A DNA stretch of 64,000 nucleotides from Chromatiales bacterium (GCA_020831895.1 JAFIFS010000067.1:1-64000), one strand, 5' to 3'; shown: positions 1 to 64,000, counted from the stretch's first letter. The notes: generated by a model from the letters alone, not told the origin. Numbers and translations are program-made.

Positions 1-175
1 CCGCGGTTCCCCGCGCCCGCCCTGCCCCCCCCGGGGGCGCCCGCGGCCCGGCCCCGGTGCCCCCGCCCAGGCGCCGCGGGTCGGCGGCGCCCGAGCCCAC
101 CGGGATGTGTTCACGGCGTGTCCGGGACAGCGGTGACGGGCAGCGCGCTCCAGCGGCGGTGCCAGTGCGAGAGCG
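1..175. other. GC-rich leading segment without a recognisable gene
   Basis: The first 110 bases are almost entirely G and C, with long C and G runs and several short GC palindromes. No reading frame here gives a protein-like composition, and a frame that opens at 118 runs through the inverted repeat at 176-262. It may be the tail of an upstream intergenic region. I see no promoter, tRNA or other signal in it. Confidence 0.4.
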
Positions 176-262
176 GGAAACCGGGGTCAGTACACGATTT
201 CCATAACCCCGTTGGGTTCACCAGCGACGGTAGCCGGAAATCGTGTACTGACCCCGGTTTCC
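176..262. repeat. REP-like element: 27-bp perfect inverted repeat with 33-bp spacer
   Basis: The arms at 176-202 and 236-262 are exact reverse complements over 27 bases, starting GGAAACCGGGG and ending CGATTTCC. The spacer is 203-235. Long perfect arms with this kind of GGGGTCAGTACACG core resemble the REP/BIME-type palindromes mobilised by REP-associated tyrosine transposases (RAYTs) in gammaproteobacteria. That relationship is from memory, not from a search. It lies 55 bp upstream of the membrane-protein start at 318, so it could also act as an upstream terminator or transcript-stabilising hairpin. Confidence 0.7.
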
Positions 263-317
263 TTCACCGCTGTGCTAGGATTTCCTGTCTTCAGGAAGGC
301 TTATCGGAGAATTGAAC

Positions 318-1004
318 ATGGAGCCACAGCGCTACGGACATGAGCACGCGATTTCCCGCAGCCCCGCGGTCGGGGAGCTGCTGGCCACGCACCGTGTGCT
401 GCGCAACACCTACCTGCTGCTGGCGGCGACTCTGCTGTTCAGCGCCGTCATGGCCGGGGTCTCGATGGCCATCGGCATGCCCTACCTCGGGCCCTGGGTA
501 ACGCTCGGTGGTTATTTCGCGCTGCTGTTCCTGGTCCACAAGACGCGCAACTCCTCGGCCGGCGTGATCAGCGTGTTCGCGCTGACCGGTTTCATGGGGC
601 TGACACTCGGGCCGATCCTGTCGTTCTACCTGACGGCAGTCCCGGATGGCGGACGCCTGGTGCTGACGGCGCTGGGTACGACGGGTCTCGCCTTCGTCGC
701 ACTGTCCGGCTATGCGCTGGCCTCGGGCAAGGATTTCGGCTTCCTGCGCGGCTTCGTGCTGGTTGGCCTGGTGGCGCTGCTCGGCGTGATCCTCGCCAGC
801 CTGTTCCTCGACCTCTCCGCCTACTCGGCGGCAATCTCCGGCGCCATCATCCTGCTGATGGGTGCGCTGATCCTGTTCCAGACCGGGCAGATCGTCCACG
901 GCGGCGAGACCAACTACATCCTGGCGACCGTCACGCTCTACGTCAGCATCTACAACATCTTCCTCAGCCTGCTGCAGCTCATGGGGATGGGGGGCAACGA
1001 CTGA
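318..1004 (+). CDS. Bax inhibitor-1/YccA family integral membrane protein
   Basis: A 228-residue, very hydrophobic protein with about seven predicted membrane segments (roughly residues 28-50, 55-75, 82-105, 110-130, 138-155, 160-180 and 195-220) and a short polar N-terminus. Its length, topology and C-terminal pattern (YVSIYNIFLSLLQL) fit the Bax inhibitor-1/YccA-YbhL family of the inner membrane. E. coli YccA is a substrate and modulator of FtsH, and other members are proposed ion or calcium leak channels. ATG at 318 is chosen because GGAGA lies 7 bases upstream; a TTG two codons earlier is possible. It is monocistronic, with glmS starting 93 bases downstream. Confidence 0.9.
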   Translation: MEPQRYGHEHAISRSPAVGELLATHRVLRNTYLLLAATLLFSAVMAGVSMAIGMPYLGPWVTLGGYFALLFLVHKTRNSSAGVISVFALTGFMGLTLGPILSFYLTAVPDGGRLVLTALGTTGLAFVALSGYALASGKDFGFLRGFVLVGLVALLGVILASLFLDLSAYSAAISGAIILLMGALILFQTGQIVHGGETNYILATVTLYVSIYNIFLSLLQLMGMGGND

Positions 1005-1096
1005 CGGAGGCCTGTTCTGCGATGTGAATCGCGGCGTTGCCAAGGCCGCCGCCGCATACTGTGCGACCCTGAACACCCAGCCGGGAAGCAAAAATC

Positions 1097-2932
1097 ATGT
1101 GCGGCATCGTCGGAGCCATCGCTGAGCGCAACGTCGTCCCCATCCTGGTGGAGGGGCTGCGCAGGCTGGAATACCGGGGCTATGACTCGGCCGGCCTCGC
1201 GGTACTGGCCGACGGACACCTGGAGCGTCGGCGGCGCATGGGCAAGGTGGCCGAGCTCGACATCGCGCTCGAGGAGCAGCCGGTCAGCGGCCCGGCGGGC
1301 ATCGCCCACACGCGCTGGGCGACACATGGCGCACCCAGCGAGCACAATGCGCACCCGCATATCTCGCGCGATGGCCTGGCCATCGTCCATAACGGCATCA
1401 TCGAGAACCACGAGAAGCTGCGCGCCGAGCTCGAGGCTGACGGCTACCAGTTCACCTCCGACACCGACACCGAGAGCATCGCCCATCGCATCCACCAGCA
1501 CCGGGCCAATGGCGCAGGTGACCTGTTCGCCGCCGTGCAGGCGACGGTCGAGGAACTCGAGGGCGCCTATGCGCTGGTGGTCGTCAGCGAGTCCGACCCG
1601 GACTGCCTGCTGCTGGCCAGGCGTGGCTGTCCGGTCGTGATCGGTGTGGGCATTGGAGAGAACTTCGTCGCCTCCGATGTCTCGGCGCTGCTGCCGGTCA
1701 CCCGCCGTTTCATTTTCCTGGAAGAAGGCGACCTGGCCGAGGTGCGTCGCGACCGGATCACGATCGTCGACAGCGCGGGCAAGACCGTGGACCGCCCGGT
1801 GCGCGAGAGCGAGCTCTCGGCCGATGCGGCGGAGAAGGGCCCGTACCGGCACTTCATGCTGAAGGAGATCCACGAGCAGCCGCGCGCGGTCGCGCAGACG
1901 CTGGAGGAGCGCGTGGCCAACGGCCGGCTGCTGGAGGCGGCCTTCGGCCCGGCTGCGACCGCGGTGTTCCGTGCGACGCGCAACGTGCACATCATCGCCT
2001 GTGGCACCAGCTATCACGCCGGCATGGTCGCGCGTTATTTCATCGAGCAGGTGTGCCGCATCCCCTGCAGTGTCGAGATCGCGAGCGAGTACCGCTACCG
2101 CAGCCCGGTCGTGCCGCCCGATACCCTGTTCGTCACGATTTCGCAGTCCGGCGAGACGGCCGACACGCTGGCGGCGCTGCGCCTCGCCCGCGAGGGCGGC
2201 TACCTCGCCAGCCTCGCGATCTGCAACGTGCCGGAAAGCTCGCTGGTGCGCGAGTCCGACCTCGTGATGCTGACGCGGGCCGGCCCCGAGATCGGGGTTG
2301 CCTCGACCAAGGCGTTCACGACCCAGATTGCCGCACTCTCCATGCTGGTCATCGCGCTGGCCCGCCACCACGGCACCGATGCCGAGCGTGAGCGCGGGCT
2401 GGTCTCGCGCCTGATCGAGGTGCCGGGCCTGATCGAGAAGACACTGGTGCTCGACGAGAAGATGGCGCAACTGGCAGAGCGCTTCGTCGAGAAGCACCAT
2501 GCATTGTTCCTCGGCCGCGGCATCCTGCACCCGGTTGCGATGGAGGGCGCGCTGAAGCTCAAGGAGATTTCCTACATCCACGCCGAGGCCTACCCGGCCG
2601 GTGAGCTGAAGCATGGCCCACTGGCCCTGGTCGATGATGACATGCCGGTGATCGCGGTCGCGCCGAACAACGACCTGCTCGAGAAGCTCAAGTCGAACCT
2701 GATGGAGGTGCGTGCCCGTGGCGGCGAGCTCTACGTGTTCGCCGACCCGGAGTCGGGCATCGAGAGCAGTGACGGCGTCACCGTCATCCAGATGCCGCGC
2801 CACGTGAGCTACTTCCAGGCGCCGGCTGTCTACACGGTGCCCTTGCAGCTGTTGTCCTACCATGTCGCGACGCTGCGCGGCACGGACGTGGACCAGCCGC
2901 GCAACCTCGCCAAGTCGGTAACCGTGGAGTAG
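1097..2932 (+). CDS. glmS: Glutamine-fructose-6-phosphate aminotransferase (isomerizing)
   Basis: Converts fructose-6-phosphate and glutamine to glucosamine-6-phosphate, the first step towards UDP-GlcNAc for peptidoglycan and LPS. The 611-residue length is the family norm. The N-terminal glutaminase domain begins MCGIVGAI with Cys2 as nucleophile. Two SIS domains follow (about residues 285-415 and 455-595), with [11 protein letters not shown] as the sugar-phosphate loop, and the C-terminus ends in the typical [13 protein letters not shown]. The ATG follows GGGAAG at about 9 bases. glmU is not next door, unlike in E. coli. I see no glmS ribozyme-like element in the 92-base upstream gap. Confidence 0.98.
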
Positions 2933-2985
2933 CGGCGCCGGCCAGCGGTATCATCGGCCTCCCGCCCCGGACCGAGGCCAAGCCG

Positions 2986-4233
2986 ATGAGAGTCCTGCTC
3001 AGCACCGCTGCGCTGTCTGCCCTGCTGCTGTCTGCCTGCGCGCAGGTGGCTGCCCAGGCCGACAGCTCGACCCGGATCACGGGTTCCCTGACGTACCTGC
3101 AGCGCATTGCGCTGCCGCCGCAGGCGGTGGCTGTGCTGGAGCTGCGTCCTTCCGCGGGGGGGGCGCCCTCGGTCGAGCAGCGCCGGCCGCTCGGCGGCGC
3201 CCAGGTGCCGATTCCGTTCACGATGGATATAGATCGTCGGCTGCTGGATCCCGCGGCAGACTACGTGCTGCGTGCACTGATCGAAGTCGATGGCCGCACC
3301 GCCTGGACCAGCTCGGACATGGCCGTGCCGGTGCAGTCGGCGCGGGTCGAACTCGGCGAGATCCGGCTGACGCAGCTCGGTGCGCAGGCCAGCTCGGCGC
3401 TGGTCTGCGGCAGCAGCCGGGTCACTCTGGAGCCCATCGGGGACGGGCTGCAGCTGGTCGTCGACGGCGAGTCCTTCGAACTGTTGCCTGTGCCGGCTGC
3501 CTCGGGTGCGCGTTACGAGCTGCCCGATGGGCCTGATACCTGGTTCTGGAGCCGGGGCGAGCGTGGCCGCCTCAGCCTGCGCGGTACCGAGCTGCCGGAG
3601 TGCGTCCCGGCTGTGCAGGCGGAAGGGGAGCTTCGCGCCTTCGGCGTGGAGCCCGGCTGGAGCCTGCGTATAGCGGACGGCTCGATCGAGCTGCTGACCG
3701 ACTATGGCGCCCGGGTTCAGAGCTGGCCGACGGTGCCCGTCCGGCAGGCCAATGGCCTGCGGACCTGGCAGGTGCAGGAAGCCGGGCTTACGGTCCGCGT
3801 GCGCCAGCAGCCCTGCTCGGACACGATGACCGACCTGAACTGGCCGCTGGCGGTCACCGTCGAGAGAGCGGAAGGCGATCTGCGGGGCTGCGGTGGCAAC
3901 CCCGCGGAGCTGCTGCTGGGCCTTGACTGGCGGGTCCACGCGCTGAACGGCGAGACGGTGACGGGCGAGGCGCCCACCTTGCGCTTCGCGGCTGACCGCC
4001 GGGTCAGCGGCAGCGGCGGCTGCAACAGATGGACGGCCGGCTGGGAACTGACCGGCGAGTCACTGACGATCAGCCGGGCTGCCTCCACCATGATGGCCTG
4101 TGCCGAACCCGCGATGGCGCAGGAGCGCCGCTTCCTCACCTTGCTGGCCGGCGTGCGCGGTTTCAGTGTCGGCCAGGATGGCACGCTCGAGCTGCTCGGC
4201 GGGGAAGGCCGCATCACCGCCAGGCCGGACTGA
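2986..4233 (+). CDS. Multidomain lipoprotein: YbaY-like, MliC-like, COG3650-like and META (HslJ) modules
   Basis: A 415-residue predicted lipoprotein with lipobox LLSAC (Cys18). Four modules can be read. Residues 30-130 resemble the YbaY beta-sandwich. Residues 138-210 resemble MliC/PliC lysozyme inhibitors (LVCGSSRVTLE to CVP). Residues 212-300 carry an FGVEPGWSLRI to CSDTMTDLNWP to GCG pattern as in COG3650 lipoproteins. Residues 305-410 form a META/HslJ domain (SGSGGCNRW, AASTMMACAEPAM). The modules are usually separate short envelope proteins, so the role is probably envelope-stress or lysozyme-inhibitor related, by inference. GAGG lies about 8 bases before the ATG. Confidence 0.8.
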   Translation: MRVLLSTAALSALLLSACAQVAAQADSSTRITGSLTYLQRIALPPQAVAVLELRPSAGGAPSVEQRRPLGGAQVPIPFTMDIDRRLLDPAADYVLRALIEVDGRTAWTSSDMAVPVQSARVELGEIRLTQLGAQASSALVCGSSRVTLEPIGDGLQLVVDGESFELLPVPAASGARYELPDGPDTWFWSRGERGRLSLRGTELPECVPAVQAEGELRAFGVEPGWSLRIADGSIELLTDYGARVQSWPTVPVRQANGLRTWQVQEAGLTVRVRQQPCSDTMTDLNWPLAVTVERAEGDLRGCGGNPAELLLGLDWRVHALNGETVTGEAPTLRFAADRRVSGSGGCNRWTAGWELTGESLTISRAASTMMACAEPAMAQERRFLTLLAGVRGFSVGQDGTLELLGGEGRITARPD

Positions 4234-4322
4234 ACCGGCCGCCGCGGACTGTGCGACAGCGCGCAGCGCGGCGTGGCGCGAGCCTGCGAAGATCGTCCTC
4301 CGCCCCGCAAGAAAACATACCG

Positions 4323-4604
4323 ATGCTCAAGGATTCTGTTGTCACCCGGACCGGGCAGCTGTGGAAACTGCTGCTCGCCGTGCTGCTGATGCTGGTCGGC
4401 AGCTTCGCCCCGCTGTGGCCGGCCACCGGCCTCGACTGGCTGAGCGGCAGCCTGGTGGCCGTCGCGGGTTTCGCCGGCGGCGCGCTGCTGATCCGCTGTC
4501 CCGGGTGCGGCCAGCGCTGGTTCTGGGCCGCACTGACACGCCCTGAGGAATACGGCCCGCTGTTCGGCAAGCCGGACTGTCCGGCCTGCAAGCGCTCATT
4601 CTGA
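4323..4604 (+). CDS. Small two-helix membrane protein with paired CxxC motifs
   Basis: A 93-residue protein, unrecognised by name. It has two predicted membrane segments (about residues 12-32 and 38-58) followed by a cytoplasmic or periplasmic tail containing CPGC and, 28 residues on, CPAC. The four cysteines look like a zinc-ribbon knuckle pair. ATG at 4323 is preferred because a longer reading frame upstream overlaps the end of the lipoprotein gene in another frame. It lies between the lipoprotein gene and the tetR promoter. Function unknown. Confidence 0.65.
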   Translation: MLKDSVVTRTGQLWKLLLAVLLMLVGSFAPLWPATGLDWLSGSLVAVAGFAGGALLIRCPGCGQRWFWAALTRPEEYGPLFGKPDCPACKRSF

Positions 4605-4615
4605 GCTGAGCGGCA

Positions 4616-4657
4616 TTGACTCCGACCGTCCGGACGGTATAGTACCGTCCGGACGGT
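4616..4657 (+). promoter_or_regulatory. tetR-RND operon promoter with two 14-bp palindromic operators
   Basis: TTGACT at 4616-4621 and TATAGT at 4638-4643 are spaced by 16 bp and form a good sigma70 promoter. The perfect palindrome ACCGTCCGGACGGT occurs twice, at 4625-4638 (in the -35/-10 spacer) and at 4644-4657 (just after the -10), 19 bp centre to centre. This is the classic layout for repression by a TetR-family dimer, here most likely the product of the gene starting 14 bases further on. Confidence 0.88.
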
Positions 4658-4670
4658 ACAGGAGCCCCCG

Positions 4671-5237
4671 GTGGAAGCAGAACAACCTGACCGCAGCGCG
4701 CGTGATCGCGTGCTCGATGCGGCCATCCGTATCGTGGGCGAGTCCGGCGCCGGGCGGCTCACGCTGGAGGCCGTGGCCGAGGCCGCGGGCATCAGCAAGG
4801 GCGGCCTCCTCTATCACTTCCGCAGCAAGGAAGCCCTGCTGCTCGGGCTGCTCGAGCGCCATCTCGCCGGCTTCCGCGAGCGCTACACCGCGGAGCTGGA
4901 GCGCCGCGGCGGTGGCCAGAACGCCCGCGTGCAGGCCTATATCCAGAGCGTCCTCGCCGGCGACACGCTGGGCCTGGACCACGACGGCAGCCTCTCGCTG
5001 CTTGCCGCGGTCGCCAACGACCCCGCGCTGCTGGTCGAGGTGCGGCGGCAGGTTCAGGATTTCTACCAGGAGATTGGCCTGACGCACCCGGAGCCCCTGC
5101 GCGCGACCCGGCTGATGCTGGCTGCCGAGGGCCTGATGCTGATGGACATCTTCGGCATCAGCGTGCTGGAGCCAGCCCAGCGCCAGAAGCTGCACGAAGA
5201 GCTGCTCGCCGAAGCCGGCGTGCTCGGCGGAGAGTGA
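4671..5237 (+). CDS. TetR/AcrR-family repressor of the adjacent RND operon
   Basis: A 188-residue transcription factor. The N-terminal helix-turn-helix (about residues 12-58) includes LEAVAEAAGISKGGLLYHF and a conserved FRSKEALL. The remainder is an all-helical ligand and dimer domain. The GTG start is supported by AGGAG six bases upstream. It is the first gene of an operon with the adaptor, RND pump and outer-membrane channel, and its own promoter carries two perfect palindromes. Autoregulated, ligand-relieved repression is therefore inferred. The inducer cannot be read from the sequence. Confidence 0.93.
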   Translation: MEAEQPDRSARDRVLDAAIRIVGESGAGRLTLEAVAEAAGISKGGLLYHFRSKEALLLGLLERHLAGFRERYTAELERRGGGQNARVQAYIQSVLAGDTLGLDHDGSLSLLAAVANDPALLVEVRRQVQDFYQEIGLTHPEPLRATRLMLAAEGLMLMDIFGISVLEPAQRQKLHEELLAEAGVLGGE

Positions 5238-5240
5238 GCA

Positions 5241-6284
5241 GTGCCGCGCGTCTCTCCAGCCTGGCTGTTGCCCGCTGTGCTCCTGGTCGGCTGCAGCGGA
5301 AACGACGTCGCCGAGCCTGCCGATGGCGCGGTAGCCCGTCCGGTCGAGATCATCGTCCTCGCGCGTGCTGCGGAGCCAGTCCGGCGTCTGCCGGGCCGGG
5401 TCGTGGCCGGAACGCGCACGCCGCTCGCCTTCCAGGTGCCGGGAGAGCTGACCGACAGGCGCCCTCGAGAGGGCCAGTCTGTTGTTGCGGGCGAGGTGCT
5501 CGCCGAACTCGACCCCGCTGATTACCGGCTCGCGCTGCGCGAAGCCGAGGCCCGGCTGGCCCGCCTGGTGACCGAGCGTGAGCGCAAGCGTGCGCTGTAC
5601 GATGCCGGGATCCTGTCGGGTGCTGCCTGGGAGCAGCTCGCCACCGAGATCGAGCTGGCGACGGTGGGGCGAGAGATTGCCGGACGCAACCTGGGCCAGA
5701 CCCGCCTGCTCGCGCCCTTCGACGGGCGGATCGCGGCGCGCCTGGCGGAGTCCTTCACGACCGTGGCGGCCGGCGAGCCGGTGCTGCTGCTCCAGCGTGA
5801 CGACACGGTCGATATCGCGGTCCAGCTGGCCAGCCGCCTTGTGCGCAGCCTGCCGCTGGACGAGCGGCTCCAGGCTACGGCGCGCCTGCCCAGCGACGGC
5901 GCTGCGCTGAGGCTGCGCTACCAGGAACATGCCACCGAGGCCGACCCCGAGACGGGCACCTTCCGGCTGCTGCTGCGCGGCCTGCCGGAGGACGTCTCCA
6001 CCTGGTTGCCCGGCATGCCGGTCGAGGTGGAGTTGCAACATGCAAGCGAATCCCCCGGCGTACGAGTGCCGCTGACGGCGCTGCAGGCCGATGTCGAGGG
6101 GCGCCACTTCGTCTGGCAGGTCAGTGAGCCGGAAGGCCGGGTGCACAGGAAGACGGTGTCGGTGCTTGCGATCGAGGGCGACACGGCGCTGCTGCAGGAT
6201 GCACTGCCGGAAGGCCTGCGCATAGTGGGCGCCGGGGCGCGCTTTCTCAGCGACGACCAGCCGGTCCGGCCGCTGCGTGACTGA
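5241..6284 (+). CDS. RND efflux periplasmic adaptor lipoprotein (membrane fusion protein)
   Basis: A 347-residue HlyD/AcrA-type adaptor that bridges the inner-membrane pump to the outer-membrane channel. The N-terminal signal ends in a lipobox LLVGC. A biotinyl-lipoyl half (AFQVPGELTDRRPREGQSV, about residues 68-90) is followed by a helical hairpin (about 95-155), the second lipoyl half (RLLAPFDGRIAAR) and beta-barrel and membrane-proximal domains. The GTG start lies 3 bases after the repressor stop, with GGAGAG overlapping that stop. The pump gene follows after 9 bases. Confidence 0.93.
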   Translation: MPRVSPAWLLPAVLLVGCSGNDVAEPADGAVARPVEIIVLARAAEPVRRLPGRVVAGTRTPLAFQVPGELTDRRPREGQSVVAGEVLAELDPADYRLALREAEARLARLVTERERKRALYDAGILSGAAWEQLATEIELATVGREIAGRNLGQTRLLAPFDGRIAARLAESFTTVAAGEPVLLLQRDDTVDIAVQLASRLVRSLPLDERLQATARLPSDGAALRLRYQEHATEADPETGTFRLLLRGLPEDVSTWLPGMPVEVELQHASESPGVRVPLTALQADVEGRHFVWQVSEPEGRVHRKTVSVLAIEGDTALLQDALPEGLRIVGAGARFLSDDQPVRPLRD

Positions 6285-6293
6285 CGCTGCCCG

Positions 6294-9200
6294 ATGGATA
6301 TCGCCCGCTCCGCCATCACCCGGCCGGTCAGCACCTGGGTCCTGGTGGCCCTCTGCCTGTTCGGCGGAATAGTCGCCTATTTCGAGATGGGCCGGCTGGA
6401 GGACCCGGCGTTCACGATCCCGCTCGCCGTCGTGACGACGGATTTTCCGGGCGCCAGCGCAGAGGAGGTGGAGCTGCTTGTCACCGAGCTGCTGGAGAGC
6501 GAGATCCAGCAGATGAAGCAGGTCTGGCGTCTCACCTCACGCTCGCGCCCCGGCAACTCCGAAATCACGATAGAGATCGCCGACACCTACACGGGCCGCG
6601 AGCTGCCGCAGATCTGGGACGAGCTCAGGCGCAAGGTCAACGATGCCGCTGTCCGCCTCCCCCCGGGTGCCGGCCCGTCGCGAGTCAACGATGACTTTGG
6701 CGACGTCGCCGGGATCTACCTGGCGCTGACGGGGCCGGACTATCCGATGCGGGCGCTGGACGAGCACGCCCGCTTCCTCAGGCGGGAACTGCTGCGCGTG
6801 CCCGGTGTCGCCCGCATCGACCTCGCCGGATATCCGGGCGAGCGCATCGTCGTCGAGGTTTCCCAGGCTGAACTTGCGGCACTCGGCCTGCCGCCGGCGG
6901 CCATTTTCAACGCACTGGAGCAGGACAACGCGGTCCGTCCGTCCGGCGCGCTGCGCGGCGGGGATTTCGCGCTGCGTGTTGCCCCCGACGGCGCGTTCAC
7001 TGTGCCCGAAGACATCGCCGAGCTGCCGGTCAGCAACGGGCGCGGCAGCTTCCGCCTCGGCGACGTCGCTACGATCCGCCGGGAGTATGACGAGCGTCCC
7101 GCGCAGCTGATCCGCTTCAATGGCGAGCCGGCAATAACACTCGCGATTGCCGCACGCACGGATACCAACATCGTCGCGGTGGGCCAGGCTGTCGATCGCC
7201 GGCTGGCGGCGCTCGAAGGCCAGACGCCGGTCGGCATGCGGCTTGCGTCCATCTACGACCAGCCTGCTGTCGTCGACAAGGCGATCGGCGCCTTCCTGTT
7301 CAGCCTGACACTTTCAGTGGCCATCGTGATCCTTGCCCTCTGCGTCAGCATGGGCTGGCGCGCGGGGATCATCGTCGGTTCCGTGCTGCTGCTGACGGTG
7401 CTCGGCACGCTGTTCGTCATGTACCTGATCGGCGTCGAAATGGAGCGTATCTCCCTTGGGGCGCTCATCATCGCGATGGGGATGCTGGTCGACAACGCGA
7501 TCGTCGTCTGCGAGGGCATGCTCGTCCGGCTGAGGCGCGGGATGGACCAGATGGATGCCGCCTCGACGGCCGTCCGCCAGGCGCGCTGGCCGCTGCTCGG
7601 CGCGACTGTGGTCGGTGTGCTGGCGTTCTCGGGTATCGGCCTCTCGCCCGATGCCACTGGCGAGTTTCTGGGTGGCCTGTTCGCCGTAATCGCGGTCTCG
7701 CTGCTGCTGTCCTGGGTGCTGGCGGTCACGGTGACGCCGCTGTTCGGCTACTACCTGCTGCCCGCTACCGGCAGCCCGGAGGCGCCACTCTATGACCACC
7801 GGATGTTCCGCCACTACCGCGAGGTGCTGGATCGGGTCCTGCAGGTGCGCTGGCTTGCGCTTGCGGGCCTGCTTCTGATGCTGGGCTCGTCCATCTGGGG
7901 CTTCCGCTTCGTCACCCAGGGCTTTTTTCCCGATTCCAATGCCCCACTGCTGTATGTGAACTACTGGCTCGCACAGGGTGCGGACATACGGGCGACCGCA
8001 CGAGACGCCGGGGTGATCGACGAGTACCTGAGATCGCACCCCGAGGTGGCCACGGTGACTACGCTGGTTGGCTCGGGCGCGGCCCGATTCATGCTGACCT
8101 ACGAGCCCGAGATGCCGGACCCGAGCTACGTGCAGTTCATCGTGCGCACGCACGGGATCGAGCGGCTGGACGAGCTGGCCGTAGAGGTCGATCGCTGGCT
8201 GGCCGGGCGGTTTCCGGATGGCGAACGCCGCGTGCTGCGTGCAGCCTTCGGCCCCGGCGCGGGTCCGAAGATCGAGGCGCGTTTCAGCGGCCCCTCGGCC
8301 AGCGAGCTGCGCCGCCTGGGCGCCGAGGCGGAGACGGCCATGCGCGAGGATGGTGGCCTGGTCAGCATCCGCAACGACTGGCGCCGGCCCGAGATCGTGC
8401 TCGTGCCACGGCTCGACCCGGTGCGGGCGCGCGAGACGGGCATTGCGCGCAGCGACCTCCAGGACGCGCTGCTGATGGCGAGCGACGGTCTGCCGACAGG
8501 CAGCTTCCGCGAGGGTGACCAGCTGCTGCCCATCCTGGTCCGTGCCCCGCTCGAGGAGCGGGACGACCCTGCCCTGCTGCAGGACCGCCTGCTCTGGAGT
8601 CCGCAGCGCCCCGGCTTCGTGCCGCTGGCCGAGGTCACTACGGGAATCGATGTCGAGAACCGTGAGGCCCTGATCCGCCGGCTCGACCGGGCCCGCACGC
8701 TGACCGTCGAGGCCGACCCCGCGCCGGGCGGCAACACGGTGGCCAGCTTCAACCGGATACGGCCTGTGATCGAGGCGATCGAGCTGCCCCCGGGATACGA
8801 GCTGAGCTGGGGCGGTGAGTACGAGAACACCGAGCGCGCGAACGAGTCGCTGGCACGACAGCTGCCGATCAGCTTCATCGGCATGGTGCTGGTCATCGTG
8901 CTGCTGTTTGGCGCCTTGCGCGAGTCGCTGCTGATCTGGCTCGTCGTGCCCATGGCCATCATCGGCGTGACCCTGGGCCTGCTCGCCACGGGCCTGCCGT
9001 TCACGTTCCCGGCGCTGCTCGGCTTCCTGGGTCTGTCGGGCATGCTGATCAAGAACGCGATCGTGCTGCTCGACGAGATCCACCTGCAGCGGCGCGCCGG
9101 TGGCGGCAGCTACCGTGCCGTTCTCGATGGCTCGGTCGCGCGGCTGCGTCCGGTCGTCCTGGCCTCGACGACGACGATCCTCGGCATGATCCCGCTGCTG

Positions 9201-9341
9201 GCCGACCGTTTCTTCATCAGCATGGCCGTGACGATGATGAGCGGACTTGCGTTCGCAACACTGCTGACATTGGTCGCGGTGCCGGTGCTCTACGTGATCC
9301 TGTACCGGATCCGTCCGGAACCGGCGGGCGGGACGGCGTGA
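6294..9341 (+). CDS. RND efflux transporter permease
   Basis: A 1015-residue AcrB-like inner-membrane proton antiporter, the energised part of the tripartite pump. It has the repeated RND architecture: an N-terminal membrane helix (residues 13-30), a large periplasmic porter loop, a six-helix bundle, a second periplasmic loop and a second bundle. In the TM4 motif the sequence is GMLVDNAIVVCE, so the usual Asp-Asp proton-relay pair of AcrB is Asp-Asn here. The TM10 lysine is kept (SGMLIKNAIVLLDE). It is about 30 residues shorter than AcrB at the C-terminus. The substrate is unknown. Its stop overlaps the next start (TGATG). Confidence 0.95.
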   Translation: MDIARSAITRPVSTWVLVALCLFGGIVAYFEMGRLEDPAFTIPLAVVTTDFPGASAEEVELLVTELLESEIQQMKQVWRLTSRSRPGNSEITIEIADTYTGRELPQIWDELRRKVNDAAVRLPPGAGPSRVNDDFGDVAGIYLALTGPDYPMRALDEHARFLRRELLRVPGVARIDLAGYPGERIVVEVSQAELAALGLPPAAIFNALEQDNAVRPSGALRGGDFALRVAPDGAFTVPEDIAELPVSNGRGSFRLGDVATIRREYDERPAQLIRFNGEPAITLAIAARTDTNIVAVGQAVDRRLAALEGQTPVGMRLASIYDQPAVVDKAIGAFLFSLTLSVAIVILALCVSMGWRAGIIVGSVLLLTVLGTLFVMYLIGVEMERISLGALIIAMGMLVDNAIVVCEGMLVRLRRGMDQMDAASTAVRQARWPLLGATVVGVLAFSGIGLSPDATGEFLGGLFAVIAVSLLLSWVLAVTVTPLFGYYLLPATGSPEAPLYDHRMFRHYREVLDRVLQVRWLALAGLLLMLGSSIWGFRFVTQGFFPDSNAPLLYVNYWLAQGADIRATARDAGVIDEYLRSHPEVATVTTLVGSGAARFMLTYEPEMPDPSYVQFIVRTHGIERLDELAVEVDRWLAGRFPDGERRVLRAAFGPGAGPKIEARFSGPSASELRRLGAEAETAMREDGGLVSIRNDWRRPEIVLVPRLDPVRARETGIARSDLQDALLMASDGLPTGSFREGDQLLPILVRAPLEERDDPALLQDRLLWSPQRPGFVPLAEVTTGIDVENREALIRRLDRARTLTVEADPAPGGNTVASFNRIRPVIEAIELPPGYELSWGGEYENTERANESLARQLPISFIGMVLVIVLLFGALRESLLIWLVVPMAIIGVTLGLLATGLPFTFPALLGFLGLSGMLIKNAIVLLDEIHLQRRAGGGSYRAVLDGSVARLRPVVLASTTTILGMIPLLADRFFISMAVTMMSGLAFATLLTLVAVPVLYVILYRIRPEPAGGTA

Positions 9342-10744
9342 TGCGCTACCCGGTTACGGTCGCGCTGCTGCTGACCCTGTCCGCCTGCAGCGCTCCCCTC
9401 GAGCTCGAGCACAGCCTCGCGTTGCCCGAGGCCTGGCAGGGGCCCATGCCTGAAGACGAGAAGCCGTCCGCGAATGGTTTCCGGCTCGCCAGCGATGACC
9501 CGCTGCTGGGCGCACTGGTCGAGATGGCGCTCGCGGGCAACCTCGAGCTGGCGGCCGGACGTGAGCGCCTCGTGGAGGGCCGTGCGCTGTTGCGCGAGGT
9601 GCGCGCGCGCGCCCTGCCTTCCCTGGAGGGCAGCGCTGGCGTGGCGCGCGGACGCTCAGGGATCGGTGGCGAGGGAGAGCAGCGTTTCTTCGTGCCCGAC
9701 CAGGACAGCTGGGAAATCGCGCTGGAGGAGAGCTGGACGGTCGACCTGTTCGGTGCCGTCAGGGCCCGGCTTCAGGGCGCCCGGCAGATCCTGCTGGCCG
9801 AGGAGGCTGCGCTGGCCGGCCTCGAGCTCGGCCTGGCGGCAGCCGTAGCCGAAGCCTATACCGAGCTGCGGACGATCCAGGCGCGCGAGGCTGCGCTTGC
9901 CGAAAGCCTGGAGCTGGCCCGGGAGTTCGAGTGGATTGCCGGAAAGCGTTTCGATGCCGGCGAGGCCACCCTGCTCGACGCGGCGACCGCCCGTGCGGAC
10001 CGCCTCCAGCTGGAGGCCGACGCCGAATCCCTCGGGGCCGGGCGCGTGGCGGCCATCTTCGCGCTCGAGACCCTGGCTGGCCAGGCCCCTGGCGACCTGG
10101 CGCCGCTGCTCGGCCCACAGCGGTCCGTGCCGTCGATCGAGGGTCCGCCGCCGGTCGCCCAGCCCGCCATGCTGCTGCTGCGCCGGCCCGACCTGCGCCA
10201 GGCCACCGCGCTGCTCGAGGCCGGTCGCAGCGAGAGCCTGGCCGCGCGCCGCGACCTGTATCCGCAGCTGGTGCTCTCTGGCCTGCTCGGGCGCCAGGGG
10301 CTGACCATCAACGGGGATTCTCTGGGCAGCGGCAGCCTGACGCGTGCTTCGGCCACCCTGAGCGTGCCGCTGTTCGACTTTGGTGCCCGTCGCGCCATGA
10401 TAGACGTCGCCGATGCGCAAAGCCGGCAGCTGCTGCTCGGCCTCGAGCAGGCCATGCTGGCCGCACTGGAGGATGTGGAGACCGCGCTGGTCCGCCAGGA
10501 TGCGCTGCTGCGCCAGGCTGGCCTGCTGGGCGAGACGGTCGAGGCGCGCGCCGAGGCGCTGGCGACCGCCCGCCTGCTGCAGTCCGCGGGCGAGGCCGAC
10601 CTCGCGCTGGTGCTGGATGCGCGGCGGCGGCTGACCGACGCCCGGCTGGTGCAGGCCGAGGCGCAGGCACTGGCCGCGCGTGCCGGGATCCGCCTGTGGT
10701 CGGCACTGGGTGGTGGCTGGGAGTGGCAGGATGGCGACGACTGA
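9341..10744 (+). CDS. Outer-membrane efflux lipoprotein of the NodT/TolC family
   Basis: A 467-residue outer-membrane factor forming the exit duct of the RND pump. It has an N-terminal lipobox LSAC (Cys16) and two OEP repeats rich in long amphipathic helices, with the typical LRRPDLRQATALLEAGRSE segment in the middle. The ATG at 9341 shares its A with the pump's TGA; a GTG one codon earlier is less likely. Being the last structural efflux gene, it completes a full adaptor-pump-channel set. Confidence 0.93.
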   Translation: MRYPVTVALLLTLSACSAPLELEHSLALPEAWQGPMPEDEKPSANGFRLASDDPLLGALVEMALAGNLELAAGRERLVEGRALLREVRARALPSLEGSAGVARGRSGIGGEGEQRFFVPDQDSWEIALEESWTVDLFGAVRARLQGARQILLAEEAALAGLELGLAAAVAEAYTELRTIQAREAALAESLELAREFEWIAGKRFDAGEATLLDAATARADRLQLEADAESLGAGRVAAIFALETLAGQAPGDLAPLLGPQRSVPSIEGPPPVAQPAMLLLRRPDLRQATALLEAGRSESLAARRDLYPQLVLSGLLGRQGLTINGDSLGSGSLTRASATLSVPLFDFGARRAMIDVADAQSRQLLLGLEQAMLAALEDVETALVRQDALLRQAGLLGETVEARAEALATARLLQSAGEADLALVLDARRRLTDARLVQAEAQALAARAGIRLWSALGGGWEWQDGDD

Positions 10745-11450
10745 ACTGCGGATCGACCCGCGCTTCCGGGGCCCGCCCCAATCGGGCAATGGTGGTTACG
10801 TCTGCGGGCGCCTGGCCAGTTTGCTGAAGGGTCCAGCCACCGCCAGGCTGCACCGGCCTCCACCACTCGGCCGCCTGCTGCACGTAGAGATACGGGATGA
10901 CCGCGTGCTGCTGCTCGATGCCGATGAGCTGGTCGCCGAGGCCCGGCCTGGCGCGGCACCACCTGCGGTGCCCGCACCGCCGGCCGCGGCCGATGCCCGC
11001 AATGCCGCCGGGCATTTTGCCGGCTTCAACGACCATCCGTTCCCCGGCTGCTTTGTCTGCGGCCCACAACGCGAGCCGGGTGACGGCCTGCGCATCTTCG
11101 CCGGGCCGCTCGGCGACCGCTGCGCAGCCCCCTGGCAACCGGACGAGTCGTTGGCCGGTCCGGGTGGCCACGTGGATCCGGCGTTCCTGTGGGCGGCACT
11201 CGACTGCCCCGGCGCCTGGTCCCTGTTGCCGCTGCCGCCCGGCCGGGCGGTGGTGCTCGGCGAACTGTCCGGCGAAGTGGACGGCCGCATCCGCCCGGGT
11301 GATTCCTGTGTCGTTCAGGGCTGGCCCCTGGGACGGGACGGGCGCAGGTGGTTTGCCGGCAGTTCGGTCCACGATGCCCGGGGACAGGTCCTTGCACGTG
11401 CCAGGGCAACGTGGATCGAGGTACCGCTGGCCGAGTGGGGCGGTGACTGA
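10731..11450 (+). CDS. Hotdog-fold thioesterase-like protein
   Basis: A 239-residue soluble protein whose start overlaps the last 14 bases of the channel gene. The opening RIDPRFRGPPQSGNGGYVCG and the central HPFPGCFVCGP motif resemble hotdog-fold acyl-CoA thioesterase-like proteins. The C-terminal strands (GELSGEVDGRIRPGD, ARGQVLARARATWIEV) fit the same fold, and the protein may be a double hotdog. I recognise the fold but not a substrate. Its place at the end of the efflux operon suggests co-expression, possibly accidental. A reading frame extending to 10680 is not preferred. Confidence 0.6.
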   Translation: MATTELRIDPRFRGPPQSGNGGYVCGRLASLLKGPATARLHRPPPLGRLLHVEIRDDRVLLLDADELVAEARPGAAPPAVPAPPAAADARNAAGHFAGFNDHPFPGCFVCGPQREPGDGLRIFAGPLGDRCAAPWQPDESLAGPGGHVDPAFLWAALDCPGAWSLLPLPPGRAVVLGELSGEVDGRIRPGDSCVVQGWPLGRDGRRWFAGSSVHDARGQVLARARATWIEVPLAEWGGD

Positions 11451-11533
11451 GCCAGACCCGGTCAGGACTGCCGCCACATTGACCCTGCCGGAAACCTTGC
11501 GTACCGTCGGCTGGGGACATAGTGGAGCCGGCC

Positions 11534-13276
11534 ATGATCCGTTTCGCCAGATCAAGCGTGACCTGCACTCTTGTCGTCTTGGCCGTTCATGCCGGGGCGC
11601 CCGCTGTACTGGCCCAGGCCAGTTGTCCACCACTGACGCCAACTATATCGGGAACCTCCGGCGACGACGATCTCCTGGGCACCGATGGCAATGACATCAT
11701 TGCGGTCATCGGTGGCAACAACATCGTGGATGCCGCTGCTGGAAACGACCTGGTCTGCGGCGGTCCCGGAGACGATGAACTCTCCGGTGGCGACGGCGAC
11801 GACGTGATCTATGGCATCGCCGGCAGCAACCAGTTGTTCGGCGGTCCCGGCGACGATGTCCTTTACGGAGGTTCTGGCCAGGATGTCTGTGATGGCGGTG
11901 AGGGCATAAACGCCGGCGACCGCTTCTGTGATGTCCGGGTCAACCTGCATAACGATAGCTTCCGTGTCACGCTGTTCGCCCCTGACGGAACGCCACTCGA
12001 TGGCGAGCTGTTCGTGCCCACGGGGGCCGCACTCGCGGGTATCGGCCCACGAGCTGTCGCGGTCGTCGTGCGCCATGGCGCCCAGGGCAACTGGACCAGC
12101 GCTGTACCGCAGTTCTTTGGGCTGCATGCGATCCGCCACGGCGTGGTCGTTCTGTCCCTGAACGGCCGCGACTGGGGTCCCGACGCCGGTGGCGGCAACA
12201 CGCTGTTCGAGGACACCACGCTGGACTACGCCGTGGGTATCGACTTCCTGGAGAAGCTGGGCTTCGACCAGGTCTTCATCGCGGCGCACTCCGGCGGCAC
12301 CGGTCCGGCAGCCGTCTACCCCGGGCTCACCAGTGATCCGCGGCTGGCCGGTGTCGGGCTCTACGGTGCGGTCATCGACGGCCGGGTGTCCGTGACCTCG
12401 GCGATCTTCAACGAACTGGCCCAGCCTGGCCTCTACGATTCCTACGTTGCGCTGGCCGAGCAACTGGTCGCGGCCGGGCAAGGCGAGGAAGTGATCGGCT
12501 GGATGACCGTGTTCGAGCAGGAAGTGTTCCGCTCGCCACGGACCTTCCTCAGTTATTGGGGACCCGATACGCTGCAGGTTGCTGATCGCGAGATCGCCAA
12601 TTCTCATGTGCCTGTTTTCCTGCTGCGGGCAGCAGGCGATGGCTTCACGCCCAACAGCTGGTCGGTGGCGATCCGCGATGCCGCGCTGGCGGCGGGCGTC
12701 GACGCGACCTACATCGAGCTGCCTTATCCCTTCGCGCCGGGCTTCGTCGGTGGCAATGCCCACAGCTTCTTCGGCATCGAGAGGCGGGTAGTGGATGAGA
12801 CTTTCGACTGGCTGGCGACGCGCAGCCCGGCTTTCGCGAGCCGCCTGTCGAACGTGCCGGCCCGTGACGGCAGTGGTAACTACCTGCCCATCGCCAGTGC
12901 TGGCCGTGACTTCGAGGTCAGTCGTGCCGAGACCACCTCGGCAAGCCTGAATGGGAGCAACAGCCTCGACCTCGATGGCGAGATCGTCAGTTACAGCTGG
13001 GTCCAGCTGGATGGCCCGGATGCCGGGCTGCAGGATGCCGGGACCCCTACGCCATCGTTCAACGTACCAGCCGGGGAGGCGCGGATGGTGTTCCAGCTGA
13101 CCGTTACCGACGACCAGGGGGCCACTGCGAGCGATACGGTCGAGGTCACGGTGACGGCGGTGCCCAGGCGCAGAGGGTCAAGTGCCCTCGACCCTTTCAG
13201 CCTGTTGCTGCTGACCCTGGCCATGTTCACCGCGGCTCGCCCCCGATACCCGGCGAGGGCTGCACCGGGGGGCTGA
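11534..13276 (+). CDS. Secreted RTX-repeat / alpha-beta hydrolase / PKD protein with C-terminal sorting-type tail
   Basis: A 580-residue exported protein. A signal peptide (residues 1-27) is followed by glycine- and aspartate-rich hemolysin-type calcium-binding repeats (about 35-130, e.g. GGPGDDVLYGGSGQD). An alpha/beta-hydrolase domain (about 145-440) carries the nucleophile elbow AAHSGGTG (Ser253) and a late His (GNAHSFFG), and a PKD-like domain spans about 455-540. The end, RRRGSSALDP plus a hydrophobic stretch and arginines, resembles a GlyGly-CTERM tail processed by rhombosortase. The enzyme substrate is unknown; esterase or dienelactone-hydrolase-like activity is a guess. ATG at 11534 is supported by GGAG six bases upstream. 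Confidence 0.78.
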   Translation: MIRFARSSVTCTLVVLAVHAGAPAVLAQASCPPLTPTISGTSGDDDLLGTDGNDIIAVIGGNNIVDAAAGNDLVCGGPGDDELSGGDGDDVIYGIAGSNQLFGGPGDDVLYGGSGQDVCDGGEGINAGDRFCDVRVNLHNDSFRVTLFAPDGTPLDGELFVPTGAALAGIGPRAVAVVVRHGAQGNWTSAVPQFFGLHAIRHGVVVLSLNGRDWGPDAGGGNTLFEDTTLDYAVGIDFLEKLGFDQVFIAAHSGGTGPAAVYPGLTSDPRLAGVGLYGAVIDGRVSVTSAIFNELAQPGLYDSYVALAEQLVAAGQGEEVIGWMTVFEQEVFRSPRTFLSYWGPDTLQVADREIANSHVPVFLLRAAGDGFTPNSWSVAIRDAALAAGVDATYIELPYPFAPGFVGGNAHSFFGIERRVVDETFDWLATRSPAFASRLSNVPARDGSGNYLPIASAGRDFEVSRAETTSASLNGSNSLDLDGEIVSYSWVQLDGPDAGLQDAGTPTPSFNVPAGEARMVFQLTVTDDQGATASDTVEVTVTAVPRRRGSSALDPFSLLLLTLAMFTAARPRYPARAAPGG

Positions 13277-13357
13277 TACGGAGCATTGACAGCCAGGCTA
13301 GGCGAGGCGCACGATCAGGTCGTCCGAAAACAACCAACAACAACCGGAGCCCACAAA

Positions 13358-14305
13358 ATGAACACCCACCAGCTGCCGCGTGCCGGTCACTGGTCCCTGT
13401 TCCTGTGCCTGTCGATCCTGCCGCTGGCAGGCCAGGCCGCCACGCTCTCCACCGCCCAGAGCAATCTGGCCCGGACCACCGGGAACCCGCTCGCCCCCCT
13501 GCAGGAGGTGCGGGTCAGTCTCGAAGGCGCCGCACCAGCCGCCGAGGTTTCCCGCGACGAGGTCTTCACCGTGAACGGTACCGAGTTCACCGTGTCGGCC
13601 TATGCCTTCGCTTCGCCGGAGGCGCTGCGCGCGAGCAGCACGCTGTCAGCCACCAGCGGGGGCATCTTCGTGAGCCACCTGCACCAGGTCATTGCGGCCG
13701 TGACCGACGGCCTGCGGATCGACAGCGCGCTCTATGATGGCCTGACCGCCCGCGTCACCTATGCCCTGGACATCAGCGGCATGCTGGATACGGCGGTGAT
13801 TGCCGAGGGCATCCCGTTGGCCAACGCCACCGCGCGCTGGAACCTCAGCTCCGGCTGTGCGGCCGCCAGCCAGTGCACGGCCGGCCTCCTTGGCCTGACC
13901 CCCGGCTACGAGGGTTCGCTGGCCTCACCGCTGCCCGGCTTCGCCATTCCGGTGGGCGATGAGCCCGGCCTGCTGAGCTTCACGATAGAGGCGGCGTTCG
14001 GCCTCGAGATCCTGGTCACGACCGTCCTCGAGATGACCACGCAGCTGCTCTTTGGCAACGGCAGCGACGGCGTCTTTGCCACGGCCACTGCCGACTTCGC
14101 CAACACCGTGGTCTGGGGCGGCATCCAGTCCGTCGTGCTCGAGGACGGCACGATCGTCACCGACTGGACCACGGTCTCGGGCTCGGGCTTCGACTACGGC
14201 AGCGCCACGATCATTCCGCTGCCGGCGGCAGGCTGGCTGTTCGGCTCCTTGCTGCTCGGCCTGGTCGGACTTAAGCGCCGTAGGAGCGAATTCATTCGCG
14301 AATAA
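13358..14305 (+). CDS. VPLPA/PEP-CTERM-type exported protein
   Basis: A 315-residue secreted protein of unknown function. It has a signal peptide (cleavage near GQAA), a beta-rich, threonine- and alanine-rich body with no recognised domain, and a C-terminal sorting signal IPLPAAGWLFGSLLLG followed by KRRR. This matches the exosortase-type VPLPA-CTERM pattern (proline-containing motif, membrane helix, basic cluster). The final residues SEFIRE and the stop codon are encoded by a REP-like palindrome, so the original C-terminus probably ended soon after the arginines. GGAG precedes ATG 13358 by 9 bases. Confidence 0.78.
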   Translation: MNTHQLPRAGHWSLFLCLSILPLAGQAATLSTAQSNLARTTGNPLAPLQEVRVSLEGAAPAAEVSRDEVFTVNGTEFTVSAYAFASPEALRASSTLSATSGGIFVSHLHQVIAAVTDGLRIDSALYDGLTARVTYALDISGMLDTAVIAEGIPLANATARWNLSSGCAAASQCTAGLLGLTPGYEGSLASPLPGFAIPVGDEPGLLSFTIEAAFGLEILVTTVLEMTTQLLFGNGSDGVFATATADFANTVVWGGIQSVVLEDGTIVTDWTTVSGSGFDYGSATIIPLPAAGWLFGSLLLGLVGLKRRRSEFIRE

Positions 14306-14320
14306 ATTCGCTCCTACGGC
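14277..14320. repeat. REP-type palindrome between convergent genes (16-bp perfect arms)
   Basis: The arms 14277-14292 and 14305-14320 (GCCGTAGGAGCGAATT and its exact reverse complement) enclose a loop that itself holds the palindrome ATTCGCGAAT at 14294-14303. The GTAGGAGCGAATT/ATTCGCG core is the kind of REP sequence common in gammaproteobacteria. It overlaps the stop of the VPLPA-CTERM gene and lies 17 bases from the end of cysNC on the other strand. It could therefore also serve as a bidirectional terminator. Confidence 0.85.
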
Positions 14321-14337
14321 AGCCTGGCCGGCGCGCG

Positions 14338-16245
14338 TCAGCCCAGCATGCCGCGCGCGCGCAGCAGCGCGATGATCTGGTCGGCGGCTTCCTCGAGGGC
14401 GATGCCGGTGTTGTCGATGCGCAGTTCCGGTGACTCAGGCGCCTCGTAGGGTGAGTCGATGCCGGTGAAGTTCTTCAGCTCGCCACGTCTTGCCTTCCGG
14501 TAGAGGCCCTTCGGGTCACGCTGCTCGGCAACCTCGAGCGGCACGTCGACGAAGATTTCGATGAACTCGCCCTCGCCGAGCAGCGAGCGCGCCATGCGCC
14601 GCTCGGAGCGGAACGGCGAGATGAACGCGGTCAGCACGATCAGGCCGGCATCGACCATGAGCCGGCTGACCTCGCCCACGCGGCGGATGTTCTCGACGCG
14701 GTCTTCCTCGGTGAAGCCGAGGTCGCGGTTCAGCCCGTGGCGCACGTTGTCGCCGTCGAGCAGGTAGGTGTGGCTGCCCATCGCGTGCAGCTTGCGCTCC
14801 ACCTCGTTGGCGATACTCGACTTTCCGGAGCCGGAAAGGCCGGTGAACCAGAGTACGCAGGGTTTCTGGTGTTTCTGCCGGGCGCGTGCACCCTTGTCGA
14901 TGTCGGTCGCCTGCAGGTGGATGTTGTGCGAGCGGCGCAGCGCGAAATTCAGCATGCCGGCACCGACCGTGCCGTTGCTGAGCCGGTCGATGAAGATGAA
15001 GCTGCCTGTGTCCCGGTTCTCCTCGTACGGGTCGAAGGCGATCTGGCGGTCAAGACTGATGTTGCAGACCGCAATGCCGTTGAGTTCGAGCTTGCTGGCC
15101 GCCAGCTGCTCCGTCGTGTTGACGTTGACCTGGTACTTGATATCGGTCACCGACGCGGTCACGGTGTTCGTGCCGATCTTCATCAGGTAGGTGCGGCCTG
15201 GATACAGTGGCTCCTCGGCCATCCAGATCATCCGGGCCTCGAACTGGTCGGCGACCTCGGCTGGTGCCTTTGCGCCTGAGATCAGTGAGCCACGTGAGAT
15301 ATCGATCTCATCGGCCAGCGTCAGCGTGACCGACTGCCCGGCGACCGCCTGCTCGAGGTCGCCCTCGTCGGTCACGATGCGTGCCACCGTGCTCTCGCGG
15401 CCGGAAGGCTGCACCCGGACCCGGTCGCCCGGCCTGACAATGCCGCTGGCGATCATGCCGCAGAAGCCCCGGAAGTCCAGGTTCGGCCGGTTGACCCACT
15501 GCACCGGCAGGCGGAACGGGGCGCGCTGCATCCTGGTGTCGTCGAGTTCCAGCGCCTCCAGGCAGCCGATCAGCGTGGGTCCGTCGTACCAGCCGGTTTC
15601 GGTGCCGCGCGAGATGATGTTGTCGCCGCGCAGTGCGGAGACCGGGATCGCCGTGAAGTCCTCGAGGCCTATCATCCGGGCAAATTCCCGATAGTCCTCG
15701 ATGATGGAACGGAACACCGCCTCCGAGTAGCCGACCAGGTCCATCTTGTTGATGGCCAGGATCACGTGGCGGATGCCGAGCAGCGAAACCAGGTAGCTGT
15801 GGCGGCGGGTCTGCGTCAGCACGCCCCTGCGTGCGTCGACCAGGATGATCGCGGCGTCGGCCGTCGAGGCCCCGGTCACCATGTTGCGCGTGTACTGCTC
15901 GTGTCCGGGTGTGTCAGCGACGATGAACTTGCGCCGGTCGGTGGAGAAGAACCGGTAGGCGACATCGATCGTGATGCCCTGCTCACGCTCGGCCGCCAGC
16001 CCGTCGACCAGCAGCGCGAGGTCGATCTCCTCGGCCTGCGTGCCCCAGCGCTTCGAGTCGCGCTCGATGGCGGCCAGCTGGTCCTCGAACAGCAGCTTGG
16101 AGTCGTAGAGCATGCGGCCGATCAGCGTGCTCTTGCCGTCATCGACGCTGCCGCAGGTGATGAAGCGCAGCAGGCTCTTCGTTTCGTGCAGGTGCAGGTA
16201 GCGCTCGATGTCGCTCGCGATCAGGTCGTCGGGCTGCGTTGCCAT
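14338..16245 (-). CDS. cysNC: Bifunctional sulfate adenylyltransferase subunit 1 / adenylylsulfate kinase
   Basis: A 635-residue fusion for sulfate activation. The N-terminal two-thirds is CysN, an EF-Tu-like GTPase with P-loop GSVDDGKST (about residues 32-40), DTPGHEQY and NKMDLV. It powers ATP sulfurylase together with CysD to give APS. The C-terminal part is CysC, with P-loop GLSGSGKSS near residue 465, which phosphorylates APS to PAPS. The start codon overlaps the cysD stop (ATGA), indicating translational coupling. The NodQ-like fusion is common in proteobacteria. No reductase genes (cysH, cysIJ) are nearby, so the use of PAPS cannot be told from here. Confidence 0.97.
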
Positions 16246-17156
16246 CAGAAGTACCCTTCCTGTTTCTTCTTTTCCATCGAGGCGGCGCTGTCATGGTCGA
16301 TGACCCGGCCCTGACGCTCTGAGGTCCGTGTCAGCAGCATCTCCTGGATGATTTCCGGCAGCGTGACGGCGTGCGACTCGACTGCGCCGGTCAGCGGGTA
16401 GCAACCCAGCGTCCGGAAGCGCACCATGCGCATCCGGGGTTGCTCGCCCTCGGCCAGCGGCATGCGCTCGTCATCGACCATGATCAGCGCACCATCGCGC
16501 TCGACAACCGGACGCTCGGCGGCGAAATAGAGCGGCACGATCGGGATGTTCCTGAGCCAGATGTACTGCCAGATATCGAGCTCGTTCCAGTTCGACAGCG
16601 GAAACACGCGTATGGACTCACCACGCTGCTTGCGCGCGTTGTAGAGCTTCCATAGTTCGGGCCGCTGGTTCTTCGGGTCCCAGCGGTGCTGTGCGGTCCG
16701 GAAGGAGAAAATGCGCTCCTTGGCGCGCGACTTCTCCTCGTCACGGCGGGCGCCACCGAAGGCGGCATCGAAGCCGTAGCGGTCGAGCGCCTGCTTCAGC
16801 GCCTCCGTCTTCATGGTGTCGGTATGTACGGCCGAACCATGCGTGAACGGGTTGATGCCGCGCTCGACCCCGTCCTGATTCACGTAAACGATCAGGTCGA
16901 GCCCATGCTCGGCGGCGATCCGGTCGCGGAACGCGTACATCTCTCGGAACTTCCAGCGCGTGTCGACATGCAGCAGCGGGAACGGCGGGCGCGAGGGATG
17001 GAAAGCCTTCATGGCCAGGTGCAGCATGACAGCGCTGTCCTTGCCGACCGAGTAGAGCATGACCGGCTTCTCGGTTTCGGCCACGACCTCGCGCATGATG
17101 TGGATGCTCTCGGCCTCGAGCTGCTCGAGATGGGTCAAGGTCCTTGCGTCGATCAT
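16245..17156 (-). CDS. cysD: Sulfate adenylyltransferase subunit 2
   Basis: A 303-residue ATP-sulfurylase catalytic subunit of the adenine-nucleotide alpha hydrolase (PP-loop) superfamily. The PP-loop motif [13 protein letters not shown] lies at about residues 36-48, and the conserved [20 protein letters not shown] and [15 protein letters not shown] segments follow. It forms the heterodimer with the CysN part of the downstream fusion, to which it is coupled by a 1-base overlap. The 183-base upstream spacer separates it from a divergent gene and probably holds both promoters. Confidence 0.97.
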
Positions 17157-17339
17157 GGCGCTCTCGTCTTCGGGCCGGCGGTGGATACCCAGGGGGAATC
17201 ATTGTAGCGGCGGGCCTGGCCCGGCGATGCGACGTCGTTCACCCGTCTGGTCATGTGGGCATAGCGGCCCGGCATATCCCCGGGCCGGGCTGTTGCATAA
17301 TCCGGGGTCACCGGATCCGGATACAGGGGAGAGACGCCG

Positions 17340-18533
17340 ATGACGACGAAGCGCGGGAATGAGCCGAAGGCGCAGGAGGCCGGGCTGGACCGGCGTACGC
17401 TGATCACCGGCGCGGGGGCCGCGGTAGTGGCGGCCGGGATGGGCGCTGCCCAGGCCGGGTCCGGCGACCGGCAGCGGATCTCGGTTGCGCGCAGGGGGCG
17501 CTACGAGACCGTGGAGCTGCGCCAGCCGGGGATCAATGTCTCGGCGATACAGTCGCGGGTGAAATCGGTAGACCTGCGCAACCTGCGCCGGACCAATCGC
17601 GAGAACCTCGACCACGTGCTGCGCCTGATCGACATTGCCCAGGGCATGCCGGAGGAGTGGGGTGGCGGGCGGCTCTGGGGTGCCCGCCAGGACCTGCTCT
17701 GCATGCACGAGTTCCCCATCCAGGGCTGGCAGCCCTGGGGTCGGCGCGAGCTGCAGCGCATTGCCTACGAGCTGCCGGGGCCTGAATCCGAGGCCATAGG
17801 CGAGCGCGCCCGGCGCTATGGCTGCTACATTTCCTGGGGAGCCTACGTGCGCGACCCGGACTGGCCGGGCCACATCCTGAATCTCTCGGTGCTGACCGGC
17901 CCGGACGGCAGCATCATCTCGAAGCAGTGGAAGGCGCGCAACATTCTCGGGCTGTTCGGCGACAGCGCGCTGATTGGCACCACGGTCTACGACGTGCTGG
18001 ACCGCTTCGTCGAGATGTATGGCTGGGACGAGGTGCTGCCGGTCGCGCGCACCGACATCGGCAATATCGCGCTGACGGCCGTGGGCCTGGAGCCGATCCT
18101 GTACCAGGCGCTGGCCCTCAAGGGGGCCGAGATCCTGGTGATGACGGTAACCGGAGGCTCGAACGCGGACTCGGCGATCGCGACTGCCCGGGCGAACCGG
18201 TTCTATACCCTGGGTGTCGGCAACTCAGTCACCTTCGACAACCTGGGCTTTGCCGAAGCCGCCGGCATCCGCGGCGACGGCTCGGTCATCGTCGACCCGA
18301 CCGGTACCGTGCTTGCACAGACGGCCAACCACCACGAGGACATCATCACCGCCCGCGTGCCGATTGCGGACTTCAGGCAGAGCCGTCGTTTTCCCGAGGT
18401 GCCGATGGCGCTGCTGCTGCCGCTGTTCCAGCAGTATGAGCCCGCGTTCAAGCCCAACGCCTTCATGGAGGAGCTCCCCGAGACTTATCGTGATGCGGGC
18501 CGGCTGCTGCGCCAGCGCATGGAGGGCGGCTGA
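17340..18533 (+). CDS. TAT-exported nitrilase-superfamily protein lacking the catalytic cysteine
   Basis: A 397-residue protein with a twin-arginine-like signal (LDRRTLITGAG plus an Ala/Gly-rich stretch, residues 15-42). The body (about 65-370) matches the carbon-nitrogen hydrolase fold, closest in layout to aliphatic amidases and formamidases. The catalytic Glu (HEFPIQGW, Glu124) and Lys (SKQWKARNI, Lys198) are visible. The position of the nucleophilic Cys (ICxDxxxPE-type) reads LTAVGLEP, giving Thr246 in place of Cys by my alignment. It is therefore either an inactive relative or an enzyme with altered chemistry. GGGGAGAG precedes the ATG. It lies 151 bases upstream of an amidohydrolase-like operon on the same strand. 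Confidence 0.8.
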   Translation: MTTKRGNEPKAQEAGLDRRTLITGAGAAVVAAGMGAAQAGSGDRQRISVARRGRYETVELRQPGINVSAIQSRVKSVDLRNLRRTNRENLDHVLRLIDIAQGMPEEWGGGRLWGARQDLLCMHEFPIQGWQPWGRRELQRIAYELPGPESEAIGERARRYGCYISWGAYVRDPDWPGHILNLSVLTGPDGSIISKQWKARNILGLFGDSALIGTTVYDVLDRFVEMYGWDEVLPVARTDIGNIALTAVGLEPILYQALALKGAEILVMTVTGGSNADSAIATARANRFYTLGVGNSVTFDNLGFAEAAGIRGDGSVIVDPTGTVLAQTANHHEDIITARVPIADFRQSRRFPEVPMALLLPLFQQYEPAFKPNAFMEELPETYRDAGRLLRQRMEGG

Positions 18534-18684
18534 GCCGGCTTGCTGGTTGCGGCCGGTCTGGCATAAGCTCATCAGCAAGACGGCTATCGTCCTGCATCAT
18601 CAGGCTGCATGCCATGTACGGGGGATCTTCCCAGTGAGCAAAAATCAGGCGGTAAAGCCGCATTTCAACGCAGTATTATTGCGC

Positions 18685-20058
18685 ATGGATCGTCGAATCC
18701 CGGCCCTGGTGGCGACGGCCCTGCTGCTGGCCGGTCTCCCGCAGGCACAGGCCGAGCGGCCGCGCATCCACGCGCTGACCGATGTGCGCATCGTTCCGGC
18801 GCCCGGCCAGCTTATCGAGTCAGGCACGATCGTTCTGCGCGACGGCTTCATCGAGGCCATCGGCCGGGGAGTTCAGCCGCCCCCTGACGCCGAGATCATC
18901 AAGGGCGAGGCCGGCTGGACGGTCTACCCGTCCTTCATCGATGCCGCCGCCCGCCTGGGTCTCGAGGAGCCCCAGGGCCGTGGGGCCCCGGCGCCGCGCG
19001 GACGCGAGGCCGCGGCGCCTCGAGGCGCGCCCCATGAGCTTCCGCCCGTGCGGCCGCAGCACCAGGTGCTCGACGAGGTGGATTTCAGCCAGGCCAGCAT
19101 GGCCCGCCATCGCCGGCTGGGTTTTGCAATGGCCCATGTGCTGCCGCAGACCGGCGTGTTCCGCGGCGAGTCCGCGATCCTCGTGCTGCGCGATGGTCCA
19201 GCCGTCGAACGGGTGGCCGCCGCCAGCCAGATGCAGGTCGTTGCGCTCGAGCGCCAGAGCTTCATGGCCCGGCAGTACCCGTCCTCGCGCATGGGCGCGA
19301 TGGCGGTGGTGCGCCAGGCGCTGCTGGATGCTGATCGCCAGGCCCGCTGGAGCCAGCGCCACGCGGCCCGGCCTGCCGGCCTGGCGCCGCCGCCGTTCCG
19401 GGCCTCGGATGCGCCTCTGCAGGCCGTGCTCAGCGGCCAGCGTCCGGTGCTGTTCGTCAGCACCGCTGGTCTCGATCCCAGGCGTTTTGCCGGGATCACC
19501 AGCCAGTTCGGCCTCTCGGCCATGCTGCTGGCACAGGACCTGGGGGACCGTACCCAGGACCTGGTCGCTGGCGGCATGCCCGTGCTGATGCCGCTGAAAA
19601 TGCCGGCGGCGCCGGCGCTCGACAGTGACGACGCGTTCGCCGAGGCGACGCTGGCCGGGATGCAGGCCCGCCTGCAGGCGCCCACGCTGCTCGCGCGTCT
19701 GGACGGTGCGGGCGTTCGCGTCGCGCTGGTCACGCAGGGCATGGAGGATCCGGGCAAGCTGTACGAACAGCTGGGCCAGCTGGTCGACGGGGGTCTGGAC
19801 CCGGACCTCGCGCTGGCTGCGCTGACCACGGTGCCGGCGGAGCTTCTGGGGCTCGCTGCCGTGACCGGCACGCTGGCGCCAGGGAAGCAGGCCAACCTGT
19901 TCATAGTCGAGGGAGAGCTGTTCGGCGGCGAGCCGAAACTCCGCCACCTGTTCGTTCAGGGGTACCACGAGGTCGTGCGGCCCGAGGAGTCGGGGGCGCG
20001 CGGACGGGGTGGCCGGCCCGGCGCACGGTCCATGCTGACCACCGGGGAGGTGTACTGA
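18685..20058 (+). CDS. Secreted amidohydrolase-like protein without metal-binding residues
   Basis: A 457-residue protein with a signal peptide (MDRRIPALVATALLLAG, cleaved near AQA). The N-terminal beta sandwich (LTDVRIVPAPGQLIESG) and C-terminal TLAPGKQANLFIVEG are the usual frame of imidazolonepropionase-like amidohydrolases. Where active members have PGxIDxHxH this one has YPSFIDAAARLG, and the later His and Asp ligands are also absent. A low-complexity Pro/Arg/Ala linker lies near residues 95-120. ATG at 18685 is chosen for the signal peptide; a GTG at 18634 is possible and no strong ribosome site is seen. Its TGA overlaps the next ATG. Confidence 0.75.
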   Translation: MDRRIPALVATALLLAGLPQAQAERPRIHALTDVRIVPAPGQLIESGTIVLRDGFIEAIGRGVQPPPDAEIIKGEAGWTVYPSFIDAAARLGLEEPQGRGAPAPRGREAAAPRGAPHELPPVRPQHQVLDEVDFSQASMARHRRLGFAMAHVLPQTGVFRGESAILVLRDGPAVERVAAASQMQVVALERQSFMARQYPSSRMGAMAVVRQALLDADRQARWSQRHAARPAGLAPPPFRASDAPLQAVLSGQRPVLFVSTAGLDPRRFAGITSQFGLSAMLLAQDLGDRTQDLVAGGMPVLMPLKMPAAPALDSDDAFAEATLAGMQARLQAPTLLARLDGAGVRVALVTQGMEDPGKLYEQLGQLVDGGLDPDLALAALTTVPAELLGLAAVTGTLAPGKQANLFIVEGELFGGEPKLRHLFVQGYHEVVRPEESGARGRGGRPGARSMLTTGEVY

Positions 20059-22790
20059 TGAAGCTGCGCGCACTGCTGGCTGTTGCCGCGCTGGGCGGCG
20101 CCTTCGCCTCGCCGCTTCCGGCCGAGATCACGCTGGAGGAGGCGCTGGCGATGCCGGTGCACCCCACGCCGCCGCCCGCGCCCGAGCGCGTGCTGATCCG
20201 TAATGCCACCGTCTGGACGATGACCGGGGACGGCATCCTCGAGGATACGGATGTATTGCTGGAACGGGGCCGCATCGCGGCCGTGGGCCAGGGCCTTAGC
20301 GCCCGCGCCGCCGCGCTGGAGATCGATGGCCGTGGTCGGCACGTGACTCCCGGACTGATTGACGCACACAGCCACACGGCCGTCGAGAGCCTGGAGCTGA
20401 ACGAGGGCGTCAACATCGTCAGTTCGGAGGTCCGGGCCGAGGACCTGCTCGACCCGCGCTCGGCCGACATCTACCGCCAGCTCGCCGGCGGCGTCACGCT
20501 GGTGCAGGTGCTGCACGGCTCTGCAAACGCCATCGGGGGCCAGAGCGCAATCGTCAAGTACCGCTGGGGCGTCGAGGAGCCGGAGGCTCTCGTCTACCGG
20601 GAGGCCCCGCCGACCATCAAGTTCGCGCTGGGGGAAAACCCAACCCAGGTTGGCCTCGTGATGCCGGGCGCACAGCGACGCTATCCGGCGACGCGAATGG
20701 GCGTTGCCGCGCAGATTCGCAACAGCTTCGAGCAGGCGGCCAACTACCGCGACGAGTGGGCGCGATACAACGCGCTGTCGCGGCGTGAGCGGGAAAGAGC
20801 GGTGCCTCCACGCCTCGACCTCCAGCTCGAGCCGCTGGTCGAGGTGCTCGAGGGGCGCCGCGAGATCCATGCCCACAGCTACCGGGCCGACGAGATCCTG
20901 ATGCTGATCCGGCTGGCCGAGGAGCTCGGCATCCGCGTAAACACCTTCCACCATGTACTCGAGGGTTACAAGGTTGCCGACGAGATGGCCGCGCACGGTG
21001 CAGCAGGCTCGACCTTCTCCGACTGGTGGAGCTTCAAGATGGAGGCGTTCGAGGCGATACCGCACAACGCGGCCATGATGCTTGAGCGTGGGGTGCTGAC
21101 GAGCCTGAACTCCGACGAGGCCAACCTGGCGCGGCGCATGCACCAGGAGGCCGCCAAGACGTTGCGCTGGGGCGGGCTCTCGCCCGAGCAGGCGATGTCG
21201 CTGGTCACCAGCGGGCCTGCAAAGCAGCTGATGATCGATGATCGCGTCGGGCGTATCGCTCCCGGCATGGATGCCGATGTCGTGATCTGGAGCGGCGATC
21301 CGCTCAGTGTCTACAGCATCGTCGAGCACACGTTCGTCGAGGGTCGCCAGGTCTACAGCCGCGAAGCTGACATTGCCCACCAGGCCCGGGTAGCTGAAGC
21401 GCGCGAGCGGCTTGCCGCCGAGCTGCGCGCGGCCGCCGAGGACCGGAATGCACGTGAGGGAGCCAACGCGGGCGGCCCGGATTCGCCGGCCGTGAATCCG
21501 CCCCCCGGCGCGGTGGAGTATCGTTTTGGTCCGTATCCCCGCGACCTGCCGGTCGCGATCGTAGGCGCAACGGTCAATACGCTCGAGGGCCCCGCCATCG
21601 AGAACGGCGTCGTGGTCATCGAGAACGGGCGTATCAGCGCGGTCGGTGGTCCGGGGACCCCGATTCCGGCGGGCGCGGAGCGGGTAGACGCCGGGGGGCT
21701 GCAGCTCTGGCCGGGCATCATCCACCTCAACACGGTGCTGGGTATCCACGAGATCGACAGTGTCGCCGCGACGATAGACTCGGCCGAGACCGGTGAGATC
21801 AATCCGGACGCCGATACCGCGATTGCCGTCAATGCAAGCAGCACGCACTTCGGTGTCGCGAGGTCGGCTGGCATCACGCATGCGCTCGTGGTGCCGGGCG
21901 GCGGTGCGATCGCAGGGTCGACGACCTTCCTGCGGACCCAGGGCTGGACCTGGGAAGAGATGATCGGCCTGCGCCGGCAGTCCATGGTGATGCAGTGGCC
22001 GGCGGTGGTGCCGCCGCGCTTCGCCGCTTTCTCCGGGGGACCCAAGTCGCTGGCCGAGCGGAAGAAGGACGCCGCGGAGCGAAGCGAGACGATAGGCCGG
22101 CTGCTCGATGACGCGGCAGCCTGGCAGCGCGCCCGTGTCCACGGCGCCGATCCGAGCCGCGTCGCCTTCGATCCGCACCTGGCCGCACTTGTCCCCGTGC
22201 TGGATGGCGAGCAGCCCGTCTGGGCCTTCGCGCGCGAGGGCTACTCAATGCTGGCGGCGATGGATTTCGCCGCCAGCCGCGGGCTGCGCGTCGTGCTGAC
22301 CGATGCGCTGCAGGCCTACCGCATGGCCGACGAGCTGGCGGAGCGGCAGGTGCCGGTGGTGCTCACCAACATCGTCGGGACGCCCGGAGGCGATGATGAG
22401 CCGCACGACACGCTCTATCGACTGCCGGCACAGCTCGAGGAGGCGGGGGCACTCTTTGCCCTGGCCAGCGGCACCCGCGTGGGCGGTTCCGCGAACGCGC
22501 GCTACGTGACGCTGTTTGCGGGTCTCGCCGCCGCGCATGGGCTCGATCGGCAGGCGGCCTACCGCTCGATCACGCTGTATCCGGCGCGTATCCTCGGCGT
22601 CGATGACGTGCTGGGCTCGATCGCGCCCGGCAAGAGCGCGAGCCTCGTGCTGACCGACGGGGACCTGCTGGAGCAGTCGACGGAGGTGCTGCGCGTCTGG
22701 ATCGACGGGATGCCGGCAGATCTCGACGATGTGCAGAAGACGGCCTACGAGCACTGGCGGGCGCGGCCGGAGCCAGGGGCGGCACGCTAG
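20058..22790 (+). CDS. Secreted tandem amidohydrolase: one intact and one degenerate barrel
   Basis: A 910-residue exported protein with two amidohydrolase units in series. Unit 1 (about residues 45-440) keeps the metal site: His104-Ser-His106 (PGLIDAHSHT), EIHAHSYRADE, VNTFHHVLEG and the late Asp in LTSLNSDEANL. It closes with GRIAPGMDADVVIWSGD. Unit 2 (about 480-900) keeps the fold frame, starting DLPVAIVGATVNTLEG and closing SIAPGKSASLVLTDGD. It reads GIIHLNTVLGI at the first motif and lacks the other ligands. The closest functional analogues are imidazolonepropionase- or prolidase-like amidohydrolases, with substrate unknown. Translation is coupled to the preceding degenerate paralogue by a 1-base overlap. 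Confidence 0.85.
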   Translation: MKLRALLAVAALGGAFASPLPAEITLEEALAMPVHPTPPPAPERVLIRNATVWTMTGDGILEDTDVLLERGRIAAVGQGLSARAAALEIDGRGRHVTPGLIDAHSHTAVESLELNEGVNIVSSEVRAEDLLDPRSADIYRQLAGGVTLVQVLHGSANAIGGQSAIVKYRWGVEEPEALVYREAPPTIKFALGENPTQVGLVMPGAQRRYPATRMGVAAQIRNSFEQAANYRDEWARYNALSRRERERAVPPRLDLQLEPLVEVLEGRREIHAHSYRADEILMLIRLAEELGIRVNTFHHVLEGYKVADEMAAHGAAGSTFSDWWSFKMEAFEAIPHNAAMMLERGVLTSLNSDEANLARRMHQEAAKTLRWGGLSPEQAMSLVTSGPAKQLMIDDRVGRIAPGMDADVVIWSGDPLSVYSIVEHTFVEGRQVYSREADIAHQARVAEARERLAAELRAAAEDRNAREGANAGGPDSPAVNPPPGAVEYRFGPYPRDLPVAIVGATVNTLEGPAIENGVVVIENGRISAVGGPGTPIPAGAERVDAGGLQLWPGIIHLNTVLGIHEIDSVAATIDSAETGEINPDADTAIAVNASSTHFGVARSAGITHALVVPGGGAIAGSTTFLRTQGWTWEEMIGLRRQSMVMQWPAVVPPRFAAFSGGPKSLAERKKDAAERSETIGRLLDDAAAWQRARVHGADPSRVAFDPHLAALVPVLDGEQPVWAFAREGYSMLAAMDFAASRGLRVVLTDALQAYRMADELAERQVPVVLTNIVGTPGGDDEPHDTLYRLPAQLEEAGALFALASGTRVGGSANARYVTLFAGLAAAHGLDRQAAYRSITLYPARILGVDDVLGSIAPGKSASLVLTDGDLLEQSTEVLRVWIDGMPADLDDVQKTAYEHWRARPEPGAAR

Positions 22791-22934
22791 ACCCTCGGCA
22801 CTTTCCGCCACAGGACCACGACTTGCATCTGCCGGCGGGGCCGTGGACCATGGCCGCCGTCCGAAAGCCATTGAATTCAGTGGCATGAAATCAACCGTGA
22901 CCTGCCTGTGTAAAAACACTGGTTTTATACTGAC

Positions 22935-23543
22935 ATGAGAATCCCTCTGCCCGTCCTTCTGATGCCCCTGCTTGCGGCCTGTGCTGCGACCCCGACCCCG
23001 ACCCCGACGGCGCCCGGCGGCGTCGAGTTCGCCTCGGATGAGGCACTGGCCGAGTTCTGCGCCGCGCCCGGGGTGAACTGCCGTGAGCACCTCCGCTTCC
23101 GGCTGGTCCATCTGGACGGGCGGGCTTACGAGTATTCCGCGCGCTGGGCGCCCCCGGTGCTGCAGGACGGGGTAATGGTGGTATTCCCGGGGGAGGACCT
23201 GCGTATCGAGGCCCAGCTGCGTGCGGCAGGCCAGCTGATGCTGCGTGAAGCCGGCCCGGCGGCGGAACCTGACCGTACGCTTAGGGTCCGTTTCAGCCAG
23301 CTGGAGGCGCCGGGAAGGGCGCCAGAAATGGCCTTGACGATCGACAATCTGATGGACCACCCGCTGGTCTTCCGGCTGTTCGCGCTGGACCCGGACGAGG
23401 ACGAGTTCCGCCGCGTGCGCAGCTGCGGCGTCGGCGGCCGGGACCAGCTGCAGCTCAGGCTCGACCGTCCGGTCGTGCAGCTGCGGATCAGCGCCTTCAG
23501 CTGGCTCGAACCCGGCAGCACGCCGGAGTGCGATCCGCCCTGA
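22935..23543 (+). CDS. Putative lipoprotein, unknown function
   Basis: A 202-residue protein with a short signal and lipobox LLAAC (Cys16), then a Thr-Pro repeat (TPTPTPTAP) as linker. The body is beta-rich and has a few cysteines (FCAAPGVNCREH, RSCGVGG, ECDPP). I do not recognise a family. A TATACT hexamer lies just before the start (22926-22931), but a matching -35 box is not evident and there is no clear ribosome site. It follows a 144-base gap after the amidohydrolase operon. Confidence 0.65.
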   Translation: MRIPLPVLLMPLLAACAATPTPTPTAPGGVEFASDEALAEFCAAPGVNCREHLRFRLVHLDGRAYEYSARWAPPVLQDGVMVVFPGEDLRIEAQLRAAGQLMLREAGPAAEPDRTLRVRFSQLEAPGRAPEMALTIDNLMDHPLVFRLFALDPDEDEFRRVRSCGVGGRDQLQLRLDRPVVQLRISAFSWLEPGSTPECDPP

Positions 23544-23674
23544 GGGTTTGCCTCCGCGCGGGCCACGCCGGATCGCCCTGCCCGCGGCCGACCGGCCGGA
23601 TGCGGCTGACGCCATGCAGGACCGGAGCTCAGGCATCATTACGCTCCTGTTGCCCGAGACCGGGAGTTCTGCCG

Positions 23675-24142
23675 ATGCTGAAAACGAGGATACCGGCCCT
23701 GCTGCTGGCGCTGCTGGCCGGCGCGGCTGCCCAGGCGCTGCCTGATTTCAGTGGTACCTGGGTACTCGACCCAGCCCAGGGAGGCGACCCGGGCCACGGG
23801 GCGGCAGTCCAGGAAACACTGGAAATCACCCAGACCCCGACCGCACTGGTCGTGACCCATCTTGAAATCGTCCAGGGCAGGACGCGCAAGCGCACGGTTA
23901 CCTATGACCTGACTGGTTCGCCCGTGAACAACGAGCAGGCCAGAGGGGAGGTCAGCGAAACAATCACCAGCGTCGTCGGGGATGAACTGATGACCACATG
24001 GACCAGCGAGGCCGCGCAGCCGGGCAGGCAGACGACGCGGACCGAAACCCGGGCGCTGTCCACGGATGGCCGGACCATGACGGTCACGCTGGTGGGTGCG
24101 GACCAGCCGCCCAGGGTGCGGGTATACCTGCAGCAGCCGTAG
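23675..24142 (+). CDS. Small periplasmic protein (lipocalin-like beta-sheet), unknown function
   Basis: A 155-residue protein with signal peptide MLKTRIPALLLALLAGAAAQA. The mature part starts LPDFSGTWVLDPAQG, a pattern seen in small secreted beta-barrel proteins that open with a sGtWxld strand, and continues as alternating polar and hydrophobic strands. GGGAG lies about 8 bases before ATG 23675. Longer upstream starts are discounted because they would put 49 non-signal residues before the signal peptide. Function not assigned. Confidence 0.65.
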   Translation: MLKTRIPALLLALLAGAAAQALPDFSGTWVLDPAQGGDPGHGAAVQETLEITQTPTALVVTHLEIVQGRTRKRTVTYDLTGSPVNNEQARGEVSETITSVVGDELMTTWTSEAAQPGRQTTRTETRALSTDGRTMTVTLVGADQPPRVRVYLQQP

Positions 24143-24222
24143 CCAGCCGGAATCGCCCGCATCCCGGTCCCGATGGCAGAATGAGTTCACGAACCGGAAT
24201 CTCCGGTTGAGGATTCCGTCCC

Positions 24223-27195
24223 ATGCTGATGTCTAGGCGCTCTGACGGAGCGGGGCAGCGCGCGCGCCGCATCTGCGGTCTCGCGGCCTGCCTGCTGTCC
24301 GCGCCGGCAGCTGTTGCACAGCCTGCCGCGGTACCGGATGTCGCGGCCCTGTTTGGTTACGGCAGCGCTGTCCAGCTGCACCTGCCCCGGGATCCCGCGC
24401 TGGCAGCAGGTTATATCTTCTTCTGGAATGCGCTGGCCGGGGCAGGCGACCCCGCGGCGCTTGCAGAAGGCGACTATGCCGCCCTCGTGCTCAGCAGTGA
24501 GTCCGTGATCGGCACGCTGCGCCGCCGGTATGCTGCCGGCCCCGCCGACTATCGCCTGGTTGATGCGCTCACGGTTGCACTCCCGGCCTTCGGCAGCCAC
24601 GACGCTCCCGGCATCGGTCAGCCACCCGAGCAGCTGCTCGCACGTGTCGACCGGGTGCTTGCGCCGAGGGTGCTGGTCAACGGCCGCTACGAATTTGCCG
24701 GCAGCCTGCAGGAGCCGGCAGACCTCGGCTTTGCGCCCGACCTCTGGCTGCGCTGCCACAAGGTGCCAGCCTGCGTCGCCGCGCATGACCAGGTGTTTGG
24801 CGCGGCACTGGGCGGCGTGCCGATGACCAGCGGCCTGGCCGAGCGGATCGCTTCCGATGCACTCCTGGCCGCAATGCCTGAGCTGCCGGTGCTGGCTGAG
24901 GGTATCGCGGTTGTCGACCGGACACTGCGAGGCGCGACACTGCACCCATCCGATGCCGCGGCAGCTGCGGCCGGCGCCTGGTGGCAGGCGGTTGGCAGCC
25001 GCATGGACCAGCTGCCCGGTGCGGAGCCGCCGTCTGTCGCGGAGCTGGGTGGCATGATGATGCTCGGTCGTGGCAGCGCTTGGCTTGCCGGGCAAGAGTC
25101 ACTCGCTGGCTCGTTCACTGCTTTCGAGGCACCGCTGCTTGGGTTTGCCCGGCTGGGACCTGCAGCCAGGCAGGGTGGCGGCATCGTGGCGGCCGCGGCC
25201 GGGATGGGCCTTGTGGTCGCCGGTGTCCAGGCGCTGGCACTGCTGGAGCAGTCGGGTGGGCAGGCAGCCACGGCGCGGCGGGAAATGGAGCGGATTGTAG
25301 GCCAGCTGCATGAGTCGACCTACCGCAACCATCTGAGTCTGCGGACCGAGGGTCTTCTGACCAGTAACCGCCTCGATGCCCGGCTCGTCGGTCTGGGTAT
25401 CGCGCTCGAGGTGGTGAAGGATGACCTTTCCCGGATCGAGGGCGCCCAGCGTGCCCGGCTGCGCGCCGAGTTCCTCGTCCAGGATGCGCGCCGCTGGAGC
25501 GGGTTCGACGAGGAGCACGACCGCTGCTTCAGCCTGCGTGGACGCAGCGGCCCTGATGGGCTGCTGCGGCCCGCGGATTTCCGCCGCTGCGAGGACAGTT
25601 TCCTGCAGGGTGCCGTCAGGCGGGCGCAGTATTCGACGCGCTCGAGGGACTACATCCTGGATGCGCGATTCCTCGAGGCTGGCGACCTGCGCTTTCCCTT
25701 CCACCACCATTACCCGCTCCTGCTGACCGAGGCCGGTATGGAGCTGCGCAGCGCGCTCTCGCTGGTCGACCCGTTCGAGTGGCAGCAGCATGCCGTGGCG
25801 CTGATGCGTCTGTACCAGGAGCATGCGGCAGCGCCTGAGGACTACCCGCGCCGGGCCGAGACGCTGCGTAACCTGCGGGCCGCCGGCGCGCGTATCCAGG
25901 ACGCGCTGCATGGCCTGGTGACCACCAACGGAACCGGCGGCCAGCGATTCCGTGATGGGCTGCACGATGACGCGCTGGCCGCCTACCGCGATGCCGTCGA
26001 GCGACTGCTTGCGCGCGTGAGGCTGATCGACGACCCTGCGGCCGATCCTCATGGCAAGCGCCTGACGGAGCCGCTGCAGCAGCCGCTGCCGGATGGGCCC
26101 AGGCGTGCCGCCATCGAGGCGATGCTGAGCTCGGCCGCGGAGGGCCGCAGCGGACTTGCAGCCTGCGCCGATGTGCCGGCCGATGCCTTCCTCGCGCCGG
26201 AGAGCGGGCTGGCCAGCGCGGCGCGGCGGTTCTTCGACGCACCGATCACCGCCGGCGAGCTCGCCCGCAGCTGGAATGCTGCCGCGATAGAGGGGTTCCG
26301 GCTGCAGCCTGACAGCTGGGCCGCACTCGTGCCGGGCCCCTGGCTTTGGGCCGCCCTCGATGGCCACGGCGAACTCCAGGTCTGCCTTGCGCGCTTCCAG
26401 CCGGTGATCGCCGAGTTCACGCGCGAGGAGATGCCCGCCCGCAACCAGCTGCGGGCGAACGTCCGGCTGGAAGCGGCGCTCGAGGTGCGCTTCAAGCCGT
26501 CGCCTGCGCTGCGCTCGGCGCTCGCCCTGCCGGCCGCACACCCACCTCTGGTGATCGCGCGCTACGAGGGCGCGCGCAGCTGCACCTTTGGCTACCGGAG
26601 CGATGCCGAGGGCTGCAGCCGCGGTGAGTGCCTGGCGATGCTGGCCCCAGAGCTCTGGTCCGTTCCGCCGGGCGGGCGCATCAACGACGGCGAATGCGCC
26701 GGCCCGCCGTTCCCGCAGCAGCTCGCGCAAGGCAACCGCTTTGCCGGTGCCAGCGAGCTGCTGGATCTTGCCGCGGGGCTCGAGCTGCCCTTCTGGTCGG
26801 CTCGTGCGGCGAGGGTCGAGCAGCTGCGTGCGGATGCGGCGCGCAGCAGCGAGTACAACGATGCGCTGGCTGCCTACCTGGCGTATTTCGCGTTGGCGGG
26901 AACCACGCTCGCGACCTGGCCTGATCCCTCCGACCCGCTCGCTCCGCTGTTTACCGTCGATGACCCCCTTGCCCCCCGCGCGATACTGGGCGCGCTGATC
27001 GATGACCGGCAGTCGACGGCAGAGATCCTGGCCCGGGTCGATGCCGGGCTCGCGACAGTGCGGGAACGCGTGCGCGTGCGCGGCGCGGAACTCGAGCGCG
27101 ATGATCCGCGCCGACTGCTGCCGCAGCTGCGCGGGCTGGCCGAGACACTGGCGCGTATCGACCTGATGCTGACGGCCTACCAGGAGACCGGATGA
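24223..27195 (+). CDS. Large exported protein of unknown function
   Basis: A 990-residue protein that I cannot place in a family. It has an N-terminal basic stretch and signal (to about residue 34, CLLSAPAAVAQP), and one Gly/Ala-rich hydrophobic segment near residues 325-350 (GGGIVAAAAGMGLVVAG) that could be a membrane helix. Around it are long helical stretches. At least nine cysteines are spread through the chain, several close together (RSCTFGYRSDAEGCSRGEC), consistent with periplasmic disulfides. Reading-frame quality and codon use match the neighbours, so it is a real gene. Its stop overlaps the start of the chromate transporter (ATGA), suggesting co-translation. Confidence 0.75.
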   Translation: MLMSRRSDGAGQRARRICGLAACLLSAPAAVAQPAAVPDVAALFGYGSAVQLHLPRDPALAAGYIFFWNALAGAGDPAALAEGDYAALVLSSESVIGTLRRRYAAGPADYRLVDALTVALPAFGSHDAPGIGQPPEQLLARVDRVLAPRVLVNGRYEFAGSLQEPADLGFAPDLWLRCHKVPACVAAHDQVFGAALGGVPMTSGLAERIASDALLAAMPELPVLAEGIAVVDRTLRGATLHPSDAAAAAAGAWWQAVGSRMDQLPGAEPPSVAELGGMMMLGRGSAWLAGQESLAGSFTAFEAPLLGFARLGPAARQGGGIVAAAAGMGLVVAGVQALALLEQSGGQAATARREMERIVGQLHESTYRNHLSLRTEGLLTSNRLDARLVGLGIALEVVKDDLSRIEGAQRARLRAEFLVQDARRWSGFDEEHDRCFSLRGRSGPDGLLRPADFRRCEDSFLQGAVRRAQYSTRSRDYILDARFLEAGDLRFPFHHHYPLLLTEAGMELRSALSLVDPFEWQQHAVALMRLYQEHAAAPEDYPRRAETLRNLRAAGARIQDALHGLVTTNGTGGQRFRDGLHDDALAAYRDAVERLLARVRLIDDPAADPHGKRLTEPLQQPLPDGPRRAAIEAMLSSAAEGRSGLAACADVPADAFLAPESGLASAARRFFDAPITAGELARSWNAAAIEGFRLQPDSWAALVPGPWLWAALDGHGELQVCLARFQPVIAEFTREEMPARNQLRANVRLEAALEVRFKPSPALRSALALPAAHPPLVIARYEGARSCTFGYRSDAEGCSRGECLAMLAPELWSVPPGGRINDGECAGPPFPQQLAQGNRFAGASELLDLAAGLELPFWSARAARVEQLRADAARSSEYNDALAAYLAYFALAGTTLATWPDPSDPLAPLFTVDDPLAPRAILGALIDDRQSTAEILARVDAGLATVRERVRVRGAELERDDPRRLLPQLRGLAETLARIDLMLTAYQETG

Positions 27196-28502
27196 GCGCT
27201 TCGAGCGACCCCGTCCCGGAGGTCGCCTTCCGCGATGCGCTTGCGGTATGGCTGAGGATCGGCCTGCTGAGCTTCGGCGGCCCGGCGGGGCAGATCGCGC
27301 TGATGCACCGGATGCTGGTCGAGGAGCGGCGCTGGATCAGCGAGGCGCGCTTTCTGCACTCGCTCAACTACTGCATGCTGCTGCCTGGCCCCGAGGCCCA
27401 GCAGCTCGCGACCTACGTAGGCTGGCTGCTGCACGGCGTGCGCGGCGGGCTGCTGGCAGGGCTGCTGTTCATTCTTCCCGGCGCGACCGCAATCCTGCTG
27501 CTGTCCTGGCTTTACGTGCTGCTGGGCGACCTCTCGCTGGTGGCCGGGCTGTTCTTCGGGCTCAAGGCCGCGGTGCTTGCGATCGTGCTGCAGGCCCTGA
27601 TCCGGGTCGCGCGCCGGACGCTGGGTTCGACGGCACGCCTGCTGCTGGCCGCGGCAGCTTTCCTCGTGCTTTTCGCGTTCGGCGTGCCGTTTCCGTTCGT
27701 CGTGCTCGGGGCCGGTCTGCTGGGTCTCGCCGCCACACGCTGGTTCCAGGAGAGCGGCGCCGCGGCCGTGGGCAAGGTCGAGGGCTCACCCGTGGTGCGC
27801 CCCGGCACTGGCCGGGCAGCACTGGCCTGCCTGCTGCTGTGGGTCGGTACGCTGCTGCTGCTGGCCGTGCTGCTCGGCACCGGCAATGTCTACACGCGGA
27901 TCGCGGTCTTCTTCTCGACCATGGCCATGGTCACCTTCGGTGGCGCCTACGCGGTACTCGCCTGGGTCGCGCAGCAGGCGGTCGAGCACTACCAGTGGCT
28001 GCTGCCCGGGGAGATGGTCGACGGCCTGGGCCTCGCCGAGACGACGCCGGGCCCGCTGATCCTGGTGACACAGTTCGTCGGTTTCCTGGCCGCCTGGCGT
28101 GAGGCCGACCCAGGCATGGCGCTCGCGGCCGGCACGCTGGGCGCGCTGCTCACCACGTGGGTCACGTTCCTGCCCTGCTTTGTCTGGATCTTCGCCGGTG
28201 CGCCTCATGTCGAGCGCTTGCGCGGGCAGCGTCGGCTCGCGGCCGCGCTGGCGGCGATTACTGCCGCGGTGGTCGGCGTGATCGCCAACCTCGCCCTGTG
28301 GTTCGCGACGCGGGTGTTGTTCGGCGAGCAGCGCGAGCTGGCCGGGATTGAACTGCCCGTGCTGGCCAGCATCGAGTTGCCCATGCTGGGGCTGGCCGTG
28401 CTGGCCTGCATGCTGTTGTTCCGTTACCGGCTGGGCGTGCTGCCGGTGCTCGGCGCCTGTGCGCTGGCCGGCATGCTGTGGTTCGTTGTGCTCGGCGGCT
28501 AG
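27192..28502 (+). CDS. chrA: Chromate transporter, two-domain ChrA family
   Basis: A 436-residue inner-membrane protein of the CHR family. It has two homologous CHR domains (about residues 12-190 and 230-425), the first with RIGLLSFGGPAGQIALMH and NYCMLLPGPEAQQLATYVG, the second with FGGAYAVLAWVAQQ and LAETTPGPLILVTQFVGF. Long-chain ChrA proteins export chromate in known cases, but many homologues have untested substrates. The start overlaps the stop of the 990-residue protein. No ChrB or other resistance gene is nearby. Its end overlaps the convergent HD-domain gene by 4 bases. Confidence 0.92.
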   Translation: MSASSDPVPEVAFRDALAVWLRIGLLSFGGPAGQIALMHRMLVEERRWISEARFLHSLNYCMLLPGPEAQQLATYVGWLLHGVRGGLLAGLLFILPGATAILLLSWLYVLLGDLSLVAGLFFGLKAAVLAIVLQALIRVARRTLGSTARLLLAAAAFLVLFAFGVPFPFVVLGAGLLGLAATRWFQESGAAAVGKVEGSPVVRPGTGRAALACLLLWVGTLLLLAVLLGTGNVYTRIAVFFSTMAMVTFGGAYAVLAWVAQQAVEHYQWLLPGEMVDGLGLAETTPGPLILVTQFVGFLAAWREADPGMALAAGTLGALLTTWVTFLPCFVWIFAGAPHVERLRGQRRLAAALAAITAAVVGVIANLALWFATRVLFGEQRELAGIELPVLASIELPMLGLAVLACMLLFRYRLGVLPVLGACALAGMLWFVVLGG

Positions 28503-29560
28503 TTTTCCATCGCCAGCGCCTCCAGGGGCGCATTGACGCTGGCCAGCCGGCGGCTGACCAGCCCGCGGACCGACTCCAGTGGCGCGGGCAATACCGTGAA
28601 ACACGGGGGGCGGCGGCGCAGTCGTGACCAGCACCGGCTCTCGATCACCAGGGCCAGGAAAGCCATGTTTCGCTCGATCCATTCGAGGTAGGGGTTGCGT
28701 CCGTCGAACAGTGGCTCGATATGACGGTAGGCTCCCTTGAAGCTGACCTCCATCCGCTCCCGGAACGCATGGGCATGGAACTGCGGTGTCTTGGCCAGCA
28801 CGTCGATGCCCGAGGTGTATCGGGTTACCACGCTGCCATCATCCAGCGGCTCGACCGCGATTCCGGCCAGCACGAACTCGGCGTACAGCCGGTCCCGGCA
28901 TTTCTCCAGATAGCAGCGGTCAGCCATCTGCGCCATCAGGTCGGCGGTTCCGAGCAGGCATCCCAGCTGGCTGTCCCGTGGATCCTCGAGCTCGATCGAA
29001 TCGAGGCTGCACTCGTAGCCAGTGAAGTGCACGACCTGGGTGGCTATGGGCACGAGGTGGGCCAGGCCGACTCGCGGCAGCCAGGCGGCCAGGAACTCGG
29101 CGCTGCGCGAGACATGCCGGCCTGTGTACTCTGCTCCGTTGCGCGCCGGCTCGCCGCTGCGGCGGATATAGCCTGCGTCATGAAAAAGCGCGGTGACGAT
29201 ACCCAGCGTCGCGCGCTCGGCGCCGAGCCGCAGCGCTTCAGGGGCGCTTCGTTCGTAGCCCGCCATGAGCCGCGCCATCGCCAGCGTCATGTCCAGCGTA
29301 TGCTGCAGGTCATGGTAGATCGTGTCGCAGCCCAGATATCCGGGATACTGCCCGCGGAACAGCCGGCGGAAATCATGGAAGGCCAGCCACAACACGTCGC
29401 CGCCATGACCAGGCCAGGCCTGCGCCAGCAGGCGCGTGACCTCAAGGCGGACGGCCTCCACCGAGCTTACGCGTACGGTGTTGGTCACGTCGAATTCGCT
29501 GTGACGAGCCCCGGTCACGGCAGTGACAGGGGCACAGTCGATGCTGGTCCCGGTGGACAT
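28499..29560 (-). CDS. HD-domain phosphohydrolase
   Basis: A 353-residue cytoplasmic protein with a metal-dependent HD domain in its first half: a conserved His in TIYHDLQHTLDM, the HD doublet in ALFHDAGYI and a further His in VVHFTGYE. The distribution resembles HDc/PDEase_I-like phosphohydrolases acting on nucleotides or cyclic nucleotides. The substrate cannot be told. The C-terminal third has no recognised domain. The reading frame is open to 29662, but ATG at 29560 (MSTGTSIDC) is the more natural start. Confidence 0.72.
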   Translation of the reverse strand: MSTGTSIDCAPVTAVTGARHSEFDVTNTVRVSSVEAVRLEVTRLLAQAWPGHGGDVLWLAFHDFRRLFRGQYPGYLGCDTIYHDLQHTLDMTLAMARLMAGYERSAPEALRLGAERATLGIVTALFHDAGYIRRSGEPARNGAEYTGRHVSRSAEFLAAWLPRVGLAHLVPIATQVVHFTGYECSLDSIELEDPRDSQLGCLLGTADLMAQMADRCYLEKCRDRLYAEFVLAGIAVEPLDDGSVVTRYTSGIDVLAKTPQFHAHAFRERMEVSFKGAYRHIEPLFDGRNPYLEWIERNMAFLALVIESRCWSRLRRRPPCFTVLPAPLESVRGLVSRRLASVNAPLEALAMEN

Positions 29561-29677
29561 GGCAACTGCTTTCTCGTTCTGGTTATCGCGATGCCGTTGG
29601 TCCGGATTCTGGCACGGCGCCCGGGACCCTGCAACGTAACGTAAGACACGGTCTGTGAACAAACCGTGCGGATACCG

Positions 29678-30829
29678 TCAGTCGACCGGCTCCAGCCGCA
29701 GCATCGATCCGTTGGGCTCATCCACCAGAAGGTAGACGAGCCCGTCGGGGCTGATACGCACGTCACGGATTCGCGCGCCGTAACCCTCCAGCAGGGGTTC
29801 GCGGATCTCGCCGCTCGCTCCGTCCAGCCTCACCCGCGCCACCTGCCTCCCGGCCAGTCCCCCGATCAGCGCATCGCCGCGCCAGTTCGGGAATGCCTTA
29901 CCGGCATAGATCGCAAGACCCGAGGTCGCGATCGAAGGGGTCCATTGCACGACGGGCTGCTCCATGCCCGGCTTCTCGGTCAGTTCGCTGATGATCTGGC
30001 CGTTGTAGTTGATCCCGTAAGTGATCGTGGGCCAGCCGTAGTTCAGGGCGGGCAGGATCAGGTTGAGCTCGTCGCCCCCGCGCGGCCCATGCTCGTTCTG
30101 CCAGACCTGTCCCGTTTCCGGATGCAGCGCCATGCCCTGCGCGTTCCGGTTGCCCATCGTCCAGATCTCGGGCAGATAGCCCTCGCGGCCGATGAACGGG
30201 TTGTCCTCCGGGACCCGGCCATCGTCATGCAGCCGCAGCGTAGTCCCCGCATGGTCACCCGGGTTCTGGGCCCGCTCCATCTCGCCGCGGTCGCCGATCG
30301 TCAGGAACAGGTAACCGTCGCGGTCGAACAGCAGCCGGGAGCCGAAATGCACAGGCCCGCGGCCCCAGGCGCTGGCGATGAAGATCTCCTCGACATCGAG
30401 CAGGGCCTCGCCCTCCAGGCGTCCTCGGGCTACCGCAGTGGTTGCGCCCTGCTCACCGGGCCGCGCATAGCTCAGGTAAACCAGGCCGTTGCTGGCGAAT
30501 TCCGGGTGCAGGGCAACATCCAGCAGGCCGCCCTGGCCGCGCGCCAGCACCTGCGGGACACCGCTGACCGGGTTGCCCAGCAGCTTGCCCTCGCGGACGA
30601 TGCGCAGCCGGCCGGGACGCTCGGTCACGAGCATGTCGCCCCCCGGCAGGAACACCATGCCCCAGGGATGCTCCAGGCCTTCGACAACGGTCACGACCTG
30701 GTAGTCGTGGCCGCCTGCGGAAAAGGTACCGGCCAGGAGGCTCGTCCCGGGCACGGCAAACAGCACCGCGGCCGGCAGGGCCAGGCGCCAGCCCAGCCGG
30801 CGGAACGTTGCGGCAAAAGTGATCGGCAT
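29678..30829 (-). CDS. PQQ-dependent aldose sugar dehydrogenase (YliI/soluble GDH type)
   Basis: A 383-residue periplasmic six-bladed beta-propeller of the soluble quinoprotein glucose/sorbosone dehydrogenase family. It has an N-terminal signal region (to about residue 35), the typical opening VVEGLEHPWGMVFLPGGDML with the catalytic His, then ARGQGGLLDVALHPEFA, LTIGDRGEMERAQNPGDHAG and WQNEHGPRGGDELN. It oxidises aldose sugars using PQQ when the cofactor is available; no pqq genes are in the window. AGGAGG lies just upstream of the ATG. Confidence 0.93.
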   Translation of the reverse strand: MPITFAATFRRLGWRLALPAAVLFAVPGTSLLAGTFSAGGHDYQVVTVVEGLEHPWGMVFLPGGDMLVTERPGRLRIVREGKLLGNPVSGVPQVLARGQGGLLDVALHPEFASNGLVYLSYARPGEQGATTAVARGRLEGEALLDVEEIFIASAWGRGPVHFGSRLLFDRDGYLFLTIGDRGEMERAQNPGDHAGTTLRLHDDGRVPEDNPFIGREGYLPEIWTMGNRNAQGMALHPETGQVWQNEHGPRGGDELNLILPALNYGWPTITYGINYNGQIISELTEKPGMEQPVVQWTPSIATSGLAIYAGKAFPNWRGDALIGGLAGRQVARVRLDGASGEIREPLLEGYGARIRDVRISPDGLVYLLVDEPNGSMLRLEPVD

Positions 30830-30963
30830 GTCGGCCCTCCTGATCCTCGCAGGGGTCCATCATAACAGGGGCCGGAAGAGCCGCTGCACGGCGCGGGCAA
30901 ACCCGGTAACCTTGCGCATCGGCGGCGCGACGGCCGCCGGATTGCCTGCCCAGGGGACATTCA

Positions 30964-31797
30964 ATGCGCAAGCTTAGTACCTTGTTCTGCGTCATCGACC
31001 CGACCACGACCAACCAGCGCGCGCTGGCGAGGTCGATCGGTATCGCCGAGAAATCGAAGGCGGCCCTGCATGTTTACGTGTGTATCGCGCCTCCGGGCGG
31101 GGCGAACACGCGCCACCGCGAGATGGCGCTGAAGGCTGAGACCGAGCGCTACGAGCTCTGGCTGGACCGCATGGCGACGCCGGCCCGGGAGCGCGGGATC
31201 AAGGTCAACATCGAGGTCGAGGCCAAGGCCGACTGGCGTTCGGCCATCGCGCCCGCCGCGCAGCGTGCCGGTGCCGAACTCATCGTCAAGGGCAGCTTCC
31301 GGCGCGGCGCGCTGCGCCGCCAGCTGTTGAAGACCGGCGACTGGACTCTGCTGCGGGGTGCCAAGTGCCCGGTCATGTTCGTCAAGCGCGATGAGGTCGA
31401 GCAGCTGCGCCAGGTGCTGCTTGCGATCAACCTCAACGCGAAGGATGCCCGCCACCAGGCGCTCAACGACGCCGTGTTCGAGTACGCACGGGGCGTCGCG
31501 AGGAACACCGGAGCCGAGCTGCACGTCGTCAACGCCTACTCGGATTCTCTGCAGTTCGTCCATCCGCCGGACCTCGCGAAGAAGTTCGGCGTCGAGCGAC
31601 GCCAGGCCCACGTGATCCAGGGATCACCGGACAAGGCGATCGCCGAAGTCGTGCAGAAGCTGGGCCAGCCGCTGGTCGTGATCGGGTCGGTCATGCGCCG
31701 GGGCATGGGCGGCGTCGTGGTCGGCAACACGGCCGAGCGCATACTCGACCAGATCGAGTCGGATGTCCTCTGCGTCGTGAAGCCCCGCTCGTCCTAG
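30964..31797 (+). CDS. Tandem universal stress protein (UspE-like)
   Basis: A 277-residue cytoplasmic protein with two Usp domains (about residues 1-140 and 148-275). The second ends with the nucleotide-binding pattern GSVMRRGMGGVVVGNTAERI, matching GxxG(9-10)G(S/T). The first lacks a clean version (KGSFRRGALRRQL). That one-active-one-degenerate arrangement is typical of UspE. GGGGA precedes the ATG. The stop overlaps the convergent xthA stop by 4 bases. Regulation cannot be read here. Confidence 0.9.
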   Translation: MRKLSTLFCVIDPTTTNQRALARSIGIAEKSKAALHVYVCIAPPGGANTRHREMALKAETERYELWLDRMATPARERGIKVNIEVEAKADWRSAIAPAAQRAGAELIVKGSFRRGALRRQLLKTGDWTLLRGAKCPVMFVKRDEVEQLRQVLLAINLNAKDARHQALNDAVFEYARGVARNTGAELHVVNAYSDSLQFVHPPDLAKKFGVERRQAHVIQGSPDKAIAEVVQKLGQPLVVIGSVMRRGMGGVVVGNTAERILDQIESDVLCVVKPRSS

Positions 31798-32558
31798 CCG
31801 AGCTTGATCCAGACCGGCGCATGATCGGACGGTCGCTCGGCCGCCCGCGGTGCGCTGTCGATTCCGGCTGCGCGGCAGCGCCCTGCCAGTGCGGCCGAGA
31901 CCAGCACCAGGTCGATGCGCAGGCCCATCTTCCGGCGGAAGGCCGCAGCCCGGTAGTCCCACCAGCTGTAGGCGCCGGCTTCCTCGCTGAACAGCCGGAA
32001 GCTGTCGGTGAGGCCGAGCGCCGCCAGCGTGGCCAGCCGCTCGCGCTCTGGTTCGCTGCACAGGACTTTGCCGCGCCAGGCCTCCGGGTCGTGCACGTCG
32101 CGGTCCTCGGGCGCGATGTTGAAGTCGCCCATCAGGACCAGCTCCGGCCAGCGCTCGAGCTCGACCCGGAGCCATTCGGCGAGCGCATCCAGCCAGCGCA
32201 GCTTGTAGGCATACTTGTCCGAACCGACGCTCTGTCCGTTCGGCACGTAGACATTGATGATGCGGACGCCTGACCATGTCCCGGCAATGACGCGGCGCTG
32301 CTCATCCTCGAACCCCGGAATCCCTCGATGCAGGTCCTCGCCGGGCATCCGGCTGAGCAGCGCGACGCCGTTGTAGGTCCGCTGCCCGTCGACCTCGGCC
32401 CGGTAGCCCAGCTCCGCGAGCTCCGCCGCAGGAAAAGCCGCAGCCTCCGTCTTGATCTCCTGCAGCCCCAGGACGTCCGGCTGGTGGTCGCCCAGCCATT
32501 GCTGCACATGGCCCAGCCGGGCGCGGATCGAGTTGACGTTCCAGCTGACTATTTTCAA
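31794..32558 (-). CDS. xthA: Exodeoxyribonuclease III
   Basis: A 254-residue base-excision-repair nuclease of the exonuclease-endonuclease-phosphatase fold, acting as AP endonuclease and 3'-5' exonuclease. The start MKIVSWNVNSIRARLGHVQQ, catalytic Glu in LGLQEIKTE, MGDFNIAPEDRDVHDPEAW and the C-terminal SDHAPVWIKL are all present. Length is the family norm. It is alone on its strand, facing the stress-protein gene. Confidence 0.97.
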   Translation of the reverse strand: MKIVSWNVNSIRARLGHVQQWLGDHQPDVLGLQEIKTEAAAFPAAELAELGYRAEVDGQRTYNGVALLSRMPGEDLHRGIPGFEDEQRRVIAGTWSGVRIINVYVPNGQSVGSDKYAYKLRWLDALAEWLRVELERWPELVLMGDFNIAPEDRDVHDPEAWRGKVLCSEPERERLATLAALGLTDSFRLFSEEAGAYSWWDYRAAAFRRKMGLRIDLVLVSAALAGRCRAAGIDSAPRAAERPSDHAPVWIKLG

Positions 32559-32716
32559 GATGTGTACACGCTAAGAGTTAGACCGGCCGCTTTGTAGCAC
32601 AGCTCGGCCCGGATTTCCGGCAGGTGGACATCCAGCCGGACATTGGAGACGAAAGGCTACCGGTGGCCGTACATTGATACCTAACCGGCCATTTGGCTGG
32701 AACTGGAGGGAAACAG

Positions 32717-33505
32717 ATGAAGACACAGACCTTTACGCTGGGTCGCGGCAAGGCCCTTGCCGGTGCCTGCGCACTGGTATTCAGCGCTGGCGCACTGGCC
32801 GGTGGCCACACGGGCGGCGGGGCGCCGGGCGCAGACGGTTTCGTGGGTCCGTCACCCGATTCGTTTTACTGGCGGCACGGCTTCGAGGGCCGCACAACCG
32901 AGATGGCCGAGGCCATCGTAGCGACGCTGAAGGCGATGGAGCCGACCGGTGGCGTGACGCTTGATTTCACCCCGGAGCAGACCGAGCTGCTGGGCCGCAA
33001 CCTCGCGCGTGTGATCAAGACCGTTCGCAATGACGTGCCCTACCAGCACGAGGGCAACGATGCGCTCATCAAGGCTACGCTGACCAGCATCCAGTTTGCC
33101 AAGGACAACGACATGCTGGAGGAGCTGATCGATCACGAGGTCCGCACGCAGACACCGATGATCGCGCGCGTGAGCCGCATGATCGACGAGGGCGCGAACC
33201 CGGAGCTTGCCCTGATTGCGATGACCAGCCGCACCGCCTGCTGGTATCACCTGGTCGAGGAGTATGTTCGCGAGGGCATGACGATTCGCTGGCGCGCACC
33301 TTACGGCAACGTCCTGGCCGTGAGTGTCCCGATGGGGCAGCACGACATGACCGAGCAGGAAGTGCATGACATCTACACGATACCGCTGCTCCAGCGTCAG
33401 GCTGCCGTGATGGGCATGGAGCTTGACATCTCGCCGGTCGGTGAGGACGGCTGGATCACGATGACGATGAACGTACCTGACGGCAGGCTCGCGGCCGTCA
33501 ACTGA
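32717..33505 (+). CDS. Exported protein of unknown function
   Basis: A 262-residue protein with a signal peptide (MKTQTFTLGRGKALAGACAL, cleavage near ALAGG). The mature chain has a Gly-rich start (GGHTGGGAPGADGF), an all-helical middle (about residues 60-165) and a beta-rich end. I do not recognise a domain. A single cysteine lies in the mature part (TSRTACWYHL). ATG at 32717 has GGAGGG six bases upstream, an unusually strong site, pointing to efficient expression. Both neighbours are on the other strand, so it is monocistronic. Confidence 0.72.
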   Translation: MKTQTFTLGRGKALAGACALVFSAGALAGGHTGGGAPGADGFVGPSPDSFYWRHGFEGRTTEMAEAIVATLKAMEPTGGVTLDFTPEQTELLGRNLARVIKTVRNDVPYQHEGNDALIKATLTSIQFAKDNDMLEELIDHEVRTQTPMIARVSRMIDEGANPELALIAMTSRTACWYHLVEEYVREGMTIRWRAPYGNVLAVSVPMGQHDMTEQEVHDIYTIPLLQRQAAVMGMELDISPVGEDGWITMTMNVPDGRLAAVN

Positions 33506-33565
33506 TCCGCGGAGCCTGATTGTCCCCCAGGGGGGCTGGGTCGCAAGACCCGGCCCCCTTGCGTT

Positions 33566-35605
33566 TCAGGCGGCCTCCGGGAGGATGCCGGATTGGCGCA
33601 GCAGCGCGGCCACTTCCGGTGCACGCCCGCGAAATGCGCGATAGGCCTCGCCGATGTCGCGCGACCCGCCGACTTCGAGGAGCTCGTGGCGGAACCGGCG
33701 CGCGGTTTCCGGATCGAAGATCCCCGCTTCTTCGAAGGCCTCCCAGGCGTCCGCCGCGAGCACCTCAGCCCACTTGTAGCTGTAATACCCGGCATCGTAG
33801 CCACCAGCGAACACGTGCGCGAAGCCATGGGCCATGCGGTTCCAGGCCGGCGGGCGGATCACCGCGACCGCCTCGCGTACCTCGTCCATCAGTTCGCCGA
33901 CCCGCCCGCCGCGCGCTGGGTCGTATTCCGCATGCAGCCGGATGTCGAACAGCGCGAACTCCAGCTGGCGGACCATCTGCATGGCCGCCTGGAAATTGCG
34001 GGATTCGCGCAGGTTCTGCAGCATGCCTGGCGGCAGGGGCTCACCGGATTCCCAGTGACCTGAAATCAGCGGTATCACCTCCGGGTCCCAGGCGAAGCTT
34101 TCCAGGAACTGGCTCGGCAATTCGACCGCATCCCAGGGGACGCCATTGATCCCCGAGATCCCGGGGTGATCGATGCGCGTGAGCAGGTGATGCAGCACGT
34201 GGCCGAACTCGTGGAAGAGCGTCAGCACCTCATCGTAGCTGAGCAGTGAGGGGCGGCTGCCCTGCCCGGGCGCGAAGTTGCACACCAGGTGTGCGACCGG
34301 AAGCTGCAGTTTCCCGTCGATCCTTGCGCGGTTGACGCACTGGTCCATCCATGCGCCGCTGCGCTTGCCGCGCCGGGTATGGAGATCAGTGTAGAAGCCG
34401 CCGATGACGGCTTCGCTTGCGTCCTCAAGCTGGTAGTAGCGTACGTCCGTGTGCCAGGTGTCGATGCCCTGCCGTTCGGTGACCCTGATGCCATACAGCC
34501 GGCCGATGACCTCGAACATGCCGGCCAGCACGCGTGGCAGCGGAAAGTAGCGGCGGAGCTCCTCGTCCGAGATCGAGTAACGCTGCTGCCGCAGCTTCTC
34601 GGACCAGTAGGGGACATCCCAGGGTTCTAGCGCCTGTCCGGCGAAGGCAGCCAGTTCATGCATCTCTTTCCGGGCCGCCGGCCGTGACTGGCGGGCCAGG
34701 TCATGCAGGAACTCGATCACCTCTTCCACCGAGCCTGCCATCTTGCTCGCCAGCGAGTACTCGGCGTGGCTGGCGAAGCCGACCAGGCCTGCCGCCTCGT
34801 GGCGCAGGGCCAGTATCTTCTCCATCACGTCGCTGTTGTCGCAGTCGGCCGCGAAGTCCGCCTGGTCGGATGCACGCGTGCTCCAGGCATGGTAGAAGCG
34901 CTCGCGCAGTTCCCTGCTCGCAGCATGAGTCAGCACCGCGAGGTAGGTGGGCTGGTCCAGGCTGAACAGCCAGCCGTCTCGATCCTCCTCACGCGCCCGG
35001 CTCGCCGCCTGCTCGAGCACGGCGGACGGCAGTCCCTCCAGCAGGGCCGGCTCCGTCGTGTGCCACGACCAGGCCGCCATTGCATCGAGCAGGTTGTGCT
35101 CGAAGCGTGCCTGCAGGCCCGCCAGCTCCTCGGCGATCTCCTTGAAGCGCGCCTTGCTCGCGCCGGACAGGTGTACGCCCGCGAGCCGGAAGTCACGTAT
35201 CGCGAGCTCGAGCAGCCGGGCTGCTCCGTCCTCGCGGTCCGCCTCGATGCCGGACGCCACGCGCTGGTACAGGTTGTAAAGCGATTCGTTGTGTGCCAGC
35301 TCCGTCTGGTAGCGGGTGATCAGCGGCAGACAGCTGTTGTAGGCCTCCCGAAACTCCGCCGAGTTGGCGACGCCCTGCAGGTGGCGCACCGGTGCCCAGG
35401 CCGCATGAAGGTGCTCGCCCAGCGCCTCGATCTCCGGGATGGCCGCGTCGAATGCCGGATGATCGTCTGCCGAAGTCGCGGCCAGCAGGGACTGAAGCTC
35501 CGCCCGGTTCCGGGACAGTACCTGCTCGAGGGCGGGCCTTACGTGTTCGGGGCGTATCATGCTGAAGCGCGGCAGCCCCTGCTTGTCTGTCAGCGGATTT
35601 TCCAC
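33566..35605 (-). CDS. prlC: Oligopeptidase A (M3 metallopeptidase)
   Basis: A 679-residue cytoplasmic zinc oligopeptidase of the thimet family, degrading signal peptides and other short peptides. It carries the zinc motif FHEFGHVLHH (about residue 470) and the C-terminal AGYYSYKWAEVLAADAW typical of PrlC. The chosen GTG start gives MENPLTDKQGLPRFSMIRPE, aligning with the N-terminus of E. coli PrlC (680 aa). The reading frame stays open 90 codons further upstream, but that part runs over the promoter of the divergent gor gene and has no family similarity. Confidence 0.95.
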   Translation of the reverse strand: MENPLTDKQGLPRFSMIRPEHVRPALEQVLSRNRAELQSLLAATSADDHPAFDAAIPEIEALGEHLHAAWAPVRHLQGVANSAEFREAYNSCLPLITRYQTELAHNESLYNLYQRVASGIEADREDGAARLLELAIRDFRLAGVHLSGASKARFKEIAEELAGLQARFEHNLLDAMAAWSWHTTEPALLEGLPSAVLEQAASRAREEDRDGWLFSLDQPTYLAVLTHAASRELRERFYHAWSTRASDQADFAADCDNSDVMEKILALRHEAAGLVGFASHAEYSLASKMAGSVEEVIEFLHDLARQSRPAARKEMHELAAFAGQALEPWDVPYWSEKLRQQRYSISDEELRRYFPLPRVLAGMFEVIGRLYGIRVTERQGIDTWHTDVRYYQLEDASEAVIGGFYTDLHTRRGKRSGAWMDQCVNRARIDGKLQLPVAHLVCNFAPGQGSRPSLLSYDEVLTLFHEFGHVLHHLLTRIDHPGISGINGVPWDAVELPSQFLESFAWDPEVIPLISGHWESGEPLPPGMLQNLRESRNFQAAMQMVRQLEFALFDIRLHAEYDPARGGRVGELMDEVREAVAVIRPPAWNRMAHGFAHVFAGGYDAGYYSYKWAEVLAADAWEAFEEAGIFDPETARRFRHELLEVGGSRDIGEAYRAFRGRAPEVAALLRQSGILPEAA

Positions 35606-35726
35606 TTGATGCTCTGCCGGTTCGTAAAAGCCCGTGATGCTAGCACGCGTCCAGGCCTGGCTCGCCGGCCTGTTAACATCGCGATCCGCCCGGCTGTGGT
35701 GCCGGGCCCGCAGAGGGAGTGCAGGG

Positions 35727-37079
35727 ATGGCAGAGCGATTCGACCTGGTCACCATCGGGGGCGGCAGCGGAGGGCTGGCCGCCGCGCAGCGGGCTGCTGC
35801 GTACGGGGCGCGTGTTGCGCTGGTCGAGGGCGGCCGGCTGGGCGGCACCTGCGTCAACGTCGGCTGCGTACCCAAGAAGGTGATGTGGCATGCGGCCAGC
35901 CTTGGCCACGAGCTTGCCGCTGCCCGGGGCTACGGCTGGAACCTCGACCCATCCGGCCAGCGCCATGACTGGGGTGCGCTCAAGGCTCGCCGGGACAGCT
36001 ACATCGAGCGCCTGAACGGCATCTACGCACGAAACCTCGAGCGCAAGGGCATCACGCGCATCCAGGGCTGGGCAAGTCTCGCCGGCCCGGGCCGGGTCCG
36101 GGCAGGTTCGCTCGAGCTCGAGGCGCCACATGTAATCATCGCGACCGGAGGGCGCCCGGCCGTCCCAGCGGTGCCGGGTGCAGAGCTTGGCCTGGTTTCC
36201 GATGATTTCTTCACGCTGCCTGCGCGTCCACAGCGCGTAGCCATCGTTGGCAGCGGGTATATCGCGGTCGAGTTCGCGGGTGTGCTGCGCGCGCTGGGCT
36301 CGGACGTGACGCTGATTGCCCGGCGGGACAGCGTGCTGCGCAGCTTCGACCCCATGCTCCAGCAGGGGCTGATCGATGCGCTCACCCGCGATGGCATCGT
36401 GCTGGAGTTCAACTGCGCGGTCTCGGCGCTGCGCCAGGAAAAAACGGGCATCCGCGCCCAGACTGCGGATGGCTCCGGCATCGGCCCCTTCGATGCGGTG
36501 TTCTGGACCGTCGGCAGAGAGCCAAACACGGACGGCCTGGAGCTCGCCACGGCCGGTGTCGAGGTCGACGGGGCTGGCCACATCAGGACCGACGGCTACC
36601 AGTGCACGACGCAGCCCGGGATCTACGCGATCGGCGATGTCACAGGGCGCGAGCCGCTGACCCCGGTCGCGATCGCGGCCGGTCGTCGACTGGCCGACCG
36701 GCTGTTCGGTGGACAGCAGGGCCGCTGCCTGGACTACGCAAACATCCCCACCGTGATCTTCACGCACCCGCCGATCGGCACCTGCGGCCTGCCCGAACCC
36801 GCAGCGCGGGAGCGCTGGGGCGACGATGTGCGGATCTATACGGCCAGCTTCGTGCCTCTCTACTACGGGGTGCTGGACGAAAAGCCCCGGGCGCACATGA
36901 AGCTTGTCACTCGGGGTCCGGAGGAGGTCGTCGTCGGCTGCCACATCATCGGACCCGGCGCCGACGAGATGCTGCAGGGCTTTGCCGTGGCGATCAGGAT
37001 GGGCGCTCGCAAGGCCGACCTCGACGACACGGTGGCCATCCACCCGACTGCAGCCGAAGAGCTGGTGACGATGCGCTGA
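35727..37079 (+). CDS. gor: Glutathione-disulfide reductase
   Basis: A 450-residue FAD-dependent pyridine-nucleotide disulfide oxidoreductase keeping glutathione reduced with NADPH. It has the FAD fold GGGSGGLAAAQRAA, redox-active pair GGTCVNVGCVPKK (Cys near 42 and 47), the NADPH fold VGSGYIAVEFAGVL with nearby arginines (LIARRDSVLR), and the C-terminal HPTAAEELVTMR with the catalytic His-Glu. GGGAG lies about 8 bases before ATG 35727. An in-frame start at 35634 is discounted, as it would add 31 unconserved residues. Confidence 0.95.
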   Translation: MAERFDLVTIGGGSGGLAAAQRAAAYGARVALVEGGRLGGTCVNVGCVPKKVMWHAASLGHELAAARGYGWNLDPSGQRHDWGALKARRDSYIERLNGIYARNLERKGITRIQGWASLAGPGRVRAGSLELEAPHVIIATGGRPAVPAVPGAELGLVSDDFFTLPARPQRVAIVGSGYIAVEFAGVLRALGSDVTLIARRDSVLRSFDPMLQQGLIDALTRDGIVLEFNCAVSALRQEKTGIRAQTADGSGIGPFDAVFWTVGREPNTDGLELATAGVEVDGAGHIRTDGYQCTTQPGIYAIGDVTGREPLTPVAIAAGRRLADRLFGGQQGRCLDYANIPTVIFTHPPIGTCGLPEPAARERWGDDVRIYTASFVPLYYGVLDEKPRAHMKLVTRGPEEVVVGCHIIGPGADEMLQGFAVAIRMGARKADLDDTVAIHPTAAEELVTMR

Positions 37080-37925
37080 TCAGGCTTCGCCTGCGCGCGC
37101 CGACTGGCGCCAGCCGGTCAGCTGCTGCAGCAGGGGCGCCGTGTCTGGCCGCACGCCGCGCCACAGGAGGAACGACTCGGCCGCCTGTTCGACGAGCATG
37201 CCCCAGCCCTGGTGCACTGCTCCCGCGCCGAGCGCAGCGGCCCAGCGCGTGAACGGCGTGTGCTGCTGCGCATACGAGAGGTCGTAGCAGCAGGTCTTGC
37301 CCCCGGCGAGGCTGTCCGGAAAAGGCGGCAGCTCGCCATGCAGGCCAGCCGAGGTCGCATTGATCACCAGGTCGAAGCGCTGGCCCGACAGCGCTTCGAA
37401 GCTGCAGCTGCCTAGCTTCCCGGCGCCGCCAAACTCCGCCGCCAGCTCGCGTGCCCGCCCGACCGTGCGGTTGGCAATGCAGAGGCTGGCCGGCGACTGC
37501 TCCAGCAGTGCCGGGATGATTCCGCGTGCGGCGCCGCCGGCGCCAAGGATCAGCAGCCGCTGATCCTCAAGCCTGATGCCGAGGTTGCCGACCAGGTCGC
37601 GTACCAGCCCCACTCCGTCGGTGTTGTCGCCGGTGCGCCCGCCGTCGGCATGGAAAACCAGCGTGTTGACCGCGCCCGCCAGTCTCGCCCTGGGGCTGAT
37701 CTCGTCGAGCAGGGCCACGCAGGCCAGCTTGTGCGGAACGGTGACATTGAGTCCGCGGACCCCGGCAGCCACCAGGCCATTCAGCCCCTCGGCCAGCCCC
37801 GCGGGTTCCAGGTCGAAAGCTTCGTAAATCATGTCCTGGCCGGTCTGGCGCGCGAACACCTGGTGAATCACGGGCGACTTGCTGTGGCTGATGGGGTGAC
37901 CGATCACCCCGTAGCGGTCCGTCAT
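37080..37925 (-). CDS. aroE: Shikimate dehydrogenase
   Basis: A 281-residue NADPH-dependent enzyme reducing 3-dehydroshikimate in the aromatic amino-acid pathway. The substrate loop GVIGHPISHSKSPVIHQ, catalytic Lys in NVTVPHK, Asp in GDNTDG and nucleotide-binding ILGAGGAARGIIPAL followed by NRT are all present. The ATG at 37925 matches the conserved N-terminus; a 20-residue extension is open but unlikely. It ends immediately next to the gor stop on the opposite strand. Confidence 0.96.
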   Translation of the reverse strand: MTDRYGVIGHPISHSKSPVIHQVFARQTGQDMIYEAFDLEPAGLAEGLNGLVAAGVRGLNVTVPHKLACVALLDEISPRARLAGAVNTLVFHADGGRTGDNTDGVGLVRDLVGNLGIRLEDQRLLILGAGGAARGIIPALLEQSPASLCIANRTVGRARELAAEFGGAGKLGSCSFEALSGQRFDLVINATSAGLHGELPPFPDSLAGGKTCCYDLSYAQQHTPFTRWAAALGAGAVHQGWGMLVEQAAESFLLWRGVRPDTAPLLQQLTGWRQSARAGEA

Positions 37926-38050
37926 GCTCGGGTTCTCCGCGCGGCGGGCAGTCGTATTCTTGCCGCAATGGGGTAGGCTGTCCAACCTGCCAGCTGCGCG
38001 GGAGGTGTCGCCATGGGATTCTCGTCGTTCCAGCCCGCGCGCACGGCGTC

Positions 38051-38641
38051 ATGAGTGCGGAACCGGTCCGCTGCCCGTGGGCGCTCGGCGTGAGTGCTGC
38101 CTACCAGGCTTACCATGACGAGGAGTGGGGCGTGCCGGTGCGGGACGACCGCAGCCAGTTCGAGTTCCTCCTGCTCGAGGGTGCACAGGCGGGCCTGTCC
38201 TGGGCAACGATCCTGCACCGGCGCGAGGGCTACCGTGCCGCATTCGACGGCTTCGACCCGGAGCACGTCGCCGCGTTCAGGCCCCAGCGTATCGCGGCGC
38301 TGCGCCAGGACCGGCGCATCGTGCGCAACCGGCTGAAGATCGAGTCCGCCGTGAGCAACGCGCGCGCATTCCTGGAGGTACAGGCGCAGTTCGGCAGCTT
38401 CTGCGCTTATCTGTGGGGCTTCGTGGGCGGCCGTCCCTTGCAGAACCGCTGGCGCCGCCCGGAGCAGGTGCCGGCCACGACAGCGCTGTCGGACTCGATC
38501 AGCCGGGACCTCAAGCGCCGGGGCTTCCGCTTCGTCGGCAGTACGATCGTCTATGCCCACCTGCAGGCCACCGGGCTCGTCAACGATCACCTGCTGGCCT
38601 GCTACCGCCATGCCGAGTGTCGCCGGCTGGCCGGGGGCTAG
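38051..38641 (+). CDS. tag: DNA-3-methyladenine glycosylase I
   Basis: A 196-residue base-excision-repair enzyme removing 3-methyladenine. It has RCPWALG (zinc Cys), AYHDEEWGVPV (zinc His), LEGAQAGLSWATIL, KRRGFRFVGSTIVYAHLQA and the end VNDHLLACYRH supplying the remaining His and Cys zinc ligands, all as in E. coli Tag. The start is ATG 38051. Its stop overlaps the stop of the convergent subtilase by 4 bases. Confidence 0.96.
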   Translation: MSAEPVRCPWALGVSAAYQAYHDEEWGVPVRDDRSQFEFLLLEGAQAGLSWATILHRREGYRAAFDGFDPEHVAAFRPQRIAALRQDRRIVRNRLKIESAVSNARAFLEVQAQFGSFCAYLWGFVGGRPLQNRWRRPEQVPATTALSDSISRDLKRRGFRFVGSTIVYAHLQATGLVNDHLLACYRHAECRRLAGG

Positions 38642-41600
38642 TCGGCGATGCCTGGAACCGTGATCTCGACCAGGGTCAGGTCCAGTGCCCCTTCCGCATC
38701 GTTATGCGTGACGGCGCCCAGGTAGCGTCCGGGCGTATCCAGCGACCATTCCAGCAGCAGCTCGGCCCTGTCACCCGCCGATACGTTGGACGGCGCCCCC
38801 GAGACACCCAGGTTGCCGCGGTCATCGTCCTCGCCAAACTGCCAGACGAACAGGTCGAAGCTGGTCTGCGGGCCTTCGGTCTCGAAGCCATGAACATCGA
38901 CCAGGTACCAGCCGGGCAGCGGCAGCACGATGTCGACCCGCTCCTCCGATGTGGCCTCGCCGCTGACGTCAACCAGTCCGGTACAGGCACCCTGCACCGG
39001 ACAGTAGTACACGTAGAGGTCGAGGTCATCCTCGCCGGAGGTCGCCTCGTCGAACGTCGCGATACGCAGGTACAGCGTCCCAGAGGGTACCTGGAACTCG
39101 ACCCGTGCGACATGGGCGGGCGGCTGCGGCAGGAACTCGTAGAAATTTTCCGGGTCGTTGCTGACCGTGCGGCTGAAGACCGCGGCCGGGGCCAGCCCAT
39201 GCACGCGCGCCTGGTAGCTGCCTTCATAGCCGAACGACAGCGCCGCCGTGGCGCTGCCGGCCGGCCCGGTCCCGGTGATCGACAGGGGTGCCGAGAACGG
39301 CAGCGTGCGCAGTGCGATCGGCGAATGGACCAGCTGTTCCCCGTTGCTCCAGCGCAGTGCGCCGAAGGCCCACTCGTAGGCCGCAGCCTCGCTGCCTGCG
39401 GTGAAGAGGAGCTCGAAGCTCGCGCTCTCGCCGTGATCCAGCGAGAGCAGTGGCGGGACGACCTCGACACTGATGCCCGCCGGAGCGTCGACCTCGGAAA
39501 AATACTGCGCCGCCTGGCCCACGTTGGTCACGGTACGGCGCACGCTGCGCGTGCTGACCAGGTTGTCGATTGCCAGTGACGGCAGGTTCAGCTGCACCGG
39601 GTCGGTCGGGTGCCCGGCCGCAGCCAGCGCGGAACAGCCCGCGGCATCGACGCGCCCGGCACCGCGGCCGCACAGGTAGGCATCGAAGTCGGCAATGCTG
39701 GTTTCGTAGACCAGGCCGGGCGACAGCGCGCTTGCGGGAACCACATGCCCGGCGCCCATCGCGAAGGGGTCGGCAGCAAGCTCGGTCTCCTCGGTGCCGA
39801 GGTCCTGCCGTGCCGTGGTCATCAGCGCGGACTTGATCCGGTCCGGGCCCCAGTCAGGCTGGGCCTGGCGCAGCAGCGCCGCGAGGCCTGCGACATGCGG
39901 CACTGCCATGGAGGTGCCCGACAGGTACTGGAAGTTCTCGCCACGCACGCCATTGGCCACATCGCGTGTCTGTGCCGCGAGGATATCCACGCCCGGCGCC
40001 ACTAAGTCCGGCTTCAGAAGGTTCGCATCGACCAGGTTCGGGCCACGGGAGGAGAACGCGGCCACGACGTTGCCCGGGTCTTCCGTGGCCAGGAACAGAC
40101 GCTTGTCGAGCTTGATCTCGACGACGGACCCGGAGCGCAGCGCATCGAACAGCCGCTCGCCGTCTTCCTGCCCGATCATCACTGCCGGCAGGTTGGTGCT
40201 GCCGCGCTGGCCTGCCATCACGATGGCTGCGCCCTGATTGTTGTAGACCACCACCGCGCGCGCACCGGCCAGCTCGGCATTGCGCAACTTGGTCTGGAAG
40301 TCGCAACCCCCACGCTGGATGAACGCGATGTTGTCGCGCACCGCCTCGGCATTGACCAGCGTCTGGCAGCCGTCGTGAATGGAGCCAATCCCGTCGCCGC
40401 TGACCGAGCGCACGCCGTCGTCGACCAGCACCAGCTGTCCGTCGAGCGGGCCGCGCTGGCGCAGTGCCGGCGTGAAGCTGGCCTCGCGTGCGGCGAGGCG
40501 CCCGGAAAGGCTGGCCGGCGCGGTGATCTCGACTGCTTCATCAAAGCGTTGTCCCTGGCGGCTGGCGGCGCCCACGGTCAGCACCCAGGGCGCGCCGGCC
40601 GGAGACAGGACACTGCCCTCGAATGGTCCGTCATTACCGGCAGCTACCACGGCCAGCACGCCGGCCTCGAGCGCGGCCAGCAGTGCCAGGTCATCCGGGT
40701 CCCGGATGCTCGCGTTGCTGCTGCCGACGGAGTAGTTGATGATGTGGACGCCGTCGGCCACCGCGTCCTCGATGGCCCTCTGGAGGTCGGCCGTGCTGCA
40801 GCTCCCGCGAATCTGGCCGGGCTCCAGCCAGCAGGCCTTGTAGCTCGCGATCCGGGCCCGCGGCGCGACACCGCCTACCCAGGCCAGCGAGCTGCCGCCA
40901 ATGCTCGCGCGCACCCGGTTGCCGGCAGCTGTGGCGGCGATATGCGTGCCGTGACCATCGGCATCCCGGGGCGAGATGAACTCGTTGTTGTCCAGCGGCA
41001 GGCGCTGCAGGAACGCATCGATATAGAAGCGGGCGCCGATCAGCTTGTTGTTGCAGTCGCTGGCCCTGAAGCGCTCTCCAGCCTCGCAGCTGCCGCGCCA
41101 GCCGGCGGGCGGGCCATACACGAGCTCGCGCTCCATCTGGCGGAAGCGACGGCACAGCCAGACGCCGAGCAGGGAGTTTTCCGCCCAGCTCGAGCGGCAC
41201 AGGCGTGGACGCCCGGACTCGCCGCGCCGGTCGCTGAAGCTCGGGTGCTCTGGCGTGATGCCACTGTCGATGACGCCGATGATCACGCCTTCGCCGCGCA
41301 GGCCCTCGATGCCCCAGATGCCCCCGGCCCCTTCGAGCCCGAGAAAACCCGGGCTGGCGTTGGTCTCCACGTACTTGATCCGGTCTTCCCAGACGTTGAC
41401 CACGTCGCGCCGCGAGGCGAGCTTGCGCGCCTGGAAGGGCGTCAGCCGTGCGGCGAAGCCGTTGAACGTGTAGCGATAGCTGTAGATCTTTGCGTCGAAA
41501 GCGCCCACCGAGCGCAGCAGCGCATCGTGCCGGTCGACCAGTGCCCCGGCATAGCGCACGACCTCGGGGTCACCCGGGTCGAATGCCCGCTCTCCGGGCA

Positions 41601-41799
41601 GAACCTGCCGGCGGTCCGGGCGCTGGACCGCCGGCGGATCCGCAAGCTGGATGATGTAGGTGCGCGGCTCGAGATCCCCGGGTCCGGCCTCCGGCATCGA
41701 GGCAGGCAGGCCCGCCATCGAACTGCGCAGGGAGGCGCCGGCCGGCGCGGCGGCCAGCAGGGCGCAGCAGAGCAGCAGCAGCGGGCCTCGCCGGGACAT
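38638..41799 (-). CDS. Secreted subtilisin-like serine peptidase (S8) with PA domain
   Basis: A 1053-residue exported protease: signal peptide (residues 1-22), inhibitor-I9 propeptide (about 45-135), then the S8 domain with Asp (GVIDSGITPEHPSF, about 177), His (DADGHGTHIAATAAGN, about 283) and Ser (LSGTSMAVPHVAGLA, about 628). A protease-associated domain (about 430-560) is inserted between His and Ser, as in plant cucumisin-like and pyrolysin-like subtilases. A fibronectin-III-like region (about 730-830) and a C-terminal PPC-like beta domain (about 900-1045, YVYYCPVQGACTG) follow. ATG 41799 gives the signal peptide; an upstream ATG at 41862 is less likely. Confidence 0.93.
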   Translation of the reverse strand: MSRRGPLLLLCCALLAAAPAGASLRSSMAGLPASMPEAGPGDLEPRTYIIQLADPPAVQRPDRRQVLPGERAFDPGDPEVVRYAGALVDRHDALLRSVGAFDAKIYSYRYTFNGFAARLTPFQARKLASRRDVVNVWEDRIKYVETNASPGFLGLEGAGGIWGIEGLRGEGVIIGVIDSGITPEHPSFSDRRGESGRPRLCRSSWAENSLLGVWLCRRFRQMERELVYGPPAGWRGSCEAGERFRASDCNNKLIGARFYIDAFLQRLPLDNNEFISPRDADGHGTHIAATAAGNRVRASIGGSSLAWVGGVAPRARIASYKACWLEPGQIRGSCSTADLQRAIEDAVADGVHIINYSVGSSNASIRDPDDLALLAALEAGVLAVVAAGNDGPFEGSVLSPAGAPWVLTVGAASRQGQRFDEAVEITAPASLSGRLAAREASFTPALRQRGPLDGQLVLVDDGVRSVSGDGIGSIHDGCQTLVNAEAVRDNIAFIQRGGCDFQTKLRNAELAGARAVVVYNNQGAAIVMAGQRGSTNLPAVMIGQEDGERLFDALRSGSVVEIKLDKRLFLATEDPGNVVAAFSSRGPNLVDANLLKPDLVAPGVDILAAQTRDVANGVRGENFQYLSGTSMAVPHVAGLAALLRQAQPDWGPDRIKSALMTTARQDLGTEETELAADPFAMGAGHVVPASALSPGLVYETSIADFDAYLCGRGAGRVDAAGCSALAAAGHPTDPVQLNLPSLAIDNLVSTRSVRRTVTNVGQAAQYFSEVDAPAGISVEVVPPLLSLDHGESASFELLFTAGSEAAAYEWAFGALRWSNGEQLVHSPIALRTLPFSAPLSITGTGPAGSATAALSFGYEGSYQARVHGLAPAAVFSRTVSNDPENFYEFLPQPPAHVARVEFQVPSGTLYLRIATFDEATSGEDDLDLYVYYCPVQGACTGLVDVSGEATSEERVDIVLPLPGWYLVDVHGFETEGPQTSFDLFVWQFGEDDDRGNLGVSGAPSNVSAGDRAELLLEWSLDTPGRYLGAVTHNDAEGALDLTLVEITVPGIAD

Positions 41800-41880
41800 T
41801 CGGGTGGACCTGTTTCCGGGCTTATGGAAAAAGGCTAGCACAGCGCGCCAGCGGACCACCACGCAGTTCGCCGACCGGCC

Positions 41881-44439
41881 TCAGCCGCCGGGGCTGTCTC
41901 CGCCCCCGGAGCTGGCGGACTGAGCGGCGCGCGTGGCCGCCTTTCCGGAGCTCGCCTTGCGGGTCGCGGTCTTTTTCTTTGCGGTTTTTTTCTTCGCAGC
42001 CTTCTTCTTCGCGACCTTCTCTGCCGGCGCCGGGGTGGCAGGTGCCTTTTTCGCCTTGCGGGCCGCGGTGCTGGTGCTGCCGGTCGCGCGTCGCCCGCGG
42101 CCGCGTCGAGGCGGCGCCTGGGCCAGGAGCTCCTGGCACTCCTTCAGCGTCAGTGTCTCGGGTTCCCGATCCTTGGGGACCCGGGCATTGCGCTCCTTGT
42201 CCGTGATATAGGGGCCAAAGCGGCCGCGCAGCACCTGGATGCCAGCCTCGGTGAAGTCGTGAATGACCCGGTTGGCGTCGGCCTCCTGTTTGGCACGTAT
42301 CAGCTCGACTGCCTCGTCCAGCGTGATCGTGTAGGGGTCGTGTTCCTTGATGGAGACGAACTTGCGCTGGGCCTTCCCGTCTGCGCCCCGTGGCTCGAAC
42401 TGCACATAGGGGCCGAAACGACCGATGTTGGCGGACACCGGCCAGCCCTCGGCGGTGGTGCCGAGCTTGCGCGGCAGCTTGAACAGCTCCAGTGCCTCTT
42501 CCAGGCTGATCGTCGCCATCTTCTGGCCCGGACGCAAACCGGCGAAACGTGGTTTCTCCTCGTCCTCCCGCGTGCCGATCTGGACAAAGGGACCATAGCG
42601 ACCCATGCGCACGCTGATGGGCTTTCCGCTCTTCGGGTCCGTTCCCAGATCCCTGGCCTGCCCGGCCTCCTCGCGCGAGACACTGGTTTCCTTGTCCTTT
42701 ACCAGCTCCTGGAAGGGCTGCCAGAAGTTGTCCAGCACCGGCTTCCAGTCACGCTCGCCGCGCGAGATCGCATCGAGTTCATCCTCGAGGGCGGCAGTGA
42801 AACCGTAGTCCAGGTAACGGGTGAAGTGTACGGTCAGGAAGCTGCTGACTACCCGGCCGATTTCGGTCGGGATGAAACGCTTGCCATCCATCTCCACATA
42901 GCCGACGTCGTTCAGGCGCGAGATGATCGTCGCGTAGGTCGATGGCCTTCCTATGCCATATTCCTCCAGCGTCTTGACCAGGCTCGCCTCGGTGTACCGG
43001 GGTGGCGGCTCGGTGAAGTGCTGGTTGGCCTTGACCTCGCGCAGGTCCAGCAGGTCACCCTCACGCACGTCCGGCAGCCTGACGTCGGCGTCGTCCTCGG
43101 CCGCATCGTCCCGACCCTCGGTGTAGACGGCAATGAAGCCGGGCTCGACCAGCACTGAGCCGGTTGCGCGGAAGCGCCCGGCAGCCGGCTCGCCTGACGG
43201 CGCCAGGTCGACGCCCAGCATGTCGTAGACGGCTGGCTTCATCTGGCAGGCGACAGTGCGTTTCCAGATCAGGCTGTACAGGCGGAATTCCTCGTCGCTC
43301 AGGAACCTGCGGATGTCCTCGGGCGCGTAACGTATGCTGGTAGGGCGGATGCCCTCGTGCGCCTCCTGTGCGTTCTTCGCCGAGGTCCGGTAGGTATTGG
43401 GCTTCTCGGGCACGCTGTCGGGCCCGTAGCGTTCGCCGATGAAGCCCCGGATCTCCTGCACGGCATCGCGCGCCAGCGTGACCGAGTCGGTCCTCATGTA
43501 GGTGATCAGGCCGGTCACGCCATCGCCGACGTCGACGCCCTCGTAGAGCCGCTGGGCGACGCTCATCGTGCGTCGCGCCCGGAAGCCCAGCTTGCGCGAG
43601 GCCTCCTGCTGCAGCGTGGATGTGGTGAAGGGTGGCGCCGGGCGACGGCGGCGCTGGTTGCGCTCGACACCGGTCACGCGCAGCCGGCCACCCGCGGCGT
43701 TCTCCAGCGCCGAGCGCACCTGCCCGGCGAGCTCGCCGTTGTCGAAGCTGAAGCGATCACCCTTGCCGGGAGAATCGACTACCTTCTCGCCCTGATACTC
43801 GACCAGCTTTGCGACGAAGCTGTCGCCTTTCCCCGTGGCCTCGGCCTCGATGCTCCAGTACTCGCGGCGGCGAAACGCCTCGATCTCGTTCTCGCGCTCG
43901 CAGATCATCCTCAGCGCGGGGCTCTGCACCCGGCCGGCGGACAGTCCCGGCTTGATCTTCTTCCACAGCAGCGGGGACAGCGTGAAACCGTAGAGGTGGT
44001 CCAGGGCCCGGCGTGCCTGCTGCGCATTGACCAGGTCGCTGGCCAGCTCACGAGGCTTCTGGATCGCCTCCCTGATTGCGCGGGCGGTGATCTCGTAGAA
44101 CACGACGCGATAAACCGGCCTGTTCTCGAGCAGCCCGCGCTCGCGCAGTATCTCGCAGAGGTGCCAGGAGATGGCTTCCCCCTCGCGGTCCGGGTCCGTT
44201 GCCAGGTAGAGCGCGTCCGCCTTGCGCAGGTCGCGGGCGATCGCATCGACATGCTTCTCGTTTCTCTCGATGACCCGGTACTTCATCTGGTAGCCGTGCT
44301 CCGGGTCGACCGCGCCCTCCTTGGCCAGCAGGTCGCGAACGTGGCCATAGGAGGCGAGCACCTTGAAATCCTTGCCCAGGTATTTCTCGATGGTCTTGGC
44401 CTTGGCCGGCGATTCGACTACGACTACGTTGGTGCCCAT
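41881..44439 (-). CDS. topA: DNA topoisomerase I
   Basis: An 852-residue type IA topoisomerase relaxing negative supercoils. The Toprim domain starts NVVVVESPAKAKTIEKYLG and holds DPDREGEAISWH. The active-site Tyr is in GLITYMRTDS (about residue 313). After the core there are three FGPY-type C-terminal repeats (MGRYGPFVQIG, IGRFGPYVQFE, RGRFGPYITD) and no Cys4 zinc ribbons. The last 55 residues are an Ala-Lys-rich basic tail (KKKAAKKKTAKKKT) likely to bind DNA. It lies downstream of smg and dprA on the minus strand, an order common in gammaproteobacteria. Confidence 0.97.
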   Translation of the reverse strand: MGTNVVVVESPAKAKTIEKYLGKDFKVLASYGHVRDLLAKEGAVDPEHGYQMKYRVIERNEKHVDAIARDLRKADALYLATDPDREGEAISWHLCEILRERGLLENRPVYRVVFYEITARAIREAIQKPRELASDLVNAQQARRALDHLYGFTLSPLLWKKIKPGLSAGRVQSPALRMICERENEIEAFRRREYWSIEAEATGKGDSFVAKLVEYQGEKVVDSPGKGDRFSFDNGELAGQVRSALENAAGGRLRVTGVERNQRRRRPAPPFTTSTLQQEASRKLGFRARRTMSVAQRLYEGVDVGDGVTGLITYMRTDSVTLARDAVQEIRGFIGERYGPDSVPEKPNTYRTSAKNAQEAHEGIRPTSIRYAPEDIRRFLSDEEFRLYSLIWKRTVACQMKPAVYDMLGVDLAPSGEPAAGRFRATGSVLVEPGFIAVYTEGRDDAAEDDADVRLPDVREGDLLDLREVKANQHFTEPPPRYTEASLVKTLEEYGIGRPSTYATIISRLNDVGYVEMDGKRFIPTEIGRVVSSFLTVHFTRYLDYGFTAALEDELDAISRGERDWKPVLDNFWQPFQELVKDKETSVSREEAGQARDLGTDPKSGKPISVRMGRYGPFVQIGTREDEEKPRFAGLRPGQKMATISLEEALELFKLPRKLGTTAEGWPVSANIGRFGPYVQFEPRGADGKAQRKFVSIKEHDPYTITLDEAVELIRAKQEADANRVIHDFTEAGIQVLRGRFGPYITDKERNARVPKDREPETLTLKECQELLAQAPPRRGRGRRATGSTSTAARKAKKAPATPAPAEKVAKKKAAKKKTAKKKTATRKASSGKAATRAAQSASSGGGDSPGG

Positions 44440-44465
44440 CTGATTGTTCGTGCTTCCGAGAGCAA

Positions 44466-44489
44466 GAAGCCGCGACTATGCGCGGCTTC
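44466..44489 (-). terminator. Stem-loop between smg and topA
   Basis: GAAGCCGCG at 44466-44474 pairs perfectly with CGCGGCTTC at 44481-44489 around a 6-base loop. On the minus strand it follows the smg stop by 25 bases, with the short tail TTGCTC, so a weak intrinsic terminator or an mRNA-processing hairpin before topA is plausible. The poor T-run keeps confidence low. Confidence 0.45.
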
Positions 44490-44514
44490 GTTTGTCGAGT
44501 TCCGCCGGAAGGGC

Positions 44515-44985
44515 TCAGTTCACGGAGCCGGTGTGCTCCTCGAACACGAGGTCTTCCATGCGGGCGAAAGCGGATTCCTGCCCGGGCTGGCTGAACAGCA
44601 CCATCAGGACCACCCACTTGACCTGTTCCACATCGATCTGGCCATGACCCAGAGCCATCAGGCGGTCAATCACCAGTTCGCGCTGCATCGCTGACAGTAT
44701 GCCGATCTGCTCGAGGTACATCAGGTAGCCGCGGCAATCGACGTCAAGCCGGTCCAGCTCGACGGTGTTGAACAGCCGGACGGAACGTTCGCCAGGCTCA
44801 TTGGTGAAAGGCTCGTCCCGCTCGGTGCTGAGACCCTCGAGCCAGTCCAGCGCGGTATCCACCTCGGGTTCACCGAAGCCGGCGAGCAGAAGCTCGTCCC
44901 GCAGCACGTCCTGGTCGGCTGCCTGTTCCTGCTCGGCGTAGGTTTCGAACAGGTAAAGCAGGACATCGAGGACCGAGTCAGTCAT
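44515..44985 (-). CDS. smg: Smg/DUF494 family protein
   Basis: A 156-residue cytoplasmic protein of the Smg (DUF494) family, function unresolved. The start MTDSVLDVLLYLFETY and the end TMEDLVFEEH-like region (FARMEDLVFEEHTGSVN) match the family over its full usual length. It overlaps the dprA stop by 4 bases and sits in the conserved dprA-smg-topA order. E. coli has it next to dprA as well. Confidence 0.93.
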   Translation of the reverse strand: MTDSVLDVLLYLFETYAEQEQAADQDVLRDELLLAGFGEPEVDTALDWLEGLSTERDEPFTNEPGERSVRLFNTVELDRLDVDCRGYLMYLEQIGILSAMQRELVIDRLMALGHGQIDVEQVKWVVLMVLFSQPGQESAFARMEDLVFEEHTGSVN

Positions 44986-46100
44986 GAGCCGCTGTTCCGC
45001 ATGATCTTCTGCAAACGTCCGCCGCTCAGCGACTGCACCAGTCCCTCCAGTTCGAGGGGCAGGAGCATGGAGGAAAGCTCCGCTGCCGTCAATCCGCTGC
45101 GCTGGACCAGGGTGTCCGTGTCCACCGGGGCGAAGCCCATGAGGTCGAGCAGCCGGCGCTGCGCGGCGGACAGCCCGACAGTCCTGTCCCGGAGGCCATG
45201 GTCTGGTGCGGGAAGCAGCGAGCCGAGCAGCGAACCCAGGGCGGCGACGATTTCCCCGCTGGTCTCGACGAGCTGGGCCCCCTCCCGGATCAGGCGGTGG
45301 CAGCCGCGGCTGAGCGGGTTATGTATCGAGCCCGGCAGCGCGAACACCTCGCGGTTCTGCTCCGCTGCCCGCCGTGCGGTGATCAGCGCACCGCTGCGCA
45401 TGCCAGCTTCGATCACGACTGTGCCCACCGACAGGCCGCTGATGATACGGTTGCGCTGGGGGAAATGGGCGCGCAAGGGTGGCGTGCCGGGCGGAAACTC
45501 GCTGACCAGCGCACCTTCGGCGGCGATTCTTGCGGCAAGTGCCTGGTTGCGGCGCGGGTATACTTGATCCAGTCCCGTGCCGCATACCGCAACTGTCGTT
45601 CCCCCCGCATCCAGCGCGGCCAGGTGTGCCGCGGTGTCGATGCCCTCGGCAAGCCCGCTGCAGATACTGAAGCCTGCGCCCGCAAGGCTCCCGGCGAAGG
45701 CCCGCGCATCGCAGAGCCCGCCCGGCGTCGCCGAACGGCTGCCGACGATAGCGAGCTGGGGCAGGCTGAGGCGGGCGGCGTCGCCCGCCACGAACAGCAG
45801 CAGCGGGGCGTCCGGGGTCTCGCGCAGCAGAGGTGGATAGCCGGGATCGGTCCAGGTCATCAGCTGCCGGCCGGGCGCGTCCAGCCAGCGCCGGCAGGCA
45901 GTCCATTGTGGTTGGTCAGGCTCAGGAAACGGCGCCCTCGGCATTCCGGCTGACCCCGGAACTGCGGCAGTGGCCTCGGCCAGCGCCGCCGCGGCGCTGC
46001 CGTGGCGCGTGAGCAGTTGCTCCACGGCCGGGCGCATTCCATGCGGGCAGCGAGCGAGCCTCAGCCAGGCCCTGAGCTCCTGATCGCCGGGAGGGCTCAC
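44982..46100 (-). CDS. dprA: DNA-processing protein DprA (Smf)
   Basis: A 372-residue Rossmann-fold protein that loads RecA on incoming single-stranded DNA during natural transformation. An N-terminal helical domain (about residues 1-80) is followed by the core with AIVGSRSATPGG, SGLAEGIDTAAHLAAL, GTGLDQVYPRRN and FPQRNRIISGLS. A C-terminal winged-helix-like domain (about 310-365, MGFAPVDTDTLVQRSGL) follows. smg overlaps its end. Presence of dprA alone does not prove competence. Confidence 0.96.
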   Translation of the reverse strand: MSPPGDQELRAWLRLARCPHGMRPAVEQLLTRHGSAAAALAEATAAVPGSAGMPRAPFPEPDQPQWTACRRWLDAPGRQLMTWTDPGYPPLLRETPDAPLLLFVAGDAARLSLPQLAIVGSRSATPGGLCDARAFAGSLAGAGFSICSGLAEGIDTAAHLAALDAGGTTVAVCGTGLDQVYPRRNQALAARIAAEGALVSEFPPGTPPLRAHFPQRNRIISGLSVGTVVIEAGMRSGALITARRAAEQNREVFALPGSIHNPLSRGCHRLIREGAQLVETSGEIVAALGSLLGSLLPAPDHGLRDRTVGLSAAQRRLLDLMGFAPVDTDTLVQRSGLTAAELSSMLLPLELEGLVQSLSGGRLQKIMRNSGS

Positions 46101-46139
46101 CGTACGCGCGGCCGGGCCGCGCGGCCTTGCCGGGCGGGG

Positions 46140-47243
46140 TCAGAGGGGGCTGCGCACCCGGTCCTCGAGCCGCAGCGGCACCGTGGCCTCCATGACAAGC
46201 GCATAGCTCAACCGATCCCAGGTCCGGAACACCATTACAGTTCCGGCCTGCTCGTCGGGCAATCGCACTTTCCGGCTCATTCGCCCGGATCCGACGCGAT
46301 CGGTGATGAGCTCACCGGCCTGCCAGGCTGTCAGCACATGGCCGGGCTCGAGACCGTCGCGGCTGCCGCGATTGATGACGACGACCTGGTACTGGCCGAT
46401 CCGGGTGACGCCATCGACAACGTGCATGATGGCCCCGTCGATGTCACCGTCCGGCGCGCGCGGGAAAAACACGGGCGGCAGCGGGGGCTCGGGCGGCAGA
46501 AGCCGGTCGCCCTCGAGCACCTCCCGGCTGGTCTCGCGCAGCAGCAGCGTTGCCGGATCCCCTTGGCGAAGGATGCTGCCCTCACCCACATGGATGCCCT
46601 CGTAACCCAGTGTCTGCCGGGTTTCGGGGTCCACAAGCGGCGCTCCCACGTGCACGACGCTGTACAGGTCACTGCCGTTCAGCTGTCCGCGGACGTAGGC
46701 CTTGAGCCCGGCGGCACCGATCAGCCGTCCTTCCTCGATCGCGACGACGTAAGGCAGCCCGCTCACCTCCCCACGCTCCAGCACGCGGCCCCGGGTCAGG
46801 AAGGGGCCCACGACCTCGAGCGGCAGCGTGGGAATCGCATCGGCCAGCGCCTGCTCGCGGATCCGGGGCGAGAGCCGCTCGGTCCCGGTCACGACCGGGC
46901 CGCGCTCCAGCATGATGCGCGGTTCCCCATCGATATAGACCAGCGTCAGCACATCGCCCGGAAAAATCAGGTGTGGATTGGCGACCTGTGGGTTGACGTA
47001 CCAGATCTCCGGCCAGAACCACGGGTCGCGCAGGAAGCGGCCGGCGATGTCCCAGAGCGTGTCGCCGCGCTGCACGACATAGCGTTCCGGGTGCGCCGGA
47101 TTCAGCCTCGCCGAGGCCGACTGCTGAAGCGCTGCCGTCAGTCCCGTTGCGGTCGCAAGTCCACTGCCGGCTGCTCCCAGTGCTGCTGCGAGCAGCACGG
47201 GAGCCAGAAGCCTGCGGCGGTGCATCGTCCGGACTATGTTCAT
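46140..47243 (-). CDS. LysM domain-containing exported protein
   Basis: A 367-residue protein with an N-terminal signal (RRRLLAPVLLAAALGAAG) and one LysM domain at about residues 52-102 (YVVQRGDTLWDIAGRFL to FPGDVLTLVYI), which binds peptidoglycan. The rest (about 110-365) is a beta-rich region without a recognised enzymatic domain. The gene lies divergent from def and upstream of dprA, a position conserved in many gammaproteobacteria. ATG 47243 is chosen; ATG 47225 is an alternative and a start at 47291 would add 16 residues before the signal. Confidence 0.9.
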   Translation of the reverse strand: MNIVRTMHRRRLLAPVLLAAALGAAGSGLATATGLTAALQQSASARLNPAHPERYVVQRGDTLWDIAGRFLRDPWFWPEIWYVNPQVANPHLIFPGDVLTLVYIDGEPRIMLERGPVVTGTERLSPRIREQALADAIPTLPLEVVGPFLTRGRVLERGEVSGLPYVVAIEEGRLIGAAGLKAYVRGQLNGSDLYSVVHVGAPLVDPETRQTLGYEGIHVGEGSILRQGDPATLLLRETSREVLEGDRLLPPEPPLPPVFFPRAPDGDIDGAIMHVVDGVTRIGQYQVVVINRGSRDGLEPGHVLTAWQAGELITDRVGSGRMSRKVRLPDEQAGTVMVFRTWDRLSYALVMEATVPLRLEDRVRSPL

Positions 47244-47293
47244 CAGGATCCCGTCCCTGCAATGCCGTGGCGGGAACGGCGGGCTGGCCACTG

Positions 47294-47299
47294 TATAAT
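47294..47299 (+). promoter_or_regulatory. Possible -10 box for def-fmt-rsmB
   Basis: A perfect TATAAT lies in the 187-base spacer between the divergent LysM gene and def. No convincing -35 hexamer is seen 16-18 bases upstream, so this is a candidate only. It would give a leader of about 125 bases before the def start. Confidence 0.35.
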
Positions 47300-47430
47300 G
47301 GCTGCCACGAGCCGATCCGCCTGGAGGCGCCGTCCGGGCAACCCCATGCAGCCCGGAACTTCAGGACGGGATATAGCACGAATCGATATGGGCAACCTAT
47401 TGGAGTGCGCCAAACTGTGAAGGAGCCGAC

Positions 47431-47967
47431 ATGGCGCGACTGAAAATCCTCGAATATCCGGATCCACGCCTGCGGACCCGGGCCCAGCCCGTGACCGAGG
47501 TCAATGCCGAGATCCGCCAGCTGATCGACGACATGCTGGAGACCATGTACGCGGCACCGGGGGTCGGGCTTGCCGCCACCCAGGTGGATGTGCACAAGCG
47601 CGTACTAGTGATGGATGTCTCGGAAAACCATGACCAGCCCTGGGCTCTCGTAAACCCCGAGATCGTCAGCCGGGAGGGTTGCGAGCTGGGCGAGGAGGGC
47701 TGTCTGTCGGTGCCTGACTACACCGAGTCGGTCGAGCGGGCTGCCCGGGTCCGGGTCCGTGCGCTCGATCGTGATGGCAAGCCCTTCGAGTTCGAGGCCG
47801 ACGGGCTGCTGGCCGTCTGCGTGCAGCACGAGATGGATCACCTCGAGGGCAGGCTGTTCGTCGATTACCTCTCGGAACTCAAGCGCCAGCGGCTACGCAA
47901 GAAGCTCAGCAAGGAGCGGCGCCGGGAGCCTTTGCGGCAGGGCGCCGAATCCGCGCCGCTGATCTGA
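47431..47967 (+). CDS. def: Peptide deformylase
   Basis: A 178-residue metalloenzyme removing the formyl group from nascent N-terminal methionine. The three family motifs are present: [19 protein letters not shown] (metal Cys) and QHEMDHLEG (two metal His and the catalytic Glu). AAGGAG lies just upstream of ATG 47431. It is the first gene of the run def-fmt-rsmB, with fmt starting 6 bases after its stop, coupling formyl addition and removal. Confidence 0.98.
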
Positions 47968-47973
47968 ACGGCC

Positions 47974-48927
47974 GTGAGCGCGCCGGGGCGCATTCTTTTT
48001 GCCGGCTCCCCGGAGTTCGCGCTGCCGACCCTCGAGGCCCTGCTGGCCTCGCGGCACCAGGTCGTGGCCGTGCTGACCCAGCCCGATAGGCCGGCCGGTC
48101 GCGGGCGGAGGGTCCAGCCAGGGCCGGTCAAGCGCCATGCGCTGGATGCCGAGCTGCCGGTGCTGCAGCCGGATACGCTGCGCGATCCCGGTATTGTCGC
48201 CAGGCTGGCCGACTTCCGGCCGGACCTCATGGTCGTGGTCGCCTATGGCTTGCTGCTGCCCACGCAGGTCCTCGCCCTGCCTCGCACGGGCTGCGTCAAC
48301 GTACATGCGTCCCTGCTTCCGCGCTGGCGCGGAGCCTCGCCCGTGCAGGCTGCGCTGCTGGCCGGTGACGAGGACACCGGGGTCAGCATCATGGCGCTGG
48401 ACGAGGGGCTGGACACCGGTCCCGTCTACCTGCAGCGGCGCCTGGCGATCGAGCCCGGCGAGACGGCCGGGCAGCTGGCCCGGCGCCTGGCCCGGCTGGG
48501 CGCCGATACTCTGGTCGACTGCCTCGACGAGATCCTTGACGGCCGTCTTCAGCCCGTACCCCAGCCGGCCACCGGAGCCACGCACGCCGGCCGGATACGC
48601 AAGACCGATGCCGTGATCGACTGGCAGCTTTCGGCCCGGGAGATCGATGGCCGCATCAGGGCCTGGAACCCTTGGCCGGTGGCCGAGACGCTGCTGGACG
48701 GCATGCGGTTGCGCTGCTGGTCGGCCCAGCCTGTTGCCGCCGAGGGGGCGGCGGTTGCACCGCCCGGCACCGTACTGGCTGCAGGTGACGAGGGCATAGA
48801 TGTGCAGACCGGGGACGGGGTTCTGAGGCTGCTGGCCTTACAGTTGCCGGGCCGCCCCGCGCTGGCAGCCGCAGATTTCGTGCGCGGTCGGCCGCTGGTG
48901 GGCAAGCGCCTCGGACCCAGTGACTGA
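47974..48927 (+). CDS. fmt: Methionyl-tRNA formyltransferase
   Basis: A 317-residue enzyme formylating initiator Met-tRNA with 10-formyl-THF. The N-terminal formyltransferase fold has ILFAGSPEFALPTLEAL and the catalytic stretch NVHASLLPRWRGASPVQ followed by DTGVSIM. The C-terminal OB-like domain (about 205-310) contains RIRAWNPWP. The start is GTG 47974. Its end overlaps the rsmB start by 8 bases. Confidence 0.98.
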   Translation: MSAPGRILFAGSPEFALPTLEALLASRHQVVAVLTQPDRPAGRGRRVQPGPVKRHALDAELPVLQPDTLRDPGIVARLADFRPDLMVVVAYGLLLPTQVLALPRTGCVNVHASLLPRWRGASPVQAALLAGDEDTGVSIMALDEGLDTGPVYLQRRLAIEPGETAGQLARRLARLGADTLVDCLDEILDGRLQPVPQPATGATHAGRIRKTDAVIDWQLSAREIDGRIRAWNPWPVAETLLDGMRLRCWSAQPVAAEGAAVAPPGTVLAAGDEGIDVQTGDGVLRLLALQLPGRPALAAADFVRGRPLVGKRLGPSD

Positions 48928-50323
48928 CCGGGCTGCGCGGCGGCCTGCGCCGCCGGGTGCGAAGCTCCGCGCCGCTGCGGCACTGGGGCTCCACCGGGTA
49001 GTTGCCGGCGGGAAGTCGGCTGATGATGCTCTGGCCGAGGCAGAGGGCCTGCTGGCCGATCCGCGGGATCGTCCCGCGCTGCGCGCGCTGCTCTATGGCG
49101 CCCTGCGCTGGCACTGCCAGCACCGTGCGCTGCTGGCGACGCTGCTGGAGCGGCCGCTTCCCGGCCGTGACCAGGTGATCCTTGCGCTGCTTTCCGTCGG
49201 CTTCTGGCAGCTGCGCGAGCCACGGCAACCCGGTTATGCCGTGGTTTCGGCCTGCGTCGAGGCGACGCGACTGCTTGGCCGGCCGCGTGCCGCCGGGCTG
49301 GTCAACGCGCTGCTGCGGCGTTTCCAGCGCGAGGGGCAGCACCTGCTGTCCCGACTCACGAATGAGGAGGCGCGGCATGCCTGTCCCCAGTGGCTGATCG
49401 AACAGCTGCGCGCCGACTGGCCGGAAGACTGGCCAGGCATGCTGGAGCGCGCCTTGCGCCATCCGCCCCTGTGGCTGCGCGTGAACCGTGCGCGCAATAC
49501 CCGTGACGAATGGTGTGCCCGTGCGGGTCTGCACGCCGAGCCCTTGCCGGATGCCTGGCCCGATGCCGTCCGGCTTGCAGAGCCGTGTCCCGTCTCGGAG
49601 CTGCCGGGCTTCGACGAGGGACTGGTCTCGGTACAGGATGCCGCGGCCCAGCTTGCCGCGCCGCTGCTCGACGTGGGATCCGGCATGCGGGTCCTGGATG
49701 CCTGTGCGGCACCGGGAGGCAAGACCGCACACTTGCTCGAGCAGGCTGCCGGGACACTGGATCTGGTGGCGCTTGACAGCAACCCGGCCCGGCTGTCGCG
49801 CTTGCAGGAGACGCTGGCCCGGCTGGGCCAAACGGCCACCGTGATGACAGGAGATGCCACCCGTCCGGAGCAATGGTGGGACGGACGCCCGTTCGACCGG
49901 ATACTGGTCGATGCGCCCTGTTCGGGCACAGGGGTCATCCGGCGTCATCCCGACATCCGCTACCTGCGCCGGCCAGGGGATATCGAGCCGATGGCCCGCC
50001 GGCAGGTCGAGCTGCTCGGGGCGCTCTGGCCGCTGCTGCGCGAGGGCGGCCAGCTGCTGTATGCGACCTGTTCCGTGCTCAGGGCGGAGGGCGATGCTGT
50101 TGTTGCCGGCTTCCTGGCGGCGACGCCCGGCGCATGTGAGCGCCCGCTGCCTCCCCCGGCAGCGGGCGCCCTGCGCCACCTTCCGGGTATTCCTGGAGCC
50201 TGGTGCCTGCCGGACGATCGTGATACCGACGGTTTCTATTATGCTTTAATCGGACGTATGCCCGAGGCAGCAGCACGGTTCCCGTCCATGCAACCCGCGG
50301 GCGACGCGGCCAGTCGCACATGA
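48920..50323 (+). CDS. rsmB: 16S rRNA (cytosine967-C5)-methyltransferase
   Basis: A 467-residue enzyme with an N-terminal NusB-like RNA-binding domain (about residues 10-145) and a SAM-dependent methyltransferase domain (about 235-450). The SAM motif is LDACAAPGGKTAHLLE, one Cys lies in VDAPCSGTGVIRRHPDI and the nucleophile Cys in YATCSVLRAEGD. The start is GTG overlapping the end of fmt, and the stop overlaps the next ATG (ATGA). This def-fmt-rsmB order is standard. Confidence 0.97.
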   Translation: MTDRAARRPAPPGAKLRAAAALGLHRVVAGGKSADDALAEAEGLLADPRDRPALRALLYGALRWHCQHRALLATLLERPLPGRDQVILALLSVGFWQLREPRQPGYAVVSACVEATRLLGRPRAAGLVNALLRRFQREGQHLLSRLTNEEARHACPQWLIEQLRADWPEDWPGMLERALRHPPLWLRVNRARNTRDEWCARAGLHAEPLPDAWPDAVRLAEPCPVSELPGFDEGLVSVQDAAAQLAAPLLDVGSGMRVLDACAAPGGKTAHLLEQAAGTLDLVALDSNPARLSRLQETLARLGQTATVMTGDATRPEQWWDGRPFDRILVDAPCSGTGVIRRHPDIRYLRRPGDIEPMARRQVELLGALWPLLREGGQLLYATCSVLRAEGDAVVAGFLAATPGACERPLPPPAAGALRHLPGIPGAWCLPDDRDTDGFYYALIGRMPEAAARFPSMQPAGDAASRT

Positions 50324-50919
50324 ATGACAGCCTGCCGATTTCACTGCCGTGGCTCCGCCGTTGCCGGCGGGCCCTGGCCTTGTGTTGCCTCGCTCTGGTC
50401 CCGCTCTCGCTGCCGGGCCAGACTCCGGAGGGCAGCCTGGAGGTTCGCAATGCCTCCGCGCGCCTGGTCAACGGGGTCTACTACGCCAGCGCGAGGATCG
50501 AGTACAGGCTGAGCGCGGATGCGATCGAGGCCATGGAGAATGGCGTTCCGCTGACTTTCGAACTGCAGGTCGAGATCAGCCGCGTGCGCCGCTTCTGGGC
50601 CAATGCCACGGTTGCGACGCTGCGCCAGTCCTACCAGCTCAGCTACCAGCCCCTGAGCCAGCTTTGGCTCGTGCGCAACCTGAACAGCGGCGAGCAGCGG
50701 GCCTTCACGACGCTCTTCGCCGCGGTCAGCGACATGGGCCGGGTCAGCGACCTGCCGCTGATCGATGCGGCGCTGCTCGAGCCGAACCAGACCTACATCG
50801 TCTGGCTGCGCGTGGTTCTGGACCAGCAGCAGCTGCCGGGGCCCTTGCGCCTGCTGGCTTTCTGGCGCGACGGCTTCAGTCTAGAGAGCGAGTGGTACCA
50901 ATGGACCTTAAGAGACTGA
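50320..50919 (+). CDS. DUF4390 domain-containing exported protein
   Basis: A 199-residue protein with an N-terminal signal or anchor (about residues 15-38) and the DUF4390 beta-rich body (about 45-195; SLEVRNASARLVNGVYYAS, FELQVEISRVRRFWAN). Function unknown. It lies in the conserved slot between rsmB and the NtrY-type kinase, overlapping both (4 and 19 bases). It is therefore probably translated with the kinase and may be its periplasmic partner; that last point is inference. Confidence 0.88.
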   Translation: MNDSLPISLPWLRRCRRALALCCLALVPLSLPGQTPEGSLEVRNASARLVNGVYYASARIEYRLSADAIEAMENGVPLTFELQVEISRVRRFWANATVATLRQSYQLSYQPLSQLWLVRNLNSGEQRAFTTLFAAVSDMGRVSDLPLIDAALLEPNQTYIVWLRVVLDQQQLPGPLRLLAFWRDGFSLESEWYQWTLRD

Positions 50920-53129
50920 GGCGCCGCACCAACACGATACTGACGATGGGCGCCGTCATGCTCGGCATCACGGCCCTGACGCTGCTTGCCCAGACTGCGC
51001 GCAATCCTGCCGAGTTCGGCGAGGTCCAGTTCGCGATCCTCGTGGCCAATGCCTTGGGTGTCCTGGTCCTGCTGCTGCTGATCGTCGCCAACCTGTTCCG
51101 CCTGCTGCGCGAGTATTGGCGACGCGAGCCCGGGGTGCGCCTCAAGGCCCGGATGGTCGGTACGCTGGTGGCCCTGTCGGTGCTGCCGCTGCTCGTCGTG
51201 TATGTATTCGCCGTCGACTTCCTCGGTCGCGGCGTCGATGCGTGGTTCGATGCCGAGCTCGAGCAGGAAATGAACGAGGCGCTGCGGCTCAGTCGCGCGG
51301 CACTCGATGTCGAGCTGAGGTCCCGATTTGCGGACACTCGCCAGCTCGGCCAGGAGCTGCGCGGCGTGTCTGATGCCCAGCTTGGCGCAAGCCTGAATGC
51401 GATGCGTGCCCGCACTGGCGCCTCGGAGCTGACGCTGTTCGGCGAAAGCACGCGGGTCCTTGCGAGCAGCACTGACGCACCGGCCGGCGTGCTCCAGGTG
51501 CTTCCGCCTGACGATGTGTTGCTCCAGGCCCGCCAGACGGGCAGCTACCTTGCGCTCGAGCCGTTGACAGAGGGCTATCAGGTGCGTGCCCTGGTGTCTT
51601 TTCCGCGGGATCCTTCGCGGCTGGATCAGGACGTGCTGCAGGCCGTTTATCCCGTGGGTGAACGGCTGTGGCGCCTCGCAGATGCGGTACAGGCCACCTA
51701 CACCGAGTACGCCGAGCTGCGCTACCTGCGGGGCCCGCTCAATACTGCCTCGGTGCTGACCCTGACGCTCGTGTTGCTGTTGTCGATGCTGGCGGCGGTA
51801 TTCGGCGCCTTCTTTTTCACGCGCAGACTGCTGGCGCCGCTGGACTCGCTCGTCTCCGGGACCCGCGCGGTGGCCGCCGGTGACTTCGACACCCGCCTGC
51901 CGGCTACCTCGGCGGACGAGGTCGGCTTCCTGATCCGCTCATTCAATGAAATGATCGACCGGCTGCGCCGGGCGCGCGAGGACAGTTTCACCAGCCAGCG
52001 GCAGCTGGAGAGCGAACGGGCCAACCTCGCGACGATCCTGGCCCGCCTGACTGCGGGCGTCATCGCGCTGGACGAGCAGGGCCGCATCCGGATCGCCAAT
52101 GCTGCCGCGGGCGCAATACTCCAGGCCGAGCTGCCTGCCGCCGGCGGGCAGGCGCTGGACGCGCTGGCAGCGGCCGACAGCCTGCTCGGTCAGTTCCATG
52201 CGGCCTGCATGCGCCAGTTCGCCGCGGGCCAGGACGAGTGGCAGGAGCAGCTGGTCCTGCGCACACAGGGCGGTGCGCGCCGTATCCTGAACTGTGTCAG
52301 CACGCTGTTGCCGGCAGACACGCACTCGACCGGCGGCAGGCTGCTGGTATTCGACGACATCACCTCGCTGGTCCAGGCGCAGCGCGACGCAGCCTGGGGC
52401 GAGGTTGCCCGGCGCCTGGCTCACGAGATAAAGAACCCGCTGACGCCGATACGGCTGGCGGCCGAGCGTATTCGCCGCCGCTACCTGCCCGGCATGCCGG
52501 CCGAGGAGGCACAGGTGCTCGACCGGTCGACACACACGATCGTGCAGCAGGTCGAGGCCATGCGCGACATGGTGAACGCGTTCAGCGACTATGCACGCGC
52601 CCCGCAGATGCGGGTCGCCAGCGTGGACCTGAACCAGCTGGTCCGCGAGGTCGCATGGCTTTACCGCGTGCAGGACAGCCAGCCCACCGTCACGCTCAGC
52701 CTGGACAAGCGCCTCGGCGAGATACCTGCCGACCAGGTGAGGCTGCGCCAGCTGTTGCACAACCTGATCCGGAATGCGCTGGAGGCGCAGGACCCGCAGC
52801 AGGCCGGGGCCAGCGTGCTCGTCGAGACGGGTCTGGTCGAGGTCAATGGACGCGAGATGGCCCGCATCGCTGTCACGGACAATGGCCCAGGTATCGACCC
52901 CGTGGCCTTGCCACAGATATTCGAGCCTTACGTGACGACCAAGAAGAAAGGGACGGGTCTGGGCCTCGCCATCGTCAAGCGGCTGGTCGAGGAGCACGGG
53001 GGCAGTGTGCAGGCGGAGAACCTGCCGGCAGGTGGTGCGCGCATCACGCTACACTTGCCCCTGCGCGGCCCGCAGCGGGAAAACGAGGCGCCGCCGGGCA
53101 GCCATGAGGGCTTGAGGGAACGCGTATGA
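50901..53129 (+). CDS. ntrY: NtrY-like sensor histidine kinase
   Basis: A 742-residue membrane kinase. Membrane segments lie at about residues 15-37, 43-65, 83-105 and 283-308, with a periplasmic sensor region between the last two. HAMP (about 310-365), PAS (about 375-485), HisKA with RRLAHEIKNPLTPIRLAAER (phospho-His) and HATPase_c with NALEAQ, DNGPGIDP and GTGLGLAIVKRLVEEHGG follow. It pairs with the downstream response regulator, which overlaps its last 4 bases. The NtrY type has been tied to nitrogen, redox and envelope control in other proteobacteria. ATG 50901 overlaps the DUF4390 gene. Confidence 0.95.
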   Translation: MDLKRLRRRTNTILTMGAVMLGITALTLLAQTARNPAEFGEVQFAILVANALGVLVLLLLIVANLFRLLREYWRREPGVRLKARMVGTLVALSVLPLLVVYVFAVDFLGRGVDAWFDAELEQEMNEALRLSRAALDVELRSRFADTRQLGQELRGVSDAQLGASLNAMRARTGASELTLFGESTRVLASSTDAPAGVLQVLPPDDVLLQARQTGSYLALEPLTEGYQVRALVSFPRDPSRLDQDVLQAVYPVGERLWRLADAVQATYTEYAELRYLRGPLNTASVLTLTLVLLLSMLAAVFGAFFFTRRLLAPLDSLVSGTRAVAAGDFDTRLPATSADEVGFLIRSFNEMIDRLRRAREDSFTSQRQLESERANLATILARLTAGVIALDEQGRIRIANAAAGAILQAELPAAGGQALDALAAADSLLGQFHAACMRQFAAGQDEWQEQLVLRTQGGARRILNCVSTLLPADTHSTGGRLLVFDDITSLVQAQRDAAWGEVARRLAHEIKNPLTPIRLAAERIRRRYLPGMPAEEAQVLDRSTHTIVQQVEAMRDMVNAFSDYARAPQMRVASVDLNQLVREVAWLYRVQDSQPTVTLSLDKRLGEIPADQVRLRQLLHNLIRNALEAQDPQQAGASVLVETGLVEVNGREMARIAVTDNGPGIDPVALPQIFEPYVTTKKKGTGLGLAIVKRLVEEHGGSVQAENLPAGGARITLHLPLRGPQRENEAPPGSHEGLRERV

Positions 53130-54478
53130 CTGCAGCGAGCATCCTGGTCGTCGACGACGAGAGTGATATCCGCGAGACGATCGGCGAGATCCTGCGCGAG
53201 GAGGGCTATCAGGTCCAGGTCGCCGGGGATGGCCAGGAAGCCCGTCGCCGGGCGCGCGAGCAGCGTTTCGACCTGGTCTTCCTCGATATCTGGATGCCCG
53301 ACGTGGATGGCATATCGCTGCTGCGGGAGTGGTCCGAGCAGGGGGCGCTGCAGTGCCCCGTCGTGATCCTTTCGGGACATGGCACCGTCGAAACCGCGGT
53401 CGAGGCGACACGCCTGGGTGCGGTCGACTTCATCGAGAAGCCCATTTCGCTGGCACGTCTTCTGCGCACCGTGGAGAAAGCCCTGGAAGGGGGTGCAGCG
53501 GGCCGCACCACCACGCGCCGCGGGGCGATGCCGACGCTGCAGATGCCGGTTGGACGCAGCCAAAGCATGCGCGCACTGCATGCCGAACTGCAGCGTTTCG
53601 CCCAGCGCAGCGAGCCCCTGCTGCTGATCGGTGAGCCCGGAACCGCACGCAGCCTGCTTGCTGGCCAGTTGCATGCGGCGGGGCCACGCGCCGCCCGCCC
53701 GCTGGTCAACCTGGTGGCTGCGGCCGTTCCCGATGGGCAGGCCGCGGAGGTGCTCCTGGGTGGTGACCAGCCCGGCGTGCTGGAGCAGGCCAATGGCGGC
53801 ACATTGCTGATCCAGGAGGTTGCCGACCTCTGCCAGGATGCGCAGCGGCTGCTCTCCGGCACGCTTTCCCAAGGCAGCTTCGTCCGGCCGGGGAGCAGCG
53901 GACCCGTGCCCCTTGACCTGCGCCTGGTCAGCACCGCGCAGCCGGGCATCGACGTCGACCCGTCGCACCATGGCCTGCGCACCGATCTCTATGCGCAGCT
54001 GGCGGTGCTGCAGCTGAGCGTACCTCCGCTGCGTGAGCGTCCCGACGACATCAATGATCTGCTTCGTTTCTGGGTCGAGAAGCTGGTCGACGAGGAGCGC
54101 CTCGGGTTTCGTCGATTTGCCATGGCGGCGCAGAACCGGCTGCGCAACTATCCGTGGCCCGGCAACGTGCGCGAGATGGAAGCGCTGGTGCGCCGGCTGC
54201 TGGTCGCAGGTGGCGGCGAGGAGGTCAGCCTGGCTGAGCTCGAGAGGCACCTGAAGCCGGCTGCGCTGGTGCATGAACCGCTGGTCAAGCAGGACCTGCT
54301 TGCATTGCCGTTGCGCGAGGCCCGGGAACATTTCGAACGTGCCTACCTGACCGAGCAGCTGGCCCTGTGCGGAGGACGGGTGGGCCAGCTGGCCAAGCGT
54401 GTCGGTATGGAGCGCACGCACCTGTACCGGAAGCTGCGCTCGCTCGGCGTCGATTTCCGGTCCGCCGCGGAAGACTGA
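53126..54478 (+). CDS. ntrX: NtrX-like response regulator with degenerate AAA+ domain
   Basis: A 450-residue regulator: receiver domain (residues 1-120; phospho-Asp in LVFLDIWMPDVDG), a central domain of the sigma54-activator type (about 140-370), and a Fis-type helix-turn-helix (about 405-445, GGRVGQLAKRVGMERTHLYRK). The centre is altered. Walker A reads GEPGTARS at 169-176 instead of GESGTGKE. The GAFTGA loop is missing. Walker B reads GGTLLIQEV with Gln230 in place of the Asp. PPLRERPDDI and PWPGNVREME remain. It probably binds DNA on phosphorylation without ATP-driven sigma54 activation. Confidence 0.93.
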   Translation: MTAASILVVDDESDIRETIGEILREEGYQVQVAGDGQEARRRAREQRFDLVFLDIWMPDVDGISLLREWSEQGALQCPVVILSGHGTVETAVEATRLGAVDFIEKPISLARLLRTVEKALEGGAAGRTTTRRGAMPTLQMPVGRSQSMRALHAELQRFAQRSEPLLLIGEPGTARSLLAGQLHAAGPRAARPLVNLVAAAVPDGQAAEVLLGGDQPGVLEQANGGTLLIQEVADLCQDAQRLLSGTLSQGSFVRPGSSGPVPLDLRLVSTAQPGIDVDPSHHGLRTDLYAQLAVLQLSVPPLRERPDDINDLLRFWVEKLVDEERLGFRRFAMAAQNRLRNYPWPGNVREMEALVRRLLVAGGGEEVSLAELERHLKPAALVHEPLVKQDLLALPLREAREHFERAYLTEQLALCGGRVGQLAKRVGMERTHLYRKLRSLGVDFRSAAED

Positions 54479-54497
54479 GGGTGATGGAGCTTTGTAG

Positions 54498-55582
54498 GTG
54501 AGCGCCGGTCGCGAAAGCGGGCACGCAGCCCGGTACGCGCGCCAGGCGGGTGTGCTGCTTGCGAACACCGGCACGCCGGATCAGGCGGAGCCCCGCGCGG
54601 TGCGCCGCTTTCTCGCCGAGATGCTGGCCGACCCGCGCCTGGTGGAGCTGCCCCGCTGGCTCTGGCTGCCCGTTCTGCACGGGGTCGTGCTGCGGCTGCG
54701 CCCGCGACGCTCGGCAAAGGCGTATGCTGCAGTCTGGACGGCCGAGGGCTCGCCGTTGCTGGTCCATGCGCGAAGGTTGCGCGACCGCCTGGCGGCGCGG
54801 CTCGCCGATCAGTGTGACGGGCGGGTGCATGTCGAGCTCGGGATGAACTACGGCGGGCCGTCGATACGCGATGGACTGCGCCGGTTGCGCGATGCCGGGT
54901 GCACGCGGATGCTCGTCCTGCCCCTTTATCCCCAGTATGCGGCTGTCTCCACGGCTTCGGTCTTCGACCGGGTTGCCGCCGAACTGACCCAGTGGCGCGA
55001 CCTGCCGGAGCTGCGCCTCGTGCGCGACTATCACGACATGCCGGGCTACATCGATGCGATGGCTGCCAGCATCGAGGGCTGGTGGGAGAGGGAAGGGCGA
55101 GCCGACCACCTGCTGATGTCGTTCCACAGCATGCCCCGTGCCTACGTCGAGCGGGGAGATCCGTACCTGGAGCAGGTCCAGCGGAGCGCTCGGCTGCTGG
55201 CCGCGCGCCTGAACCTGCAGCCGGGGCAGTGGAGTGTCAGCTTCCAGTCACGTTTCGGGTTCCAGGAATGGCTCAGGCCCTATACCGACGATGCAGTGGC
55301 GGGTCTGGCGGGGGGCGGGCCCCCCGCCGCTTGGCTGTTGTCTGCCCGGGGTTCTCCCTGGACTGCCTGGAGTCACTGGAGGAAGTCGCGATCGGCCTGC
55401 GCGGCCAGTTCAGCCGTCATGGTGGCGAGACGCTCGAGTACATCCCGGCACTGAACGACAGCAACGCGCATGTCGATTGCCTGACGGAGCTCGTCAGGCG
55501 TCATCTTTCCGGATGGGTGGAGCCCCGGGCCCGGCCGTCGCACGGCAACGTGACGCCGTTCACCCGTACCGGGCACGGCTGA
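54498..55582 (+). CDS. hemH: Ferrochelatase, interrupted by a -1 frameshift
   Basis: Inserts Fe2+ into protoporphyrin IX in the last step of heme synthesis. From GTG 54498 (GGAG 8 bases upstream) the frame gives a clear ferrochelatase: GVLLANTGTPDQAEP, RSAKAYAAVWTAEGSPL, ELGMNYGGPSI, the active-site His210 in SFHSMPRAY, and SFQSRFGFQEWLRPYTDD. That frame then turns to nonsense and ends at 55454. The conserved end, VVCPGFSLDCLESLEE to LEYIPALNDSNAH, continues one frame back and stops at 55582. The switch falls at 55310-55325, where a G6 run and a C6 run lie close together. The joined protein would be about 361 residues. A one-base loss in the sequence or a genuine shift would both explain it. 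Confidence 0.85.
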
Positions 55583-55586
55583 GCGC

Positions 55587-56147
55587 TCAGTCTCCGACAC
55601 GCTGCACGAATACGTCGATCTGCTCGCGGCTCAGGCGTTCGCGCACCCGCTCGACTTCCGCAGTATCACGCAGCGGCCCGATACGCACACGATGCATCTC
55701 GCTGCCCTCGAGCGTGACTGACTCTATGCTGGCCTGGATACCCAGCATCGCCAGGCGTGCCTTGACGCCATCGGCATCCGCATGGCGCCGGAACGACCCT
55801 GCCTGCAGCATGTACTGTCCTGATGGCGGCGCCGCCGCTGCAGGGGGTGGTGCCCGCCGCTCTTCGGCCCGGCCGGGGACAACAACCTCCTGCCTGGGCA
55901 GAAGGTCGTAGAACTGGAAACGTTCACGCAGTGGGTCCGGTGCCTCGGGCTCGACCGGGCTGACTGGTAGCGGCGTTGCTGGAGCAACCGGGGCCGCCGG
56001 GGCCATGGCGGGTGCCTGAGACTCCATGCGCAGCCATAGCAGGGCCGCCAGCAGCAGCCCGGTGACCAGGCCGGCTGCGAGCCATGTCATCCCGGAACCA
56101 CCCCTGGCCTTTCTCCGCCGGCTCCTGCTTCGCCTGCTTCGTGCCAT
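55587..56147 (-). CDS. SPOR domain-containing membrane protein (FtsN-like)
   Basis: A 186-residue bitopic protein: a strongly basic cytoplasmic N-terminus (RSRRSRSRRRKARGG), one membrane helix (about residues 20-40), a Pro/Ala-rich periplasmic linker (about 45-110) and a C-terminal SPOR domain (about 112-185; YMLQAGSFRRHADADGVKARL to RVRIGPLRDTAEVERVRERL). SPOR domains bind denuded septal peptidoglycan, so a cell-division role like FtsN is likely. It lies 42 bases after argS on the same strand, a common arrangement. Confidence 0.92.
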   Translation of the reverse strand: MARSRRSRSRRRKARGGSGMTWLAAGLVTGLLLAALLWLRMESQAPAMAPAAPVAPATPLPVSPVEPEAPDPLRERFQFYDLLPRQEVVVPGRAEERRAPPPAAAAPPSGQYMLQAGSFRRHADADGVKARLAMLGIQASIESVTLEGSEMHRVRIGPLRDTAEVERVRERLSREQIDVFVQRVGD

Positions 56148-56189
56148 CAGTTCGTGCCGGCTGCCGTAACCGGGTCTCGGGGTCTCATG

Positions 56190-57938
56190 CTACATCCTGT
56201 CCAGCGGACGGATGCCCAGCAGCCGCAACCCGCCTGCCAGAACCGCCTGCGTGGCGCCCAGCAGCGCGAGCCGCGCACGTTCCAGTCCGGGGCCGGTACC
56301 CAGTACCTTGTGCCGGTTGTAGAAGGTATTTACCAGGCTGCACAGCGCATAAAGATAGTTTGCCAGCTCGAAGGGTTCACGGTGCACGCAGGCACGTTCC
56401 AGGGTGTCGGCATAGGCCCGCAGGTGCAGCACCAGCTGCCATTCCTCCTCGTTTTCGAGCAGCGGCGCGATCTCCGCCAGGTCGCCCGACGCGACCTGTC
56501 CTGTCTTGCGGAAGATCCCGCCGATGCGTGCGTGCGTGTACTGCAGGTAGGGCCCGGTGTTGCCCTCGAACTGCAGCACCGTGTTCCAGTCGAAGCTGAT
56601 GTCGCTCATGCGCCGTGACGAGACGTCGAAGTACAGCAGGGCTGCCTGGCCCACCGCCTCGCTGACCTCGTCGAGGTCGGCACCCAGCAGCTCGGGAAAG
56701 CCCTGGGGATTCTGTGCCGCCTTCTGGGTGCGCACGCGCCTGGCCCGGTCCCGGGCCTCATCCAGCACGTCGGACAGCCAGACCGCCTCCCCCTTCCGCG
56801 TGGACATGCCGCGCACGAAGCCGAAGCTGATGTTCTCGCAGCGCTGCGCCCAGTTTTCGCGCCAGCCCTCCGCCTCGGCCAGCTTCCCGAGCGCAGCGAA
56901 AACCTGGGCGAAGTGGTCCTCCTGCCGGGAAGCCACGTAGATGTTGGCAACGAAACCATGGCGCTCGAAGCGGTCCAGTGCCTCGGCGCAGTCGCGGGCA
57001 GCATAGGTGGAGGCCCCATCGGACTTCTGCAGCATGCAGGGTGCGATTTCCCGGCCGATCACGTCTGATACCTCGACCACCAGCGCGCCTTCCGACTGCA
57101 CCGCGACACCGGCCCGCTGGAAACGCTCGATGATCGGCCTGACCTGCGGGTTGATGGCGGCCTCTCCGTCGTAGCTGTCGAAGCTGACACCGAGCCGGCG
57201 ATAGGTGTCCATGAAGCCCGCCAGCGACAGTTCGCGGAAGCGTGCCCACAGTGCCCGTATGTCCGGGTCCCCCTGCTCCAGTCGCCGGAAGAGCTCTCGT
57301 GCCTGTTCGCGCACGCCCGGATCGCCCTCACTTTCCTGGTAGGCGCGGATGTAGAGGCTTACCAGGTAGTCGATGGCGCCTTTCTCCAGCGCCCACTCGT
57401 CACCCCAGCGCTGCCAGGCATAGATAACGAAACCAAACTGCGTGCCCCAGTCGCCCAGGTAGTTCTTCCGGAAGACCCGATAACCCATGTGCTCGAGCAG
57501 GCGGCCCAGGATCGCACCCAGGTTGGTCGAGCGCAGGTGCCCGAAATGAAAGGGCTTGGCAATGTTCGGTGCGGAGAAGTCCAGCACGACCACTCCGCCA
57601 CGGCCGAGGTCACGCCGGCCGTAGGCCCCGGGGTCTGCCAGCACGTCCCCGAGAACGCTGGCTGTCACTGCCGGGCGGTTCAGCCGGATATTCAGGTAGG
57701 GACCAGCCGCCTCGGCACCGGCGATGACCTCATCCGGCTCCAGCTTGCCGGCCAGCGAGGCGGCGATCTGCTGGGGCGAGCGACGCAGGCTGCGCGCAAA
57801 GCCAAAGCAGGGCAGGGCGAGGTCACCGTGTGCCGGGGTCGGCGGCCGGACCAGGGCGCCGGCCAGCGTTCCCGTCTGATCCGGGGGCAGTTCCAGCGCC
57901 GGGCACAGGCGCCGGGCGATATGCAGTTCGATGTCCAT
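56190..57938 (-). CDS. argS: Arginyl-tRNA synthetase
   Basis: A 582-residue class I synthetase. It has the N-terminal tRNA-recognition domain (about residues 1-90), the Rossmann core with FSAPNIAKPFHFGHLRST (HIGH-type signature HFGH) and YLGDWGTQFG, and the degenerate KMSK region as MSTRKGEAVWLSDVL. The C-terminal anticodon-binding DALR domain is at about 460-582 (YTHARIGGIFRK). Length fits the family. It lies between priA and the SPOR gene on the minus strand, probably one transcription unit. Confidence 0.97.
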   Translation of the reverse strand: MDIELHIARRLCPALELPPDQTGTLAGALVRPPTPAHGDLALPCFGFARSLRRSPQQIAASLAGKLEPDEVIAGAEAAGPYLNIRLNRPAVTASVLGDVLADPGAYGRRDLGRGGVVVLDFSAPNIAKPFHFGHLRSTNLGAILGRLLEHMGYRVFRKNYLGDWGTQFGFVIYAWQRWGDEWALEKGAIDYLVSLYIRAYQESEGDPGVREQARELFRRLEQGDPDIRALWARFRELSLAGFMDTYRRLGVSFDSYDGEAAINPQVRPIIERFQRAGVAVQSEGALVVEVSDVIGREIAPCMLQKSDGASTYAARDCAEALDRFERHGFVANIYVASRQEDHFAQVFAALGKLAEAEGWRENWAQRCENISFGFVRGMSTRKGEAVWLSDVLDEARDRARRVRTQKAAQNPQGFPELLGADLDEVSEAVGQAALLYFDVSSRRMSDISFDWNTVLQFEGNTGPYLQYTHARIGGIFRKTGQVASGDLAEIAPLLENEEEWQLVLHLRAYADTLERACVHREPFELANYLYALCSLVNTFYNRHKVLGTGPGLERARLALLGATQAVLAGGLRLLGIRPLDRM

Positions 57939-58000
57939 GCTGGTGGGTCGTAGCGGGGAGGCGGGCCGGGTTGGCGGGCGAATTCTAGCAGGCTGCGGGC

Positions 58001-60208
58001 TCAGGCCAGCTCCAGCGGATCCACGTCGAGGCTCCAGCGCACCCTGCGGGCGCCGACAAGAGACTCGAGACGGTCCCGCCAGGCGGGCAGGAACTGCTGC
58101 AGCGTCGTCCGCTCAGCTGCTCGCAGCAGCAGCTGCCCGCGATACAGGCCCGACCGGCGCTCCATCTGCGCCGGCGCCGGCCCCAGCAGGCTGATTCCCG
58201 CTGGCTGGTTCGCCGCGGTTCGAGCCTGCGCCAGGAAACCGAAGGTCGCTGTCCTGTCTCGTGCCTCGGCGCGTAGCAGGCACAGGCTGGAGCTCGGGGG
58301 CCAGCCTGCGGCCCGTCGTTCCTCGAGCGCCAGTTCGGCAAAGCGGCCGTATCCGCTGGCCAGCAGCGTGTGCAGCAGCGGGTGGTTCGGGAAGCAGGTC
58401 TGCACCAGCACCTCGCCGGGACGATCGGCCCGGCCGGCCCGGCCGGCGACCTGCACCAGCGCCTGGGCCAGCCGCTCGCTGCTGCGAAAGTCGGTGCCGA
58501 ACAGACCCTGGTCGGTATCCAGTACGCCGACCAGCGTGACCCGCGGGAAGTCGTGACCCTTGGACACCATCTGTGTCCCGACCAGGATCCGCGCCTCGGC
58601 ACTGCGGACCCGCGCCAGCCGCCGGTCCAGTTCGCCGCGTCGGCGCGTCGTATCGCGATCTATGCGTTCGGCCGGCCAGTCCGGAAATTCCTCAGCCAGC
58701 ACCTGCTCCAGCCGCTCGGTGCCCTGCCCCATTGGCTTGAGCGGGCCGCTGCACTCCGGGCAGTGCTGCACCAGGGCCGCCTCGTTGCCGCAGTGATGGC
58801 AGACCAGCCGCCCCCGCGCGTGGTGCACGACCATCCGCGAGTCGCAGCGCCTGCACCCGGCCACCCAGCCACATCCGGGGCATAGCAGCACCGGCGCGAA
58901 ACCACGCCGGTTCAGGTACAGCAGCACCTGCCCGTCGGCGGCAAGGTGGCGGTGCATCGCCTCGCGCAGCGCGAGGCTGAGCCCGCCATGCTGCCTCTCG
59001 CTGCGCAGATCGACCAGGCGCACACGCGGGCTGCTCGCCCCGCCGGCACGCGCCGGAAGCACGAGCCTCCCGTAGCGCCCGCTGCGACAGTTTTCCAGCG
59101 ATTCCAGCGATGGGGTGGCCGAACCCAGGACGACAGGCAGCCCGTGCTGGCGGCCGCGCCAGACGGCGAGATCCCGGGCCGAATAGCGAAACCCTTCGTG
59201 CTGCTTGTAGGAGGCATCGTGCTCCTCATCAACCACCAGCAGCCCGGGTGCCGCGAGCGGTGCGAACACCGCGGAGCGGGTCCCGATCACGACCGAGGCG
59301 CGGCCATCGCGCGCTGCGGCCCAGTTGCGCAGGCGTTCACCATCGGCAAGGCCCGAATGCAGCTCGACGACGGCCGTGCCCAGGCGGCTGCGAAAACGTG
59401 CGAGCAGCTGCGGCGTGAGTGCAATCTCCGGCACCAGTACCAGCGCCTGGCGGCCACAGGCGATCACCTGTTCCATGCAGGCGAGGTACACCTCGGTCTT
59501 GCCGCTGCCGGTGATCCCGTCCAGCAGGTGGCAGGCAAAGCCCGGCCGCGCGAGGATCGCACGGGCTGCCGCCTGCTGCGACTCGTTGAGCGGTGGCCCC
59601 GGCTTGGGCTGCCCCCCCGGGGCCAGGGGCTCGTCATTTACGGGCTGTTCAATCGGCTCGACCAACCCACGGCCCTCAAGCGCCCTGAGCGCGCGGCGGA
59701 AGTCGCGGCCCGCGTCCGCCAGCACCTCTGCTCCGAGGCCTGCGGGCGCAGCCAGGATCCGGCGCATCAGCTCTGCCTGGAGCGGCGCGCGCGCAAGCTG
59801 GCTGGCCAGCTCTGTCTTGTCCGGCAGCCTTGCGGCCGGGCGGTAGACCCGCCTGTGAGCGACAGCTGTGCCGCCAGTCCGCAGCCCGCCAGGGAGCGCC
59901 GAGGCAAACACCTCACCGACCGGATGCTGGTAATACCGGGCGGCGAACAGCAGCAGTTCGCGCAGGTCATCGGGAACCAGGGGGGCCTCGTCCAGGATCT
60001 CGCAGGCGGCTCGAAGGCGCTCCGGCATCGCGGCCGGCCGGTTATGTACCGCCGTGATGACGCCGATCCGCGTGCTCCGGCCAAAAGGCACGCGGACGCG
60101 TTGTCCCGGCTGCGCGGGCTTCGCTGCAGTCGGCGGTGGCAGGTAATCGAACGTGCGATGCACCGGAACAGGCACGGCGACCGCAAGCAGCCTGGGCCGG
60201 TCGGTCAC
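58001..60208 (-). CDS. priA: Primosomal replication protein N' (helicase PriA)
   Basis: A 735-residue superfamily-2 helicase that reloads the replisome at stalled forks. The N-terminal 3'-DNA-binding domain begins LLAVAVPVPVHRTFDYLPP. Walker A is DGITGSGKTEVYL and the DEAH-type box is VVDEEHDASYKQ. The zinc region has paired cysteines (LLCPGCGWVAGCRRC, VCHHCGNEA, QHCPECSG). GTG 60208 gives the E. coli-like length (732) and has GGAG six bases upstream. The frame stays open to 60277 but that part overlaps DnaA-box-like sites and is unconserved. Confidence 0.96.
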   Translation of the reverse strand: MTDRPRLLAVAVPVPVHRTFDYLPPPTAAKPAQPGQRVRVPFGRSTRIGVITAVHNRPAAMPERLRAACEILDEAPLVPDDLRELLLFAARYYQHPVGEVFASALPGGLRTGGTAVAHRRVYRPAARLPDKTELASQLARAPLQAELMRRILAAPAGLGAEVLADAGRDFRRALRALEGRGLVEPIEQPVNDEPLAPGGQPKPGPPLNESQQAAARAILARPGFACHLLDGITGSGKTEVYLACMEQVIACGRQALVLVPEIALTPQLLARFRSRLGTAVVELHSGLADGERLRNWAAARDGRASVVIGTRSAVFAPLAAPGLLVVDEEHDASYKQHEGFRYSARDLAVWRGRQHGLPVVLGSATPSLESLENCRSGRYGRLVLPARAGGASSPRVRLVDLRSERQHGGLSLALREAMHRHLAADGQVLLYLNRRGFAPVLLCPGCGWVAGCRRCDSRMVVHHARGRLVCHHCGNEAALVQHCPECSGPLKPMGQGTERLEQVLAEEFPDWPAERIDRDTTRRRGELDRRLARVRSAEARILVGTQMVSKGHDFPRVTLVGVLDTDQGLFGTDFRSSERLAQALVQVAGRAGRADRPGEVLVQTCFPNHPLLHTLLASGYGRFAELALEERRAAGWPPSSSLCLLRAEARDRTATFGFLAQARTAANQPAGISLLGPAPAQMERRSGLYRGQLLLRAAERTTLQQFLPAWRDRLESLVGARRVRWSLDVDPLELA

Positions 60209-60231
60209 GCGGCGCTCCGGCGTCGCCGGCT

Positions 60232-60266
60232 TTGTCCACAGATTCTGTGGATAACTCTGTGGACAG
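60232..60266. promoter_or_regulatory. Cluster of three DnaA-box-like 9-mers upstream of priA
   Basis: TTGTCCACA (60232-60240), TGTGGATAA (60246-60254, the reverse complement of the consensus DnaA box TTATCCACA) and TGTGGACAG (60258-60266) lie within 35 bp, 24 bases before the priA start. The middle site is a perfect consensus; the others deviate by one or two bases. DnaA control of priA is the simplest reading. Confidence 0.55.
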
Positions 60267-60331
60267 AATGGGGCCAAAGGTCCACAAGCCGCGCCGCGCG
60301 GGCACCTGTCACAGTTTGGTCAAAAAGTGGC

Positions 60332-60415
60332 CTGGCAGCGTATGATAGTAAAATCAGAAACTTATAATAGTTTCCTGATTCTGTTGCGGCGAAGCGCGAC
60401 ATAACTCGCTGCCAG
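60332..60415. repeat. Nested inverted repeats in the AT-rich pntB-priA spacer
   Basis: The outer 9-bp arms CTGGCAGCG (60332-60340) and its reverse complement (60407-60415) enclose an inner imperfect hairpin. In this hairpin ATCAGAAACT (60353-60362) pairs with AGTTTCCTGAT (60369-60379, one bulged C) around TATAAT. Read on the minus strand, the inner hairpin is followed by TTTTACT, so it could be a weak terminator for the pnt operon. The 60310-60405 stretch is far richer in A and T than the rest of the window. Confidence 0.45.
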
Positions 60416-60455
60416 CGCGGGGCTGTGAATATTCGGGCTGTCGTATCCCGGGCGG

Positions 60456-61835
60456 TCAGAGTGACTTGACCGCCTGGATCAGCTCCGCCGCCACAGACTG
60501 CCCGTCCCCGTAGAGCATGCGTGTCTGGTCCAGGAAGAACAGCGCGTTCTCGATCCCGGAGAAGCCGGCACCCTGGCCGCGCTTGACGACGATCACGTTC
60601 CTCGCCTTGTCCGCATTGAGTATCGGCATGCCGTAGATCGGGCTCGACGGGTCCGTGCGCGCCACAGGGTTCACGACATCGTTGGCACCGATGACGAGCG
60701 CCACGTCGGTGGTCTCGAACTCCTGATTGATCTCGTCGAGGTCCTGGATCAGGTCATAGGGCACGCCGGCCTCGGCCAGAAGCACGTTCATGTGGCCGGG
60801 CATGCGCCCAGCCACCGGGTGGATTGCGAAGCGCACCTTGACGCCACGCTCGATCAGCAGCTGGCAGAGCTCCCACACCTTGTGCTGGGCCTGGGCCACG
60901 GCCATCCCGTACCCGGGGATCACGATCACCTTGTCGGCGAACGCCATCATCACACCGACATCCGCGGCGTCGATCGGCTTCATGCTGCCGGTGGCCTCAC
61001 CCGACTGGGCTGAGCCGGTATCACCGAATCCACTGAACAGGACGCTGGCCAGCGATCGGTTCATCGCCCGGGCCATCAGCTGGGTCAGCAGCGTGCCTGC
61101 CGCACCGACAACAATGCCTGCGATCATGAGCGCCGGGTTGTCCAGCACCAGGCCCTTGAACCCGACGGCCAGCCCCGTCAGCGCGTTGTACAGGGAGATC
61201 ACCACCGGCATGTCCGCGCCCCCGATGGGCAGAGTCATCAGTACCCCGAACGCCAGGGCCAGGAGCACGAAGGCCAGCAGCGCGGCCCCGCTGACCTCGT
61301 TGCCGGCGAACGCGAGCATCAGTCCAAGGCCCAGGGTGATGGCAAATATCAGCAGGTTGAACCACTGCTGTCCGGAGAAGCGCATGGTCTTCTGCATGAT
61401 GCCCTGGAGCTTCGCGAAGGCGACCAGGGAGCCAGAAAACGCCACGGCGCCGATCAGCACACCGACCGCGGCTATCCCCTGGATCAGTAGCGACATGTCC
61501 TGTGCCTGCATAAGCGCGATCACGCCGATGCCGGCCGCGGCTCCGCCTCCCATGCCGTTGTAGAGCGCGATCATCTGGGGCATGTCGGTCATTGCGACCT
61601 TCTTGCCGCTCCACCAGGCCAGCCCGCCGCCGAGTCCTATTGCGAGAAAGATCAGCAGGTAGTTGGTGAGCCCCTCGACTTCGGGATGAAAGAAGGTGAC
61701 CGCGGTTGCCAGCACCATGCCGGCGCCAGCCCAGACGATTCCGCGCCGCGCGGTGACAGGCGAGGCCATCTGCTTGAGCCCCAGGATGAACAGGACTGCA
61801 GCGGTGAAGTAGGCAACGTCGAGCAGGATTCCCAT
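60456..61835 (-). CDS. pntB: NAD(P) transhydrogenase subunit beta
   Basis: A 459-residue inner-membrane subunit with eight or nine membrane helices (about residues 1-260) carrying the proton channel. A C-terminal NADP(H)-binding domain (about 285-459) follows, with VIVIPGYGMAVAQAQHKVWE, GRMPGHMNVLLAEAGVPYD and LVIGANDVVNPVART. With the two alpha parts it couples proton import to NADPH formation. Its ATG directly abuts the stop of the small alpha subunit. It is the last gene of the operon. Confidence 0.97.
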   Translation of the reverse strand: MGILLDVAYFTAAVLFILGLKQMASPVTARRGIVWAGAGMVLATAVTFFHPEVEGLTNYLLIFLAIGLGGGLAWWSGKKVAMTDMPQMIALYNGMGGGAAAGIGVIALMQAQDMSLLIQGIAAVGVLIGAVAFSGSLVAFAKLQGIMQKTMRFSGQQWFNLLIFAITLGLGLMLAFAGNEVSGAALLAFVLLALAFGVLMTLPIGGADMPVVISLYNALTGLAVGFKGLVLDNPALMIAGIVVGAAGTLLTQLMARAMNRSLASVLFSGFGDTGSAQSGEATGSMKPIDAADVGVMMAFADKVIVIPGYGMAVAQAQHKVWELCQLLIERGVKVRFAIHPVAGRMPGHMNVLLAEAGVPYDLIQDLDEINQEFETTDVALVIGANDVVNPVARTDPSSPIYGMPILNADKARNVIVVKRGQGAGFSGIENALFFLDQTRMLYGDGQSVAAELIQAVKSL

Positions 61836-62126
61836 CTAGCCGTCCTTGCGGCTGGACTTGAACATCTCCAGCATGCGCTCGGTGACAACGTAGCCGCCGA
61901 CCGCGTTGCCGGCACCCAGCACGACGGCGACGAAGCCAATCGCCTGTTCCAGCGGAGTCTGCGCGTGCCCCAGGGCCACCATGGTCCCGATCAGCACGAT
62001 CCCGTGGATGAAGTTCGAACCTGACATCAGTGGCGTATGCAGGATCACGGGAACGCGGGCGATCACCTCGTAACCCGTGAACGCTGCCAGCATGAATATG
62101 TAAAGTGCTATGAACCCCTCAATCAC
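61836..62126 (-). CDS. pntAB: NAD(P) transhydrogenase subunit alpha, membrane part
   Basis: A 96-residue protein with three membrane helices corresponding to the C-terminal membrane portion of E. coli PntA (MLAAFTGYEVIARVPVILH, LMSGSNFIHGIVLIG, GFVAVVLGAGNAVGGY). The GTG start at 62126 has GGAGG about 8 bases upstream and overlaps the preceding gene by 8 bases. The split of alpha into two polypeptides is well known in Rhodospirillum and many other proteobacteria. Confidence 0.93.
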   Translation of the reverse strand: MIEGFIALYIFMLAAFTGYEVIARVPVILHTPLMSGSNFIHGIVLIGTMVALGHAQTPLEQAIGFVAVVLGAGNAVGGYVVTERMLEMFKSSRKDG

Positions 62127-63264
62127 TGGCGGAACCTCCCTCGAGACCCAGCGCGGACCGGGTGGGCGCGTGCCGTACCTCCCCGGCATGTGTGAGCACG
62201 GCGCCTGCGAACACCTCGTCATCCCAGTCGATCGCCAGCTCCCCGTCCACCAGCGCCGGCTGCAGCAGGTTGTACAGGTTGCGCGCATACATCTCGCTGG
62301 CGTGCCGGGCAACGCTGGCAGCCAGGTTGACCGGGCCGATCACATGAACGCCATGTTCGATCACCGTCTCCCCGGGCCGGGTGAGCTCGCAGTTGCCGCC
62401 GCTCTCGGCGCCGAGGTCGACGATGACGGCTCCCGGCTTCATCGCAGCCACGGCCTCACGGCTGACGAGGCGCGGGGCCGGCCTCCCGGGCACTGCTGCC
62501 GTCGTGATCACTATGTCGGCCTTCGCGATGTGGCGGTCGATCACGGTCTGCTGGCCCGCGCGTTCCTCCGCGGTGAGTTCGCGCGCATAGCCGCCCTTGC
62601 CCTCGGCGGTGATGCCAGTCTCGACGAATCGTGCGCCGAGTGACTCGACCTGTTCCCGGGTCGCCGCACGGACGTCGAAGGCCTCGACCTGGGCACCCAG
62701 CCGCCGCAGCGTCGCGATCGCCTGCAGTCCGGCCACGCCCGCGCCGAGCACCAGCGCCTGTGAGGGCCTGATGGTGCCGGCCGCCGTCGTCAGCATCGGC
62801 AGGAACTTGTCCAGCTCGACGGCTGCGAGCAGCACGGCCTTGTAACCTGCCACCGCAGCCTGGGAGGAGAGTGCGTCCATCGACTGGGCCCGGGAGATGC
62901 GGGGGATCAGCTCCATCGCGAAGCTGGTCACCTGGCGCTCGCACATCAGCCGCAGCAGCTCGTCCTGGCGATGCGGCTGCATGAAGCCGACCACCGTGCT
63001 GCCGCTGCGCAGGACCGCCAGCTGCGCCGGGGACGGCGGCTGCACCGTCAGCAGCACGTCGGCTGCTCCGAGGACGGTGGCAGCATCGGGGGCGATTTCC
63101 GCCCCGGCAAAATCCTCGTCGCGGAAGCCCGCGCTGCTGCCAGCGCCGGACTCGATCAGCACGCGCACGCCGCGCTCGCCCAGCTTGCGCAGCACCTCCG
63201 GAACAATCGCCACCCGCGCTTCGCCCGCGACGGTCTCCCGGACCGCGCCTAAAGTTACTGGCAT
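62119..63264 (-). CDS. pntAA: NAD(P) transhydrogenase subunit alpha, NAD(H)-binding part
   Basis: A 381-residue cytoplasmic subunit with two Rossmann domains, related to alanine dehydrogenase. It opens with TLGAVRETVAGEARVAIVPE, binds NAD(H) with ALVLGAGVAGLQAIATLRRLGA followed by FDVR, and has the mobile loop region SLGARFVETGITAEGKGGYA and the conserved KADIVITTAAVPGRPAPRLV. ATG 63264 gives the usual N-terminus. The frame is open to 63375 but the extra residues are unconserved. It heads the three-gene operon. Confidence 0.95.
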   Translation of the reverse strand: MPVTLGAVRETVAGEARVAIVPEVLRKLGERGVRVLIESGAGSSAGFRDEDFAGAEIAPDAATVLGAADVLLTVQPPSPAQLAVLRSGSTVVGFMQPHRQDELLRLMCERQVTSFAMELIPRISRAQSMDALSSQAAVAGYKAVLLAAVELDKFLPMLTTAAGTIRPSQALVLGAGVAGLQAIATLRRLGAQVEAFDVRAATREQVESLGARFVETGITAEGKGGYARELTAEERAGQQTVIDRHIAKADIVITTAAVPGRPAPRLVSREAVAAMKPGAVIVDLGAESGGNCELTRPGETVIEHGVHVIGPVNLAASVARHASEMYARNLYNLLQPALVDGELAIDWDDEVFAGAVLTHAGEVRHAPTRSALGLEGGSASD

Positions 63265-63472
63265 GGGTACCCCGCTGAATTGTTGACAGTCACGGCACGC
63301 AGCGAGGCTGTTCCCCGTGTGTGCCGCTGGCCGCCCGTACGCGCGGGCCGCTCGCAGGCTCCAATGATGACACAAAAGGGGCGCTCGGCGAGGTAGTGCC
63401 AGGCTGGCTGGTTCATTGATTTTTCATCCGGAACTTGCATGATAGAAGGCGGCCTAGCAGGACACGGGAGTC

Positions 63473-64000
63473 ATGCCGCCGGATCTGCCAGCAAACGATT
63501 TCTCGCAGCAGGCGCTTCGCACGGACGTCGCCGGGATGCCGCTGGAGTGGGTGGACTACCGGGATGCGGTGCGCCTTTATTGCCTTGGCCAGGTTGCCTA
63601 CAGCTGCGGTTCGCTGCTTTACCGCGTCCGGGGTGGCATCAGTTCCCGCAGTGGCCTGCGCAGCACCGTCGAAGTCAACTCCATCATCGCAACGGTCGGC
63701 CGATCGCCGGACCTGGGCGGAGGGCCACGAGACTACGTGCCTCCCCTGAACAACAAGACCCTGTTCCGGCGTGACTCCAATCTTTGCCTGTACTGCGGCC
63801 TTGTGTTCCAGTCACGGGAACTCACGCGTGACCACGTAACGCCGCTGAGCCAAGGCGGTGGCGATGCCTGGAACAACGTGGTCACGGCCTGCCGTCGCTG
63901 CAACAATCACAAGGGCGGCCGCACGCCGGAGCAGGCGGGCCTGCAGCTCGTCGCGGTGCCCTTCACGCCGACTTATGCCGAGTACATCTACCTGAAGGGG
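63473..64000 (+). CDS. HNH endonuclease-domain protein (truncated by window end)
   Basis: At least 176 residues, with no stop before the end of the window. After an N-terminal region (about residues 20-80) there is a complete HNH zinc-nuclease motif: LCLYCG, then LTRDHVTPLSQGGG, then WNNVVTACRRCNNHKGG. The two CxxC pairs and the His-Asn-His residues are all present. The sequence continues HNH-family style with FTPTYAEYIYLK. Free-standing proteins of this kind are conserved chromosomal genes in gammaproteobacteria rather than mobile homing enzymes; their role is unclear. GGGAG lies close before ATG 63473. The gene is divergent from pntAA across a 208-base spacer. Confidence 0.85.
   Translation, partial: MPPDLPANDFSQQALRTDVAGMPLEWVDYRDAVRLYCLGQVAYSCGSLLYRVRGGISSRSGLRSTVEVNSIIATVGRSPDLGGGPRDYVPPLNNKTLFRRDSNLCLYCGLVFQSRELTRDHVTPLSQGGGDAWNNVVTACRRCNNHKGGRTPEQAGLQLVAVPFTPTYAEYIYLKG

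Follow-up and report, generated by a model that had tools for sequence, protein, structure and literature searches.

A probable exported complex of three paralogous amidohydrolase-fold units with a single metal site, encoded in the genome of a Chromatiales bacterium

Two adjacent genes of a Chromatiales bacterium (GCA_020831895.1), here named AH1 and AH2, encode three paralogous amidohydrolase-fold units, and only one of these, the N-terminal unit of AH2 (AH2N), retains the core residues of a metal site. From sequence comparisons and by analogy with known systems, we consider it probable, at about two chances in three, that AH1 and AH2 form an obligate exported hetero-complex in which AH2N holds the only metal site and the other two units, AH1 and AH2C, are dead partners. 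The genes lie in a window of 64,000 nucleotides (JAFIFS010000067.1:1-64000), which is the whole stretch of DNA that was analysed, and their features are the following:

17340-18533, plus strand: gene 1, the nitrilase-fold neighbour, outside the trio of units; 397 aa, Tat-like N-terminus, PF00795
18685-20058, plus strand: AH1, exported-type amidohydrolase-fold unit, dead (0/6 core residues); 457 aa
20058-22790, plus strand: AH2, exported-type two-unit amidohydrolase; 910 aa, its ATG overlapping the AH1 stop
20124-21500 (approximate bounds), plus strand: AH2N, live unit of AH2; 6/6 core residues
20367-20375, plus strand: codons of the HxH motif of AH2N, His104-Ser105-His106
21501-22787 (approximate bounds), plus strand: AH2C, dead amidohydrolase-fold unit of AH2; core residues absent

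The three open reading frames are intact and lie on the same strand, as an earlier note on this DNA had stated, and the export-type N-termini that it had read in all three genes are also found: AH1 and AH2 begin with Sec-like signal sequences (by inspection), and gene 1 with a Tat-like RR motif, which scores 13.9 bits against TIGR01409, under the cut-off of 16.7. AH1 starts at position 18685 and ends in the TGA at 20056-20058, which overlaps the start of AH2 by one base in the junction TGATG; because of this overlap and of a GGGGAGG sequence upstream of the AH2 start, translational coupling of the two genes is likely. A scan for promoters and terminators gave nothing informative. The minus strand upstream of gene 1 (14338-17156) carries cysD and a fused cysN/cysC, for sulfate activation, and in relatives these genes showed no link to the trio.

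AH1 matches PF01979 in Pfam (E 5e-9), and AH2 matches PF01979/PF07969 above the cut-off in more than one stretch (E 1e-24 and 6e-27). Among solved structures, the Thermotoga maritima amidohydrolase 3ooq is the closest to all three units, with E-values of 2e-56 for AH2N and 3e-21 and 5e-10 for the other two. When aligned to 3ooq, AH2N presents the same core residues (His104, His106, Lys188, His273, His299 and Asp353), and AH1 and AH2C of the window present none of the six metal/carbamate residues. By its profile, its solved-structure match and its metal-site residues, AH2N belongs to the amidohydrolase superfamily, and the residues HxH, Lys (probably carbamylated), His, His and Asp make it a probable binuclear metallohydrolase; the carbamylated lysine is probably Lys188, by resemblance to other amidohydrolases and by its position in a predicted strand. 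AH1 and AH2C, judged by the same alignment, lack the metal site that marks the enzymes of this superfamily. The pattern extends beyond the window: all 107 live AH2N units collected have the six core residues, and each of the 192 dead units (91 AH1 and 101 AH2C) has between zero and two. Three of the four units had been described as having lost their key residues, which stands, gene 1 having no catalytic Cys; the common hydrolase fold attributed to all three genes applies to AH1 and AH2, amidohydrolase-superfamily TIM barrels, and not to gene 1, which belongs to the nitrilase superfamily.

AlphaFold models were obtained for AH2 of the window (888 residues, 36 sequences; pLDDT 87, pTM 0.89) and for the natural AH1-AH2N fusion of Idiomarina baltica (pLDDT 87, pTM 0.83). 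These pTM values refer to pairs of units within one chain and suggest that the relative placement of the two units is predicted confidently in each case. The best Foldseek match of both models was again 3ooq (TMt 0.90 and 0.88), followed by dipeptidases and carboxypeptidases of the COG1228 type. The Idiomarina model also presents a beta-rich region of about 100 residues between the AH1 and AH2N barrels (L105:4608-4952), which had no significant match in Pfam. About 100 residues follow AH1 in many relatives, either between AH1 and AH2N (L086) or as C-terminal tails of AH1 (L083-L091), and are absent from AH1 of the window.

Of the 147 genomes of the order, 16 have AH1, and it is precisely these 16 that have AH2, which in one of them (G139) is cut at a contig end. 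In the family of the window, AH1 is a separate gene and AH2N and AH2C are fused, except in one genome (G115), where a single open reading frame of 1470 residues includes all three units; a linker rich in Ala and Pro is present there, and AH2N has no signal sequence ahead of it. Families f2 and f9 of the order present the other arrangement, with AH1 and AH2N fused and AH2C separate. The live unit was used to scan named bacterial and archaeal genomes, which gave at least 484 relatives. The best 80 loci were analysed; they lie nearest to the live unit in sequence, and looser relatives are under-sampled. They belong to Acidobacteria, Bacteroidota, Planctomycetota, Ignavibacteria, Marinimicrobia, Zixibacteria and Gammaproteobacteria, the last including Idiomarina and Pseudohongiella.

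The fused AH1-AH2N followed by a separate AH2C is found in 51 of these 80 loci, plus one in which AH1 is split in two hits. Three separate genes occur in 10 loci, AH1 followed by fused AH2N-AH2C in four, the fused AH2N-AH2C followed by AH1 in three, and all three units in one chain in one. Only AH1-AH2N was seen at six loci and only AH2N and AH2C, as separate genes, at four; contig ends lie at or near the latter four and two of the former. The remaining four AH1-AH2N loci extend far enough downstream to show that AH2C does not adjoin them, and each of these four genomes has a strong AH2C on another contig. In the examples inspected, an export-type signal is carried by or precedes every unit. 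No conserved neighbour hinting at the substrate was found around the 80 loci. When the same parts are fused in alternative ways, functional association is usually indicated, though contact is not proven; together with the co-occurrence, the fusions show that the three units are functionally associated, and for physical association they are indirect support. The assembly with one working site that the earlier note had proposed is supported for AH1 and AH2, by co-occurrence and alternative fusions, and not for gene 1.

In a tree of 295 units, AH1 (87/87, support 1.0), AH2N (107/107, support 0.993) and AH2C of the trio type (87/87, support 0.993) each formed one clade. The nearest relatives of the AH1, AH2N and AH2C units of the window's family are all from Acidobacteria (L097/L098), with parent supports of 0.34, 0.61 and 0.97, and such common nearest relatives are consistent with joint inheritance or joint transfer of the three units. 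Other families of the order (L050-L064) present a two-gene pair of a live and a dead amidohydrolase unit, with no AH1. The dead partner of these pairs falls outside the AH2C clade of the trio, which suggests that the pair is a second lineage or an older stage.

The loss of the core residues is ancient, as judged from its presence in several phyla, and the dead units are nevertheless constrained. Since the window genome is the only one of its genus in the comparison set, dN/dS (NG86) was taken from genomes of related genera, where it was 0.13-0.19 for AH1, 0.07-0.13 for AH2N, 0.05-0.10 for AH2C and 0.025-0.048 for gene 1; synonymous sites are partly saturated, and the values indicate strong constraint and not exact ratios. 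The purifying selection supposed for the inactive folds is therefore borne out for AH1 and AH2C (0.05-0.19), and every unit is well below the value near 1 that had been named as evidence against it. In AH1 and AH2C, most of the columns that held the former ligands rank on the more variable side (percentiles 0.58-0.96); the exception is the beta-6 position, which is usually Gly in the dead units. AH1 retains a conserved P-x-S..G..A..RQ...D segment. These alignments therefore favour structure or interfaces, over a pocket re-used at the metal site, as the object of the constraint. The shared sensing function suggested earlier finds no support in this distribution, although a ligand or sensing site might lie elsewhere in these units. 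If the dead units were ligand sensors, with a remodelled pocket that binds a signal such as substrate or product and so switches or feeds AH2N, the strong constraint on both and the conserved segments that each retains would be expected; however, in neither of them is the old site conserved as a pocket throughout the family, and we regard this role as unlikely.

The dead copies could also be the entrenched remains of a hetero-oligomer, in which an interface dependence that arose after duplication would make them impossible to lose and they would add nothing to the enzyme. The ancient loss, the constraint and the obligate co-occurrence fit this explanation equally well, and the replacement of homomers by heteromers after duplication has been modelled as a route (PMC11066126). 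On the other hand, two distinct dead copies across phyla and repeated re-fusion exceed a single event, an argument that is not decisive, and simple entrenchment seems to us improbable as well.

We therefore return to the obligate hetero-complex. The trio presents an inactive homologue under selection and tied to an active partner, as expected of a pseudoenzyme and its enzyme; the tie is drawn from the identical distribution in the order, from the four genomes that keep an unlinked AH2C and from dN/dS in relatives. In the proposed mechanism, AH2N would act outside the cytoplasm, and family resemblance suggests as its substrate a small compound similar to an amide or a dipeptide. AH1 and AH2C would go back to an ancestral oligomer whose subunits were duplicated; as obligate partners they would now complete the complex and stabilise or regulate AH2N, much as the ATCase of Pseudomonas needs its pseudo-dihydroorotase (pDHO). 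Physical contact, metal content, origin from an oligomer, the role of the dead units and the substrate are what we infer in this reading. The pDHO is an amidohydrolase-superfamily homologue without zinc ligands that is needed for ATCase activity (PMC7053772), thus an obligate role for a dead partner has a precedent. The likeness to the trio lies in a chain of this superfamily without zinc ligands that an enzyme requires; unlike the trio, its partner is a transcarbamoylase and not a paralogue, it is cytoplasmic, and it is a single dead unit where the trio has two different ones.

As a more tentative extension, the two dead barrels might form, in trans, a portion of the entrance to the active site, so that three barrels would share one composite site; this site would select or channel the substrate, and AH2N would be inactive alone. 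A trio of this kind, which we hold possible without favouring it, would be an undescribed class of exported heteromeric metallohydrolase.

Among the genomes compared, gene 1 lies beside AH1 and AH2 only in that of the window. It matches PF00795 (48.8 bits, cut-off 23.2, E 8e-13) and so has the nitrilase fold, which it shares with the formamidase AmiF and the nitrilase superfamily together with the catalytic Glu and Lys (Glu124 and Lys198). It differs from AmiF by its Tat-type N-terminus and by Thr246, which the profile alignment places at the position of the catalytic Cys of the Helicobacter pylori formamidase, so that the complete Glu-Lys-Cys triad is absent. A two-residue gap near this loop was placed differently by two alignment methods, and Thr246 is not certain as the replacing residue; there is no Cys at either candidate position. 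Among 41 family sequences above 150 bits, in which the window is counted twice (itself and a copy of the locus), 40 keep Glu and Lys and have Ser (28) or Thr (12) in the place of Cys, and one outlier has His there and neither Glu nor Lys. This branch could be one with a hydroxyl nucleophile or a family of pseudoenzymes, as far as the alignments tell; nothing direct was found in the literature searched on a secreted nitrilase branch without Cys. The window genome has at least seven nitrilase-fold paralogues, several of them without the catalytic Cys (the others include L175, L176, L210 and L212).

Nine of the 147 genomes of the order, that of the window among them, have an orthologue of gene 1 (identity of at least 66%). 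Four of the nine also carry the trio, and in the three other than the window genome the two loci are on different contigs. The surroundings of the orthologues include no AH gene, and no neighbour is common to families. In comparison with family f2, gene 1 is about 80% identical and the AH units only about 33-54%, therefore gene 1 and the AH genes have different histories; this difference, and the nearest relatives of the AH units in Acidobacteria, make it probable that one or both were acquired by horizontal transfer. That gene 1, AH1 and AH2 constitute one exported assembly is very improbable: they are adjacent, on the same strand and all of the export type in the window genome, but the three are together in no relative, the surroundings of the gene 1 orthologues are unrelated, 12 of the 16 trio genomes have no orthologue at that identity, and 151 bases separate gene 1 from AH1. 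The expectation that the three genes would stay together was thus contradicted, gene 1 being beside AH1/AH2 in no relative among the 147 genomes, and gene 1 was rejected as a trio member; by these comparisons it is a separate Cys-less family that adjoins the trio by chance in the window genome.

Decaying pseudogenes or an assembly error, which a draft genome of 110 contigs and the only one of its genus in the comparison set might invite, are hardly credible and decay was rejected, since the frames are intact, the same losses are conserved in the 192 dead units from several phyla, cultured strains included, and dN/dS is well below 1 in relatives.

The systems closest to the trio differ from it in composition. 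3ooq is a single unit outside the AH2N clade, with no dead paralogues in its chain; it is a structural genomics entry whose title assigns no function, and nothing direct on it was found in the literature searched. The COG1228 structures (3mtw, 3mkv, 3feq, 3n2c and 2qs8), the next-best structural matches, resemble AH2N in fold and type of metal site, but they are single-unit proteins with 14-19% identity, and their substrate is not transferable to AH2N. Relatives in COG1228 act on dipeptides. The metalloBSH is a secreted bile salt hydrolase of the amidohydrolase superfamily that acts on taurine-conjugated bile salts (PMC13081902); it is like AH2N in being secreted-type and metal-dependent, a comparison by description, and unlike the trio in that the text of that paper mentions no subunits or inactive partners. 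By analogy with the COG1228 relatives and with this hydrolase, extracellular amides are plausible substrates of the trio.

No published description of the trio was found in the literature searched, which leaves out most subscription journals, and no trio-specific family model is present in Pfam or NCBIfam. The family models that match the trio are generic, and a live unit that is expressed singly on their basis may be without the partners that it needs. Dead enzyme subunits are known as obligate partners; two different dead paralogues kept with one live paralogue in several phyla, and the same three parts fused in several ways, represent a clean natural experiment on the persistence of pseudoenzymes. 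The alternative fusions are ready-made constructs for finding which interface matters.
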